The notes under the pieces: model-generated
The model's database searches: none
Told to the model about the DNA's origin: nothing
Seen by the model: the letters and a program-made list of their open reading frames with translations, nothing else
Shown here: positions 1 through 64,000 of the stretch, one piece after another
How positions within the stretch are numbered: position 1 is the first letter of the stretch
Layout of the letters: every line of letters begins with the position of its first letter
Program-made: the position numbers and the translations under genes
NCBI RefSeq assembly: GCF_028583425.1
Contig: NC_072791.1
Coordinates: forward strand, 189,448,311-189,512,310
Origin: Eublepharis macularius
Lineage: Eukaryota; Chordata; Lepidosauria; Squamata; Eublepharidae
Reading direction: 5' to 3'
Length of the DNA: 64,000 bases

Positions 1-1117
1 CTCATGCCAGGGAAAAGCCAATTCAAAAATTGTTGTTATCTTTACCTCTAGAACACATTTTAGGACTCAACAGTTTACCTCATACAGCGGTGAACACTGC
101 AAGTGTGACCAAGTTGAGACTACTCTAGGACACTAGACTGGAGTATCTGGTAATTCCCCAATGATTGAATCAAAATTTTCATCTTAGAGTTTTTATCTGT
201 AAATAGGAGCTGGAAATATTTGTTCTGCACAATTAAGCACATTATAAATCCATAAATCGGCTCACTCCCAGTCATGGTTGACTGTAGAGATTGCAGTTCG
301 AAAAAGGGGAAGAAAAACCTTCTTGTAAACAAATGTACATCAAAATTGCTCACTTGCACACTCATGTAAAACACATGTGTGTACATGCATCCCTGGTAGA
401 TTACATCAGTTCTGATGCGACCCAGAATCAACAGGTCGTACCAGGGCAGATTTAGTAAAAAATAGCTCATAAAATAGCCCTGGAAATGATGTAACTGACA
501 AGTGCACATCTCTGGCCTGCATCCTGGCCTGCCTCCTCCTCATTTCCCCTCTGCCTCCCCCTGCATGCCAGTTGAGTAGCAGTGGGGACAGAGGCAGGGG
601 GTCCCCTGTCATACCAGGGAACCTGGCAACCAGGCCTTGCTTTAAGTAGAACTAACTACTTCTTGCTGTATTCAACAGCAACAAACCCTCCAATGTTAGC
701 AGTCAGACCACTCCTCTTGCTGAGGGGCAGTTTATAGACATGCAATCATAAACACTCTTCTTCTTATAGCATAAGCATAAGGCACTGCCAGGCCTGAAAT
801 AAAATGCCAGACAGGCAAGAGTCTAGAAAACTATTTTAGAAGGGAGCCAGAGCAGCTGACTGACCCAAGAGAGGCACATAATTTAGGACAATGGGTCTTC
901 GAAGAACTAACTAATCTCATCCACAACCGGCCTCACTTCCCCTCACTCATTTACCCTGATTAAGCACTGCCTAATGCTATTCATCAAACCTGGTAGCTTT
1001 TCCCATCCAGTACTTGCAGGGTCGTTAAACACCATTTACACCTATAGTCCACCTCCAGTAAAACCATCAAGCCTCTTCCACCTCATTATCCACCTCCAGA
1101 AAACCTATCAAATTATT
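1..1117. other. intergenic, no gene seen
   Basis: No host exon or confident repeat is recognised here. The open frames are short and in unrelated phases, with no familiar protein motif. There is a pyrimidine-rich stretch near 515-570. This is probably intergenic DNA upstream of GALNT5. Confidence 0.5.
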
Positions 1118-1502
1118 GTTGGGGGGGGGCATGGACATCATCTCACTCAAGGGAGCATTTTGCCCTATATCTGGAGTCCGTAGTCACCAGTTTGTGTGTG
1201 TGTGCGCATTTGGATACATACATACACCCCCAAATCTGTTTGGGCCTCTTCTCCATGAAACGCTAGTCTTTTTGCTGCTGCCTCCATGGACTTGTTTCTT
1301 CAAGAATCGTTAACTATGGCCTTCCTCGAAACTGCTTTCTTTCCTATTCCTCCCTGATTTCCTTAGTTAGCCTTGTATGTATGTTGTGTGTGATTGTATG
1401 TTTGCCCTTTCATTTCTCTTTTAATTAAAAAAAACCCCTTTCCACTTGAACATCTGGTTGGTTTATTTTGACAGTTCACTTAAGGAAAAATCCCCATAAA
1501 CA
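1118..1502 (+). repeat. possible LTR remnant
   Basis: The segment starts TGTTGG after an AT-rich flank and ends ATAAACA. It has an AATTAAA-type polyadenylation signal near 1421, in the place expected for an LTR. Directly downstream comes TTGGTGGAGAATCCC, which resembles a tRNA primer-binding site. No protein-coding remnant of gag or pol was recognised downstream, and no target duplication was found. The assignment could be chance; a LINE or unrelated repeat end is the alternative. Confidence 0.3.
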
Positions 1503-2400
1503 TTGGTGGAGAATCCCAGATACCCCCTTTCATTCTGTCTTCTTTAAGCTAATTTCCCTGAACTAATTAGGAGACTGACTATTTGGATAACACCAATACA
1601 GGGCTGGAATTGTAGTTGGAAAAGTTGCTACAAGCACAAACACAAAATTATAAACTGAAATTTAAATTTATAAATATTTCTATTGTTTTCTGTTAACCTA
1701 ATGTAACCTGGCAGAATCCTAGCTCCATGAATCCCTCTCCTAAATTTTTCCAAGAAGATAACTGGGGATTTTCAGCATGTATACCTGAGACCCAAGTGTG
1801 ATACCTGAGACCCAAGCAACATTTATAAATACAGGATCTTCAGTAACCTTCAGAAGGGGTGTGCTGAAAAGAGGCATATCCTAACAGGTGGTGTCCAGTA
1901 CAGCAAAGAAAAGGAAGTCCAAAATATTCATTTCAGAACATGCATGCCCACATCTTCCAATGTGTGGTCTGCCATGACCTGTTGCTGTTGTGTTTCATGT
2001 TTTCTCTTTAGCTTGAGCCTCCATTCCCAGTTCCCTCAAATTAAGCCCCAGGCCTTCTCTCTACTACGCTGCAGGCACTGACTCATACTTTAAAGAATTA
2101 TGAACTCTTTTAAACAATGTCTTAACTACAATATAACTAAAAGCTTGAAAATCCCTTTCTTTTCTAGTACCTCCTAAAAGGGGAAATCCTAATTTGCAAC
2201 TTCTCCCTGCGAAGAAGTTAGCAGTTCTCTCAAACCAAACTCCAGGCCTTCTTTCTCCTGATGAGGGCTACAGTGACTGAAGGGTAGGATTCCCTAGGAC
2301 AGCAACCATAGCAGTGGACTGATGATGCTGACAGTGTTTTTTCAATACTGTTTTTCTCCTGCCATCTGCAGGATCAATGAGAAATAGCCAAGGGGCAAGG
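1503..2400. other. intergenic, no gene seen
   Basis: No recognisable gene. A short tandem duplication of about 22 bp lies near 1782-1817, where the phrase ATACCTGAGACCCAAG occurs twice. The rest is unassigned. Confidence 0.45.
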
Positions 2401-2444
2401 AATGTCACCAATAGGGTTCTTCCCTCTAGGAGAGGAGCGACATT

Positions 2445-2675
2445 ATTGCGCAGGGCCTAAGAGCACTCCTATGCCTTGCACTGGGCCAATTGGACCCCCT
2501 GCGCAATCATGTCACTCCTGGGAGTGACATTGTCATGCTACACCAGGAGTGCGCCCAGGAGGCCTGTTCCCCTGCCCCTGCCTCTGATGGCCAGGTGAGT
2601 GGTGGTGAGGGGTGGATGGTGGGAGCAGGGGATTTCCCTGCCCCCACCGGGGCACCTGGCAAGCCCTGGTCACCA
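2445..2675. repeat. GC-rich interspersed repeat fragment
   Basis: This GC-rich segment contains a CACTCCTGGGAGTGACATTG block that also occurs, slightly diverged, in the inverted-repeat element at 56,278-56,595 (CACTTCTGGGAGTGACGTTG). The shared block suggests the same repeat family. The ends are not defined here. Local open frames are GC-driven and match no known protein. Confidence 0.45.
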
Positions 2676-2739
2676 ATGCTAATTCTATGATTCAGTATGA
2701 ACTTAGGCAGATTGTGTGAGAGAGAGAAGGAAGGAATGA

Positions 2740-2990
2740 TCCAGTGCTTAGCTCTCATTGCCCTTTCTTATGTGCCCAGACCACCAAGACTCTGGGGTCA
2801 GGAAGGAATTTTCCTCCAGGTCAGATTGGCTCGGAATCCTGGAGGTTTTTTGCCTTTCTCTTGGCATTGAGGAGGGGTCCCTGGGCAAGTGGGGGGGGCG
2901 GTACCTGGGAATTTCCTGCATTCTGCAGGGGGTTAAACTAAACGATCTTTCGGTCCCCTTCAGCTCTGTGATTCTATAATTCAATAAAAT
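2740..2990 (+). mobile_element. CR1 LINE 3' end
   Basis: This is the 3' untranslated end of a CR1-type non-LTR retrotransposon. It shows the typical block GGTCAGGAAGGAATTTTCC, then a phrase equivalent to 'GGTTGGACTAGATGATCTT' (here GGTTAAACTAAACGATCTTT). It ends in the octamer-like tail GATTCTATAATTCAATA, the CR1 signature of short ATTCTATG-like repeats instead of poly(A). It is 5'-truncated, as most CR1 copies are, and no coding sequence remains. Confidence 0.8.
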
Positions 2991-2999
2991 CATAGCCAT

Positions 3000-4649
3000 A
3001 CTAAAGGGTGTGCCCTTGCAGTTGATAATACTTGATTAACTTGTTCCACAAACATTTGGTCCCTGGGTCAAGACTGATTGGAATTATTTCCCTGGCTTCT
3101 AAACTTCTTAATAGAAATAATTTACGATCTTAAAGGGAAAGTAACATAGGTTACACTTACTCAAGAAAAAGATAAATGTGGAGAATCTAACACAGAATCT
3201 AAGATCATAGTAACTAGGTATGTGGGGCGTACTCTCTAAATAACTAGATCAGGCAATCAATGAGCAATGGGCAACAGGGGCAACTGACCTAGACCCAGTC
3301 CTTGGGGGGCAATCACCCATGGATTTACCCCATCCCAAAGGAGGAGGGGAAAGAAGAACAGCAAGTGCCCATCACTGTTTGCAACTGCCCCATCTGGGGG
3401 TCTGGCAGCTGGCTTCTGGCAGCAACTGTGGCTCCTGCTGACCTCACACAGGGATGGCGTAAGGGCCACCCTTTGCTTGACCTCTGCAAGGGGGAGCAGT
3501 GATGGGATGGCACTGATTCTGGCACCCCATTCTGGTCTTTTGTCCACGGCCCCCAGATTACTAAGATCACCTCTGAGCCCAAGGCCACTCAAAAAGCCAT
3601 TCCTGCTCCTGCAGAGACTGATTGCCAAGTACCTCTTTACATGGCTTTCATTTAGGCCCAGCACAGCCTTTTTGAGTCTGCTCAAAACAAAAGATGGATA
3701 TGATTTGTACGTGTTTTAGTGACATCTGATTAGCTACCCCTAAATTGTTGTTCACTGACCAGTCAGGGCTGTGCCTCACCTTAGCTTTGCAGGTGTTAGA
3801 ATAGAGACAACCCAGCATGCCTGGAGACTGGGCTGTGTGTGTGTGTGTGCTATTTTTCCCTTTAAATTAGGAGCAGACTCAGTATTTGTGTGATGCCTCT
3901 CTTTGATCTAGAAGCTTCTAATGCCTCCTTCCCTTTCTGTGCCTTTGTTCTCTCTGTCTTTCTGGTCTTACAAGAAGCAAGATGCTTTCTGCAAAAGCAC
4001 TCCTGTGCAAACTTTCAATAGGCACATTGGTACTCCCATTCACGTGCAGCTGGATTAGATGTCCACTTGTAATAGGGAATAGTGTGATTTAGATTAGGCT
4101 TCTATTTTTCTTCTGCCGCTACAAATGATTGTGCAATTTTCCTGCAATAACTAACAAATATCCCCAGTAGCAGGCACTGATGCTGGGCAATCCAGGGACC
4201 CTTTCCCATGAGATCCCTCTGTCAGAAGCCAGCCTTGCACCCAGTCAACCATGATTCCTCCTGTCAGGTGCTTGGGCTACAAGGAGCAGCACAAACCAAA
4301 GAAGCCTGCATGTCTGAACTACAAGGATTAGAAATAAGGAGGTGACTTCTCCGATTCCTGCAGTCCCACAGAACTGTATAGCAAGTGCTCTGACCCTTGC
4401 CGTACAAGGCACTTCCTTATAGCTACCTGATTTGCATTTCTGGATGTCATGTTTCCAGACACAGCTGTAACATATCTTTGTCTACTTCTTTTCAATGTAA
4501 CATGAGACATTGCGCAGTCCCTTTCTGTTGTTGCTGTATTGCAATTTAATCATTCTGCCAAAAAAAAAAGTTTTAGAAACTTTAGAACCTTGTGGGCTGT
4601 TGTTACAGTGTTATGCCTCTGTCCCTGTCTTCTGCATGTTCAACACCTT
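3000..4649. other. intergenic, no gene seen
   Basis: No exon or clear repeat is recognised. A short TG run sits near 3833-3850, and several overlapping short open frames occur on both strands near 3257-3719. None has a familiar domain. Confidence 0.45.
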
Positions 4650-4821
4650 GGCCATTTCCATACTTCCTTTAAAAAGCAGCAGGCTCCCGAAACGCTGGCG
4701 GCTTCTTCGCGCAATGTTTTCTTTAAAATGAATGCAGGGCGTTTTTTCAGCTCATATCGCGCGAAGAAGCCGTCAGCGTTCCAGGAGCCTGCTGCCATTT
4801 TAAGGCAGTGTGGAAATGGCC
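4650..4821. mobile_element. foldback MITE-like element
   Basis: The two arms are long imperfect inverted repeats. The left arm begins GGCCATTTCCATACTTCCTT and continues through a GCAGCAGGCTCC block to CTTCTTCGCGC; the right arm mirrors it and ends GTGGAAATGGCC. The arms of roughly 60 bp flank a short spacer of about 50 bp. It is non-coding and unusually CpG-rich for its surroundings. No clear target duplication was seen, so the superfamily is unassigned. Confidence 0.65.
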
Positions 4822-6867
4822 CTGCTTACAGTCTGACAGTTTGGTATTCAGTGGGTGGATATAGCCTCTTCTTCCCTCCTGTGAAGCAGATATGGTAAAA
4901 CATGGCGCCTATTTATTTCCATGTGACACCAGTTTATAGAGCTGGCTTCAGCAGCACACTTTATATGTTAGAAAGAGGGGAGGTAGTAGAAAAATATTGA
5001 GAAATATTGAGATACAGAGTTTATATTGGCAATAACTGTAGAGGTTTAGAATGTACAAATATGAATGTTACCACTTTGGGGAATAGTGTTACCAACGGTT
5101 TAAAGTTCTCTAACATGACGATGCCACAATCCAATGGGTGAGCAAGGAGGCATGTATCACACAATGTAAATCACATAAGACTTTCCACTTTCCTCAGCGA
5201 TGCAGTACTTTATTGACATTTAGAAAGGATAAATGTTCGATTTAAATTAATCCAGCAGAGCTAGGTCCAGTTTGCAGAAGGTTGTTTTGACAAAACGGCA
5301 TAACACCCACAAAAAGTCTTGTTAAAAAGACATGGCTGGATTCTCATCTGGGTACCTCTGCCTATCAAGTATTATTTTGTTAACTCTCAGTTCAAAGATT
5401 ACTGCTATGAATAAAAATAAAACAACATAACTTATCATGTAGTTCCATTAAATCGAAGTGTTAACAACTGGCAAACATTTTTAAATACCATTTGATCAGA
5501 TTTGCATTTTATCATCTTGGTATTTTTGACACACTTTTGGGCATCAACACCCACCAAAAATTTACTATTTTTATAGTTCTTTTTACCTGTGAATAGTTGC
5601 TGGATTTTTTTGTTAAATCAACATCTAATAGCTACCAAAGTGTTAGTCCTTACAGATATGTGGATATGTGGGAGAATATGTGGAAGGCCTTCTAATATTC
5701 TATCCTAAATACAGACTAATTTATACTAATGGTATGAGATAAGGTTTAGGCCTCTAGTTTTTATGTTGTGTGTTGCAATTAAGAAATTATCTTGCTTCCA
5801 GTTCTTTCCTGACTTACAGAGAACTAACAGATGTATTTTGATTAGAGGTGCCACAAAAACATGGTGAACATGTTCAGCAGGAAAACATACTGCTTTTGAC
5901 TGGTCTGGTCATTCGTAAACCAAGCCATAGATCTCATCGTCTCACTGCCATCTGATTCAAACAGCTGCCAAACTATTTTTGTGGCTGTGCAGTAACTATA
6001 GTGGTGGTATTTCCCTTCCCTCTGCCTTGCAGCTGCAGTTACCTCTACACAGTCAGTGAAATTGCTTCTCTCCCATGTCAGAGAATTAACATGCAGTGCA
6101 AGGAGTCTATGACTTTCATAAAACTATGTGAAATGCATGTGTGTCAACAACATCAATAACACAGACTTAAATGAACACTAAAATGGTAAGCCTCTTTTTA
6201 AAAAAAAGTAACCATGTTTTATAATCACTGGCTGACTGATATGAGGATTTGCCTGCCACATGTTGGGCTGCAACAACAGGTCTGGGAGTGGGGAACTCAG
6301 ACTACTATTGGCTATTCAAGAACAGTCATGCATGAGATCCTTCCAACTGGACAGTCCTGGCTGCTTTAATACAGTTTTAAGCCTGTCAAACAGATTCAAG
6401 CTGTTCATGAACAACAAAACTGCTTGACAAAGAACTCCCTGCTTGTGACAGTGAGCAAAACCAGCAGGTGTTTGAGCATCTTTAACTGCCAAAACATAGT
6501 CACACGGGCCTTTTATCTTTATTTACCAGGGATGGTTCCTATTTGGGAGTACTATCTAACCCTGAAATATCACTGTCGTCATTTTGCCTTTGAGGATATT
6601 ATGGAGACACTATTTAAAACTATTGTTAGTCTACAAATTAGTTTTTGTTTGTTTTGTAGCATTTTTAAACCATCTTAAAACCACAATAAATGCAATAAAA
6701 AGATACTATGTTGCATAATATGAATGTCTGTCAGAGTTGCTTTTGCTTATGCTCTGTTTCAGCATTTCTTCAACTCAGTATAGGATTTCTGCAGGTTTAA
6801 ATCTTTGCAGATTTGCATTAATGTACCCTATTACATTGTTTATTGAAATGTCTTTGAAATTGATTGA
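4822..6867. other. AT-rich intergenic stretch
   Basis: Mostly AT-rich sequence with no recognised exon, repeat or RNA gene. Short open frames such as 6424-6678 have no familiar motif. Confidence 0.45.
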
Positions 6868-6930
6868 ACCAACTTACACTTATAATCTGCCTTGAGTCTC
6901 AGTGAGAAAGGCGGACTATAAATAATGTAA

Positions 6931-6934
<4 letters not shown>
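6868..6934 (+). mobile_element. SINE/LINE 3' tail
   Basis: The block CTGCCTTGAGTCTCAGTGAG followed by AAAGGCGGACTATAAATAAT is the shared 3' end of a tRNA-type SINE and its LINE partner. A related tail occurs at 55,747-55,833. Only the 3' part is present, and it runs directly into a TG microsatellite. Confidence 0.6.

Positions 6935-6964
<30 letters not shown>
6935..6964 (+). repeat. (TG)n microsatellite
   Basis: About 15 uninterrupted TG units follow the SINE-type tail. The microsatellite probably grew from the simple-sequence end of that retroposon. Confidence 0.9.
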
Positions 6965-6966
<2 letters not shown>

Positions 6967-7111
6967 ACATACATACTATGTTGGCATGCATGAGAGAGTA
7001 TGAGTACATCATTGATTCCCTTTCAGCTGCCTGTCTAGACAATGTTGCTGAATGCATTTGACTTACTTTTATTCTGTAATAGCTACTGTCATATCTATTG
7101 TGTTAGAATAT

Positions 7112-7618
7112 GGCTGAATCCACACTTCCTTTTTGTTTCCGCGCCTTTTTCGCAAGCAGCGTGCTATTCATGCAGATACTCACACACTTTCCCATTCCGC
7201 GTGTTCCCCGCCATCACTGCTCCACTATTGCGCCTTCCCTCAAAACCACGTGATATTGGCGGAAATCCATTTTCTCCCCTTTTTTTCCACAGTGCATAAA
7301 GGTCGGTATACCGGTAAACCAACGGTAGTGACCAGTGGTTTGTGCGGGAAAAGAAACGGTCACCAGAGTCAAGATATCGGTGTACTGGATAATTGACCCT
7401 TTAAAAAAAAAAACGGAAGTGACAAGTGCCGTCAATTCTGACGGCGGAGGATGGAACCGCCCACTATGACGCTTTACTCAGTGGCGTGTGGAGAACTGAT
7501 TGCACCATAAAGACGCAATGGAAGGGTGAATGTGAAGGTGCACAGCATGGTAGCGGAATGAACCCAATTGCCACGACTGCGCAAGATAAGCGGATGGTGA
7601 GTGAGTGTGGATTCGGCC
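7112..7618. mobile_element. short DNA transposon, TIR GGCYGAATCCACAC
   Basis: The left end is GGCTGAATCCACAC and the right end is GTGTGGATTCGGCC, which gives 14-bp terminal inverted repeats with one mismatch. The 507-bp interior is CpG-rich compared with its flanks and encodes no transposase, so this is a non-autonomous element. TAT flanks both ends, but a longer target duplication is not clear. The layout resembles the element at 17,870-18,521, whose ends also read towards CACAC. Confidence 0.7.
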
Positions 7619-8681
7619 TATATATTCTAGGTTTTTTTTTTTAAAAAAGAAAAGAAAATAAGTTAAGTTTACTCATATACTCTGATCCAGAAACCAGTTC
7701 AGGACTGGACACGTTCTTCCAGAGTAAATTAATTCAGTGCACATCTGTGCTTGAACAAAAGGCAATGGGTTTGGGGTGGTGCTCAGGCAGTGATCCTTAG
7801 TATAGGGCTGTTCGAACTGTAAAGTGTACAAGAAAATCCCTATTTCATCTCTGAAAAGTTGAATGTTGTGTAGTCAGATGCGAAGAGTTGCAGGAACACC
7901 TAGCTGTGACTAAAGGGACCTCAGATGTCAAATAAAAATGGTGTTATTGCTCTTAATAACAAATCCCCAACCCAGAACTGGAAAAGAAAAACATGCAATA
8001 GTTCAAGGATGCCAAATAGATCTGCATCACTCTTGGGTATTGTAATGTCTTTGCACAAAGTTCTTCTAGCAAACAGAGTCCCTTACACATTGTCCATTGG
8101 TAAATACAGTCAATCATGGAGGCCCAAGTTCCTTTCTGTGAATGAATGCCTTCACTTCAGCAGGAAGGTGAAATATTAGTAACTCGTTGCATTCCTCTTG
8201 CTAAATAGCATTCTGCCGCCCAGTCTGGTTTCTCTTCCAATCTGAAGTTGAATCAGTCCCATATACATGAAATATTCCATCCCATAAACATAACAACAGT
8301 CACATAGTCTTTATTCAGACAAAAGGAATTAAGTGATACAAGATGAAAGCAACAAGGAAAACTATGAACATATGCAACCCTGAAACATTTGAAAACAGAA
8401 AATAAGAATAATGCTGCTACGTGTATGCCAGGACAAATGTGTGGACTAAGAAAATTCTGGCTTATTCAAAAAAGTGAAATCCTATTCCAGAAACAGTAAT
8501 GCCCCATTGAAATGTTGTGAATATATTGGGATTTGATAGTGAATTATTTTTTGCCCCAGATAGTTGCCATAGACCCCTAGGATCACCAGGACAGCTAAGA
8601 AATCTGAATTAATTCTAAAGGCTATTTTAGGATGGATTACTGGAGATGCACACACAGTCCAAATATTATTACTCTGAAGAC
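7619..8681. other. intergenic, no gene seen
   Basis: No recognisable exon, RNA gene or repeat end. Short open frames here have no known motif. Confidence 0.4.
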
Positions 8682-8910
8682 GATTGGTGGTTAGAGTGTC
8701 AGGCTATGATCTGGGATATCCAGGTGTGAATCTCCACTCTGCCATGGTAACTCAATGGGTGATCTTGGGTCAGTCATACAACCTCAGCCTAACCTACTTT
8801 GCAGGGTTGTTCTAAGGATAAAATGTAGGTGAGAACAACAATGCAAGCTGTTTTGGGCTCCCATTATGGAGAAAGGTGAGGTATAAATGAAATAAATAAA
8901 AAATATTTAT
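8682..8910 (+). mobile_element. tRNA-derived SINE (sense)
   Basis: The tRNA-like head carries a B-box-like stretch (GGTGTGAATCTCCACTCTGCC). It is followed by the conserved squamate SINE body: CTCAGCCTAACCTACTTTGC, GGGTTGTT, GGATAAAATG, and then GAGAAAGGTGAGGTATAAATG. The tail is (AAAT)n-like. This is nearly full length for the family, at about 230 bp. The same family appears at 21,266-23,248, 26,441-26,656, 43,438-43,662 and 49,801-49,950. Confidence 0.85.
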
Positions 8911-9240
8911 GACATTTGAGGGTGGTCAAAAACTTTTCAATCTGAAAAGGACTCTTGTGTTTTAGAGTTCACTTCCTCACCCCACATGTAGCAACAAGGA
9001 GGGACAATGTGGCTCATAGGACTATCATCCAATCAACACAACTGCACCATAAAGAGATCTGTAATTTCTTAATGGGTTGAAGTGTTCTCAATATTTCTTT
9101 TAGACCTAACAGCTGCTGGCTTAGAGAACGCTGTCCAAGGAACTGGATAGAGAGCAAAAGGAATCTTAAGTTCCCAAACTAAAGTGCAAGTGGGACCTGG
9201 AAAGCTTTTCTAGAGGCCCAGACCTTCTCATGTCCTTGTC

Positions 9241-9437
9241 CTAGCCAATTCCTGTTCTCTTGGCAAGATTTTCACAGGGTAAGCTTTCGTGAGTCAGAGC
9301 TCCCTTCTTCAAACAGGAGTAGGAATGTAGATGCTTTATATCCCAGCCAAAGTTGGGTAAGGTGTTATAAGGGAGTGTATCAGAATGTAAAGGTACAGAG
9401 CAGCTGATTAGTGCAGAAATTAGAATATGTAGACTCA
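9241..9437 (-). mobile_element. Penelope-like element 3' tail, left part
   Basis: Read on the minus strand, this is the 3' end of a PLE. It carries the phrase CACTAATCAGCTGCTCTGTA, then GGGATATAAAG, then a hairpin block (GGGAGCTCTGACTCACGAAAGC). The same order occurs on the + strand at 10,790-10,925 downstream of PLE coding sequence. The copy is split by the foldback element at 9438-10,012 and resumes at 10,013. Confidence 0.75.
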
Positions 9438-10012
9438 AAACAGACGTGACAAAATACCTAGGTTCAGCTCGTGTTCTCTTACCTCAAGGTTTTTCGGGAA
9501 GTGTAGGCGTCCTTGCAGCTTAAAGTTTAGCATTTACAGAGCAGCAGGGAGGGAAGTGCAGGTGTCCTTGCAGCTTAAAGTTTAGCATTTACAGTGCAGG
9601 CGTCCTTGCAGCTTAAAGTTTAGCATTTACAGAGCAGCAGGGAGGGAAGTGCAGGCGTGGGGCACCTTTCCTCCAGCTCTAAAGGTGCATCGCGGCATTT
9701 TCCCTTCCCCTCACCTGGCCTGGCCCTGCAGAGCAACGCCTGGCTGCACAGGGAGACTTTAAGCTGCAAGGACGCCCGCACTTCCCTCCCTGCTGCTCTG
9801 TAAATGCTAAACTTTAAGCTGCAAGGATGCCCACACTTCCCTCCCTGCTGCTCTGTAAATGCTAAACTTTAAGCTGCAAGGACACCTGCACTTCCCTCCC
9901 TGCTGCTCTGTAAATGCTAAACTTTACGCTGCAAGGACACCTACACTTCCCGACAAACCTTGAGGTAAGAGAACACAAGTTGAATCTAGGTATTTTGTCT
10001 CGTTTGTTTCGG
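9438..10012. mobile_element. foldback element with internal arrays
   Basis: The two ends are long inverted repeats: the left contains GACAAAATACCTAGGTTCAG and CTCTTACCTCAAGG, and the right carries the reverse complements (9961-10,002). Inside each arm is a tandem array of a unit of about 60 bp containing GCAGCTTAAAGTTTAGCATT and AGAGCAGCAGGGAGGGAAG. There are about three units on the left (9500-9655) and between three and four, inverted, on the right (9757-9950). A GC-rich spacer separates the arms. CTCA flanks both ends (9434-9437 and 10,013-10,016), which suggests a 4-bp target duplication. No transposase is encoded. Confidence 0.75.
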
Positions 10013-10203
10013 CTCATAGTAAGATAAGAATCCCCAGTTCAGTAGAGGGGGGGGGGGCGGTCCATTGTTCTGAATTTGTGAATAAACTCCATTTCAGCAA
10101 TCTCACATTGTATTCTCCCCTTGAAGTTTCTCTGGGTGAGGACAGCCACTTTTAGATCAGCAATGGAATGTCCTGGAAGATTAAAATGTTCTCGGATTTA
10201 TTT
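10013..10203 (-). pseudogene. Penelope-like element, antisense coding remnant
   Basis: This is the second part of the minus-strand PLE split by the foldback element. Reverse translation of 10,075-10,203 gives EHFNLPGHSI-type sequence, the region just C-terminal to the PLE GIY-YIG endonuclease. Comparable sequence occurs on the minus strand at 53,469-53,672. The open frame is broken and non-functional. At about 10,204 it abuts a second PLE piece of opposite orientation, giving a head-to-head pair. Confidence 0.7.
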
Positions 10204-10990
10204 TTGTTGGACAATGATGCTTTTCTCTCACAAGCATTGGAAGGCAAACCTTTTCTTGCCCACAGAGAACCCCCTAACCTTAAATAACTTCTCAATCATA
10301 ATAATGTACTTGCCAAGTGCCAACATTGACATGGACTCTGGGACCACCACCTGCAATAAACCTTGATGCCATCTCTGTCCCCATATTTGCTCCAACAGCA
10401 TATCGCTGGATCTAACAACACCAGTTATACCATCTCAAGATCATTAACTTATTCATCTTCCAATGTTATATATGCTATCAAGTGTCAGCAATGCCCTGTT
10501 ACTCTCTACATTGGACAAACAGGTCAGTCCCCACGCAAAAGAATAAATGGACATAAATTTGACATTAGAAATCATAGCACTCAAAAACCAGTGAGAGATC
10601 ATTTTTTCATCTTCCAAGACATTCCATTGCTAACCCAAAAGTGGCTGTCCTCCAACAGAGAAACTTTAAGGGGAGATTACAACGTGAGATTGCTGAAGTG
10701 GAGTTCATTCACAAATTCAGAACAATGGACACACACACACACACCAGGACTGAACAGAGATAGGATTCTTATCTCACTACAGATGCTAATTACTGTTCTA
10801 ATCAGCTGCATTGTACCTTTACATCCTGATGCTCTTCCTTTAGCTGGGATATAAAGGCTCAAGGAATTCCATTCCTACTGGTGTCTGAAGAAAGGAGCCC
10901 TGACTCTTGAAAGCTTACACTCTGAAAAATTTGTTGGTCTCTAATGTGCCATGGGACAAAAATCCTATTGTTCTACAGGGCTCGCCACCT
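10204..10990 (+). pseudogene. Penelope-like element, GIY-YIG region and 3' end
   Basis: This is the 3' part of a PLE retroelement. The largest open piece is 10,363-10,854. It carries the GIY-YIG endonuclease signature typical of PLEs: NVIYAIKCQQCP, then TLYIGQTGQSPRKRINGHKF, then a partner PVRDHFF block. Upstream, in other frames and interrupted by stops, are a CNKP..CHLCPHIC-type cysteine motif and IIIMYLPSA-like residues, so at least one frameshift is present. Downstream lie a stem-loop block and TTTGTTGGTCTCTAATGTGCC, the conserved 3' end. The reverse transcriptase domain is missing; the copy is truncated and dead. Confidence 0.8.
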
Positions 10991-11299
10991 AACTATTCTC
11001 TTGGCTGGTCTGTCTACTCATCTTGCCATGCTTCCATGTTTTGGTCCAAGTTAAGTGATAACACACAAAATCAATTTCCCCTTGCTCTCCTGAAAGGCAC
11101 AGATTAAGAATCTGTTACTTTACAAACTCACTTCCTAACTTGGGGTGCTGAGTTAATGCTTTTGTAGCTCAGAGGATGAGCATCCTTCAGAGCTGCTTCA
11201 GAGCTTCCTATCAGCCAAATTTCTCTCTGTTATAAATGATAAATCAAAGAATTTCCCCTGCCACCTTCTTCCTCCTCACTTCAGTTTAAACAGCCATCT
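10991..11299. other. intergenic, no gene seen
   Basis: Nothing recognised between the PLE remnant and the next hAT-like element. Confidence 0.4.
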
Positions 11300-11307
11300 G
11301 TCCTGAT

Positions 11308-12047
11308 TAGAGATGGGCACGAACCACAAAAAAAAAAACTATGAGGTTCGTGGTTCGTGGATTTTCATGAACCAGGAACCAGGAACTGGCACAAACTGGG
11401 GCAAGTTTATGAATCAGTTAGTGGTTTGTGGTTCGTGGTTCATAGGGTTTAAATGCCCCATTCTGGATGCTTAGCAGCGGCAGGGAAAGGGGCATTTGAC
11501 AGTTTAAAGGGCCCTTTCCTGCAGCTTGCAAGCAGCAGGGCCCTTTAAACTATCAGCAGGCAGGCGGCAGGGGGATCCCCCCTTGCCGCCTGCCAGCTGA
11601 TAGTTTAAAGGGACCTGCCGCTTGCAAGCGGCAGGGCCCTTTAAACTGCCCCAGCCCCACACTTACCTTACCCTGTGGGCCCATGGCATCCTCCCGTGAT
11701 TGGTGGGGGTGGGGGCTGGGGTTTGGGCAGTTTAAAGGGCCCTGCAGCTTGCAAGCCACAGGTCCCTTTAAATTATCAGCTGGCAGGCGGCAAGGGGGGA
11801 TCCCCCCTGCCACCTACCCACTGATAGTTTAAAGGGCCTTGCTGCTTGCAAGCTGCAGGAAAAGTTTATATGGCCATTTCCCTGGGGAAATGGCCATTTA
11901 AACTGCCCCTTTATGACCCAAACGAACCAGTAGACCAATTTGTGGAAGTTCATGGAAATGAGCTTCCACGAACCACTGGTTCGCAAACCACAAAGCGACC
12001 TGGTTCGTGCATTTTTTGGGTCGTAATTTGATTCGTGCCCATCTCTA
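11308..12047. mobile_element. hAT-like MITE, TIR TAGAGATGGGCACGAA
   Basis: The left end is TAGAGATGGGCACGAACC and the right end is TTCGTGCCCATCTCTA. It is flanked by near-identical 8-bp target duplications, GTCCTGAT and GTCCCAAT, which fits the hAT superfamily. The 740-bp interior holds repeated and inverted copies of a GCAGTTTAAAGGGCCCTG-type block together with GGCAGGCGGC/GGGGATCCCC palindromes. It has no transposase, so it must depend on an enzyme supplied in trans. Relatives lie at 14,787-15,655 and 40,060-40,426. Confidence 0.85.
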
Positions 12048-12741
12048 GTCCCAATAGGGAAGGAGTAGCGGTGGTAGAATTTTGATTGTTGTTGTTTTGA
12101 AGATGATAACCGTAAGTGGGTTTTTTGAAAAAACCTTGTTTACCATAAAATTATTTTTGGTTTGTGACATTATATAAGTCACCTTGGGCCCACTTTGCAG
12201 GAATGGCAGGATATTAAAACTTTAAATTAAAATATAACAGGTTTAAATAAACAAGTGGTGATTATTATACATAAATCTTTAGACTATTCCTAAGATCAGT
12301 TTTACTCATATCACCCACATGTCTATGTAATCATAATGCTAGATATACAGCAGATTATTTATTTTATCTGTATCCCACTTTTCAGCCAAAAATTGACTGC
12401 CTGGAGAGCAAACCAATAGAAAAATCAGTTTAAAAAATAGAATAACAATAAGAGTGCTTGGATAAGGTCTCAGTCCAAGCAAGGTGGAGGGAGTGCCTGG
12501 CTGCTCCATCACCTTCCTCTGCTCTTCCTAATGGCATATGTGAACAGGATATGCTCAATGACATTCCATGTTTTGTAGAATACTATGATATTATCAATGC
12601 CATCCTATTCGGGAAATCTACTGAAGTCAACGGGATGTAGCTCTGTTTAAGATAGCATTGTAAGATAGCATATTTCTAGATACTTCATTGTTCATCTTAT
12701 TTTTTTAATCTTATGCTGTAACCTACTATCATGTATGAAAC
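12048..12741. other. intergenic with LINE-tail fragment
   Basis: Mostly unassigned AT-rich DNA. Around 12,355-12,430 (TTATTTATTTTATCTGTATCCC then ACTTTTCAGCC) it looks like the antisense 3' end of an L2/CR1-type LINE. No exon was recognised. Confidence 0.4.
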
Positions 12742-13368
12742 TAGCCCTATTCACAAGTTGTAGTGAATGTGCATATAATCCATGTACAATGTACACACTG
12801 CCGGTGCCAGGGTTTCTGGTGCCTGCAGCAACCCCCCCCATGCATGCGTGCGCAGCGCGTGCGTGCACGCCACAGACTGCGTGATGACATCATCACATGA
12901 TGACATCATCACACGATGACATCATGCAGCACAAGCTGGGGGGATTGGCTGGTGGATGGCTGGGGTGTCGGGCGGAGGCTGCTCCATGCTCCGCATGCTG
13001 CCCCGGCAGCAGCTTGTGGCTGCTGCACCCGGCTGGGGGGGTGTGGCGGCAGCAATGGCATGGGGCTGGCTGGCTGCAGTAGCTGCAGCCCAGCCACACC
13101 AGCTCCACGGCGCGCGCCTCCACCCCCAACACCCCCTCTGGCGCCCCTCTGGTGCCCTCGCACCCTGAGGCCACTGCCTACCTGGCCTCAATGGGCGCAC
13201 TGGCCCTGAATGTACATCCAACGCATGTACAGTTGAACATGTGATTTAAACCCCACATTTATCCAGATACACTGTAAAGCGAACATAAATTGGTCCTTTC
13301 TTACAAAGAGATGAACATACATACGTGCATGATGTATGTGTGTTCACTGTATCTTGCAAACAGGGCTA
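12742..13368. mobile_element. inverted-repeat element with GC-rich core
   Basis: The left end is TAGCCCTATTCACAAG and the right end is CTTGCAAACAGGGCTA; more distant inverted similarity continues inward (GTGAATGTGCATATA against TGTATGTGTGTTCAC). The core at 12,795-13,205 is very GC-rich and contains three tandem copies of a unit of about 17 bp built on GATGACATCATCACA (12,881-12,926). Open frames on both strands of the core are composition artefacts with no known domain. No transposase was found, and a clean target duplication was not identified. Confidence 0.55.
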
Positions 13369-14402
13369 CTATGTTTTGCATTCCTTTGCAAGCATAAGTA
13401 ATTCCATTCAAAGCCACAGGGACCCATGCCCAGAACATCCACATCTGCAATTGTAGCATGAGTCTGTTTTGAAGCAGCCAGGCTCATTTTCTGTTACTTA
13501 TTCTTTTTTTCCCTAGCTCAGCTTCAGTAATAGACTAGGGGGGATTTGCATATATTTTATTAAATAAGCATGTAGAAATGAGCATAAGACAAGATTTCCT
13601 GTGAAAGCCCACAACATTTTAACATCAGTGGGCTCCAACAAACAAGTTATCTCTTGTAACTCAACTATTACTAGAGATTTTAACCTAAATTTACACGCCA
13701 TCTAGCTTTCAGCATTTGATAACTGCTGTCTTAGTTTTGGAGTGAATGTCTTTTCTGAAAAGAAATAGAGAGGAGAGGATAAAAATATGATTGTTCACCG
13801 GTGGTGGAAATGAATGTATGCACAAAACAAGCCAATAATAATTCAGTATTCACCATGTTTGAACTTCATGCCAAAGGTGAAACCTTTTCAATCTTTTTGT
13901 GTCTCCAGGATTGTAATCTGCACATTCAATACAGCAAATACCCACACAATCCTAATTTTGCTCTTGGCATTCAAGAAATTGGCCTTTTATTTTCAGACTT
14001 TGCATTGCTTGGGAATCCTTACAACTGACAAAATAATGACCTTAAAAACAAAAGTATTGTTTACAGTGGATAACGAACTCAGAAATAAGAAAATCAAGGA
14101 TAATCCTGTCAGCAAATACCTATCACACTCAGGTTCATTTGTTCACTTATCCTTCACTGATGTATTTTTTCACTTCCATTTTTGAACTCTGCCTCTATCT
14201 CGGAATGTGGGTTTTTTCCAACTGTAATTTAATTCTTGCTATATGAATACAGCTATTCTTACTTTCTTCCTCTTCCTGAGGTAAGGAAAAGCATGTGAGA
14301 TTTTATCACAGTCACAAGATACTTTCTCTTCTTATTTTTCTCCAATTTGAAGTATGTGTCTAATGGAGAGTTTGCATTATATGATCGCTTAGGTGTGTAA
14401 TT
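13369..14402. other. intergenic, no gene seen
   Basis: No recognised gene or repeat. An overlapping pair of open frames near 13,801-14,185 has no familiar motif and low-complexity composition. Confidence 0.4.
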
Positions 14403-14425
14403 AATACAATATAATGCAATTACAG

Positions 14426-14638
14426 TTGCCAGCTCCAAGTTGGGGAATTCATGGCGATTTAGGAGGGTAGAGCCCGGGAAGGGTGGAGTTTGGGGGGGGA
14501 GAACCTCTGCAGCATATAATGCCATAGAGTCCACCTTCCAAAGCAGCCATTTTCTCCAGGGAAACTGATCCCAGTTGTCTGGAGATCAGTTGTAATTCCA
14601 GGAGATCCTTAGGCCCCAACTGGAGGTTGGCAACTCTA
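14426..14638. mobile_element. GTTGCCAG-type hAT MITE
   Basis: The ends read TTGCCAGCTCCAAGTTGGGG and GGAGGTTGGCAACTCTA, imperfect inverted repeats. The interior carries the family's marker phrases GGTGGAGTTTGG, TATAATGCCATAGAGTCCACC, AGCAGCCATTTTCTCCAGGG and GTCTGGAGATCAGTTGTAAT. Other copies are at 45,132-45,360, 57,886-58,114, 58,498-58,713, 60,908-61,126 and 62,643-62,829; several of those show 8-bp target duplications. It is non-coding. Confidence 0.75.
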
Positions 14639-14661
14639 AATACAATTGATGCAATTACAGA

Positions 14662-14740
14662 ACAATCAGTAGTAGGTCTACTCAAAATCCTACTCAGATC
14701 TTGTCAATGGTGCTTACTCCCAGGAAATATAATAAACATA
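14662..14740. repeat. short sauropsid-type repeat fragment
   Basis: The phrases AGTAGGTCTACTCAAAATCC and AATGGTGCTTACTCCCAGGA are recurring parts of a short palindromic repeat common in reptiles ('AAGTAAGTCCCATTGAG'-type). Only part of the unit is present. Confidence 0.45.
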
Positions 14741-14765
14741 ATGTACAATAAATACATCCTATGTG

Positions 14766-15892
14766 AGTTTCTGTAGTGGTTAAGAGTAGACATGGGCATG
14801 AACCAAAAAAATTTAATGAATCTGCAGTTCGTGGTTTGGTGCTGATGACGATCCCAAAGTTGCGAACCGCAACAAACATTTCCCGTTGCCAAGCCAGTTC
14901 GCGGTTCATGGTTCGTGGTGCTCAGAACAGCCCCTGTTGCACTTAGAGAGCCCATATTCACAGGGAGTGTGTAGCAGGCTCTCCTCCAGCCAGCATCCAA
15001 GTTTGGTCAAGATTGCAATAGGGATCTTGGAGTTATACCCTCCCCAATCTGAGGCCCCCAGGAAACTCCCACAAAAATCCTAGCTCAATTATACTCTCTG
15101 TCTCTTCCCAAAGGCTAGCAAGTAGCAAGCAAGAGCTCCGTCCCACTCCACTGCTCGCTGAAAGTGAAACCAGAACTGTGATCGCAGTGCTTTTTATAAG
15201 CTGAGGTCCCATTGAGCAATGCAGGAGGTCTGTGTTTGGCCGTCAGAGCCGCCTATCAGGGTTTGCAGGGATAAGATTGGAGTGCCCATGACTACAGAAC
15301 AACCCCTCCCCCCTCCCTCCCTCGGGTGTCTTCTCCCAACTTGTAACCACTTTGCAGCTCCATTGTTGGAAGGAAGACCTGCCAATCAAGGTAAGCTGGG
15401 CTTCAATTCGGGTCTCCAGGACAACAGAAGGAGCACAGACAGAGTTCAAGCATTCCCCCAGCTCCATTTCCAGGGGAATTGATTGATGGTGCCTGACTGT
15501 CTGGCTTCCCGAACCGCGGCCAAACGCACCGAACCAGGCTTCTTCCGAATGCTGGTTCGTTTGCTGTGGACAATCACGAACTGCCAGATCGTGATTGCGC
15601 GATCGCCAATTTCGTGGGTTTTTGAAGTTTGTAATGCGGTTCGTGCCCATGTCTAGTTAAGAGCATGGGACCCTAATCTGGAGAACCAGGTTTGATTCCC
15701 CACTCCTTCACATGAAGCCAGCTGGGTGACTTCGAGTCAGTCTCAGCTTCTAGGGGTCTCTCATCTCCACCCACCTCACAGGGTGTTTGTTGTGGGGATA
15801 ATAATAGCATAGTTTGTAAACTGCTCTGAGTGGGCGTCAAGTTGTCCTGAAGGGCAGTATATAAATCTAATGTTGTTGTTGTTCTTGTTATG
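14766..15892 (+). mobile_element. tRNA-derived SINE, split by a hAT MITE
   Basis: The SINE head (GTAGTGGTTAAGAG) stops at 14,786 and resumes at 15,656/15,664 with CATGGGACCCTAATCTGGAG. It then continues through AACCAGGTTTGATTCCCCAC, CACCTCACAGGGTG, AAACTGCTCTGAGTGGGCGT and AAGTTGTCCTGAAGGGC, ending in a (GTT)n tail. This is the second SINE subfamily of the window; other copies are at 32,279-32,765 and 50,783-51,000. The split dates the hAT insertion as later than the SINE. Confidence 0.85.
14787..15655. mobile_element. hAT-like MITE with perfect 8-bp TSD
   Basis: The ends are TAGACATGGGCATGAACC and TTCGTGCCCATGTCTA, inverted repeats matching the family at 11,308-12,047. The flanks are identical 8-mers, GTTAAGAG at 14,779-14,786 and 15,656-15,663. 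The 869-bp body is non-coding; its open frames are chance. The internal sequence differs from the 11,308 copy, so the family shares ends more than interior. Confidence 0.9.
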
Positions 15893-15895
15893 TGC

Positions 15896-17869
15896 TCTGT
15901 GATATCATTGACAAAAATTGTACAGGTTCAATAGCCACATGGACAAATGAAGCTGAGGAGCAAAAAAGGAGAAAGAAATGGGTGTCAAGAATAACTATAT
16001 CAAAACAACAGGAGCACATTTGCTGAGATTACAAAGTACTTTCATTTTACAATCAGAAATGGATCTCTCAAGGGCATTATTCTTATGGTGAATCAGTTGA
16101 TGTCTGAAAGGTTTACCACAAGCGAAGCTCATCAATGAAACCAAAGAGCTTAGATTTACTGGCTATTTATATTCAGAGAAAACCACTTAGGCTTGTATCA
16201 GCAATAGTTGGGTGTACCTGTAATTACTGGGCAGCTACTGTGGAAACTAGACCAAAGAGACATATGCAAATGTCAAACTAACTAGGTAGCATTGATATTT
16301 TTATCTGTGCAGATGTTTTTTTTAAAAAATCTTCTGTTTAAGAGAAGAATTGAGGCACTTACAAATTCACGGATGCTCTAGAAAATATGCCCATTGGAAA
16401 GAACAGGTGCCGCACGAACGCCAGTCTGAAAACAAATCTAAAACATAAAAATGGTAAGGTGTACTTGCATAGAGCCCAAGCTGTAAATGAACACAAAATA
16501 TCAGGTTGTCCACCAATGCCTGCAGTGTCCTCATGGTGCTAGAAGTTAAGGTAGAAGTCTTAATTTACAATTTCTGATTTTAGGGTAACATGTGAAAGTT
16601 TCTTTACTGTTCTCCTAAACTGTAGGGTTTTTATTTTCATTCATTCAGTTAGGAAAAGACTTCTAGAATTTTTAATAATTGAAATTAGGGAAACGGAGAT
16701 ATTTAAGATACTGCAAGGTTGCATAGGTCACAAACCCTCTGCGCTTGTGAGCTCTGATAACATTTTTTGTAACCTTCTATAACTCAAACATTTTATAATA
16801 GATTCTTCTGAAATTTGGTCAGATGACAGCTCTCCAGATCGATTCCAATGAACCAGATTCCAAAGGAACTGGACAAACTCTGGTTTTATGATGCATAGAA
16901 CTGAGAGGCTGTTTAATGGTATGAGCTAGGTTACTTGAGAGAGAAAGTCTGGCCCAAGGTCACCCATCGAGCTTCATGACAGGTCTAGCACTCTAAGAGT
17001 ATTTTACCTCATAGAATTGTAGCAGACAGAGATTATATGAGATACAACTACTAAGCAAAATAGTGTATATGGGATTTTGGAGGTGACTGCCATCCTATGA
17101 TTAAGCAATATTAATTTTAAAAAACTTCAAAATACAGTTCTAATCTTGCCCGTTGCACATGTCTAACTAAAACTGCCTGGCCCTAAAGACACACAAAAGG
17201 AACAGGCTTCATGGTTCAAATATCTGCCTCTTTCATTTTCACCATCTGAGCTTGACAATTTTCTCTTTCATTTTTTTATATGCACAGTGTCAATAAACAC
17301 AGATCTTGAATCCTATATAATATGTACTAAAAATTTAGATAAACAAATGTAGCAGTGCTGGGAGGTGGAGGGATATGGAAAAGTAAGCAACCTTATGCTA
17401 ATTCAGCACTCTGCTCATTAACACCAAATGTCAGGAGGGTGTTGAATCGTAAATTTTCCTTGATTTTAAAACTAACAGCCAAAAAAAAAAAAACTAACAG
17501 CCCAGTTGGACAGAAAAAGAACTCTTGTAATCATTTCAAAAAATTAAGTTTTTCTGGAATAGGAAATAAAAAATGAGCCCATTTTTATTGCATCTATATT
17601 ACAAAACATCTTGGGAATTATTTAAAGGCTTTCTTCTTCCCACATCCAAAACAAGATCTTCACTCACCACAGTAGGAAAGAGACTATTCTTAGAACCATG
17701 TATTATTTAATTTTGCCAGTATGAAGGAAAATGTAAACTGAGCTAGGAAACACCACAGTGTATCCCTAGAACTTGTCTACAATGCCTGAGTTCAAGAACT
17801 AGAAGGTATGAAGTAATAATGAGACAGTTTCTACCAGTGTGATAGTTTCTACAAATGAGCAGCCTACCA
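15896..17869. other. intergenic, mostly unassigned
   Basis: No gene recognised. A short antisense piece of the tRNA-SINE body may be present at about 16,945-16,985 (GTCTGGCCCAAGGTCACCCA). The rest is AT-rich with an A-run near 17,480. Confidence 0.4.
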
Positions 17870-18521
17870 GGGCCGTCATCACACGGCCATAAACTTAGCG
17901 CCAAACTAGCGCCATCCCCCGCTGAATGCTCACCTTATTCCAGTTCTCTTGCGATTTCACCATTCTCCCAAATTCATGCTTTGTGACTCTTTATGTCGTC
18001 TTTATCCACTTCCATGTGAATGCCCTGGATCGACTATGAACGCTTTGCAACACCAAAATGCTCACTCTCCCCAATCATCTGTCTCACCTAACACTGATTC
18101 TCCTGCCCTACACTCCCACAAGCCCCAGCGCGACCCGCAATTAAGCCTCAAAGTAATTTTTTTTTAAAAAAGGTCAGCCTTATAGCACTATAGTGCTATA
18201 GCACTATTCTGTCATGGGCAGGAAACCTCTCCTACCTATCACAGTTGGCTTTTGGGTTGGCCCAGCACAACATTGGTATAATAGAAGAGTGATATAGCGC
18301 AAATATGCGGAAATTTTTTTTTTTAAAGGGGCGGGATTTTTAGAGCCCCTTTTCCAGAGGCACTTTGACTGACCGTCGAATTGTGCTTTCCCCTTTTAAT
18401 GTGACTGTCTGGAAGCGCAAGCAGTCATCAAAAAATGGGAGAATCCATTCTAATAACGATAACAGAAGAAACAATTTCTAGTGCAAAACTGACGAAATAA
18501 GGGCCTGTGTGACGACGGCCC
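17870..18521. mobile_element. short DNA transposon, TIR GGGCCGTCRTCACAC
   Basis: The left end is GGGCCGTCATCACAC and the right end is GTGTGACGACGGCCC, which matches at 14 of 15 positions when inverted. The 652-bp interior is non-coding and more CpG-rich than its flanks. It includes a strong palindrome built on ATAGCACTATAGTGCTAT near 18,181-18,205. The element resembles those at 7112-7618 and 33,099-34,276 in end style. No clear target duplication. Confidence 0.7.
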
Positions 18522-20929
18522 AGGTTAGAAGGACAGAAGGACACTGCAGGGCCAGTACCCCAAACAAAACTTCTATGCCCTCTCTCTCTTCTAATGAGCA
18601 ATACCCCATGTTTGGAAGTCAATAATATGTTGCCCCATCCCAACCAATGATAGCCAATTATGTGGAGCCAAGGATACTGAAAAGCATAATACAATGACAT
18701 CATGATATAGGACAAGCGATACGGCACATTACAAAAATTGGGGGAGGGGACTTGATGTGAGGATGTTAGTTTTGGTAGCAGCCCCATCTAATGCGTAGTT
18801 TCTCAATCTAGAAATGGAGGGAAGGAGAATAATACTGTAAGTTACTGAGGTTGCCTATTAGGGAGAAAAATGGAGTATAAATATCTAACCTAATAAATAA
18901 AACTTAGCAGTACATATATGAGAAAGAGAAGAAAGAAGAGGAGATACATTTATTCTAGCATCCTAGGCTGTAAAAATATCAGTTTTGACAATGGTAGTGA
19001 GAAACCCTTCAGCCTAATACTGAGGTACATGAGAGTTTTGAAAATTAAATTCTAATTCTTCCTGAATTTTGTAAAACATAAAAGCAATGGAATGTCAATG
19101 GCTGTCTAGCCTCTATAATAAATTTCAAACCATCCCCTCAAATTAGGTTTAAATATATATCTTTAGATTAGCAAAGAAAGTAATAGAGAAAGTAATCCAA
19201 AATTCCATAATACTCTGACTTAAACTGATTAAGGGCCAAAAGAGTCCACATCATATCAAGTTGGGAGCGAAAATATGCTCATATTAGTTGACCACAATGC
19301 ACCTATATGGGTTATATCACTGGGCCTTAGATTCACAGAATTCAAGTGCGGTGGACACAGTTTTGTATACAAATATTTCAATCTTATTATTTTATAAAGC
19401 TGGCTTTTTGTTTGAACTGTTTTTATAATCAAATTAAGATGATGATATCCTAGTAGTACTGGAAACTATGCGTAGAAACACACAAAATAAGTTTGCAGTT
19501 TCCAGATCTCTTACTTCCATGTGGTCCTTGAAAGGTATTCCAAACAAGGATAATGAAGCAAACAACATCTAACTCTCTGTCAGCAATGAAGAAGGAAGAA
19601 TTGGTTTTCAAAGAGACTGAGGAATTTAGTAGGAGAGACTCTATGACTTTCCCTTGGAGAACAACCCTTCTTAAGCAATGAAGGTCACCAAACAGTAAAG
19701 ACTTCTGTCAACTCCAACCTCAGCTTGATTTGTATAAAGCAAAAAAGGCACAAGTGTTTTTATGCTGTTGCCACTCGCTTCCCTCAAGTTATATAACCCA
19801 ACTTACCCAAGGCAAGACACTTTAACATCAACCTCAAAGCACCACCTCCTCAAATGGATACTTCCCATCAATGTCAAAGCCATTCATCTTAACATGCATA
19901 ATGCTACACTGGAAGTAATGCTTTGGGGTGTCTGGCTTCCTGAAGCCATGATCTTTCGCTTGGTGGTGCTTATCAAATGGACAGTTGTTCATTGAATTAT
20001 AAAGCCCTGGAAATCAGATTGTCAAACTTTCACTCTCAGCAGTAGTCCTAGTAGAGCTCTCAATGGTGTTAATTTCAAAACTCCTTTTGACTTCAGTTGG
20101 AGTAGAAATAGGCTAGTCCTTAAAAAAAAAAACCTCATTCTATAATTCCTAGCATTTAGATTTGCTACTTATCTACAATTTTAAAACTGAATGAGACTAT
20201 CCAATTGGTCCATATACATAAATGATTAAGTAAATACATATTTTTCACTAATTAAGTAACTTGATGGAACACCTTAACAGAGGCATTGTCATTTCAAATA
20301 CCACATTCCACCAATATCCCGAAAAACCAAAGCCTGTTCAGATGTTATTTCCCTTCCAGGATTATCCATGCGTAGAGAGTGAAAGAGAGTTTTGGTATTC
20401 TGCACTTGCGCTTGCGGGGAGGGTAGAATAGAAATTCAACGAAATAAATAATTTTTTAAAAATCCTCCTTTTCTCATTGCAGGTGAAAGTGAATAGCTGG
20501 ATGAAAATCCATATGAAACAAATGCCCTTGGCTTGGTTTGAAATTGGGTTCAGCTAAACCCAGATATTTTCTAAAGAATCAGCTTAGGTTTCCCCCCCTG
20601 AGTTCAGTTTATAAATTTGGAAAGCTAGTTGAATTCCCAATGGTATAATCAGAAGAGCAATTGTGCCCAAATGCCTCCCCAACCCCACACAAATCCCCCA
20701 AAAATCTTGGCAAAAACTTCTTAGGAAAATGGCACTTGATTTATAATCAGATCTGTTCCCAGAACTTTTGGGACAAGGGGGCAGGGGATCATTATGTTTA
20801 AGGTTAGTTAATAGTGTTAAATATGAATAAAATTTCATTTTGCAAAACTTAAAAATAAGGGCCCAGTACAGTCAGTTAGATTGGAGCCATTGTATTCACT
20901 GGCTAGAACACAGAAAGGTGAGAAAATGA
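18522..20929. other. intergenic with one SINE tail
   Basis: No exon recognised. A SINE 3' tail lies at about 18,838-18,902 (GAGGTTGCC, AGGGAGAAAAATGGAG, TATAAATATC, AATAAATAAA). Otherwise unassigned AT-rich DNA. Confidence 0.45.
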
Positions 20930-21265
20930 GGTTGCACTTACCTGTAAGTGTTCGTCATTGAAGTGTTCTTCTGTGTTTTCACACATGGGATACTATAGAC
21001 ATGTCAGAGAACATTCTAGAATCTGTTGGAGCGTAACTTTTCCCCTCAACTTTGGGTCATATGAATAAGAAAGGCAGATTCCAGTTCCCTCAGCTGCCAT
21101 AACAGCTATATTTAGACTCCCTGTAGAGGTTTTTCTTAATATTTCTTTTTAATTAAAAAAAAGACTTCCAGTGAAGCAAGTAGAAGGGAGCGAACAGCAA
21201 AGAAATAATGAGGGATGTATAACTGGCTAGATGACCATGTGATGAAGTTACAAGTAAGTGCAACC
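20930..21265. mobile_element. inverted-repeat element, TIR GGTTGCACTTAC
   Basis: The left end reads GGTTGCACTTACCTGTAAGT and the right end ACAAGTAAGTGCAACC, imperfect terminal inverted repeats. The 336-bp interior has no coding sequence. It sits immediately before the start of the SINE at 21,266. The target duplication is not resolved. Confidence 0.5.
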
Positions 21266-21377
21266 AGAGTGATGTAGCAGTTACAGTGTTGGACTAGGAT
21301 CTGGGACACCTAGGTTCAAATCCCCACTCTGCCATGGAAGCTCGCTAGGTGACCTTCGGCCGGTCACACACTCTCAG

Positions 21378-21609
21378 AGCCAAGCTACAAGTGACGCCTG
21401 ACACAGGTTGGACACTTGTTAGCTTCCCTCAAGTTTTGATGGGAAATGTAGACGTCCTGGTCTTGCAGCTTGGCTCTCTGACTGCTGTCCAATGAACTTT
21501 TCAACTGTCACTTGTCCAACATTCCACCAAGCTGCCTACATTTCCCATCAAAACTTGAGGGAAGCTGACAAGTGTCCAACCTGTGTCAGGTGTCACTTGT
21601 AGCTTGGCT
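21378..21609. mobile_element. palindromic MITE with CTCAG target duplication
   Basis: The ends are AGCCAAGCTACAAGTGAC and GTCA-CTTGTAGCTTGGCT, with long inverted arms of about 75 bp running through GGTTGGACACTTGT, TTCCCTCAAGTTTTGATGGG and AAATGTAG. The 5-mer CTCAG flanks both sides (21,373-21,377 and 21,610-21,614). The 232-bp body is non-coding. A second copy of the same family is at 32,476-32,705, flanked by CTGAG. A 5-bp palindrome-like target does not fit hAT, piggyBac or mariner, so the superfamily is open. Confidence 0.85.
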
Positions 21610-21665
21610 CTCAGCCTAACCTATCTCACAGGATTGTTGTGAAGATGAAATGGAGGAGCAGAATT

Positions 21666-23162
21666 GATTCGGTTTCGTTTTCTTGGCCATGTCGGACGCT
21701 CCTCTCCGCAGGTCCGGGAGGAAGTGCCCGAGCACCCTGACCGGGCGGCTGATCTGCGAAGATTAGCCCCCAAGACTCCCATTGAGGGAGGCAGGGTCTG
21801 GGACGCTGCAGGAAGAGCCCCCCGAAAATCAATGTGGGGGGTAAATTGCCCGTTTGTCCCTATGGAGACCAGCAGATGTGCGTGGCGCCTCGAGTGCTGC
21901 CGGGCCATGGAAAACGGCAAAGAGCAGAACTAGGCGGAAGCCTGTAAGTAAGCGAATCCCTTCTGTTATTACAAGCGCACGCGAAGGAGTGGTGGGATCT
22001 GAAGCTAAGAAGGCTCGTTCTTCCCCTTCGCTGAGTTTCAGAATCTGGCTGGCGGTCCCCCCCCCTAAAATGGCAGCGAAAAAACAAAGTCCCGCTCTGG
22101 GCAAGTCAATCTCGGCTGCCCTGCAGGGGAAGGGAGAGTCGCTCGAGGAATTGGTGCGGAGGGCGGTTATCGAAGCCATAAAACCCTTTGTTGACAAGCT
22201 GAACGAAACAGATCAAAGGGTGGGCTTAATTGAGAGCGAAGTGAAAACCATTAAGGAAGCAGCGGGGGGGGCAGAGAAGTCTGCTCGGGAAAGTGCGTCA
22301 CTCGTGAAGGCTACAAGTAAAGAGTTAAAGCTGGTGGAGAACCAGCTGATTGGGCTACAAGTGGAACGAACACAGACAATTTTGCGCCTCCAGAACGTGA
22401 AAGAGGAGGAAAATGAGGATTTATGGGGTCTGGTCTTGGAACTATTGGCGACACCCGCGAAGGCAACTAAAGAAGAGGTTAAAAGCGCCATTTTGGAAGT
22501 CCGCCGGGCTTCTTCAAAATATGCAACGAAGCGTCAGCTGCCTCACGAGATCATCATCAATTTTTCATCTAAAAGGATCCGAGACACTATCCTATACAAT
22601 TCATATAACGCGGATCTGGACTTTTTGGGTAACAAAGTTAAGATACTAAAAAACGTCCCATTTTTAGTTCGGAAAAGACATTTTAAGTATAAAAAGCTCG
22701 CAGCTCTTCTGAGGGAACGTGGAATAAAGTACAAATGGCTATTTCCGGAAGGAATCTGGTTCAGTTACAAAGATCAAGCTTACAAGATATTATCAGAAGA
22801 TCAACTAAGGGATTTTGAGGACGAAAATCCAGAATTTCAGCGCACCAAGCAAGAAGAAAAGGAGAAGTCTGAGGGGGGGGGAGGAAACGAGCACTGTGGC
22901 TGCAGTTGCTCAGAGAGAACTGCGTCCGGGACCCAGGAGGGGGAGGAAAACTTAATTTGAATTTGAATTGTAATTTGCATTTTGTAAGGTCAACCACTCC
23001 ATCAATACTATACAAAGCTTAATTTTTTTAATAATGGCAGTATGAAGGGAAAGCATTCTGTGTAGTGTAGTTGTTATATGTTGTTGTTGGTTTTTTTTCC
23101 TTTCCTTCCCTTGTTCCCCTTTCTTTCCTTTGTATTGTTAGTTAATGTAGTTAATTAAAAAA
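21666..23162 (+). mobile_element. L1 ORF1-only (HAL1-like) retrotransposon
   Basis: A 1.5-kb unit has a 5' leader, one long L1 ORF1, a short 3' UTR with a pyrimidine-rich tract, and an A-rich end. It is bounded by a perfect 18-bp target-site duplication, AAATGGAGGAGCAGAATT, at 21,648-21,665 and 23,163-23,180. No ORF2 (endonuclease/reverse transcriptase) is present between the ORF1 stop and the tail. The structure matches the HAL1 (half-L1) type known from mammals, but it could be an internally deleted L1 that was then retroposed. It interrupts a SINE. Confidence 0.85.
22070..22960 (+). CDS. L1 ORF1p-like RNA-binding protein (296 aa)
   Basis: This is the L1 ORF1 protein, the trimeric RNA chaperone of L1 particles. 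The preferred start is 22,070 (MAAKKQSPALGK); the frame is open back to 21,854, but that part has no family similarity. Residues about 18-105 are heptad-rich and predicted coiled coil (LEELVRRAVIEAIKPFVDKL onward). An RRM-like domain follows, with ILRLQNVKEEEN, RRASSKYATKR and PHEIIINFSSKRIRDTIL. The C-terminal domain shows ALLRERGIKYKWLFPEGIWF and ILSEDQLRDFEDENP, parallel to the human protein's order. The tail is short and acidic/glycine-rich. The frame has no stops or frameshifts, which suggests a fairly young insertion. Confidence 0.85.
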   Translation: MAAKKQSPALGKSISAALQGKGESLEELVRRAVIEAIKPFVDKLNETDQRVGLIESEVKTIKEAAGGAEKSARESASLVKATSKELKLVENQLIGLQVERTQTILRLQNVKEEENEDLWGLVLELLATPAKATKEEVKSAILEVRRASSKYATKRQLPHEIIINFSSKRIRDTILYNSYNADLDFLGNKVKILKNVPFLVRKRHFKYKKLAALLRERGIKYKWLFPEGIWFSYKDQAYKILSEDQLRDFEDENPEFQRTKQEEKEKSEGGGGNEHCGCSCSERTASGTQEGEENLI

Positions 23163-23248
23163 AAATGGAGGAGCAGAATTATATAAGCCACTTGGTTCTT
23201 CATTCGGGAGCAAGGTAGGGTATAAATAAAATAAAATAAACCAACACT

Positions 23249-24866
23249 ATTGCCATTGTTATGGTCTCTGTACAGTTCCACATGGGAAATTAGAAGGCTT
23301 AATGATGGGCATGAGCTGTCAGTCAAATAAAGAGTGAAATACACCCTTGCCCCATCCAGGAATCTTTCTTTGCATTAAATAATAATGTTTTTATGAAAGA
23401 GGATAGACCTTAAAGCACACAGTTCACTAATTCTTTGTTCAGATTGTGTAGTAGGCTAGCGAGTCATGCTTTGTGGCAAACAGGTTTATCTGGGTGAACG
23501 TACCTTGTTTGAACTTGCTTGATTACATGAGGGAACTACTGATCAGATGACCTCAATGTACTCTGGTAGTTTTCTGGAGAATAGCATTGAGTCGAGCTGC
23601 TTCACTCCTCTATGGTAGATGGCTGGTCATTGCAGCCTGCAGCTGCTTTTGCCCAATCCCAAAACTAAATCATCTCATTTACAAGCAATATCCTCTGGTG
23701 TCACGGTTGTTTCAGTTCATTCAATTGACTGATTTGTATAAAGCACAGAATCTTGCCATTTATTCCTTCTCTCCAGCTTCTCATTCAGATGCATCCTTTT
23801 TTCACTTATGAAGACAGTGGTATCTATTTGACAAATGATTACAAGAACCGATTACAGTGGGTTCATGGATAGATACTGAAGGCGCACTTAGGGCCAATTC
23901 GGATGTTACAAAGTCCACATGTCCCGATGTGTCTAGTTTTCATTGAATGATTATCTGTGCTATCACAGTTGGGGTACTGAATGTATGAAGGCTAGTCATA
24001 AAACATTCAAGAGTCCATTGCAGCATAACATTCCAACATGCTTGGAACTTTAATTTTCAGGTGCATGCAGGCCCAGTTTGGATGAATGAGACCTGTGGTG
24101 GGTAGGAGAACTTTCTAATGTCTGTATCAGCCCTGAAAAAAACTCAGTAGTAAATCTCAACTCAAAAATCTCAAACTTCTTCCTTCTTTTTTCCTTGTTT
24201 CTTTTAAAATCAAAAGTGGTGGTATCAGGTAGGTGGTAGGGAAGTGGCTACTGAGAGAAAACTATCTTATCAGTGAGAAAGCAGTAGAATGGTGCAAATG
24301 GAATATCTGAATTTGCTCAAATACTTCTAAACAGAACAATCAGCTCCCCCCCATTCATGCCTGGAGAGCAGGATTGGAGGTGAACTGGCAGGTGTTCAAA
24401 CATGAAGGAGCCCTAGAAGATCCCTGAGAATCTGTAATAGTAATGACTCTCTTCATAATTCAGTCAAGTATTGTGAATTAAGAAATTTGTAGTCTGAACC
24501 AGGTCAACGTGAATGTTGGCACCATCACTAACTCTTTGACTAGATGATGCATATCCTCGTTGTTTTAAATTAACACTGCATTAGTAACTAGTCCCAATTC
24601 TTAAGCTGACATTAGTCATTTTGGTAGGTTTTACTTTTCTCCCTCAGACTGGAGAAAATCATATTTATATTTTCCTTCCTTGATACTGTTTGTCACCATT
24701 GCCTCCCCAGGCTGCTTCTTCCTGGATTAATCATGTCGGCAATTCTATTCAATGGGAGATAATGTGATCAAGATGACATCATAATGCCAAGAAGACAGTG
24801 ATAAAATGAGGGCAATTGAGGGCAACTGAGACTGAGGGCAAGTGGAAGCAGTTTAAAGGAATAACG
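23249..24866. other. intergenic, no gene seen
   Basis: No exon recognised. A sequence starting AGGGCCAATTCGGATGTTAC at 23,889 has the look of a transposon end, but no matching inverted end was found. Confidence 0.4.
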
Positions 24867-24949
24867 GCCCAATCCTAAGCAAATTTGAGCCCTTCTAAGT
24901 TCATTGAAGTCACTGGACATAGAAAGTGTAACTCCGCTTAGGATTGCAG
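24867..24949. mobile_element. short palindromic MITE (AATCCTAA type)
   Basis: The ends are CCCAATCCTAAGC and GCTTAGGATTGC as inverted repeats, with an inner GTTCATTGAAGTCACTGG-like phrase. The element is about 83 bp and non-coding. Family members are at 42,528-42,610, 62,559-62,630 and, degraded, 34,906-34,987. Confidence 0.65.
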
Positions 24950-26435
24950 TATAAATCTTCTTTTCTTTTTGCAAAGAATGCAGAACTATTGCTGAAAGGG
25001 GAGGCTTTTTTCAGTATTGCTGGAAATATTTATGAAACAAGAATAGTTTGGCTATTAGTGTGTTCAAACATGCAGGGGATTTTGCTACATTTCAATGGGA
25101 TGTTGTCTGTCAGACACAATTTTCAGAATGAACTTCAGCATTAGGCAAAAAATCAGACCACCGACATACCTAGAGAAAAAAGAGGAAGACGTGTTACAGA
25201 AAGGGAGCTCAGTTCAGAGACCTTCCCCACTTCCATAAGCAACATTTCCATTAAGAATGATCAGGCCCTGAGGAAACAAAGCAGCCATATCAACAGTGAT
25301 ATACATGAGAAGAGTACAAGTTCGCCAAGCCTTATCTTGACGAAGAAACCAGGTCTTTCAGCAATACAACATGGCTCCCAGGAGACAGCATTTCCAAAGC
25401 GAGGATGCCATTTTGAGCACTGACCTTCATGATCCCCTCATGAAGCCAACCAAATCTGAGGAGGATAAGAACTAATTTGCTCCATTTCCCTCATACTAAT
25501 ACTTCCTGCTAGAAAGCAAATAAAGGAGTGTTTTCCTTATGCCTTGAAGCAAATATGATGTTTCATCTATACCCTTTGTGAACAATGCTTCCTCTCTTTT
25601 TAATGTACAGGAAAATCCTTGTTTTTCATCTTCTTATTTAAAACATTTTATAGACGATATAGATTATGTTCCTGCAGCTGAGAAATATGCAGAAAATATC
25701 ACTTGTTAATACCTACTATTAGGAGATTTCGACTACCCTGAACCACCAACTACATTTCAGTCGCTCTGTTCTCATTGCATTCCCTGTACAGACTGCTGCA
25801 GTGATTTGTGGACTGCTATTTTATTTTTATCTTTTATCCTATTCTCTTTAACCAACAGGGTGCATATGGTATATACTAAATAAGATTCTAAGTCCACATT
25901 TCCCAGAATAGCCTGAATAAAGGCAGTGTGTAATTTTCTGGGGAAAATATCTTCATGAATGCAGCTTGGAGACTATGATTCTTATTTCCATCATGTATAA
26001 AAACTCGATATTATAAAAATACAAGCCGAGAACCCACACGGACTTGCAGGGAACATTTAATTTCCCCTCCCCATTATTTCCTCTTTCTATTCCTGAAAGC
26101 CTTTATAGCCTCTCCTCTTTTCCTGATTCCTTCTCTCCTACCCACCCACCAACCAACATACCTTTATCTACCGCTTGTCTTCAACTTTGACTCTTTCTCT
26201 CCAGGAAAACCCTGGCTGTGTTGTGCAGTGCCAGCCAGCAGGCTGCACCCACTTGCACTGTGCTAGATGCTGGGCTGGGTCCAGTTGAGTGATGGTGAAT
26301 CCTCACTTTTACCTGTACCCCCCTCCCCATACTCTTTCCTCATGCCCCCCCCATATCCTCAACTTCTCCTTCCTTCTCTCCTTCCCATTCACAAAGCATG
26401 ATCACTTTTCTCTGCTCCCCACTTTTAGCTATATT
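24950..26435. other. intergenic, no gene seen
   Basis: No exon, RNA gene or repeat end recognised. Pyrimidine-rich from about 26,060 to 26,430. Confidence 0.4.
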
Positions 26436-26440
26436 TATTA

Positions 26441-26656
26441 TTTATTTCATTTAGAGCCCACCTTTCTCCAAAATGGGAAACCGAAGCAGATTACACCTAT
26501 ATCTTCTCCATTTTATCCTCACAGAACCCCTGTGAGGTAGGTAAGGCTAAGAGTATGTGAGTGGCCTGAGGCCACTCATTGAACTTCCGCAACAGACTGG
26601 GTATTGAACCTGAGTCTCCCAGATTCTAGTTTGCACCTCTAACCACTACACTAGTG
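26441..26656 (-). mobile_element. tRNA-derived SINE (antisense)
   Basis: Read on the minus strand it runs from a tRNA-like head (AGTGTAGTGGTTAGAGGTGC) through TCAATACCCAGTC and CCTTACCTACCTCACAGGGG to TTTGGAGAAAGGTGGGCTC and an AAATAAATAATAAATA tail. Nearly full length; same subfamily as 8682-8910. Confidence 0.8.
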
Positions 26657-26665
26657 TTTTCATGT

Positions 26666-27718
26666 GCTTGTTGCTGTTGAATATTAGGAGCTGAGCCTAG
26701 GTGAGTCATGAAAGTTGCATGCTAGCAAGTTGCTCAGTAGTTGTTGCTAGCTATGGCTCCAATGAGTTTTCCCTTAAAGGCCAAAACTGCCTTGGAAAGG
26801 CCCCACTCCTCTCATTTCTTTTACTGACAGAATCCAAGGCTTGAAGGGTGGCAATGTGTTTGTGGTTGCCTAGCAACCCATACAATGCCCATTGAGATCT
26901 CCATTTTTAAGGGTACAAGTGCAGCCTGTATTATTTTGTGAGGTTCTTTTCACATTTTTCTGCAAATCTAGGGCTTTCCTCAGGTTTGAAGAAAGACTTG
27001 TCTGGTCTGGTCATGGCTCTAATCTCTGAATTTAAGTATCCACAGATGGAGCCATGTTGAGAATTAAATATATTGATCTTTCCTTGTGGTTGCTTTCCCA
27101 TTAATGAGACTTACTTCTCCCCACCCCGATGTTTGGAAGCAAGATGTACATCTATAGCAGGAATTGAATTAGTATGCTAGGTGGGAACACTAATTGCCAT
27201 TATAACGAGGAAAGCAAGCTCCTACCATTAACTGTGAGGCAGGTGGGACAGGGATATACTTCTTCCCCCAAAATTTCCATCAGAAGAGTACTTTCTCACT
27301 TTCACACTTCTTCTGCGTTCCCAAATGCCCCTGAAATGCTGCTCCAGGGAGAAGAGGAGACCGCCATCATGGAGAATTGGCAACAATGGCTCCTCCCTTC
27401 TGTCTGTGGAAATTTGAGGCAGGATTCAATTCAGTGTTATTTATTGGGTAGCTGCACTTGCTGATCCCCCTTCCTGCTGCCTATCAACTCCTAATGTTTA
27501 CAGGTAAGGGTAAGAATTTACCTCCCTCCCTACAATAATCCAACGGTGATTCTGACAAATGATATACCTCACCCACTCTTTCAGCAATCAAAATTATTTT
27601 CTAAGGCAACACTTTTTTAAAAATCCAAATTAGGTGAATATGTTCATTTTTTAAAAAAACCACAGCATTCCATACTCTGCCTAGTGCTGAATGAAATAAC
27701 CCGTTGCCATCACACCAT
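26666..27718. other. intergenic, no gene seen
   Basis: Nothing recognised. The short open frame at 27,174-27,464 lacks a known motif. Confidence 0.4.
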
Positions 27719-28230
27719 CCCCCTCCCTCCGTCTCTTTCTTTATTTCTTTAGAAAAAGTTTTGTGCCACCTCTCCAGAAATGTGCCCAAGGTGGCTTACA
27801 ACAGAAAAATAATAAAAACAAAACATTAAAAGATATCATTTTAAATCCAGCACTGGGGGGGGAAGCCTTGCATAAAAACATACATTGTAGAAACAGATCA
27901 TAGACAGCCTAAAACAGTGTTAAAAAATTAGCCCCTTAATTAAACGTATGGTGAATAGAAATTATTTGGCTTGGCAGGGCACTTAAAAGAATCCAAAGCA
28001 GGCATCATGCGAGCCTCATGGGGCAGGGTATTCCACAAGCAAGGTGCCACTACTGAAAAAGCCCTGTCTCTGGTTGCCGCCACCCACCTTACCTTTTTAG
28101 GCAGGGGCACAGACAACAGGGCTGGTGAGGTAGGAGGGGGAATTTTGCTGATTATGGGCAGAATCACAGACAGCAAACTTAACCAAAGATGATACCTATG
28201 CTCCCAGTTGCTGCGGGGTATCATTCATTT
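27719..28230 (-). pseudogene. L2/CR1-type LINE 3' coding end (antisense)
   Basis: Minus-strand translation of 27,940-28,224 contains RDRAFSVVAPCLWNTLPHEA, then a SFKCPAKPNNF-like end. This is the conserved C-terminal tail of L2/CR1-clade LINE reverse transcriptase proteins (pattern 'FSVAAPRLWNALP...SFK'). The 27,719-27,940 part is the matching 3' UTR, including AAGGTGGCTTACAAC read from the + strand. The copy is 5'-truncated and not functional. Confidence 0.7.
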
Positions 28231-28899
28231 TGCTACCTCATGAGTAGTGCCATTTGAGATTGAACTATGGTGATGATATGCAAAGCTACATCAGTGAGCG
28301 CAGGAAACTTTGCTTTTTCCCTCACATTCCTGCATCTTGTAGATAAAGCAGCAGCAGAAGAAAAAATGACACCCAGCAGCAGAGCAGAGACAAGATGGTT
28401 GCTGTTCCTAGGACCCTGCAAACAGGTAACAGCGATAAAGGTAAACACAGTCTGATGCTATGTGATGCAGATACCTTCAACATGATCAAAGAAGAAATTT
28501 TAGCTCAGCATTATATACCCCGGACTAAAAAAAAAAAAGGAGCCAAATTCCAAAGCAACAATAGCTTACCTCTGCAATAGGTACTGACCTCTTACAGTGC
28601 TTCCACACTAGGCCAGGTCTTCCGTCTTGACACTCTTCAGTCACTCACATTCTTAAGGATCTGGATGATGTTCTGTCTATCTGCCACATTGCCACGTTCT
28701 CCCCAATAGTATCCTGCTTGTTTTCAAATGTATATAGCTTTGTTAATTTCCCCATGAATTTGATGTTGAGCTTTAGGTGTGAACTGATGTGATGGCATTG
28801 TCACACCTGGTTTAAAGTCATAGTTTTTTTCACATAGTGGGTGATGGTGTGTAATCCAGCCTCTCGTCATTACTTACTTGCACACCCTCTGTCAGTAGC
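28231..28899. other. intergenic, no gene seen
   Basis: No gene or repeat end recognised. Confidence 0.4.
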
Positions 28900-28902
28900 T
28901 TC

Positions 28903-29095
28903 ATAAGAAAAGAAGAAGAGCCCTGCTGGATCAGACTGGAGGTCCATTGGACAACCAGTTGTCCTGGAGGGCCAACAAACATGGCATAGAGGCCACGGCC
29001 TGACGTTACCTCTTATATTCAGAGCTCTGCAGGTGAATATTTAGTCACCATGATTAGTAGCCATTGATGGACATCCTCCATGAATCTGTCTTTGA
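28903..29095 (-). repeat. CR1-like interspersed repeat (antisense)
   Basis: The + strand reads AGAAGAGCCCTGCTGGATCA, a GGTCCATTGGAC block, GGAGGGCCAACAAACATGGC, then GTAGCCATTGATGGAC and CCATGAATCTGTCTTTGAA. This order is a widespread sauropsid repeat thought to be a LINE 3' region. The opposite orientation occurs at 46,735-46,975 (CAGGATGCTGGTCTAGATCA). Confidence 0.6.
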
Positions 29096-29565
29096 AAGCT
29101 ATCTCTGTTTGTGAGTCAGTCCTCTTGGCTGTGTTCCATGTCTTCTCTTCCTTGCAATGAAGTTCTTGCAGAAAACTCCCTATCACTTTCATCTCAACAG
29201 TAAAGGGCTTCTCTGAGCTGGTTGCAAAAGAAAGGAGAGAGTCTTATGAGTTTCTTTGCAGGCATGTACGAGGATGAGGTGGATACTTCAGGTGTAAGCC
29301 AAAGCCAGAGATGCCTACAATTAGTTCCGTCACTACAAGCCCTTCTTCTGTATCCCATATGCCTGTGGTGGTTTGCGCATATGGCCTTCTGGGACTCCTC
29401 CTCTTACAAAAGTAGTAGCAATGGTGGCAGTGTAGGGGGGAGTAGGTGTTATCAGTAACTCTTCCTTCTACTCAGGTTCCACCAAGGGGAAAAAAATCTG
29501 GGAAGTTTCGTTAGGACTCTTTCATAGACAATGCAGAATTATCATTGAGCAAAGATAGCACTAGC

Positions 29566-30000
29566 TAGGGGTCATTTCGTAGAAAAAGAGCTGGAGGAAC
29601 TCATTAGCATAACTCATTAGCATATGCCATGCCCCTTGACATCACCGGACATGTGTCATTGGCATAACTGATTTGCATATGCCACACCCCCTGACATCGC
29701 CTATCCTGGCTGTTTTCGACCCAATCCTGGCCATTCAGGACCAAAATTGGGCCCAAAATGGCAAAAGGGGGCTGAAAATGGCCAAAAAGGGGCCCAAAAT
29801 GGTCAGGATCAGGGCACTGCTGAACAGGAGAGTGATCCACCACCTGTCAGAGGCCCAGTCTGGGCCATTTCAGCCCCAATCCAGGACGAAACGGGCCCAA
29901 AATGGCCAAGAGTCAGGTGGGCAGGGCGACCTGACATGTGACCTCTTTGGAGAACTGCTGGAACTACGTTTCTGCACATTCCCCCTCGAAATGAGCCCTG
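29566..30000. mobile_element. hAT-like MITE, TIR YAGGGCTCATTTCG
   Basis: The left end TAGGGGTCATTTCG and right end CGAAATGAGCCCTG are inverted repeats. The flanks GCACTAGC (29,558-29,565) and GCACTAAC (30,001-30,008) match at 7 of 8 positions, as expected for a hAT target duplication. The interior has repeated TTAGCATAACT/TTTGCATATGCCA pieces and many GGCCCAAAATGGCC-like units. Open frames there are repeat artefacts. Confidence 0.85.
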
Positions 30001-30008
30001 GCACTAAC

Positions 30009-31228
30009 ACGTAATAAACTTTGTCATTTGCTGTTATTTGGAAGTGCCCTTCTTCTGCATAAGTTTTTCTGCATTTTTAGTATTTTGTATAATTTTTTTC
30101 AGTTACTACAAGTTGTATAGGGGGGCAAGGAGCTATGTAGGTCATGGAATCCCCACATATGGCTCCACTGGGATCTTGATTTAACAACTTCTCTAGCTTC
30201 TGCGATACTAGGCATTACTCACATAAGCATTCCATTGTATCTCCACAACTGTAAGAACTAAAAATTAGTTTTTAAACAATAGGCAATTCTAAGGAAGTTG
30301 ATGTGCACCAGGGTGGTCTTTTTAGTGCTCCCAATGGAATGACAGCATTTATACACCTTTGACTATCTGATTGTCCTTCCTAGCCATCCTCACATAGGTA
30401 GCAGCTCACCAAGTGCACCCTTTTACTGGGCTTGTATTTTACAAGGTATAATGGATGATTGCCTGGTATGGTCGCTGTAAAGGAAAGTCTGAACAGAAGT
30501 CTAATGTAGGATCCTTGCCGAAATCAAGTAGGTCTAGGCCTGGCCCTGGCTAGTGCTTTGATGGGATTCCTCTTGGAAATCCTATGAAAGAAAGGTGGGA
30601 TTTAAAAATGTAATAAATAAATAAATAAACAATATGCAACTTGTTGCTGCTCAACTGCCAGAATAACGGGCAATGAAAGCTAGCAACTGCAGAAGCACAG
30701 CAAATGTCTCTGATTTTCGTTTCAGAAAGGGGAAGACATTTCAATTTTACATTGGCATTAACATTTCTTACTGCACGGAGCAGCAAGGAATATTTTAGGA
30801 AATGGGACATTGCAACTGTCTTGAACCCTAAACATATTTCTAAAATTAAACATCTTTCCTCCACAGTTCCAGAGATATTTTTGCGTTTCTCCTCCTGACA
30901 TGCAGAGAGAGTGCAAAAGCACCACCTTGTGGCCAATGAATTTCTTTTTCCACGTTTTCTTTCTTTTCCAATATTTTAAGAGGGAAAACTCCCCTCAAAC
31001 ACATACACATAATTTTTTTCATTTTTTTCAGTACGGTTATTAAAACATTATGGCTAGGATCTGCAAGAGTTTCTGCTATGCAAGAGCTTTCCTGATCAAA
31101 GTTAAGCTTGGAGGTCACTGTAGGAAATTCCCCAGCTACAGAAAACAGCTTTTTCAGAAGCTGTGATATAGAGGGGACTTCAGAAGCCCTGAAGGACACA
31201 TGGAAGCTCTCTAGGTTATCCTTGAGAT
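30009..31228. other. intergenic, one LINE/SINE tail
   Basis: A retroposon 3' tail is visible at about 30,570-30,632 (ATGAAAGAAAGGTGGGATTT then AATAAATAAATAAATAAAC). The remainder, including antisense open frames at 30,550-31,253, has no recognised motif. Confidence 0.4.
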
Positions 31229-31392
31229 CCAGTCCAGTCAAACTTGATCTCATCAGATCTCAGAATCAGCCTTAGTTAGTAATGAGATGGGAGACCTCCA
31301 TGAAAGACCAGGTCACTGTGCAGAGAGGCAGGCAATAGCAAACCACCTCTAAATCAGTGCTGTCCTAAGATGAGTTCCTGTAGTCTAAGCCT
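31229..31392 (+). mobile_element. 5S rRNA-derived SINE (sense)
   Basis: The head is a degraded 5S rRNA: CTTGATCTCATCAGATCTCA matches the 5S phrase GATCTCGTCTGATCTC, and GTAATGAGATGGGAGACC corresponds to 5S box C (TGGATGGGAGACC). The body is the SINE part, with GCAGAGAGGCAGGCAATAGC and AAACCACCTCTAAATCAG. Transcription of this family would use the internal 5S-type (type 1) Pol III promoter. This copy is diverged. Confidence 0.75.
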
Positions 31393-32278
31393 ATTGAATT
31401 GTTTCCTTGAAAACCCCAGCAACTGAACAGCACTTCCCACTCCCACCACTAAAAACAAGTTTATTGTTTGAGTCGAAAAAGCTCTTTTCGTTTTATTTAT
31501 TAAAATGTATGTGGTTCAAGGCGACTTGCAGTTCCAAGAATAATCACATACAAAATAGTCAAACCTTATTTACCTTCCCAAGAACATCTCTGCAGCTTCA
31601 ACCCCATTAAAAGCACTGGCAAATGGCGTTACGGCAGTCCCTAAAAACGTCTAAGTGTCCCCTCGCTTTCTCAGGGAGCCTTTTTGTTGGGGGTGAGCCA
31701 GCCATGAGGTATATATAAATATAAGCAGAATATGGTAGCAGAATATATTAGCGCAGTGGAAATAAGTAGACAGACTTCTATGGTTTTAGCTCTATAAAAT
31801 ACTTTACTACATAACAGGATAAAAAGGGTACATTTGTAGGAAAAACAATAAACACTTTCTGACTACATCTTGATGGCTAGACTAAGATACTTATAGAGAG
31901 AAAAACTTAGACTGCATGAGAAGAGACTCAGAAGAAGAAGAGGCAGAAGTGAAGTGAACAAAGAGCAATAAAACCTTAGTATATGTTGCTAGCTAATTGC
32001 CCCCCAATAAACCAGCTCATCCAATGGACATTCCTAGATTCCTTCATTAAGACTAAAGATTCCCACTTTCTATGACAGGAACTTCTACTCAATGCCTAAG
32101 TGGTCTTGGCTAACTAGCTATCTGACTAAACAAACAGAATAACAATTTAACTCTTTCATGACTGAGCATTGGACACTTGCAAAAAGGCCAACACTTTTCC
32201 ACAACTTGGGAACCACTATAGAGAAGAAACAGGCTCTAGAAGACTCTAAGCAGGTCACCTTAAGTTGGAAAATAAGTA
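31393..32278. other. intergenic, no gene seen
   Basis: Nothing recognised apart from a short LINE-tail-like stretch near 31,490-31,560 (TTTATTTATTAAAATGTATG, GGCGACTTGCAGTTCC). Confidence 0.4.
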
Positions 32279-32765
32279 GAGCCAGTTTGGTGTACTGGTT
32301 AAGAGCAGCAGGACTCTAATCTGGAGAACAAGGTTTGATTCTTCACTCCTCCACTTGAAGCCAGTTGGGTGACCTTGGATCAGTCCCAGCTCTCTGAGAG
32401 CTCTCTCAGCCCCAACCACCTCACAGGGTGATTGTTGTGAGGATAATAATAACACACTTTGTAAACCTCTCTGAGAGCGGAACTACGTGACAAAAGGCAC
32501 AGGTTGGACACTTGTCAGCTTCCCTCAAGTTTTGATGGGAAATGTAGGCAGCTTGGCGGAATGTTGGACAAGTGACAGTTGAAAAGTCCATTGGACAGCA
32601 GTCAGAGAGTGAAGCTGCGAGACCAGGATGCCTACATTTCCCATCAAAACTTGAGGGAAGCTGACAAGTGTCCAACCTGTGCCTTTTGTCACTTGCAGTT
32701 CTGCTCTGAGTGTGGCATTAAGTTGTCCTGAAGGGGGGTATATAAATCAAATGTTATTGTTGTTA
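32279..32765 (+). mobile_element. tRNA-derived SINE, split by a palindromic MITE
   Basis: The head AGCCAGTTTGGTGTACTGG is followed by GGACTCTAATCTGGAG, GGTTTGATTCTTCACTCCTC and CACCTCACAGGGTG. The body breaks at CTGAG (32,471-32,475) and resumes at 32,706 with CTGAGTGTGGCATTAAGTTG, ending in ATTGTTGTTAG. Same subfamily as 14,766-15,892. Confidence 0.85.
32476..32705. mobile_element. palindromic MITE with CTGAG target duplication
   Basis: Second copy of the family at 21,378-21,609: same arm blocks (GGTTGGACACTTGT, TTCCCTCAAGTTTTGATGGG) and nearly the same length (230 against 232 bp). The ends AGCGGAACTACGTGAC and GTCACTTGCAGTTCTGCT have drifted. The flanking 5-mers are CTGAG on both sides. 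It also sits inside a SINE. Confidence 0.85.
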
Positions 32766-32767
32766 GA

Positions 32768-33098
32768 AGGTGGCAACCAGAAGAATGCAGTTAGTGCACT
32801 GAGAAACGTGGCGAGAGAATGTCGTTCAGATCCTGGGCTGTGAAGGGCATCAAAGGTTATAACCAGCACTTTGAATTGAGCTGAGAAACAAACTAGCAGC
32901 CAATGTAGCTGTTTTAAAATATGAGAGTTACTATTTGCCATCCCCTGAAAGTCAGGATGTTGCATTCTGAACCAATCATAGCATCTGGGTTGTCTTCAAG
33001 GGTAGTCCAATGTAGAGTGTTGCAGTAGTCCAATCTCAAGGTTACAAAGGCATGGATTAGTATAGCCAGGTCAGCTGAGTCTAAAAAGAGAGAAATCT
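32768..33098 (-). pseudogene. L2/CR1-type LINE reverse transcriptase fragment (antisense)
   Basis: Minus-strand translation around 33,000-33,100 gives DSADLAILIHAFVTLRLDYC followed by NTLHW, close to the conserved LINE RT phrase 'ADL..VIHAFVTSRLDYCNALY'. The neighbouring part (TGAGAAACAAACTAGCAGCC, CATTCTGAACCAATC, GTTGCAGTAGTCCAATCTC) is a widespread derivative of the same LINE. The copy is fragmentary with broken frame. Confidence 0.65.
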
Positions 33099-34276
33099 GG
33101 GCCGTTTTCACACAGCCTTATTGTAGTGCAAAACTAGGGCATCTTATCACTGATCTTCCACTTAACCCCATGAATACCTGTATTATCCTGTAATCATTTA
33201 TTCTGCTTAGTGACGCTTATTTAGCGGTTTTGTTGCGTGGATGGGAACGCCTGGAAACTATTGGGAATGATTGGAAATGCTTCCTTCCCACTTAGCCCAT
33301 CCCCTTTTTTTCTCTTCCTGAACCATTGGAAGCAATTTTCGAGCCCCAAACCAGGAGTCCCACGAGCCTTTGCCGGCTCCCAGAGACAGTCAAGCCCCCC
33401 CTCTTTTTCTAATATTGCTTTTGATTACATTCAAGTTCTGCATGTTTACTGTTTGCTGTTAATTATGCACTAAGCAAAAGAGAACAACCACTTCCTTCTT
33501 TTTTAAAATTTTCTCTGGGAGACAGCACGATAGCGCAAATTTGCAGAGACGGCAGGAGCAGCTCGGCATTTGGTGTCTTTCCTGAATCTACCACATCGGG
33601 CTGCTTTCGTTTGAGCAAAAGGCGCTAGCAGCAAGCTCTGCAGGCACCGGAGGAAGCTCCCTGGAAGAGGGCGAGGAGAGGCAACTGTCTTGGAGGTAGC
33701 GGGGAGGGTGGTGAAGATGATAGACGCCTCCAAAGTTCAGAGCCCTCTTTCTGACCTGGGGGAGGGGGAAGCGAGTCAGGAAGGGTGTGAGGAAGGAAGC
33801 CTTAGTTGATCCCCCCCCCAAAGTGAAAGAAACCGGGTGCACCAGGCTGCTGCCCTCAACTCGTCTTTGTGCATCGGGTTCCAACATGTACTGGCCAGGC
33901 GAGCAGCATGCACACTGTTTATTTCCTCCCCCTTACCTTTCTTTAATTGCACAGAAATAACCCCCGGTGGCTGTGAGGGAATCAGAAGTGGTTTGGTGGA
34001 GGTGGGTGCGCGGTAGGAAGGTGCTTCACTGTTATCGTGATATTGTGCAAATTTTGGAGCATTTTTTAAAAAAAGGTGAAAGTGGGCCTCAAGGTGCTGT
34101 CATCAACTGTGACGTGCACACATAAACCGCCCACTATTGTGCAATTTCTGCAGAATGAACTTCTGAAAGTGCAAGGAAGCTCAGCGAGGCAGAACAAGGC
34201 GAGGCAATGCGGGATTGCAGTAACCAGATCACAGCGCAAAATTGGCAGAATATTTGGATGTGTGAAAACTTTCTGC
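33099..34276. mobile_element. possible non-autonomous DNA transposon
   Basis: The left boundary GGGCCGTTTTCACACAGCC is of the same style as other elements here. A diverged inverse, GGATGTGTGAAAAC, occurs at 34,256-34,269. The interior of about 1.2 kb is more CpG- and GC-rich than its flanks and has a GATAGCGCAAATTTGC motif like one inside the 17,870 element (ATATAGCGCAAATATGCGG). No transposase motif was found. The right end is uncertain. Confidence 0.4.
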
Positions 34277-34905
34277 AGGTTAAAAGAGCTCTGCACTTCT
34301 GTTGGAAATAAGCCAAAAGAACTCTCAGGTTTTGCCTTCTTGCCTGTTTCAAAAGCCTGTTTCAAAAGGATAGAGATAGAAAAAATTACAGCCACATTAG
34401 GTGATAATAAAAGTAAGGAAAGTTGGAGATCAGTTAATGGTCTTCTAATGGTTAGAACGGAGAGATTAAACAGAGTGGTCTGAATCCCCTATCAATTTCA
34501 GCGGCATGTGGTTTTGGTGGTTACAAATATGAGGGTGAATGAGAACAGTGTGTTTACATAGTTCCTTTCTTTCCATTTCCCACAGGATTTAGACTTAAGG
34601 ATTGGATCCTATGCTTACTGACAGGAAAACCCCCATTGGACTCAGTGGGATCTATGTCCAAACAAGCATCAAATTGCACTTATTCCAGATGCACAAATAG
34701 TAATTTGGTTGCTTCAATTGAAACACATTTCTTAGAAGCCAATGTTGAAGGGCCACCTTATACCAACAGGGGAATTCAACGAGGATCATCGCTAAACACA
34801 TGGTTCAACCACCCTCTGGTTGCTCCAGCACTTTGTGGCTTTCACCTTAGTATGCTGTTATGTGAATGGAAAAAGTTATTACCTTCCTCACACAGAGAAC
34901 AATGA
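34277..34905. other. intergenic, short repeat piece
   Basis: No exon recognised. Around 34,590-34,660 a fragment resembles the sauropsid 'CCCATTGGACTCAGTGGGA' repeat. Confidence 0.35.
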
Positions 34906-34987
34906 TTTAAACAGAGTTAAACCCTTCTAAAGCCATTGAAATCAATTGGCTTAGACTGGAATAACTCAATCTAGGGCAGGATTTCAC
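34906..34987. repeat. degraded AATCCTAA-type MITE
   Basis: The phrase AAACAGAGTTAAACCCTTCT followed by CATTGAAATCAATTGGCTTAG and a decayed right end (TCTAGGGCAGGATTTC) matches the 42,528-42,610 element with many substitutions. Confidence 0.5.
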
Positions 34988-35056
34988 TGTAAATAACCTC
35001 ACATAGGGTACATACCTAGAAGGCTGCTGTGAACCAAGGCCAAATTTTGATCACAA

Positions 35057-35634
35057 CTAGGGCTTTTTTTCAGCAGGAATGCAGGGGAACAGAGTTCCGG
35101 CACCTCTTGAAAACAGTCACGTGTCCAGTGTCCCCCCCCCCAATCTACAGACAGAGATCAGTTCCCCTGGAGGAAATGGCCATTTTGGAATGGGGATTTG
35201 GAAGGGGGTGTACAAGTTTAAAAGTTAAAGCGCCCCTTTCTGCTTGGCTTGGAAGCTGCGCAGAAAGGAGTGCACTAAACCTTCATGGCTTGCTTCAGCT
35301 AACAGGAGGCTCCCTGCTGGTTAGCTGAAGCAAGTGCCAGGGTTTTAAAGTTAAAGCACTCCTTGCCCTGTGGCTTGCAAGCTCCACGGAAAGGGGTGCT
35401 TTACTTTATAAACTTGCACACCCCCTTCTAAACCCCCCTTCCAAAATGGCCATTTCCTCCAGGGGAACTGATCTTTGCAAGATGCATTGGGTGAAGCCAG
35501 CGGTGGGACGTTTGAAACTGAAACCGCCCCTTCTGCCACGCATGAGTGGCAGGAGAAGGGGGGCTTTCAAATGTGTTTCTCCCTCATTTCCTTCGTGAGA
35601 GTTCCACCACCTCTTTTCCCAGAAAAAAAGCCTT
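35057..35634. mobile_element. hAT-like MITE, TIR CTAGGGCTTTTTTTC
   Basis: The left end is CTAGGGCTTTTTTTCAGC and the right end is CAGAAAAAAAGCCTT. It is flanked by perfect 8-bp duplications, GATCACAA (35,049-35,056 and 35,635-35,642). The 578-bp body includes a pair of inverted blocks around GGAGGAAATGGCCATTTTGG and CCAAAATGGCCATTTCCTCC, and the marker phrase GAGTTCCGGCACCTCTTGAA. It is non-coding. The short relative is at 42,268-42,505. Confidence 0.9.
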
Positions 35635-35747
35635 GATCACAACAATTGGCCATAACAAGGATTAAAGGAGGTAAAATCATGAGGGTACTAGGAGGCTACC
35701 TCAGGCAAGATCTGATAAAAGCCATACTATCTAGGAGATATTGGTCT

Positions 35748-35968
35748 CGATATCTAATACATTTTTATCCTACCCTTCCTCCAGAAGTACAGAAGGACAT
35801 ACATGGTTCTTCCTTCCACATTTTACTTCACTACAGCCCTGTGGAATATCAGTTACATTTAGAGAGACTGACCCAGCAAAGATCATCTAGCGAACTTGAT
35901 GTCAAAGTAACAGTTTGAACCAGATCCCAATACAACACTCTAACCACTACACAACACTGGCTCGTCCT
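35748..35968 (-). mobile_element. tRNA-derived SINE (antisense, diverged)
   Basis: The minus strand starts with an AGTGTTGTGTAGTGGTTAGA head and continues through a TTCAAACTGTTACTTTGAC region to a decayed body and an A-rich end. Diverged relative to the copy at 8682. Confidence 0.6.
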
Positions 35969-36487
35969 TCCAAACACTGTATGGACTGCCATACTTCTGA
36001 AAGAAAATGAAAGCCCTGTTATTAAAGGACAGCAAAGCAGGGATGGAGTCAGCTGGGTAAGCTGCAGCAGCCCCTACAGGAGGCAGGGATCACTCTCTTT
36101 TAAATGTCATAACCATGGCGAGTAATATAAAGGAGGAGATTGGGATTGTGATGGTGGGCTCCACCCTGACTTCCACATGTACATACATGTCTACATGGCA
36201 TCTATGTAGGGCTCTTACTACATAATCTGGAACCCTAGAACAGTAGAGCTCCCAATTGGATGAAGAGTACAGTTGTACATGTGGGGGTTCCGTGCAGAAA
36301 TTCAACCAATGTGCATTTCTCCCTCCCCACCATACACATACATGTTCACTCACCATTACTTTCTCACATGAAAATGGCTTTGGATGGGACTGCTTCACGG
36401 GTTCCTCAAGTGGAGGTATCTGATGTGCATGTCCGTCATCATGCTGTTGCAATCGAACCTGATGTTGCATTGGTAACCGACTTGTGT
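35969..36487. other. unassigned, possible old SINE
   Basis: No exon recognised. The long minus-strand open frame at 36,090-36,626 has no known domain. A retroposon tail lies at 36,488-36,540 (GATAAGGTCAGATATAAAT, AATGAATAAAT). Confidence 0.35.
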
Positions 36488-36699
36488 CTGAAGAGATAAG
36501 GTCAGATATAAATATTTTAAATGAATAAATTAATAGATAGTATTGGATGAGGTTCAGTTTGTCAGAAACTCGAACCAGGAGCTTTCTAGTCTGGAGCCTG
36601 GTGCCCACCACAAGAGGAAATCTCATTTATGCCTCCTCCTTACTATGTTACTCCTCTCCGACTTGAACACAAGAAAGCAAAGTACTGCGGAAAGGTGGG

Positions 36700-37558
36700 A
36701 GGGGGTAACGACTATTGTGTTAAACTGTTGTGATTACTACAATGTGCTCTATGTGGGTCTGCCCTTAAGAAGTATTCAGAAACTTCAATTGAAGTAGAAT
36801 GCACCAGACAGGAACCATATCACTCTAGTCTTGGCCCATCTATGGGGGTAGAAAGTGCCATCAAGTCATCACTGAGGTATAGGAACCACTGCTGGAATTT
36901 TCAGTGCAAGAGATGAAGAGAAATGGTTTGCCATTGCCTGCCTCTGCATGGCTACCTTGGTCTTCCTTGGTGGTCTCCCATTCAATTACTAGTGAAGGCT
37001 GACCCTGCTTAGCTTCTGAGATAAGACAAGATCAGGCTAGCCTGGGCTGTCCAGGTCAGGGCTAGCCCATCTCTACCAGTATCCAATTTGTTTTCGGGCA
37101 CAACTCAAGGCACTGATGTTGACCTTCAAAGCCCTATGTGGTTTGAGACCAACATACCTGAAGGACTGCCTTTTCCCTTATGAACATACCTAACCAGAGC
37201 AGTCATCTCAGAAAGTGCGCCCCTGCTAGTGACCCTAGAAAGGGCCTTCTCAGTCATGGCACCAGATCATCTGTCCTCTTCCGTTGCCATCTTGGCAATG
37301 GTGAAGACTTTTTTTGTTTTATTTGGCATTCCCTCAGTGATCCCTCCTTCACGCCCAATGTTTGATCATTGTTTTTATATCTTTGTCCGGTTTTAACTTT
37401 GGTGTTGTTTTAATTAAGTGATGTTGCTGTTTCGCTCAGTTTTAATTGTTTTAAAATATGTTTTAGTACATATGTTTTAATTCGTTAGCCACCTTGGGGG
37501 CCCTCATAAGAGCAGAAAGGAGGAATACAAATTTTGTTAAATAAAAAAATTAAAAATA
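36700..37558 (+). pseudogene. L2/CR1-type LINE fragment, split by a 5S-SINE
   Basis: The left piece (to 36,841) translates to CDYYNVLYVGLPLRSIQKLQ, the conserved 'DYCNALYVGLP...KLQ' end of the LINE reverse transcriptase. After the SINE, 37,065 onward continues with a decayed 'HWLPV'-like part and a 3' UTR. That UTR has TTTTAATTGTTTTAAAATATG and GCCACCTTGGGGGCCCTCAT, and ends AAATAAAAAAATTAAAAAT. The coding part is broken by stops and frameshifts. Confidence 0.75.
36842..37064 (-). mobile_element. 5S rRNA-derived SINE (antisense)
   Basis: On the minus strand the right-hand end is 5S-like: GCTAGCCTGATCTTGTCTTA, AGAAGCTAAGCAGGGTCAGC (5S box A region) and GAATGGGAGACC (box C). The SINE body follows with AAGGTAGCCATGCAGAGGC and CAATGGCAAACCATTTCTC. 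The flanks are perfect 8-bp duplications GCCCATCT (36,834-36,841 and 37,065-37,072). Insertion is into the L2/CR1-type LINE. Confidence 0.85.
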
Positions 37559-39145
37559 AGTATGACCCACAGCGTGCAGTTCCCAACGTAGTGCAAGCCA
37601 CAGTTCTCACGTATAGAAGAGCTCAACTATTCACTACCATGCAGCATCTCTGTTAGACGGTTCAAAACTGCTCACAACAGGACAGAGAATAGGAAAATTC
37701 CTCTAGACTGGGTCTCTTGGGCAGGGGGAGCACAAAGCTTGGATGAAAAATGTGTGAATTATATGAATAATGTTAAATATATGTTTTTTGAAAAATGAAT
37801 GAATGTGAATGTCAAATTGCTGGAGCTTCCCCACATTCCTGCATGTCACACAACTGCTAAGAACCTTTAATGAATATTCATTTCAGTTTCGTAACGAACC
37901 CTTTTCCAGTTCTATTTGCAACACTTTCGTCTCACTTTCTGCCAAATGCATGTTAGTTGAGGGGAAAATGAATATTTAAATGCATATAATATAATCACAC
38001 CAGAACAAGAGTTCTAAGGGTGTATCCACAATGTATTTTTGCTACATATTATTTTTCTGCAATAGAATATTACAAACACCCTTGATATTATGGGATATTA
38101 TTAAGTACCTTTATTGTCCTCTGAGCATAGCCCACATAGCATGTTCCGTATGGCCCTCTGGCCCTCTAATCTGTTAAACAAGGAATGAAAAGGAATGGGT
38201 GATTCTTCTTGCCTTAAGCCTGACTAGAACAACATAATAACTGTATTACCAAACAAAAGATTATCTGACATAAGATACTCTGAAATCTTGCTTGAACTTG
38301 TCCCAGATTTGAGGCTATGTGACCTTACCAGGAAACAATCCAGTGGCCAGTCTGTCAGAAGCTGTTTGGATACCATATTGCTGGGAATACTGTGCATACA
38401 GCAAAACAGGCAAGCATGGTAATTATCTAGGATCTCGGTGGTCAGGGATGAACGTGAACTAAACACTGGAAACAGATGAGAGTACTATCAATATCCTACT
38501 TGTCTTATCTACAAGTCAAAATCTTTTTAATACAGCAGATGCCTTCTAGCAATGTAGCATTTGAACTGACACAATTTGAACAGTTTATAATGACATAATG
38601 ATCTACTCTGTATCGCATAGTCTGAACTCAGATAAGGGAAAACCCTGTGTTCTTAAATGGACTAAGAGCCTCGGTTATTGCTTGGATCCCTAGCAAATGG
38701 AAATGTATTCATACTAAGGGAATGTAGTTTTATTTTAGCATACAAATGAGAGCTGCTTTAAAATGGTGCGTCAGTGGGCACCTAATATCAAATAGAGTAT
38801 CTAAACTTCTCTCATAAATACTGGTTTTGAGATATGGGGACTGGGCCTTAATTTGAAAGCTGAAATTTATCTCTTAAATTGTGTTGATACTTTGACAACT
38901 GATCTCAGGGAGGTATTCTTGTATTCTCTGACCTCTGTGAGGATCATATTTGCACATTACTGGAAACAATTGTCATTGCCTGTTAAATTAGAATGGCTCT
39001 TGAAGATTTGAGAATTGTTAGCAATAGTTAAACCAACAGGAATTCAAAATTGTAGAATATTTTAGATGACAAAAATTGGCAACAATTGGCTGCATTTTTT
39101 TAAAAAATCCTCAAACTCATCTCTTGTTTGTTTCTTAGTTTGTAA
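37559..39145. other. AT-rich intergenic stretch
   Basis: No exon, RNA gene or repeat end recognised. Confidence 0.4.
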
Positions 39146-39151
39146 ACTGGA

Positions 39152-40050
39152 TGTGACAACACTAGAGGCAGGCATGAACTGGGAAAGCACACGGCGGGGA
39201 CTTACCCATGACGTTGTTTGCTGGGCCTCCCGGGGCTGGGAGGAAGGCAGGACGGCATTTTGTGCCGGCCCAGCATTGGGCACCCTGCCCCGATGCAGGC
39301 TGGGCAATGTAGTCCAGCAGCCCTGCCAGCCAATTGGGGCGGCCGGCTGGTCGGCTGTGGACCAATCAGGGAGGCTAGTGAGGCCCAAACAGAGATGGGA
39401 GGGCTTCACTCAGGTCCTCCCTGGGAAGACGTTGCTGGGCTGGCCCTCTTGGCAAGCAGTCGGTTCAGAACAGTGATCCCCACCCACCCTCCGCTTCATT
39501 CACGGTTTGGGGACTATGCGTTCATGCTAGTTAAGTCGGTTACAATGATGTTAAAGTATGTTCAATTGAGCAAATTCATTTGTTAACTTTGGTTTCGGTA
39601 ACGGTTGCGTTGTGTGAAATTATCAGTGTTACTTTGTCACAACTTTAGGTGGGCGGTTTGTGCGTAGGGCACTGATCCCGTGGGGTAAAAACAGGGCCTG
39701 CTGGCACTGTTTCCCCATAGAGGGGGATCCCCATAAGGGATCTTGGACCAGGCTTTGCAGTGGGAAGCCCAGCTCGGGGGGCTGACAGAACAGGCCTGTG
39801 TCCAGGTGACGGGGGAGCCACGCAGAGGCAACTGCCCAGTGTGACTCCCTTAACTGTCTTCCCGCAGTTTCCCCCTGCAGGGGTTAGAAGTCATCAGAGG
39901 GCAGGCGGGCCTGCTGATGCTGGGATCTGTGCCCTTACGCAGACATAGCTCTTTAATCCTGTAACCAATAAAGTTGTGGCCAATATTTATCCAAAACAAG
40001 CTTCAGCGTGGTTTTTTTCCTGCCTTAAGAATCCCTGCCCCTTTGGGATG
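39152..40050 (+). repeat. possible solo LTR
   Basis: A GC-rich block of about 0.9 kb stands out from AT-rich flanks. It has an AATAAAG polyadenylation signal near 39,967 followed by a GT-rich stretch, and a promoter-like CCAATT/CCAATCA region at 39,330-39,370, as expected in an LTR. GGATG occurs at 39,148-39,152 and 40,046-40,050, which could be a 5-bp target duplication. The right terminus does not end in CA, and no internal protein remnant is seen, so the call is tentative. Confidence 0.35.
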
Positions 40051-40059
40051 GCACAGCAA

Positions 40060-40426
40060 ATGGCAGTTTGTTGCAGTTTGTGGTTCGTCATGTTTCATGA
40101 ACCACGAACCGCCATGAACTTGCCCAGTTCACAAACCGTTTCGCTTGGTTCATTGGTTTGTCACTTCCAGGGTTGCAGAAGATCTGCAGAAAACCCATAT
40201 CTCCCGCCCCACCCCCCGGCCGCCATTGCCTAGGTAATAGATTGATCAGTGCCAGGCTGTCTGAAGTGATGAACCGAAAAATGAACCATACAAACCACTC
40301 TAAAAATCATAGCTGTTCATCACGGTTCCTCAGAAATGAGCTCTGATGAACTGCTGGTTCATGAATCAAAAAATGGCCCAATTCGTGATGAACTTTGGTT
40401 CATATTTCAGTCTGTGCCCATCTCTA
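40060..40426. mobile_element. partial hAT-like MITE (GGGCACGAACC family)
   Basis: The right end CTGTGCCCATCTCTA matches the terminal repeat of 11,308-12,047. The body is rich in GTTCGTGGTT/AACCACGAAC-type phrases. The left terminal repeat is missing or decayed, so the start is approximate. It lies directly against the possible LTR. Confidence 0.65.
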
Positions 40427-41027
40427 GTCAACACAGTTCAGATTTGGTAGCACTTTCTATTTTCCCAAATTTCTTCAAATCAAGATTCCTACAACTGATT
40501 GACATGTGTTTCTGTCAAAAAATTATTATATGAAAGGACAGATATGTTCGTTGATATTTAAGTTGTGGAGAACGATGCTCCAGGAATACGTTTGAATCCC
40601 CAGAATCTTCTGTCTCTGTGATACTCTCCCCAAATTGGATACTTGAGTGGCATTATGTTTGGGCGGAGAGGAGAGGAAATAATCAATTGGGAAAGTATTG
40701 CTCTCTTCATACAGCAATCATGCTCGATAACTGAGAGTCATTCTAGATAAGGGATGTTCAAACATCCATTGGGTGTTCCTTAACAGCAGTCAACAGTATA
40801 GATGGCACAATGCAATAGAAAGTGCTTTGCACATGCACATTATTAGCTAGATAGAAGTCCTTCTCTCTCTCCCTCCCCACTAGAGGTGGTATTGCAGCAT
40901 GTTGCTTGGCAGCCAGTTTCATAACAGTGATCAAATCAAACAGCCAGTGATTATAAACAAACACTGTACTTTTAAAATCTTAACATTTGGCATTCATTTA
41001 AACCCATGTTATCAGTGTTGGTGATGG
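40427..41027. other. intergenic, no gene seen
   Basis: Nothing recognised. Confidence 0.4.
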
Positions 41028-41222
41028 AATGGTGTGGTATAGCTGGATCTTTTCAAATCTCTGAAGCTAAGCAGGGTTGGTACTTGGATGGAGGACCACA
41101 AGGCAAGGCAGAGGTTGCTTTGCAGAGGAAGGCAATGGCAAGCCACTTCTGCTTCTCACTTGCCTTGAAAGCCCCTAGCTAAGGTTGCCTAAGTAAGTTG
41201 CAAATTGACAGCACACACATAC
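41028..41222 (+). mobile_element. 5S rRNA-derived SINE (sense)
   Basis: The head is clearly 5S-like: AAGCTAAGCAGGGTTGGTAC TTGGATGGA corresponds to 5S box A through box C, with the intermediate element shortened. The SINE body follows with GGCAATGGCAAGCCACTTCT and CTTGCCTTGAAAGCCCC, then AGTTGCAAATTGACAGCAC. It could have been transcribed from the internal type 1 Pol III promoter. Confidence 0.85.
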
Positions 41223-42259
41223 ATATATAGCAATGTTATTTCATGCACATTTTTGCACAGCCGTATGGGACATGTACTTCCTCCTGCATATCATTTAATC
41301 ACCTGACCTAACCATGGCCCTGGGAAGAATAATCTTGCCTCCCATGCTGATGCAAAAAGCCACTCCAAGGCCAACAAATGAAATTCTACTGCCACCAAAA
41401 AAAAAATGAAACTTTACCACCACAGATACTGTGCAGCTGCAAAGCAGTCTGACAGCTGCTCAAGGCAGATGCCAGACAGGTAAACAGAGCGGATGTTGAA
41501 TTCACACTTGATTAAGGCTGTCAAACTTGATACATTTGCCTATCAAACATGTTTGCTGTGAAGTTCAGGGCCTCTCTATTTTAGATGGGCAACTTTCTGC
41601 TTACTAACAATGATCCTCAAAGGTGCGACACTACGGAGCTCCAATGGCTGAGCAGGAAGCTTTTCATCTGAGCTCAAATCTCAGCAGCATCCTATCAGAG
41701 GGGAGATGTTTCCCTTCCCTTCCCATGCTGTATGGCATTGTTAGTAGAGGAGGGGGAGCAGACAATGGACATGCAATCCCTGACCCTAATTTCACTTCTC
41801 ATTCCAGAATACTAAACTAAATTTGGAGAGGCTCTATCTCCATTGCAATTTAGGCTCCTCTGTGTGTTGAGGGGGGTGGGGTTAGGATCTGAAGAAGCCT
41901 TTTTATTTTTTATCCTAATTACTTCTCTCAAATATTTTTAGGTCCAAAGCGTTTAGAGCCTTTAGAACTGTATAGCATTGTGGACACTGGGTGAGGGGAA
42001 ACTGTTTGTTGTATTTAAAATGTTTTTAGAGAATTGGGGAGGGGTGCATGTCTTATGGCTGACATTCATGTACCCCAGCAGTCTGCAGCTCCCAGAATAC
42101 AATTGGATATATTTTGTCCTCATTGAGCAATATGAAGGGGAAGTAGAGTTCTTTTCTTTTTTCAGGTTATCAAGGAAGTCTGTGGAATAAGCAGAAATCC
42201 CTGCTTTGTCCATGGTACCGCCAATTTTGTGGCGGTAATGACATTTACACCACATTAAA
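41223..42259. other. intergenic, no gene seen
   Basis: No exon recognised. An A-run is near 41,397, and a G-run is near 41,870. Confidence 0.4.
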
Positions 42260-42267
42260 GTTATCAG

Positions 42268-42505
42268 CTGGGCTTTTTTTCAGCAGGAATGCAGTGGAAT
42301 GGAGTTCCAGAACCTCTTGAAAATGGTCACATGGCTAGTGGCCCCGCCCCCTGATCTCCAGACAGAAGGGAGTTGAGATTGCCCTCCATGCAATCTAAAC
42401 TCCCCTCTGTCTGGAGATCAGGGGGCGGGGCCACCAGCCATGTGACCATTTTCTCCGAGGGCAACCCACTGAGTTCCACCACCTCTTTTCCAGAAAAAAG
42501 CCCTG
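42268..42505. mobile_element. hAT-like MITE with perfect 8-bp TSD
   Basis: The left end is CTGGGCTTTTTTTCAGC and the right end is CCAGAAAAAAGCCCTG. The flanks are identical, GTTATCAG (42,260-42,267 and 42,506-42,513). The 238-bp body is almost a perfect palindrome around 42,385, with arms GGCCCCGCCCCCTGATCTCC and its complement. Family marker phrase: AACCTCTTGAAAATGGTCAC. Confidence 0.9.
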
Positions 42506-42527
42506 GTTATCAGAAACTGCTAGCAGT

Positions 42528-42610
42528 GCAATCCTAAACAGAGTTACACCAGTCTAAATGCACTGACTTTAATGGATTTAGAGGGGTGTAACTCTGCTTA
42601 AGGTTGCACC
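42528..42610. mobile_element. short palindromic MITE (AATCCTAA type)
   Basis: The ends TGCAATCCTAAACAGAGTTA and TAACTCTGCTTAAGGTTGCA are near-complementary inverted repeats around an 'AATGCACTGACTTTAATGG' centre. It lies just outside the hAT MITE target duplication. Confidence 0.75.
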
Positions 42611-43437
42611 ATGAGTTTCAGGCACAGTAAACAGATTACTATTACTGTTCAACTCCCATAAATCCTGGGGATGGATGGATAGAAGCTTCCTGCCTGTTCC
42701 CCTAAGTTCCCTTCCTGACCATTCTTGGAGTTCTCACTTGATTATGCAGATTTTTAAAACTTCCAGCCCATCACTGAGAATTTGACAAAATTGGTTTTCC
42801 TGTTTTGATGTAATAATCTAATTAGGTAACGAGTTCACCAATGGATTGTGTTTCGTTAATTTCTACCATCTGCTTCAGCATTTGTTTATATGTGTACCAG
42901 ATTTCAGTGCTTCTCTATTCTAATAGTAATTAATGGTGCTGTGAATAAGCTACGTATGTCATATTATCCCACAATGATTTATCAAAAGATCATTTTATGA
43001 GACAGGTTATATTTAGCAGTGATAGAAAATATCTCATGTTACTAAATGCTGTGTATTAGTTGTTTTACTTTAGTTTTAATGGATTCTCTAATTGACTTAA
43101 TGCATACTTTATGCATAATTTGGAAGTTAAAAACTGTACTAGGTCAGGTTATATAATCTTTTGTCAAAATATGCCTCTTGCTTTTACAAGACACACATTA
43201 GCCAGAGCTCTATGCAAATTTCAGAGACTTGTTGATGTTTTAATTCTGAGTTCTTGGGAATGTGTTCCAAAGCAAACATATTTTCATTTTTTTGTTTATG
43301 CAAAAGACTCCTTTGCTTTTATTTGATTTTTTCCGCCTGAAAGAACCATCATTGCTTCTCTCTGCAAACTTTTTCTTTCAGATTGAGCCTTTATTGAAAC
43401 CCAAAAAACAGAATGTTTATTGATATTCAATAAAGAA
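42611..43437. other. AT-rich intergenic stretch
   Basis: No recognised gene or repeat. Confidence 0.4.
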
Positions 43438-43662
43438 GCACAGTGTCACATCAGACTAAGATTTGGAAGACTCAGGTTCAAAATCAGTTTCACTCAGACA
43501 AGAAGTTCGCTAATTAACTTTGGACCAGTCACTTCTTTGAATCCTGCCTACCCCATAGGTTGTTGTACAGATAAATTTGGTGGAGGGAAAAATATGTGTG
43601 AAATCTTCAACCCCATGGGGGAAGAGCAGGAAAATATACATGAAATATATTTAAAATATAGT
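43438..43662 (+). mobile_element. tRNA-derived SINE (sense, diverged)
   Basis: The order AGATTTGGAAGACTCAGGTT CAAAATC (B-box-like), GGACCAGTCACTTCTTTGAA, CCTACCCCATAGGTTGTTG and AGATAAATTTGGTGGAGGG follows the squamate SINE body with many substitutions. Confidence 0.65.
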
Positions 43663-43719
43663 GGGATGCTGGCCTGAATCCACTTGGAGTCCTGAGCCAA
43701 AAGGAAAAGAAGGTACTTC

Positions 43720-43935
43720 GTGGATGTATGCGCCATCAAGCTGCAACTGAACTTATTGTGACCCCCCCTGCCCCCCAGTTAGGGGCTTTCAAGGCTAGGC
43801 AAGTGAGAAGCAGAGGTGGTTTGCTGTTGCCTTCCTCTGCAGTCTTCCTTGGTGATCTCCCATCCAAATACCAACTCTGCTTAGCTTCCAAGATCTGATG
43901 AGACTGGGCTGTACTATACACCATTCCACATCCCT
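43720..43935 (-). mobile_element. 5S rRNA-derived SINE (antisense)
   Basis: Minus strand: CAGTCTCATCAGATCTTGGA AGCTAAGCAGAGTTGGTATT TGGATGGGAGATC parallels 5S rRNA through boxes A and C. The body shows AGGAAGGCAACAGCAAACCA. It ends near a PLE tail at 43,939. Confidence 0.8.
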
Positions 43936-43938
43936 AGG

Positions 43939-44265
43939 GAGTAGCTTGAGGCACCTTAAAGACTAATGGATTTATTGTAGCATAAACTTCCATAGGCCAG
44001 AAGCCAGATGCCCAAAGTGAACTCTGAGTCAAATTATACATACTGGGGGAGAGACTGTGAAAAGTGGGTCATGAAATACTCTGACATAACCCACTTTCAC
44101 ATTCCCACCCACCCCCCAGTGTGTGTCTGCATACTGAGATTCTACTTTATGCAATTCCATGAAATGTTCTGCCTACTAATGCTTATCCGTTCGTCTTTAA
44201 GGTACCACAAGACTCCTTTTGGTTTTTGCTTCAACGGACTGACACTGCTACCCCACTGGAATTTA
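43939..44265. mobile_element. inverted pair of PLE 3' tails
   Basis: The left arm (43,939-44,005) is an antisense PLE tail: GAGGCACCTTAAAGACTAAT, then GTAGCATAAACTTCC. The right arm (44,189-44,265) is a sense tail: GTCTTTAAGGTACCACAAGA, then TTGCTTCAACGGACTGACAC, TGCTACCCC. Both 3' ends point outwards. About 180 bp of unrecognised sequence separates them. The same outward-facing order is seen at 9241-10,990 and 56,887-57,036. Confidence 0.6.
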
Positions 44266-44597
44266 TTTCCTCCTGCATACCATTATAATTTCCATTTCAA
44301 AACTACAAGGATCCTATCCCTAAGTGTTGGCTGAAGAACTAACTTCATTATCTTTACGGGCATTGGAGTTAATATTTGACAGTATTGGCTTCCTCGAAGT
44401 GAATGCTGCCTAGCACAGATAAACGCACATTACAAAGATCAGTCACACTTTACATTGTTTTGTTACTCATAATGAAGACTGTGAAGACTGAACCACTGGA
44501 CGGAACAACTCTGTAATGCTCTCCTTACAGGAGTCCTTGCCAAATCTCAGCTACTGACCAAAATATTCCACTAGCATTAAATATGCATGTGTGTATG

Positions 44598-44775
44598 TAA
44601 AATGCTGTCAAGTCGCAGGTGACTTATGGCAATCCCAGAGTGTTTTCACAGCAAGAGACTAACAGAGGTGGTCCGCCATTGCCTGTCTCTGCACACAGAC
44701 TTTCTTGGTGGTCATCCATCCAAGTACTGACCAGGGTTGACCCTGCTTAGCTTCCTAGACCTGATGAGATCCAGT
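44598..44775 (-). mobile_element. 5S rRNA-derived SINE (antisense)
   Basis: Minus strand: GGATCTCATCAGGTCTAGGA AGCTAAGCAGGGTCAACCCT GGTCAGTACTTGGATGGATG closely follows 5S rRNA, including box A, the intermediate element and box C. The body shows CAATGGCGGACCACCTCTG and the 3' part GCGACTTGACAGCATTT. This is the least diverged 5S head in the window. Confidence 0.85.
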
Positions 44776-45123
44776 ATTAAAAACTTAGATGGGCTTAATA
44801 AAGAATGTGTTGACTTACTGGAAAGAAAGAATTTGGAATTGGCATCATAAGGTTGCCGTGACTTTGCATTCAGAAACCTACCCTAGGGTACAGTGAGTTG
44901 AACCCTATTGTTATTCAAGCAGAAGGTACTTAAGGATGCTTCTCCCCCATCTATTCCTCTCTACTACCTCCAAAAATGCCACTGGGAATAGCAGGCTATA
45001 GAAAGGGTGAAGAATTGGGCAAAATCACTTACCCTGCCACTGGTGGAAGAGGCATGGCAGACTAAGCTTTCTGTTGGCTCCAGACCAAACTGGAGAGAAT
45101 TTTGCCTCTTTCCCCTTCCTCAG
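44776..45123. other. intergenic, no gene seen
   Basis: Nothing recognised. Confidence 0.4.
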
Positions 45124-45131
45124 TGCAGCCT

Positions 45132-45360
45132 AGGGTTGCCAGCCTCCAGGTAGTGGCTGGAGATCTCCCGGAATTACAACTGGTCTCCAGGCCACATAGA
45201 TCAGTTCACCTGGAGAAAATGGCTACTTTGAGGGGTGGACTCTATGGAATTATGCCATGCCATGGTCCTTTCCCTCCCCAAACCCCACTTTCTCCAGGTT
45301 TCTCCAGGTTTCACTCCCCAGATCTCCAGGAATTTTCCAACTTGGAGCTGGCAACCCTAC
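45132..45360. mobile_element. GTTGCCAG-type hAT MITE
   Basis: The ends are AGGGTTGCCAGCCTCCAGG and GGAGCTGGCAACCCTAC. The flanks are TGCAGCCT on both sides (45,124-45,131 and 45,361-45,368). Its sequence is very close to the copy in intron 1 at 57,886-58,114, including a doubled TCTCCAGGTTTCTCCAGGTT segment. Local open frames are repeat artefacts. Confidence 0.9.
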
Positions 45361-45368
45361 TGCAGCCT

Positions 45369-46554
45369 CCTCATCCTCACAGGCATTTTGCCCATAGGTC
45401 ATCTGTAGCCCCGAGGCCATGTTGGTTGCAGATGGCTGCACTGGGAAGGAGACAGTGGGAGAGAGTTGCACCATCACAAATGCCTGATGTTCAAACAACC
45501 TTGGCATCCAGCTCAATGCACTGAAATATTTTTTCCCCTATATACCTCCTTGGGTGGCTCAGTCCCCGTTGGGTTTCAAGAATGGAAGCAGAAGGGCTGC
45601 ACATGAGCCTCCCACAAAAGCAAGCCATTCGCATTTGCCATGAGAAGATTAATCAGGAAACAACAGAGACAGAACACCTATTTTTATAATTAGTTACTCT
45701 TGGTCATGTTAACAAGTCTTTAGGCCTGCAAAAATGTTAACATCTAATTACCACTTAACATGACTGCTGGCAAAATATTAGTAAAGTGGCGAATGTTGGC
45801 AAAGTGGTAATGTGCGAAGTTGCAAAGTGACAACTTTCCCACGTGGATGGTGCAGAGCTGAAGCATTTTGGAATCAAGTTAGGGAAGTGTTGGCATGAAA
45901 TATATAGACAAGTCAACATACATATACAAAACAAACCATTCATTCATCAGAAACTTTTTGGTAGTGTCGCTAACGTCGGGATATTTTGAAAGGATCTATT
46001 TTTCATACTATAAATCCCAACTAAAGTGCAAATTGGGGCAGACACTAAATTGGATGCCATGGGACATTTCCACAGAATGGGGGGACTGTATTTTGCTGAT
46101 TTCCCTCTCTTGGGGCAGACCTTCAATTTCTCTTTGTGCTGTTCCAGAAAGTCCCTTTTCCCTGGTGGGGACATTTTGGGCTGCAGCAGGAGAAGGGAGA
46201 TGTGGAAGTTGGTCTCCACTCTTTTATCAGCAGATATTTTCAGCAGGATCCAAGCGACAGTATGCAAGTTACTAGAACGGAATGGAACGTACGTGAAAAT
46301 GGGCTGGTAAAGATAGATCTTCATGGTAGAATTCTGTAATAGTAACCACTTCTATTTATACTATTAAAACTTACATCTAGATAAAGAATAAATTATGTTG
46401 GTAATTTCTAATGTCACATGTTAATTTGAAAGGACATGCATTTCCCTTCCCTTTCTGAAACAAAGCTTAAGTACACACAACTGAATGAGTGCATATTCTT
46501 CCTCAATCTAGCTGTGCTTCTGTCTTCTTTTGTTATCTTCTCTGTCTCAAATTT
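45369..46554. other. unassigned; overlapping open frames
   Basis: Long overlapping open frames on both strands at about 45,895-46,339 lack any recognised motif. They may be part of an unrecognised repeat (a CAGAATGGGGGGACTG/CTCTTGGGGCAGACC-bearing block). Confidence 0.35.
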
Positions 46555-46734
46555 TAGAATGTAAGCTCCTTGGGGCAAGGACTTATTTTTTTATATTCCT
46601 TAAAGGCCATACACTTTGATGGGCTAAATCTATGATAACAGTAAAAAAGCTGCAAGGCAAAGCTGATTCAAGCCTGGCCTAGCCTGGCAGCAGAATAAGG
46701 TGGTAATGAGGTGGTAGAATGCTGAGGGATAGAA

Positions 46735-46975
46735 TGGACACTTCACACTGCAAGGGGGTGTTATATTGTTCAGAGGTCCATGTTGGCTAAATGGAACCTC
46801 TGTGTCCAGGGGCAGTATACGCCTGAATACTAATGGCTGAGGGGCAATAACAAGGGACCTGTGTGCCCCGTTTTGTAGGGGACATCCAGTTGGCCGCTGT
46901 GGAAACAGGATGCTGGTCTAGATCAACTACTGGTCCAATCCAGCAAGGCTTCTCTTGTGTCCTTTGAATCCCAAT
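46735..46975 (+). repeat. CR1-like interspersed repeat (sense)
   Basis: GGCAGTATACGCCTGAATAC, GGCTGAGGGGCAATAAC and GGCCGCTGTGGAAACAGGAT GCTGGTCTAGATCA are the usual blocks of this sauropsid repeat. It is the counterpart of the antisense copy at 28,903-29,095. An L2-tail-like phrase (AATGTAAGCTCCTTGGGGCA) lies upstream at 46,558. Confidence 0.6.
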
Positions 46976-49796
46976 TCATGTGTATTCATATCCATAGATA
47001 ATCCAGTATTCTGTTCTTATAAGGCACAGTGCAACTGGATATTACCATCAGATTGTGCCTCAGATCATTAAGATCACTACTCCTCACAACACGATTCATT
47101 TTTTATGTAACAGTCAGATGCTGTAACCTGTATCTGAGCTCTGTGCCCTGTCTCATGACCAGATTTTAACACTGAGACTCAGTTGCATAGTCATACAGTC
47201 CGCCACTTCCTTAGGTCCTCATCTTTTAACAGGTATTATCATAAATACTGTTCCCACTCTCAAGGACTGCTGTTTGGAGTGATGATAACATCAGGCCTAG
47301 CTGCTCTGGTATGCGCAGCTTCCCTGACAGGTTCACAAGAATGCTCTTATCTTTTCCAGATGACCCTATTCGGTTTTTTTTTATACTGGCACACATCATT
47401 TAGCATCTGTGCTTTCCTTCCTTTCATACCCTTCAATTTTCTTTCTAACTTCCCTCTCAGTTTTTTTTTTAATATCTATATAAAGAGAAAAAGGGGAAAG
47501 TGACTTTTTAAAAAAACCATCCCAGAAGCGTTTTTTAAATGCTTAAGAGAAAATCTGGTGAATATCTTTATAGCCTGATTTCTCCTGAAGGATGAGGTGG
47601 TTTTGTGTGCCTGTCCAAAAAACAATGAAATTAATGCAATTTACACAGATAACTTATATTTTTAAAATGATGTTCTAATGGAATGTTGAGCAACTTGAAA
47701 GAGTTGCTGGATATAACCAAGGTTCTCTGAAAATATTTCTTCAGATGACACCAGTTCAGAATTTTACTAGCCACAGGGCCTTCTCTGTAGTGGCATCCTA
47801 GTACAGAACTCCCTTCCAAAGGGGTCCATCAGGTGTCTTCTTTACATTCTTTTTGGTCCTATTGTCCTGTGTCTTTGCTGTTTAATTGATCACAACAAAT
47901 AGGCCTTTTTTAAAAAAAAAAATGGACATTTTAACTAGTCTAGTTCTGAATTGCTTGTATCGGCTGTTCTAGTGAGGTACCTTTTACTTTATACCCATTA
48001 CTTTGATTTTACATTTAGTTTTTGATATTGAATGATTTATCTTCCTCCTCAGGGGTATACTGTGAAGTTAAAATGGTCCAGTAGCAGGCCAGTTTGAGTG
48101 GCCCCCAGTTGGTGGGGGTGCCAGAGGGGGCTAAAAGTGAGCACAGATTGATTTTTGGTGCCCCTGCCCATATCAGCAGCAGGGTAAGGGCTCACCAGGA
48201 CATTTCTGCAAAAGTTAGTCAGTCTGCCCCGTTTCTCTCTGTAAAATGCCTTGAATGCATTGGAAGGAAAGGAAGGAAAGAAGTACAATAAACAACTAAA
48301 TATCTTAGGTAACAATATCCAGTAGCTCAGCAGGCCAGCAAAGGCTGTGATACTAAATTGGCACTCTTTCAAGGATTTCACGAGTTACAAGCGTTCTTTG
48401 GGAATTCACAAAAAGCCTTTGTGGGACTTACAAGATTAAAATTGGAAAACTGAAAAGAAGTAACTCGAGAGTTTTGTTGTTCTAATAAACAATATGTGGT
48501 AAAGGAGAACTGTGAGATAAAACTCATGATCTCCAGCCTCATGCAGTGTAACTCTTGATACACTGCTGTGATGTTGCCTTTTGCCTTCAAATCAGGAATA
48601 GGGTATTGACTCAGGTTCCTGCTCTTAGGTTCACATAGGAGAGACAGGAGAGTTCAAAACAATATTCATCTCTATTAGCAAGACGATATAGGGATGGGAC
48701 CAACTGGTTTCAGGACTAGGGAGCTCACGAAGTCTAGAATTCTAACTAACAAACAGAACTAAAGACCAGGGACGTCTGACATGCCTGGATTTTTTCTGTT
48801 TATTACTAAACTGGAAACATAAGCAGAATTGGGTTGCTTATTATTTTGAATCTCTGCATTTTTTAAAAAGAGAGAATTAAAACTCACTGAGTTCAAACAA
48901 CAGATTTTCTTGCCTGTATGAGACCTGCCCTCAATTTTATTTTAATATTAAAGTAGTCTGGAGTTAATTAAAAAGTATATACCCTATTTGCCTCAGATTG
49001 AGCAAGTCTCTTAAAACAAAGTCTGAAGATTTGTATTTGCTGATCAGGAGAACCGGACTGGGCAGGTGACGGTGGGGCTATTTGACCAGGCCGTTCCCAG
49101 CTGTGAATATTTCTACATGATTCATAATGTGCAGGTGATGTTTGACAGAGATAGTATGTCCCATTGTGAACAATGAATGCCTTCTGTGGGTATGAATGTG
49201 CTAAATACAGTTTATGGCATTTGGGCTTGCTGTTCTCAGAAATGCATTGCAAAACTTAAATGCTTCATTCCCACATGCAGAAGAATGAGTTGGAAATAAG
49301 ATGGCAGAGTCTTGGTCGAATGGGAATGTACCACTTCAGCCTGCAATTGGGAGATTCCAGCTTTCCATATTGTTTTGCATCAAAAACAATATGGAAACAG
49401 ACAGCTAACACAGCAGAAAGGAAGTTTCTTCCCCTTCTGTGCTTGCTGTGCAAGTTTACTATCTGCAAGGCTTTAGGGGTCTGGCTTTCGCCTCCCTCTT
49501 TCCCACTCCTTCCTGCTACTTGCTCCTCAGCAAGGTGGGCGTTCAGACAAGAGAATTCTGAGGGAAGGAAGAAAAGGTTTGCAACACACATTTCCTTCTC
49601 CATACACCCCATGCAAAGCCTGCCCTTCTCAAATGAATGGGTTGTGAAACTGAATGGAGGAGAGAGGATAACACACTGAAACAGGCTGTACATGCCAAAG
49701 CCTTGTGTCTTCCACCAGTTCAGAACCACTTTCCTATTTGCATCCTGATCTAAAAACTAAGTATGCAGATGGTTAGACAGAAGACTGCAAACTCTG
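46976..49796. other. intergenic, no gene seen
   Basis: No exon, RNA gene or clear repeat end. Overlapping open frames on both strands at 49,260-49,729 have no recognisable domain. Confidence 0.4.
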
Positions 49797-49800
49797 GGTG

Positions 49801-49950
49801 ATATTTATTTACAACCACCATACGAGGTAGGTTAGGCTGAGAACAACTGGCCCAAGGTCACTCAATGAGCTTCCATGATCAAGTGGAGATTCAAACCTGG
49901 GACTCCCAGATACCAGTCTGACACTCTAGCCACTACACCACGCTGACTCA
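49801..49950 (-). mobile_element. tRNA-derived SINE (antisense)
   Basis: Minus strand: GCGTGGTGTAGTGGCTAGAG head, TCCCAGGTTTGAATCTCCAC B-box, GGTGACCTTGGGCCAGT-like region (here CTCATTGAGTGACCTTGGGC) and CAGCCTAACCTACCTCGTAT. The 3' part is truncated. Confidence 0.8.
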
Positions 49951-50113
49951 TGAATAGCAGTGAGCATCATATCACATCACCCTCCTGACTGCACATGAGC
50001 CAGGCCCCTGATAGTGTTTCATTCCTACTAGGAGAGATGCTGTAGGTTCAGCCTTCGTGAATTCATGACTCAGATGATATTTCAACTCCCAGAGGCTTCC
50101 TGGGTCAGAGCTC

Positions 50114-50195
50114 ACAGTGTCACGTGTCCAGTGGCATCTTAAAGACCAACAGGATTTTCAGAGGATACGCTTTCTAGAGTCCAAGCTCCCTTCAT
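50114..50195 (-). mobile_element. PLE 3' tail (antisense)
   Basis: On the + strand GTCCAGTGGCATCTTAAAGA, CCAACAGGATTTTCAGAGGA and CTAGAGTCCAAGCTCCCTTC ATCAAA run in the same order as the minus-strand tail at 9241-9320. Only the 3' end is present. Confidence 0.6.
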
Positions 50196-50464
50196 CAAAC
50201 CAATACAGCTACCTACTTGAGAGTGTCACATGCGTTCACATGCCTGTGCAGAATCTCAGAATTCCCAGTCCCATTTTATCCAGAGGCATCAAAAAGCAGA
50301 AGTAATATGCATGTGTGCATCCACAGTTGTTTAAGGGGTGTCCCCTGGGTATTATTTTGTGGCAAAAGGAAAGCAGATGACATAGGCTGAATCAGTTGCG
50401 AATTAAATCATGCCTGTATTTTTTTAAAAACTTCATTCTTCCACAAATGACATGGCTCTATTAT

Positions 50465-50466
50465 GA

Positions 50467-50497
<31 letters not shown>

Positions 50498-50499
50498 AT
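50465..50499 (+). repeat. (AAAT)n microsatellite
   Basis: About eight AAAT units in a row. Confidence 0.9.
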
Positions 50500-50782
50500 G
50501 TGTTGATAGTTTGAGGGATTTCCCCCCTTCTCCTCCATTTGGAGTAGTTTATTAATAGCTTATACTCTTGTTTAATACTTATGTGAATTAATGTGAATTA
50601 ATGTGAAATGTTTGACTATTTCTGTGAATTATATGGATAATCAATTTTTAAAAATAAATACATCAACAAATGAAAATAATCATGCAGTCTTGGGAGGAAG
50701 CAAGACTAATGAAGTTCCCATTTTTCTTATTGCAAAGACTAAACCATGTTAGTCTGCCATAACAAAAGTCACATGTCATTAT

Positions 50783-51000
50783 GAAGCGAGACGTTATAGC
50801 GGTTAAGCGTTTAGGCTACAAATCAGCATTCTCCTGGTTTGAATCTCACTACTGCCATGAATTCAGCAGGTGGTCTTGGGTAAGCCACTCAGGCCCAACT
50901 CCCTGCCTGTATTGTGGGGATAACGATAACACTAACCTAGTTCATCAATCTGAGTGGGGCATCAGTCTAGAAAGGTGCACTGTTATTGCTGTTGTTACAT
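50783..51000 (+). mobile_element. tRNA-derived SINE (sense)
   Basis: Head GACGTTATAGCGGTTAAGCG, B-box-like CTGGTTTGAATCTCACTACT, body TGGTCTTGGGTAAGCCACTC, GTGGGGATAACGATAAC and ATCTGAGTGGGGCATCAGTC, with a GTT-type tail. A short antisense PLE tail piece precedes it at 50,732-50,765. It lies about 100 bp upstream of the GALNT5 CpG-rich region. Confidence 0.8.
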
Positions 51001-51119
51001 TTATTTCCATAGGAGCTTTGGTCAGTCTTCAGATCAAATTGTGATTAGCAAAAGCTAGCATGGAAACAAACATGAATCTTGAAGGCGCCCCGAGACTTTC
51101 CGTTTCATTTTCAAGGAGC

Positions 51120-51714
51120 CCCCAGCTACACAAATGAGAAGCGAGGCTTTGCTTCTCCCGACACGAACTTTCTTAAAAGTCCTGAAAAGCCAGCGACGCC
51201 GGGAAGGTGTGGGCGTGGCGCTGCCCGCGGCGGGCTGGTCTGACGTCGTTTTCCCCCACGAGGAGGTGTTGGGTTGCAGAGCAGGAGGAATCGGATCTGG
51301 CGGGGCTGGGGGAGGGGGGGCGGGAGATTCCCCAGCTGATCCGCGCTCTCCCCCCTCCTTCCCGAGGCGGCCGCGTGTACAGTGGAGAAACGGGCGGCCG
51401 CGTGAAGGCGAGGGGAGACCATGCGCCCCGCCTCGGCCCCTCGGCCCGCGCCGCTTGGGGATGGTCCTTCTGCCCCGTCCCGCCGCCGGACCGCCCAGGC
51501 GAAGCCAGGAGCCGCGGGCGCCCGGCGGTGAACGCCACGCAAGCAGGGAGCAACAGGCGGCGGGAGCCGAGGGCTCTCCTGGAGCGAGATGCAGGAGGCG
51601 CCCCGGGCCGGGCGGCGGTGCGCCTGCCGCCGCCTCGTGGGGTAAGGGGGCCCCGAGCGGGGACGGGCGGAGGAGCGCGGGCCTGGGCAGGGCGGCCGCC
51701 CAACTTCCCCGGCC
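51120..51714 (+). promoter_or_regulatory. GALNT5: GALNT5 CpG-rich promoter and 5' leader
   Basis: GC content and CpG density jump here relative to the AT-rich flanks and stay high into the coding exon, so this looks like the CpG-island promoter. Visible candidate sites: a CRE-like TGACGTCG at 51,241; GC/KLF boxes GGGCGTGGC near 51,209 and GGGGGGCGGG near 51,314; and two GCGGCCGC sites (51,367 and 51,394). There is no clear TATA box, which fits CpG-island initiation. The transcription start is not determinable. The leader has upstream ATGs at 51,421 (36-codon frame ending before the main start; A at -3), 51,461 and 51,588. Confidence 0.7.
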
Positions 51715-53189
51715 ATGAGCAAGATCCGGAAGCTTTTCCGCGGCAGCGGGCGAGCCTTGGCGCTCATCTTCGTCGCCTCGGTCGTCTGGCTGCTCTTTGA
51801 CATGGCAGCCCTCAAGTTTTCATTCAGCGAGAGCAACGCCAAGGTGCTGAAGGAGGAGATGGTCAGGAGGGAGAGGGAGAGGGGCAGGCTTGGGCGCCCC
51901 CCAGAAAAGAGCCCCGGCCGGCCCGGAGAGGAGCCCCGACTTTCCCTCAGGGGACTGGGCAGGGGTCACAAATATGAGGGCTACAAGGGTGAGGGGGCTG
52001 GACGGGACAAGGAGCAGGAAAGGCAGAAAAGAGACCAAGAGAGGAGCGCGACCTCTAAAGCCCCCACGAAGAAAATGGTGGTGCTGCACAGGATCATCCC
52101 ACTGAAACTGTGGAGCCCCCAACCCTCTGTGCCCATCGAGAAGACAGTGGGGGGGAATCTTGAAAAGGAAATAAACTCCAGCAGCCTCCTCGGAACAAAG
52201 CAAGCTCTTCTTGGGGGGTTTCAGCAGAGCCAGTTAGTGGCTTCTGTGGGGCGCCCGCTTGTCAAAGTAACACACAGTGTGGCTACTGTCGGAAACAAAG
52301 TCACTCACAGGCTGTTCACTGAGGGGTCCAGGGGAAGAAAGGAGGTTCTATTCAAAGTTGGATTGGTGGATAAAGGATCTTTGACTGGGTTAAAGCAGGA
52401 GTTGCCAACTGGAAGCAAACCTGAGAAATCTCAGGCCAAGCCCTTGCTACAAAGAACGCCAGCTTCCCCAGTAAATGAGACAGGGATGAAAGAAACAATC
52501 AGAAATGCTCACAGTGTTACAAAGGGCTTGAATTTCCCTGTCGGCAAGGCTCACAATTTAACAAAGAGCTTGGATTTACCTGTCAGCAAGCCGGCCACTT
52601 CAGAAGCAGCAGAGAAACCGACGGCATCGATCAATCCAGCAGGTCCAGGGCACCAGCCAAAAGATGATGCAAAAAAGGAAGTTCCTTTGGAAGACCAAGT
52701 GGTCTTTATTAGCAAAGAGGGAGCACAGATTCCTGCAAATCAGAGCCGCAAAGCAGATGCTGAAGGAAACTTTACGAACAGTCTGATAGGAAAGAATACA
52801 CCAAAGACTGACAGCAAAAGCAAGATGCCTCTGAAAGACGGTAACATCACTAAAGCAGCTGCTTCTAGAGAAACAATTTTGGTTGGGTACACAGCGCTAG
52901 GGAAAGTTCACAAGGTCAATTTCATTGATAAGGACCAATTACAGGAAATCAATCAAAGTGACAGAGTGATCCCTTTAACAGAGAGGCCTCAAATGCATAA
53001 AGTGTTAACCATTGATAGGACTATTGCCCCAAGGGACCCCAAAGCACCAGGGCAGTTTGGGCGCCCTGCTGTGGTCCCGAGTGAGAAACAAGAGGAAGCA
53101 AAGAAAAGATGGAATGAAGGGAACTTCAACGTCTATCTCAGTGACTTAATTCCAGTAGACCGAGCCATTGATGACACGCGACCTTCTGG
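51715..53189 (+). CDS. GALNT5: polypeptide N-acetylgalactosaminyltransferase 5, coding exon 1
   Basis: GALNT5 starts mucin-type O-glycosylation in the Golgi, moving GalNAc from UDP-GalNAc to Ser/Thr (GT27 family, Mn-dependent). The start MSKIRKLFRGSGRALALIFV matches the N-terminus of vertebrate GALNT5 and has G at -3. Residues 1-13 are the basic cytoplasmic tail and about 14-35 the type II signal anchor. A long, Lys/Ser/Pro-rich Golgi stem follows to about residue 440, the family's hallmark, with several N-glycosylation sequons (NET, NLT, NQS, NFT, NIT). The end is strongly conserved: PRDPKAPGQFGRP, EGNFNVYLSDLIPVDRAIDD, TRPSG. The exon ends at a GG|GTAAG donor, phase 2, joining to exon 2 to make the GGA codon. 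Residues 265-292 hold a 14-aa tandem duplication. Confidence 0.95.
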
Positions 53190-53228
53190 GTAAGATCTCT
53201 TTTCTGTTATCTCACAGCATAGGTCCAG

Positions 53229-53700
53229 TGATCCAGAGGAGTTAGCCGTGTTAGTCTGTAGTAGCAAAATCAAAAAGAGTCTAGTAGCACCTTTAAGACT
53301 AACCAACTTTATTGTAGCATAAGCTTTCAAGAATCACAGTTCTCTTCATCAGATGCATGGAGGGCAAGAAGAAACTGGTCAGATACAGAGGAGGAGAGGG
53401 GAGGGAGGAGTAGATGCAAACAGCTCCTTCTGATATGGAGATCAGTTTGCTTCTGTAAAGGAAATCAGTTACTTTTGATAATGAGATAACCATTCATAGT
53501 CCCTATTCAGTCCCAGCTTGACAGAGTCAAATTTACATATGAATTCCAATTCAGCAGCTTCCCGTTGGATTTTGGTTTTGAAAGGTTTCTGTTGAACTAC
53601 AGTGACATTTAAGTCTTTGATGGAATGTCCTGGTAGATTGAAGTGTTCTCCCACTGGTTTCTGGATGTTCATTTCGATTGTTTTGTTATCAAATGGATTT
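53229..53700 (-). pseudogene. Penelope-like element 3' end (antisense, in intron 1)
   Basis: Minus-strand frame 53,469-53,672 translates to PVGEHFNLPGHSIKDLNVTV and continues to EFICKFDSVKLGLNRDYEWL, the conserved segment just after the GIY-YIG endonuclease of PLEs. Downstream on the minus strand come CTGATGA (53,346-53,352), a short hairpin, GAAAGCTTATGC, then GTTGGTTAGTCTTAAAGGTG, and the end phrase GACTAACACGGCTAACTCC. The GIY-YIG core and reverse transcriptase are absent. The copy starts about 40 bp after the exon 1 splice donor, opposite to the gene. Confidence 0.85.
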
Positions 53701-55614
53701 TTTCATCCTTTTGACCAGTTACCAATAATATCTCAAACAGCAATGAAAATGTTAACATTCACAAAAAACATCCCTGTTAATTTTAAGGAGAGGCGCAAGA
53801 ATGGACCTGTATTCTTTTTATACATTGGATGATATTTGTTTACTTTCCCATGCATGCATGAAGCCCTGTAATTTCAAAAGGTCAAAGGCATGTTTCCAGA
53901 ACTGCTGCTCCTGCTATAATCCCACTATAATGCATATTCATTGCTCTGCATATAATACTCTATTAAACTTAATATTCACCTTTTAAAAACACCTAGCATG
54001 CTAAATCGGTATTTACAGTACATAAATACCTATTTCCCCAGTTAATGTTACTAAAAAAAACCCTACATAAACACAAGCTTTACTAATGACACTCTCATCT
54101 ATTGCCAGCATTCATGGCATAAAATTCTGCTTTCAAAAGAAAGAACAAGGCTTAACTATATTTTTAATCATAATAATTATTAATCAGATTTATGTCACAG
54201 TCCTCTGTATGATTATCATTTTAAAGATGATAGGAACTAAGACTTGGTCAAATTAACCCAATGATCCCATAGTTAAACCAAGAGTTTCTTAATACATCAT
54301 ATCTTAAACTGGAGCTAGCAAATCCAGTTTCCTGCGTAGGCAAACTATGGAGTGTTACTAAAGGGGTCTGAATACACATAGAACTTGAGAAATTGCCCAT
54401 CAGATTTGATAGCCTATTTTACTACTGAAAACAACTTTTAACGAAATGCACTGAACAGTCTGAAAGGAACAGGCTGTTTCTGTAGTCTTGATTGTTGAGA
54501 ACAAGGATTTCCTTTTTTTACTTAGATCATAAGTAAAGCTCACTGTAAAAAAGCAACATTCCTGCCAGCAGCACCTTGCCTTGCCAACGCCTCAAAATAA
54601 TACAACCTGGCAATCAATCACATAAGTGTATCCGTATGTACCAACTGGGATAGGCCACTTACGGACTACAAACAGCCAAGCATAGACGTAGAGTCCTTAA
54701 CTTTAGTCCACGTCAGCAGATAACAAACCAAAGTCTTTAGCTTTGCTGGCAAAGAAATTTAAGTCCGTTTTCAGGTCCGGAGCTGTTTCTCTCTGTGGGA
54801 TACATCTTGTAAAGTTCACCTGGCCATTGCACTAACAGACATATACAGTTGTTTTTTTTTAATTCTCCTACTTTTGTACTCCACACTTCTTCTGGAGAAT
54901 CTTGCTTATCTTTGGGAGTATTTAAAGAAAAGCACTGCTCTGGAAGCTTGTTTTGCATCAGTGTACAACTGAGACTTGGAAAACATTGATATGGAACAAT
55001 TGCTTGACACTACCATGAGTTCACTTGGGCAGTTTTGTGCAAAATAGTTGTTTTATACAAGTGACTTGCATCTATCTGAGTGCTGAATGAATGTAAACCA
55101 AACACCGGAGGTTAGAGCCAGATTAAGCTAGCAATATTCATTGATTCCTTGTTCCCACTGCAGACCCCCCTCATTCTGTTCCTGAGGGGTCTCCTATCCT
55201 CTGAAGTAGGATTTCATGGAGTAGGCTGTGTGGGAAGAGGAAGGAAAGTTCCATTCCACTGATGGAAAATTTAGACTGGATCCAACATCATTATGTCCAC
55301 TTTGGCCATTAGTTATTTCCATTGCCTTTGGGACAGCAATTGTGCATTGTTCAATGGCTGAGAGACAAGGATGCAACCCTGGGTCGTATGAGTGGACTGA
55401 AATGTGTTGCACTCTGAACCTGAAAGGATTGCATTTGGTTTTTCAGTGGAACTCCTGAGTCTTGCACCTCAGAGTTTATTCTGTTTTGTATTTACATTTC
55501 CCCAAAATCCTTTAGTTGCTTGACATTCTGGCATTTTCTCACAGCTGAAGTTAACCCTAGTAAGGATTTGCTAACCACACGGCAAACACATACTTTGAAC
55601 TTGGACTTCCAAGA

Positions 55615-56265
55615 CTTCTGACCAGGTCTTTCACAAAGGACTCCTGAGTAAACTTAGCAGTCATGGGATAAAATGAGGGATCCTCTATGGATTAAAAATT
55701 GGTTAAATGACAGGAAGCAGCGAGTAATAAACAGAAGTAATATGTCTTGCCCTATTGATTACATTGACTTGCACTGTGTAATCTTTCTTGAGTCTCAGTG
55801 AGAAAAGAGAACTATAAGTAAAGTAAATAAATGGAGGGAAGTAAGCAGTGGAGTTCTATAGGAATGGGTATTGGGAATGGTGCTGTTTCATTTGTTCATA
55901 AATCATCTGGAACTGGAAGTGAGTAGAGGAGTGAACAAGTTTGCAGATGATCATGAATTATTCAATATTGTGAAATCCAAGAACTCTGGGAGTATCTCCC
56001 TAAATTGAATGAATGAACAACAGCATGACAAGTGAAGTTCCATTTAGTTAAGTACAAAGTAATGCACGTTGGAACAAAAAATCCTAAATTTAAAGATATG
56101 CTGGGGCTCCTAAAATGACAGATACTGTGTGGGAAAGGAGATGTTGGGATTGTAGTGGATATCTTGATCAATTTGTTGACAGTGTGTGACAGTCATAAAA
56201 AAGGCAAATGCTATGCTGTGGAAGGGATTGAAAATAAAATGGTCAGCATTGTTATTTCCTTGTAT
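55615..56265 (+). pseudogene. LINE reverse transcriptase fragment (CR1-like), split by a SINE tail
   Basis: Translation in broken frames follows LINE RT: VFHKGLLSKLSSHGI (like 'VPHKRLLAKLRAYGI'), then after a 55,747-55,833 insert, GSVLGMVLFHLFINHLELEV and NKFADDHELFNIV (the FADD catalytic motif), then KYKVMHVGTKNPKFK. Several stops and frameshifts make it dead. The inserted piece is a SINE-type 3' tail (CTTGAGTCTCAGTGAGAAAA, AAGTAAAGTAAATAAATGG). Confidence 0.75.
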
Positions 56266-56277
56266 ATATCTATAGTG

Positions 56278-56595
56278 GGTTGCCAGGTCCCTATACCCTC
56301 CCAGCGGGAAGGGGGGCTGGTAGCATGCTCCTCTTCATGCGTTTGGCCTGTTTGGGGCCAAAATTGACCCCAGACGAAGCATGGAGCACTCCTGCAGCCA
56401 GCCCAACAACATCACTTCTGGGAGTGACGTTGCTGCGCTCCTTGTGAGCACACGTGCCATGCATGCTCCTGAGGAGCCTGCCAGTGGTGACCAATCTCTG
56501 GAGGCTTGCCACCTCTCACTGATCACTGGCGGATTGGCGGGCAAGGGTGCAACTCCTGGGAGTTTGCCCACCACTGGCAGGCACCTGGCAACCCT
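56278..56595. mobile_element. inverted-repeat element, TIR GGGTTGCCAGGT
   Basis: The ends GGGTTGCCAGGTCC and CACCTGGCAACCCT are inverted repeats. The interior of about 320 bp is GC-rich with CACTTCTGGGAGTGACGTTG and TGGTGACCAATCTCTGGAGG. It is non-coding; its open frames are composition effects. The target duplication is not clear. Confidence 0.65.
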
Positions 56596-56886
56596 AACAT
56601 CAGATAGAAGAGAAAGATCAGGTACAGTTGTCATCACTTTAGACACAACTAAGCAGAGAAGAAGGATTTAGAATCTCTATCTCATAATGCATTAGGAAGA
56701 GAGAGGCCGTGAAAATGTCCTGGCAAGTTCTCAGGTAAAAATAGGAAGAATTAAAAGAGAAGTTCAAAGAGACAAGACCACAAGCAAGTAATGAACTGGT
56801 GTTTATGAAACAGCAACTACTACATCTATTCATTTACTAAATAAACACATGGATGTGTTCAGTATGTGGCTATAGTAAACATCTAA

Positions 56887-57036
56887 AGAGTCCTGTAACA
56901 CCTTAAAACTTTTTTAAAAGGCAGAACCCGCTTTTTGAGATGTCTTTTTCTTTTGCCATTATACATTTGTTGGTCTTTAAATGACCACAAGACTCTCCTG
57001 TTATTTAGGCTGCAGAGGACTAGCATGGCCACACCT
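56887..57036. mobile_element. inverted pair of PLE 3' tails (diverged)
   Basis: Left arm, antisense: AAAGAGTCCTGTAACACCTT then AAAACTTTTTTAAAAGGCAG. Right arm, sense: ACATTTGTTGGTCTTTAAAT, GACCACAAGACTCTCCTGTT and GGACTAGCATGGCC. These are two PLE 3' tails facing outward with about 40 bp between them. Lower similarity than at 43,939-44,265, but the order is the same. Confidence 0.5.
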
Positions 57037-57885
57037 CCAAGTGGTGATCTTACTAAATAGAACACAAAACTGGGCCAAGGCAAGTCCTGAGTTGTCCATT
57101 GTGAAAAAGAGACTTTCAGTTTTTACACTTCCCCCCCAGTTTTTACACAAGAGAATATTTTTGATTTCATCGTAAATTCACAGATGAACATCCGAAAGGT
57201 AAGAAGTCTATCTGGGCCATGAATTCTGAAATATTTTTGAAGGAGAGATGAGGAAAAGGGTGCAAGGAGTCCTTTGGTAAAACGTTCTCAGTATCCTCTT
57301 GAAGATATTAGGGAGTGAAGGTCCCCTGGAGACAAGGATCACATCCATCCTTGAATTGTAAAAGAAGTTGAGAAATGCTTTTTCCTTCAGCTTTTTGTTC
57401 AAGCAGGGAAGATTCAGACGTGACTCAGCCCTTCACCTCTGTTTTTTAAAAACTTGCTATCGTATAAAACGACAAATTCATTGAAACAGGCGAAAAAGTA
57501 TCACTTCCTCAAATCAACAGATATTCTGCTGTTCCTTCTTGATAGGTTTAGTAGACTGTATTCAAAGCTTTGCAATCACTCACCATTTATTATTTATTGG
57601 TATGGAGGGTATGGCTTTTATTAAACATGACAGGAAAGAATAGGTTTGTAAGTAGCATTTTTAAAAAGTGTATCCAAATATCTATATTCACACAACAATC
57701 AAAAGTATATAAAATAAAATATAATGGGCAGTTCTCCTTGAAATTAGAGTATTTTCTCAGATACAGAGTGATTGTACTAATTTGGTTCTTTAGAGAGGAA
57801 AGCGATCGATGGGTGTTGCCTCTAGTAATGAAACTATATCCTTCATTTATACAAAACAAGTTATTCTGGGACACATGAACTGTGT

Positions 57886-58114
57886 CTAGGGTTGCCAGCC
57901 TCCAGGTAGTGGCTGGAGATCTCCTGGAATTACAACTGGTCTCCAGGCCACAGAGATCAGTTCACCTGGAGAAAATGGTTACTTTGGGGGGTGTACTCTA
58001 TGGAATTATGTCATGCCGAGGTCCTTTCCCTCCCCAAACCCCACTTTCTCTAGGTTTCTCCAGGTTTCACCCTCAAGATCTCCAGGAATTTCCCAACTTG
58101 GAGCTGGCAACCTT
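57886..58114. mobile_element. GTTGCCAG-type hAT MITE
   Basis: The ends CTAGGGTTGCCAGCCTCCAG and GAGCTGGCAACCTT are flanked by AACTGTGT on both sides (57,878-57,885 and 58,115-58,122). Near-identical in sequence and length to 45,132-45,360. Confidence 0.9.
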
Positions 58115-58497
58115 AACTGTGTTGGTAGGGATGTATGGCTGTTTTAGTTTTCTGTTACTATTTTAGGTCCACATTCTTTCAAAATAACTCTTCTCTTTTC
58201 TTTCTGTTACACACAGTGCTATACTACTACACATGAGTAAATGTGCAAATACTTTTAACTTCTAACATGAATGAATTTATTTCCTCCCCGCTTCACCTTT
58301 TCTGGCCATCGCTTCCTGTCTAAATGCTCTCAAAGTAACAAGGACATGTTCTGCAGCATAATACTGCTTCTGTAAGACAGTAACAAGGGCCAACTTGCTG
58401 CCTCAAGCAACTGCAGTGTCTGCAAGTGAAGCTGGCATGCCCGTATCCTGTGCAGTGTCCCCAGATGCAGTAGAACATCTTCTGTAGTATTTCAAGT

Positions 58498-58713
58498 AGG
58501 GTTGCCAATCTCAAGGTGAGGCCTGGAGAGGTCCCAGAATTAAAACTGATCTCCAGATGACTGGCATCAGTTCCCCTGGAGAAAATGGCTGCTTTGGAGG
58601 ATGGATTCTGTGGCATTATACCCGCTGAAGTCTCTCTGTTCACCAAACCCCACCCACCCCAGGCAACACTTTCAAATCTCCTGGAAGTTCTGAAGCTGGA
58701 GATGGCAGTGCTA
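58498..58713. mobile_element. GTTGCCAG-type hAT MITE (diverged)
   Basis: Starts AGGGTTGCCAATCTCAAGG, has GGCATCAGTTCCCCTGGAGA and AATGGCTGCTTTGGAGGATG, and ends in a decayed TGGAGATGGCAGTGCTA. The target duplication is not resolved. Confidence 0.75.
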
Positions 58714-59385
58714 ATTGCGAGTGATTTTGCGAGTGTTCCAGTTTGATTGTACCGTGCATTGGTGCCTCTAACAATCATTTGTAATTTCCTTAAAAACTGC
58801 CTTAGTTGCTTCTTGTTTTGCATTTTTAAGGGAAAAAATTCTCTCCAAGGTATGAATTTGCACAATTGAGAAAATTGCATAATTGCACAGTTTTTTAGAA
58901 TAGAGAGTATGGAAAAGAAAGTATAGGACTAAGGCAGAGGGTTTATTGCACCATGTTTTTAGCACCATCCTTCACTAAGGAGCTCAGATATGGCCCTCCT
59001 CCCCCAAAGTCCCAATTTATCTTCACAACAATTAGATAGACCTTTGGTCTGATCCATCATGCTCTTCTTAGCTGTCATCAAAAGATCCCCCCTTTCTTCA
59101 GAAAGAAAAACTGGCCCCGTTATAAGCTTTGATTTACTAGTTTTCTGGCTGGCTGTCACTAACATGGCCACAGCATTCCATGCATATTTTCTTTAATGAT
59201 AATTTCAGAGAAAAAAATAACCTCATCAAAGCTAAGGAAAGATTGTGGATACCAAGCAGGAATTTTAGCCAATTGTCCCTGGTGCCTGGTTATTATGTTT
59301 AATAGTTTTTCTTTTTACATTTTTCTCACAGTTCTTGAATAACTTATTCAAAGCACAGTGATTTATTCCTGGTAGGATTTCGCAC

Positions 59386-59520
59386 TTTTTATGTATTTAC
59401 TTACTTACTTCATTTGTAGTATGCGTGTCTGTCTGAGATTCAAGGCAGATCATGCAGTGGAGAAGCAATGCAACAAGAATGGTATGAAACATACAAGCAA
59501 TGGTGAATAGAAGTGGATCA
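59386..59520 (-). repeat. LINE 3' tail (antisense)
   Basis: TTATGTATTTACTTACTTAC TTCATTTGTAGTATGCG followed by GAGATTCAAGGCAGATCATG resembles the antisense 3' end of an L2/CR1-type LINE, with a (TTAC)n simple end. Confidence 0.45.
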
Positions 59521-59551
59521 CAAAATTAGATGCTTCCACTAGAGTGTGCTA

Positions 59552-59602
59552 GAAATCCATTTAGAAATCCATTTAGAAATCCATTTAGAAATCCATTTAG
59601 AA
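59552..59602 (+). repeat. 12-bp tandem repeat
   Basis: Four perfect copies of GAAATCCATTTA, then a partial fifth. Confidence 0.9.
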
Positions 59603-59934
59603 TCGTCATGTATCTGTTTCCCAAACCGAAACCAATTTCCAGAAAACTATGAAATGACATCCTAATGAACTTTAACTGTTCCCCTGTTTTGTTCCATTGA
59701 AAACAAAAGTGATGGCACTGAAACTTGTAAAGGCAAATTCAAGGATTCACCCCTCCATCCACCCACCCACACACAAACACCTTGGTCCTTTCACCAATAT
59801 GAACTGATCCCAAACCACACTAGGCCCTTGGTGTTGCTTCGGAACATCCTAGGCTCGAGGAGCTATAGGAAATGTAGTTCTCAGGACACTGCTGTATATG
59901 CGCCCTATTGAAACATCTGGCACCATGGAAACCG

Positions 59935-60242
59935 TGTTGCCTGACCTGGCAACCAGCAGGAGACTGTGAGGGGCAGCCATTGGTGATGGTGCAATGTCAC
60001 TTCCAGTGAAAAACCCAGCAGTGATGTCACACCCCTCTAGGAATTGCCAGAAGCAATTTTGCCATAGAGTTTCCAGCGATTCATAGGAAGGACTGATGCC
60101 ACTTCCAGGCTTTCTCCAAAAGTGGAATCATGCCATTGGCCCAACTGCCCTTTTTTTAAAAATTCTGATGTCACTGCTTGAAGCAGTGGCAGGAAACAAA
60201 AGAAGAAGTAGGGAATTCTCCACTATGGGACTGGCAACCCTA
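59935..60242. repeat. GC-rich repeat with GGCAACC ends
   Basis: From GTTGCCTGACCTGGCAACCA to GGGACTGGCAACCCTAAA the block shares style and short phrases (AATGTCACTTCCAG) with the element at 56,278. The boundaries are uncertain. Confidence 0.4.
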
Positions 60243-60672
60243 AATTGTTTCCCATTTTCCTTGTATGCAAGACACTGGGTTAGCCTCCGGCCTCCTCATT
60301 ATCACTACAGTTATCAGGTAGGTTTTGAGGAAAAGGAAGGGAGCAGAGAGGCCTCTGGGCCCCATCATGCTTCCATAGAGGGATATCATTGAGTACCTGA
60401 GAGGGACACAAACTTTGGAAAAGGCTCAAGGAGGGGAGGAATCTGTTCCCCCAAGTCAGTTTTGTCAACTTGGGAAGAAGACCCTGCGCATAACTAGAGA
60501 TTTATAGGGCATTTATAGGGAGTGAATCTTAATATCTTAATAATCTTAAATCTTAAAATCTTAATATTATCTGACTCACTGCTGAGTGTCTGAACTACCT
60601 GCATTGGGAAGTCCTGTTTTATGGTAATCTGAAAACTTTTTTTTTACAACGTTTAATCTCTGATGGAAATTT

Positions 60673-60860
60673 CACATTATTTATTTGTGAGATTTCTATG
60701 CCACCTCTTCAGAGTCTTGCTTGATATGGCTTACAATTGAAATACTAAGTTATCAATATAAAAACAACAAGCCATTAAAACAAATCCAGGGATGTAAAAC
60801 AGACCTCAGGCCAGAAGCAGACTATTAAAGATATCTGGAATGATTAAAAGCGTGGATTAA
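60673..60860 (-). repeat. L2-type LINE 3' UTR (antisense)
   Basis: TTATTTATTTGTGAGATTTC TATGCCACCTCTTCAGAG, then GGCTTACAATTGAAATACTA, follows the 3' UTR order of the LINE at 27,719-27,940 read in the same direction. Confidence 0.5.
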
Positions 60861-60907
60861 AAAAAAATTTACCAGGCTTATCAAAGACCATAAGGTATAT
60901 GTCAGGT

Positions 60908-61126
60908 GGATTTGCCAACCTCTAGGTAGGGCCTGGAGATCTCCCAAAATAACAGTTAATCTCCAAACTACAGAGATCAATTCCCCTGGGGAAAAAATGT
61001 CTGGTTTGGAAGATGGACTGTATGGCATTATACCCTGCTGAGGTACCTCCCCCCTTCAAACCCTGCTCTCCCCAGCCTCCACCCCTAAAATCTCCAAGAA
61101 TTTCCCAACCCCAGGTTGGCAATCAT
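60908..61126. mobile_element. GTTGCCAG-type hAT MITE (diverged)
   Basis: Begins GATTTGCCAACCTCTAGGTA, contains AGAGATCAATTCCCCTGGGG and TATGGCATTATACCCTGCTG, and ends CCCAGGTTGGCAATCATA. Old copy; no clear target duplication. Confidence 0.75.
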
Positions 61127-61419
61127 AGCACCAGCTGAATCTCAAGGAAAAGGCAAGGTGCCCCCACAGAAAATTATTATTATCCTTTATAGAATGCTCT
61201 GCCTCCAAGAAACTTTGGGGAGGTATATATCTTATTTTTTCCTCACAATTATCTAGTAAGTTAGTTTAGCCTGGGAGATTATTTATTCTTTATTTATTTA
61301 TTAAAGCATTTATACCCCAGTTTTCCACAGCGTTGAAGGTGGCTAGTGGTAGTGCCTAGATTCCCCAGTTAAAGTACGGCACACTGTCCACTGGCTGTTC
61401 CCTAGCTATCATGTTTTTC

Positions 61420-61600
61420 TCTTACCCTTCTTCCCAAGGAGCTCAGAACAGCATCCATGGTTGTCTGCTCCTCCATTTTACCATCACAACAATGCCGTGA
61501 GGTAGATTAGGCTCAGAGAGAGTGACAGGTCAATAATTACCTGGTGAGCATTATGGCTGAGAGGGGATTTGAACCCAGGTCTTCTCAATCTTTGGGTGAT
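61420..61600 (-). mobile_element. tRNA-derived SINE (antisense, partial)
   Basis: The + strand shows TGCTCCTCCATTTTACCATC, ACAACAATGCCGTGAGGTAG, ATTAGGCTCAGAGAGAGTG and GGGGATTTGAACCCAGGTCT, the reverse of the SINE body and B-box. A second antisense SINE/LINE fragment (61,170-61,340) precedes it. Confidence 0.7.
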
Positions 61601-62558
61601 GCTGCAACCAGATATGACACTGCATCATTCATTTCCACCCAAATACCTTTTCTCAGTACAAGAAGGAAGAATTACTGTTCCTTCATTGGCTTGATTTAAA
61701 ATGTGGTTTTGCAGTCCCTTTACAGAGTCCTTTAATTTGTTACAGAGTGGAGAATTCAAAGCAACTGTCTGTTGCAATTCTTATTTGGTATCAGAGATTA
61801 ATATCACAAGTCCAGAGCAGCAGTGACTATTGTATTGTCTCCCCCACACTCTAGGGAAAAGGTAATTTGTGAGGGAAGTCATCTTATGTAGCTGTTGCCT
61901 TTTATATTTAGGGGCGACTAATTACTCCCATTTCAGTCAGCCATTAGATTTCCCTTTACACCTGCTTTTCATCTAACACAAATCCACAGGAGTTCTTTTC
62001 TGAAGTATTATTTGCTTCTCTGGAGTTCCAGTTCATTATAACACAGTCCAGTTGCCAAGCCCTGCTAAATGTTATTCCTCTGGAAAAATCATTTGTGGGC
62101 TCTGGTGTTTCAGGATTGTGCTGGCCACCCAGTTTGTTCTGAGGAGTCAGGCGCTGTCTTAAACACAAAAACTGGCAGCAGCAATATTTTTTCAAAAAAC
62201 TGTTGGCTAAACTTAGGAACTATACTCTGCAAACAAAAGAACTGTACAAGTGGTAAGAAACAAGCATTCAAGCAAGAAGACTGTGTGTTTTATGAGGTAC
62301 TTTTGGTTAAAGGGGACTCTGTAATATAATCTCGCCTTGCTTCAACACCCACTTCTCACTTTAGCCTTCTGAGACTCCTGAGAGTCATTGGACCCAAGAG
62401 AACAGCACAGTGACAAAATGGAGGTTTGAATTGTGAGGGGGAAATTGATGGAGATTTCTGGCTCCTCTGAGGTGCCCTTAAGTGGCTGAAGAGCACTTAT
62501 ATCCTTATAAGGTGTCCTTCCTAGCACAGTTGCATGGCATCTTCTGGGCTTTTTATAC

Positions 62559-62630
62559 TGCAATCCTAAACAAAGGTACAGCCTTCTAAATCAGTTGACA
62601 TCAATGGGGGTAACTCTGTTTAGGACTGCA
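62559..62630. mobile_element. short palindromic MITE (AATCCTAA type)
   Basis: Ends TGCAATCCTAAACAAAGGTA and TAACTCTGTTTAGGACTGCA are inverted repeats around a GTTGACATCAATGGGGG centre. It lies just 5' of the next MITE. Confidence 0.7.
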
Positions 62631-62642
62631 TCATTAAGTTCT

Positions 62643-62829
62643 AGGATTGCCAATTCCTGGTTGAGAAATTCTTAGATATTTGGGGAGGAGAGGGGTGAGA
62701 CCTCTGTAATACCATAAAGTCCACCCTCTGTATTAGCCATTTTCTCCAAGAGAACTGATTTCTGTTGTCTGGAGGTCTGTTGTAATTCCAGAAGATCGCC
62801 AAGCCCTACCTTGAGGTTTGCAACCCTAT
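62643..62829. mobile_element. GTTGCCAG-type hAT MITE
   Basis: Ends AGGATTGCCAATTCCTGG and GGTTTGCAACCCTAT, flanked by TAAGTTCT and TAGGTTCT (7 of 8 matching). The interior shows the family phrases ACCATAAAGTCCACCC and GTTGTCTGGAGGTCTGTTGT. Confidence 0.8.
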
Positions 62830-63248
62830 TAGGTTCTTAAATTCTCTGGATTTTAATGGAAACTTACACTATAATATGGATAGAGGGTTTTCTTTGCAAA
62901 TAGCACAGATCCTTAGAGTCTAGCTTTGTCAAGGATCGGATCACGGTTTGATTACAGCTGGCCACCTCAGTACTTAAACAGCTACCAGTTGAAGTCTGTC
63001 CACAGAAACAGATTGCCCAGATGGCACTGCTCTTTGTTACGCATTTTAATAACTGACTTTCTTTTGTTGCTAACTTTTTTTTTAAAATGATACTGTTCTA
63101 TTTGAAATTTCTCACTGGTCCTCCCCCATTCTCCCTGTTGACTATATCATCACTAACACCCTGTGACATGTTGTAGAGGAGACAGTCTTCTGGCCTTCCT
63201 TTATGTGTTTTAAACATCATCTGATGTAAATGCTGTCTGTCTCCACAG

Positions 63249-63415
63249 ATGTTCAGACCTTCTTGTTCACAATGACCTCCCCACCACCAGCATCATCATG
63301 TGTTTTGTGGATGAAGTGTGGTCCGCTCTTCTGCGTTCCGTTCACAGTGTCCTCAACCGCTCCCCTCCTCAGTTTATTAAAGAGATTATTTTGGTGGACG
63401 ACTTCAGCACAAAAG
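63249..63415 (+). CDS. GALNT5: GALNT5 coding exon 2 (start of catalytic domain)
   Basis: Joined to exon 1 through a GGA codon, it reads [20 protein letters not shown], then [20 protein letters not shown], then [16 protein letters not shown]. This is the first beta-alpha-beta part of the GT-A fold of GALNT enzymes, with the family pattern [18 protein letters not shown] and LVDDFS, where the nucleotide-sugar is bound. As known for GALNT5, the usual FHNE of other GALNTs is replaced by MCFVDE. The exon is 167 bp and ends AAAG|GTAGAT in phase 1, which fits an Asp codon continuing in exon 3. The remaining exons lie beyond the window. Confidence 0.95.
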
Positions 63416-64000
63416 GTAGATCAGGCAATTGGCTCTATATGTGCTTATTATTGCAACTTTTAAATCAAATTCCACTGAAATTTTTTCTTCCCTGAAATTC
63501 TTTCCTGAAATTTCAGGCTGGTTTTGTTATGTTTCATTGCACCTCTACATAGTGTTTTTCTTACATGGACAGAAATTACCTTTGTGTAGGACAGAGTAGA
63601 TGTATGTACTCTTAACATCAACTATATAAAAAGTGTACATTTTGACAAAGGGAAACAGATCAGGGAACTGCTGTGATCCATCTTGGTTCCATCAGATGGG
63701 CTTTCCAGAGGGAGCAGAAATATACACAGCTACATTTTGCTATGGGGGAGAGGTTTTCCAGTAAAATTCACAGAAGTTTCACCCATGGGGTGCTAGCAGT
63801 GCCACAGGAGCTGGGTACACAGCATGGGTCTGGGAGGGCATTTGCCTACCTATATCTTGGCTACCCAGAAGGAGGCAGTCTTCTGCAATCTGGTTGAGAT
63901 TGAAATTGAATCAGTAGCCAAAGACCAGCTGATTCTTCTGAGTCTTTCACTACCAGAGCAATGCATAACAAGCACTAACTCTGCTTGCTATGTCCATCTA
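63416..64000 (+). other. GALNT5: start of GALNT5 intron 2
   Basis: Begins GTAGAT. No further exon, repeat end or motif recognised before the window ends. Confidence 0.8.

Follow-up and report, generated by a model that had tools for sequence, protein, structure and literature searches.

The 1497-base unit at positions 21666-23162 (+ strand) of the window, by which we mean the whole 64,000-nucleotide stretch of Eublepharis macularius DNA that was analysed, is very probably a copy of a large family of L1-type retroposons that carry ORF1 and no ORF2. The family comprises at least two subfamilies, its ORF1 bears the mark of purifying selection on internal branches, and its members likely move by means of their own ORF1p and the endonuclease (EN) and reverse transcriptase (RT) of an L1 acting in trans.

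The features of the unit and of its insertion site are listed in Table 1. The original prediction placed here a leader, an ORF1 and a 3' UTR with an A-rich end, all enclosed by a perfect target site duplication (TSD) and lacking ORF2, and each of these parts was recovered at the locus. From the stop of ORF1 to the A-rich end, no open reading frame corresponds to ORF2. The two copies of the duplication are identical over 18 bp; as its leading A's may partly belong to the A-tail, its length is better given as 16-18 bp. The flanks are the two parts of a host SINE tail. Two other SINE copies of the window (26553-26434 and 8783-8900, 72-73% identical) span the joined flanks and carry a single AAATGGAGGAGCAGAATT stretch, showing that the unit was inserted into the SINE tail. 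The predicted RNA fold of the 3' UTR of the window unit is not stronger than that of shuffled sequences (z 0.67). The same SINE is also interrupted, near two CTCTCAG repeats, by a 242-base foldback at 21373-21614 (89-base arms, 92% complementary), which is likely a MITE.

Table 1. Features of the window unit and its insertion site, and loci of two other L1-type families of the genome.
Feature	Position or loci	Strand	Remarks
Host SINE tail, left part	21615..21647	+	insertion site; other SINE copies align across
5' TSD copy	21648..21665	+	perfect 18-bp direct repeat AAATGGAGGAGCAGAATT
5' leader	21666..22069	+	404 bases, GC-rich; putative promoter
Splice-donor-like CTGTAAGTAAG	21942..21952	+	in the leader; candidate by sequence
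ORF1, L1 ORF1p-like	22070..22960	+	296 aa; ATG at 22070, stop ends at 22960
ORF1 residues 103-253, aligned to gecko L1 ORF1p	22376..22828	+	hhalign probability 98.4, E 6e-15
Nine-G run	22873..22881	+	length varies between copies and shifts the frame of the C-terminal tail
3' UTR	22961..23162	+	202 bases, A-run at end; end common to the best 40 copies
3' TSD copy	23163..23180	+	same perfect repeat AAATGGAGGAGCAGAATT
Host SINE tail, right part	23181..23240	+	other SINE copies align across
Family D	L049, L051, L053-L056, L058, L060, L063, L068, L069		above Pfam cut-off
ORF2-bearing gecko L1 (L1-A)	L050, L062, L064, L066; 3' parts L074-L076		EN and RT pieces

The product of ORF1 was compared with known structures and profiles. 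It matches human L1 ORF1p (PDB 2yko) over residues 45-262 with an E-value of 7.9e-4. When a profile of three proteins of the family was searched against the PDB, two LINE-1 ORF1p were the sole matches at E <= 0.01, with weaker values of 0.007 and 0.009. Alignment to the ORF1 of a gecko L1 that has ORF2 downstream gave 28% identity over residues 103-253, a segment that we take to be the RNA-recognition and C-terminal domains by homology to human L1 ORF1p. The score of the window ORF1 against Pfam PF02994 (Transposase_22) is 14.2 bits, below the cut-off of 22.4. A structure predicted from three sequences reached a mean pLDDT of 47.6 and was left out of fold searching. On the strength of these alignments, the ORF1 of the window family is homologous to L1 ORF1p.

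In order to find relatives of the unit, we searched the assembly (2.24 Gb, 72 contigs). The best 40 of 5092 first-look candidates of the DNA search comprise the window copy itself and 39 others that are full-length and 93-97% identical to it; we refer to these 40 copies as subfamily A. A script detected end repeats of at least 11 bases in all 39 other copies. Under a strict rule that places the TSD ends at most 3 bases from the 5' end, 38 of the 40 copies pass, with duplications of 14-20 bases. The insertion sites of these 38 copies fit T(T/C)/AAAA, the second slash marking the start of the TSD: the first TSD base is A in 28 and the preceding base is T or C in 32. This is the nick pattern of the L1 endonuclease. 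The duplications thus appear to sit at L1-type nick sites, which is consistent with mobilisation in trans by L1 ORF2p.

Since the 40 copies were taken as the best DNA matches, their shared ends are partly due to construction, and we therefore drew an independent sample with a 26-base ORF1 motif alone. The motif has 1479 exact occurrences in the genome (729 and 750) and its reversed control none; the 32-mer that starts the leader occurs exactly 554 times, its reversed control again never. Of the 1479 occurrences, 100 were listed by position, and the sequence 3' of ORF1 was read at the first 40 of these, all on contig C1. The family 3' UTR directly follows ORF1 in 39 of them, reaching the reference end in 19 and matching in part in 20, the sole exception being L126. 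The partial matches, among them L125 where the match stops after 137 bases, apparently stem mostly from other subfamilies with different 3' ends; the 3' flanks taken together suggest, by their sequence, several subfamilies. Searched by tblastn with ORF2 pieces of a single gecko L1 family, none of the 40 loci has ORF2 after ORF1, which bounds the ORF2-bearing share at less than 7.2% (95% bound). ORF2 matches do occur at L115 and L129, where they start only after a gap of about 30 bases beyond the aligned element and seem to be remnants lying next to it.

These data leave next to no probability to a one-off deletion derivative, or a 3'-truncated L1 retrocopy, that stayed intact by chance: nothing beyond the single locus speaks for it, and it is ruled out by the 39 full-length relatives with common ends and by the absence of ORF2 from the motif sample. 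The proposal that many copies would share both ends and lack ORF2 holds for the subfamily A matches, the motif sample and the subfamily B copies described below. The unit thus belongs to a family and is not the only copy that lacks ORF2.

A protein search with ORF1 extended the family. The best 126 of 23419 first-look candidates are all near-full-length. From this list, which is ranked by ORF1 match, we read 24 copies of a second subfamily, B: 4 high in the ranking and 20 at intervals further down, each from a row free of stop codons. All 24 have ORF1 only, none has ORF2, and 21 bear end repeats of at least 9 bases; most of the leader is missing from one copy (L093). Four B copies were aligned with the window unit; along positions 1-1465 of its 1497 bases, a stretch that takes in the leader and the 3' UTR, identity is about 71%. 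When the A majority sequence is compared with a single B copy (L070), there are 2 differences in the first 45 leader bases, 83 in the remaining 357, and 128 in 336 after codon 252. Of the 40 A copies, 32 keep the GT of the splice-donor-like element and 7 have GC instead; among B copies, the GT is invariant in the 23 that contain the stretch. Between A and B, dN and dS are 0.19 and 1.19 according to YN00 and 0.16 and 1.61 according to LWL85, while NG86 saturates. Synonymous divergence of the two subfamilies therefore exceeds one substitution per site and is at or near saturation. Despite a dS of about 1.2, both show the identical order of ORF1 followed by the 3' UTR.

In searches of protein databases with sequence and alignment queries, the sole relatives of the window ORF1 are two proteins of Eublepharis macularius, P0001 and P0002. 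A control query with the ORF1 of the ORF2-bearing gecko L1 found just one protein, so the database result is uninformative as to other species carrying the family. P0001 is encoded on C1 at 100% identity and belongs to subfamily B. P0002 shares 76% identity with P0001 across 219 residues and 74% with the window ORF1 across 57% of its length, from which we conclude that further subfamilies exist. In P0002 (LOC129341943), the first ~48 residues are unmatched to the family ORF1 and the remainder matches; the N-terminal part is possibly an exonisation or an artefact of the gene model.

On C1 between 11.8 and 116 Mb, C-type 5' ends are paired with the ORF1 motif in 1 of 13 cases, T-type ends in 7 of 13. 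A complete L1 sharing the leader was considered as the source of this mismatch. B copies read GAC in place of the GAT of the motif in 18 of 24 cases, and among the B copies with the exact 5' end the motif is present in 4 of 11. The motif is thus a minority form in B, which accounts for at least part of the deficit.

The window copy itself departs from the A majority sequence at 2.7% of sites (40 of 1495), which makes the claim of recent mobilisation weak for this copy. Its frame had been described as free of stops and frameshifts. This holds for the core (codons 1-262), which is open; past the G-run the frame of the tail varies. The C-terminal ~25 residues occur in three frames among the 40 A copies (12, 9 and 7 copies), the other 12 ending early, and ORF1 reaches at least 294 codons in 28 of the 40. 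B tails are more uniform, 21 of 24 sharing one end, ...[TS]NL[IMT]A[YC]. The tail of the window copy is in an alternative frame, not the one that aligns with subfamily B. Moreover, its ORF1 has changed at residues kept in both the A majority and P0001, among them R159H, D164N, D195N and R204H. Given these changes and the alternative tail frame, the open frame of the window copy need not mean a working protein.

A dN/dS comparison across copies had been put forward in the original prediction as a means of revealing selection on ORF1. Changes were counted by parsimony, branch by branch, and internal branches were compared with tips. On the A tree (262 codons), 16 nonsynonymous and 53 synonymous changes but no stop fall on internal branches, against 202, 135 and 15 on the tips (Fisher p 2.5e-8). 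On a joint tree of A and B (252 codons), with dN/dS scaled to a neutral ratio derived from the UTRs, the counts of nonsynonymous, synonymous and stop changes are 16, 52 and 0 on internal A branches (dN/dS 0.17) and 193, 120 and 12 on A tips (0.89). Internal B branches have 27, 66 and 0 (0.21) and B tips 116, 93 and 0 (0.63), the B tips being biased and free of stops because the B copies were picked from rows without stops. The stem carries 78, 113 and 0 (0.35). In subfamily A, the odds ratio is 0.20 in the true frame. No depletion was seen in the two wrong frames, with odds ratios of 1.69 (p 0.13) and 3.05 (p 0.01, in the opposite direction), and none that was significant when the leader was read as codons in its three frames (0.51, 1.30 and 0.83; p >= 0.11). 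The effect holds when CpG transitions are excluded (p 3.7e-6), on a tree made from the UTRs only (p 3.7e-5) and with both measures combined (p 5e-5). As far as substitution patterns tell, this shows purifying selection on ORF1 on the internal branches, and much less of it on the tips; the comparison did reveal the selection it was meant to detect.

Selection on internal branches cannot by itself separate a parent from its offspring. It could therefore be that of a rare living complete L1 with the ORF1 and UTRs of the family, which would repeatedly shed ORF1-only copies. The ORF2 tally covers sampled loci, outside of which lie many C-type 5' ends, and such a parent could be rare. We consider this explanation improbable, as no ORF2 was found in the 40 motif loci or the 24 B copies, as each of the 40 A matches is a unit of 1.5 kb, and as ORF1 is followed by the 3' UTR in both A and B in spite of their synonymous divergence.

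Alternatively, the copies could be processed pseudogenes of a host gene. L1TD1 is a domesticated L1 ORF1 gene of mammals, and the mRNA of a similar gecko gene could have been retrocopied by L1. Two Eublepharis loci are annotated by NCBI as proteins (P0001 and P0002), and retrocopies of an mRNA would likewise have common 5' ends, A-tails and duplications. However, the P0001 locus is one of the 24 B units, with an A-tail and a duplication like the others. Both A and B contain nested clades, with nonsynonymous and synonymous changes on their internal branches, a pattern more in line with a succession of several source copies than with one gene, and at least 1479 exact motif copies is a high number for a single gene. 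We thus regard a host gene as a quite unlikely source and retain a mobile family that encodes its own ORF1p.

Other L1-type families are present in the genome. Out of 22 loci recognised by the Pfam Transposase_22 model (PF02994), 11 form a second ORF1-only family, which we call D. These 3.2-kb loci share a 1.65-kb unit that starts at about GGGGGCGTGG and ends with an A-tail; 10 of the 11 have duplications of 9-20 bp, and 4 keep an open frame of 326 aa or more. The D family resembles the window family in having ORF1 only, an A-tail and duplications, but the 5' and 3' ends of the two differ, and their ORF1 are 22-24% identical where tblastn aligns them (9 of 11 loci). By these sequence comparisons, D is unrelated to the window family. 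Its internal branches carry 8 nonsynonymous and 9 synonymous changes. The ORF1 of the ORF2-bearing gecko L1 (L1-A) is homologous to that of the window family over residues 103-253, with 26-32% identity in the aligned part. In contrast to the window family, its ORF1 is followed by ORF2, and the similarity of its flanks to those of the window family is limited to short tracts of low complexity, none longer than 26 bases. The 3' end of L1-A (L074, L076) seems to be an AT-rich stretch without an A-tail.

How could such a family move? Transcription by pol II would start from a promoter within the element, located in the conserved leader, and ORF1p would then coat its own RNA, in what is known as cis preference. 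A complete L1 would provide ORF2p in trans, the EN and RT of which would carry out target-primed reverse transcription. The loss of ORF2 would predate the split between subfamilies A and B, and ORF1 would stay selected without ORF2 because of this presumed cis preference. We found no complete L1 that has the same UTRs and ends, or an ORF1 close to this one, in comparisons that covered one ORF2-bearing gecko L1 family. Mammalian elements driven by L1 are not known to need matching 3' ends; the mismatch of the UTRs thus leaves the compared gecko L1 as a possible helper. According to PMC2666806, an Alu RNA transcribed by pol II in tissue culture required L1 ORF1p besides ORF2p, and such a requirement would explain why ORF1 is retained in an ORF1-only element.

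Elements of this kind are reportedly known from mammals as HAL1 or half-L1 (Bao and Jurka, 2010). A second system for comparison is HeT-A of Drosophila telomeres, which has kept a Gag-type protein without a reverse transcriptase of its own and has persisted for a long time. HeT-A is telomeric, belongs to another non-LTR clade and is thought to obtain the enzyme from a partner element. The gecko family also keeps an ORF1 protein without its own reverse transcriptase and persists long, but it is dispersed at L1-type nick sites, unlike HeT-A. As regards mammals, a passage of PMC5753468 describes HAL1s as ORF1-only derivatives of L1 that arose several times. They are reported to have a poly(A) tail and target duplications, to number nearly 2,100 copies in human and to depend on the RT and EN of full-length LINEs (passages of PMC5753468, PMC5322556 and PMC3627910). 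The coding capacity of ORF1 was kept for ~29-44 Myr in guinea pig HAL1, a retention taken in the relevant part of PMC3627910 to imply that ORF1p in cis and ORF2p in trans are both required.

The gecko family is likewise ORF1-only, multicopy and dispersed, with an A-tail and TSDs at sites of the L1 EN type. It differs from HAL1 in the class of its host and in that an ORF2-bearing L1 with matching UTRs was not found. It further differs in having two subfamilies at or near synonymous saturation that are both ORF1-only, next to an unrelated second ORF1-only family. The half-L1 reading of the gecko family is supported at the sequence level: the HAL1-like element of the original prediction does encode an ORF1p with homology to L1 ORF1p, lacks ORF2, has an A-tail and TSDs, and is present in many copies. 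Given its different host class, its origin is probably independent of that of mammalian HAL1.

We found no report of ORF1-only L1 elements in squamates in the open-access literature (titles and openings of abstracts; Repbase lay outside this search). The anole genome was among those screened with RepeatMasker libraries for full-length L1 and HAL1, and the passages of PMC5322556 on this screen give no HAL1 outcome for anole. Part of the 2016 paper on the leopard gecko genome assigns 19% of the genome to unknown repeats (PMC5080775). The gecko family is a half-L1 kind outside mammals, of unusual depth and with a companion family. We lean slightly towards a broader reading, in which the ORF1-only way of life is stable and recurrent in this reptile. 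ORF2 would have been lost once and several subfamilies would have followed (two of them separated by a dS above 1), each with its ORF1 selected for use in cis, and an unrelated second family would have evolved in the same genome. These elements would then be gag-carrying parasites of L1 that outlive their parent.

The finding extends half-L1 elements beyond mammals and provides natural, replicated evidence on cis preference: if a non-autonomous element is selected for its ORF1p, this protein must work mainly on the RNA from which it is translated. Having at least 1479 copies with the exact motif, several subfamilies and a second, unrelated family, the leopard gecko genome is well suited to measuring the persistence of such parasites and their cost to L1 hosts.
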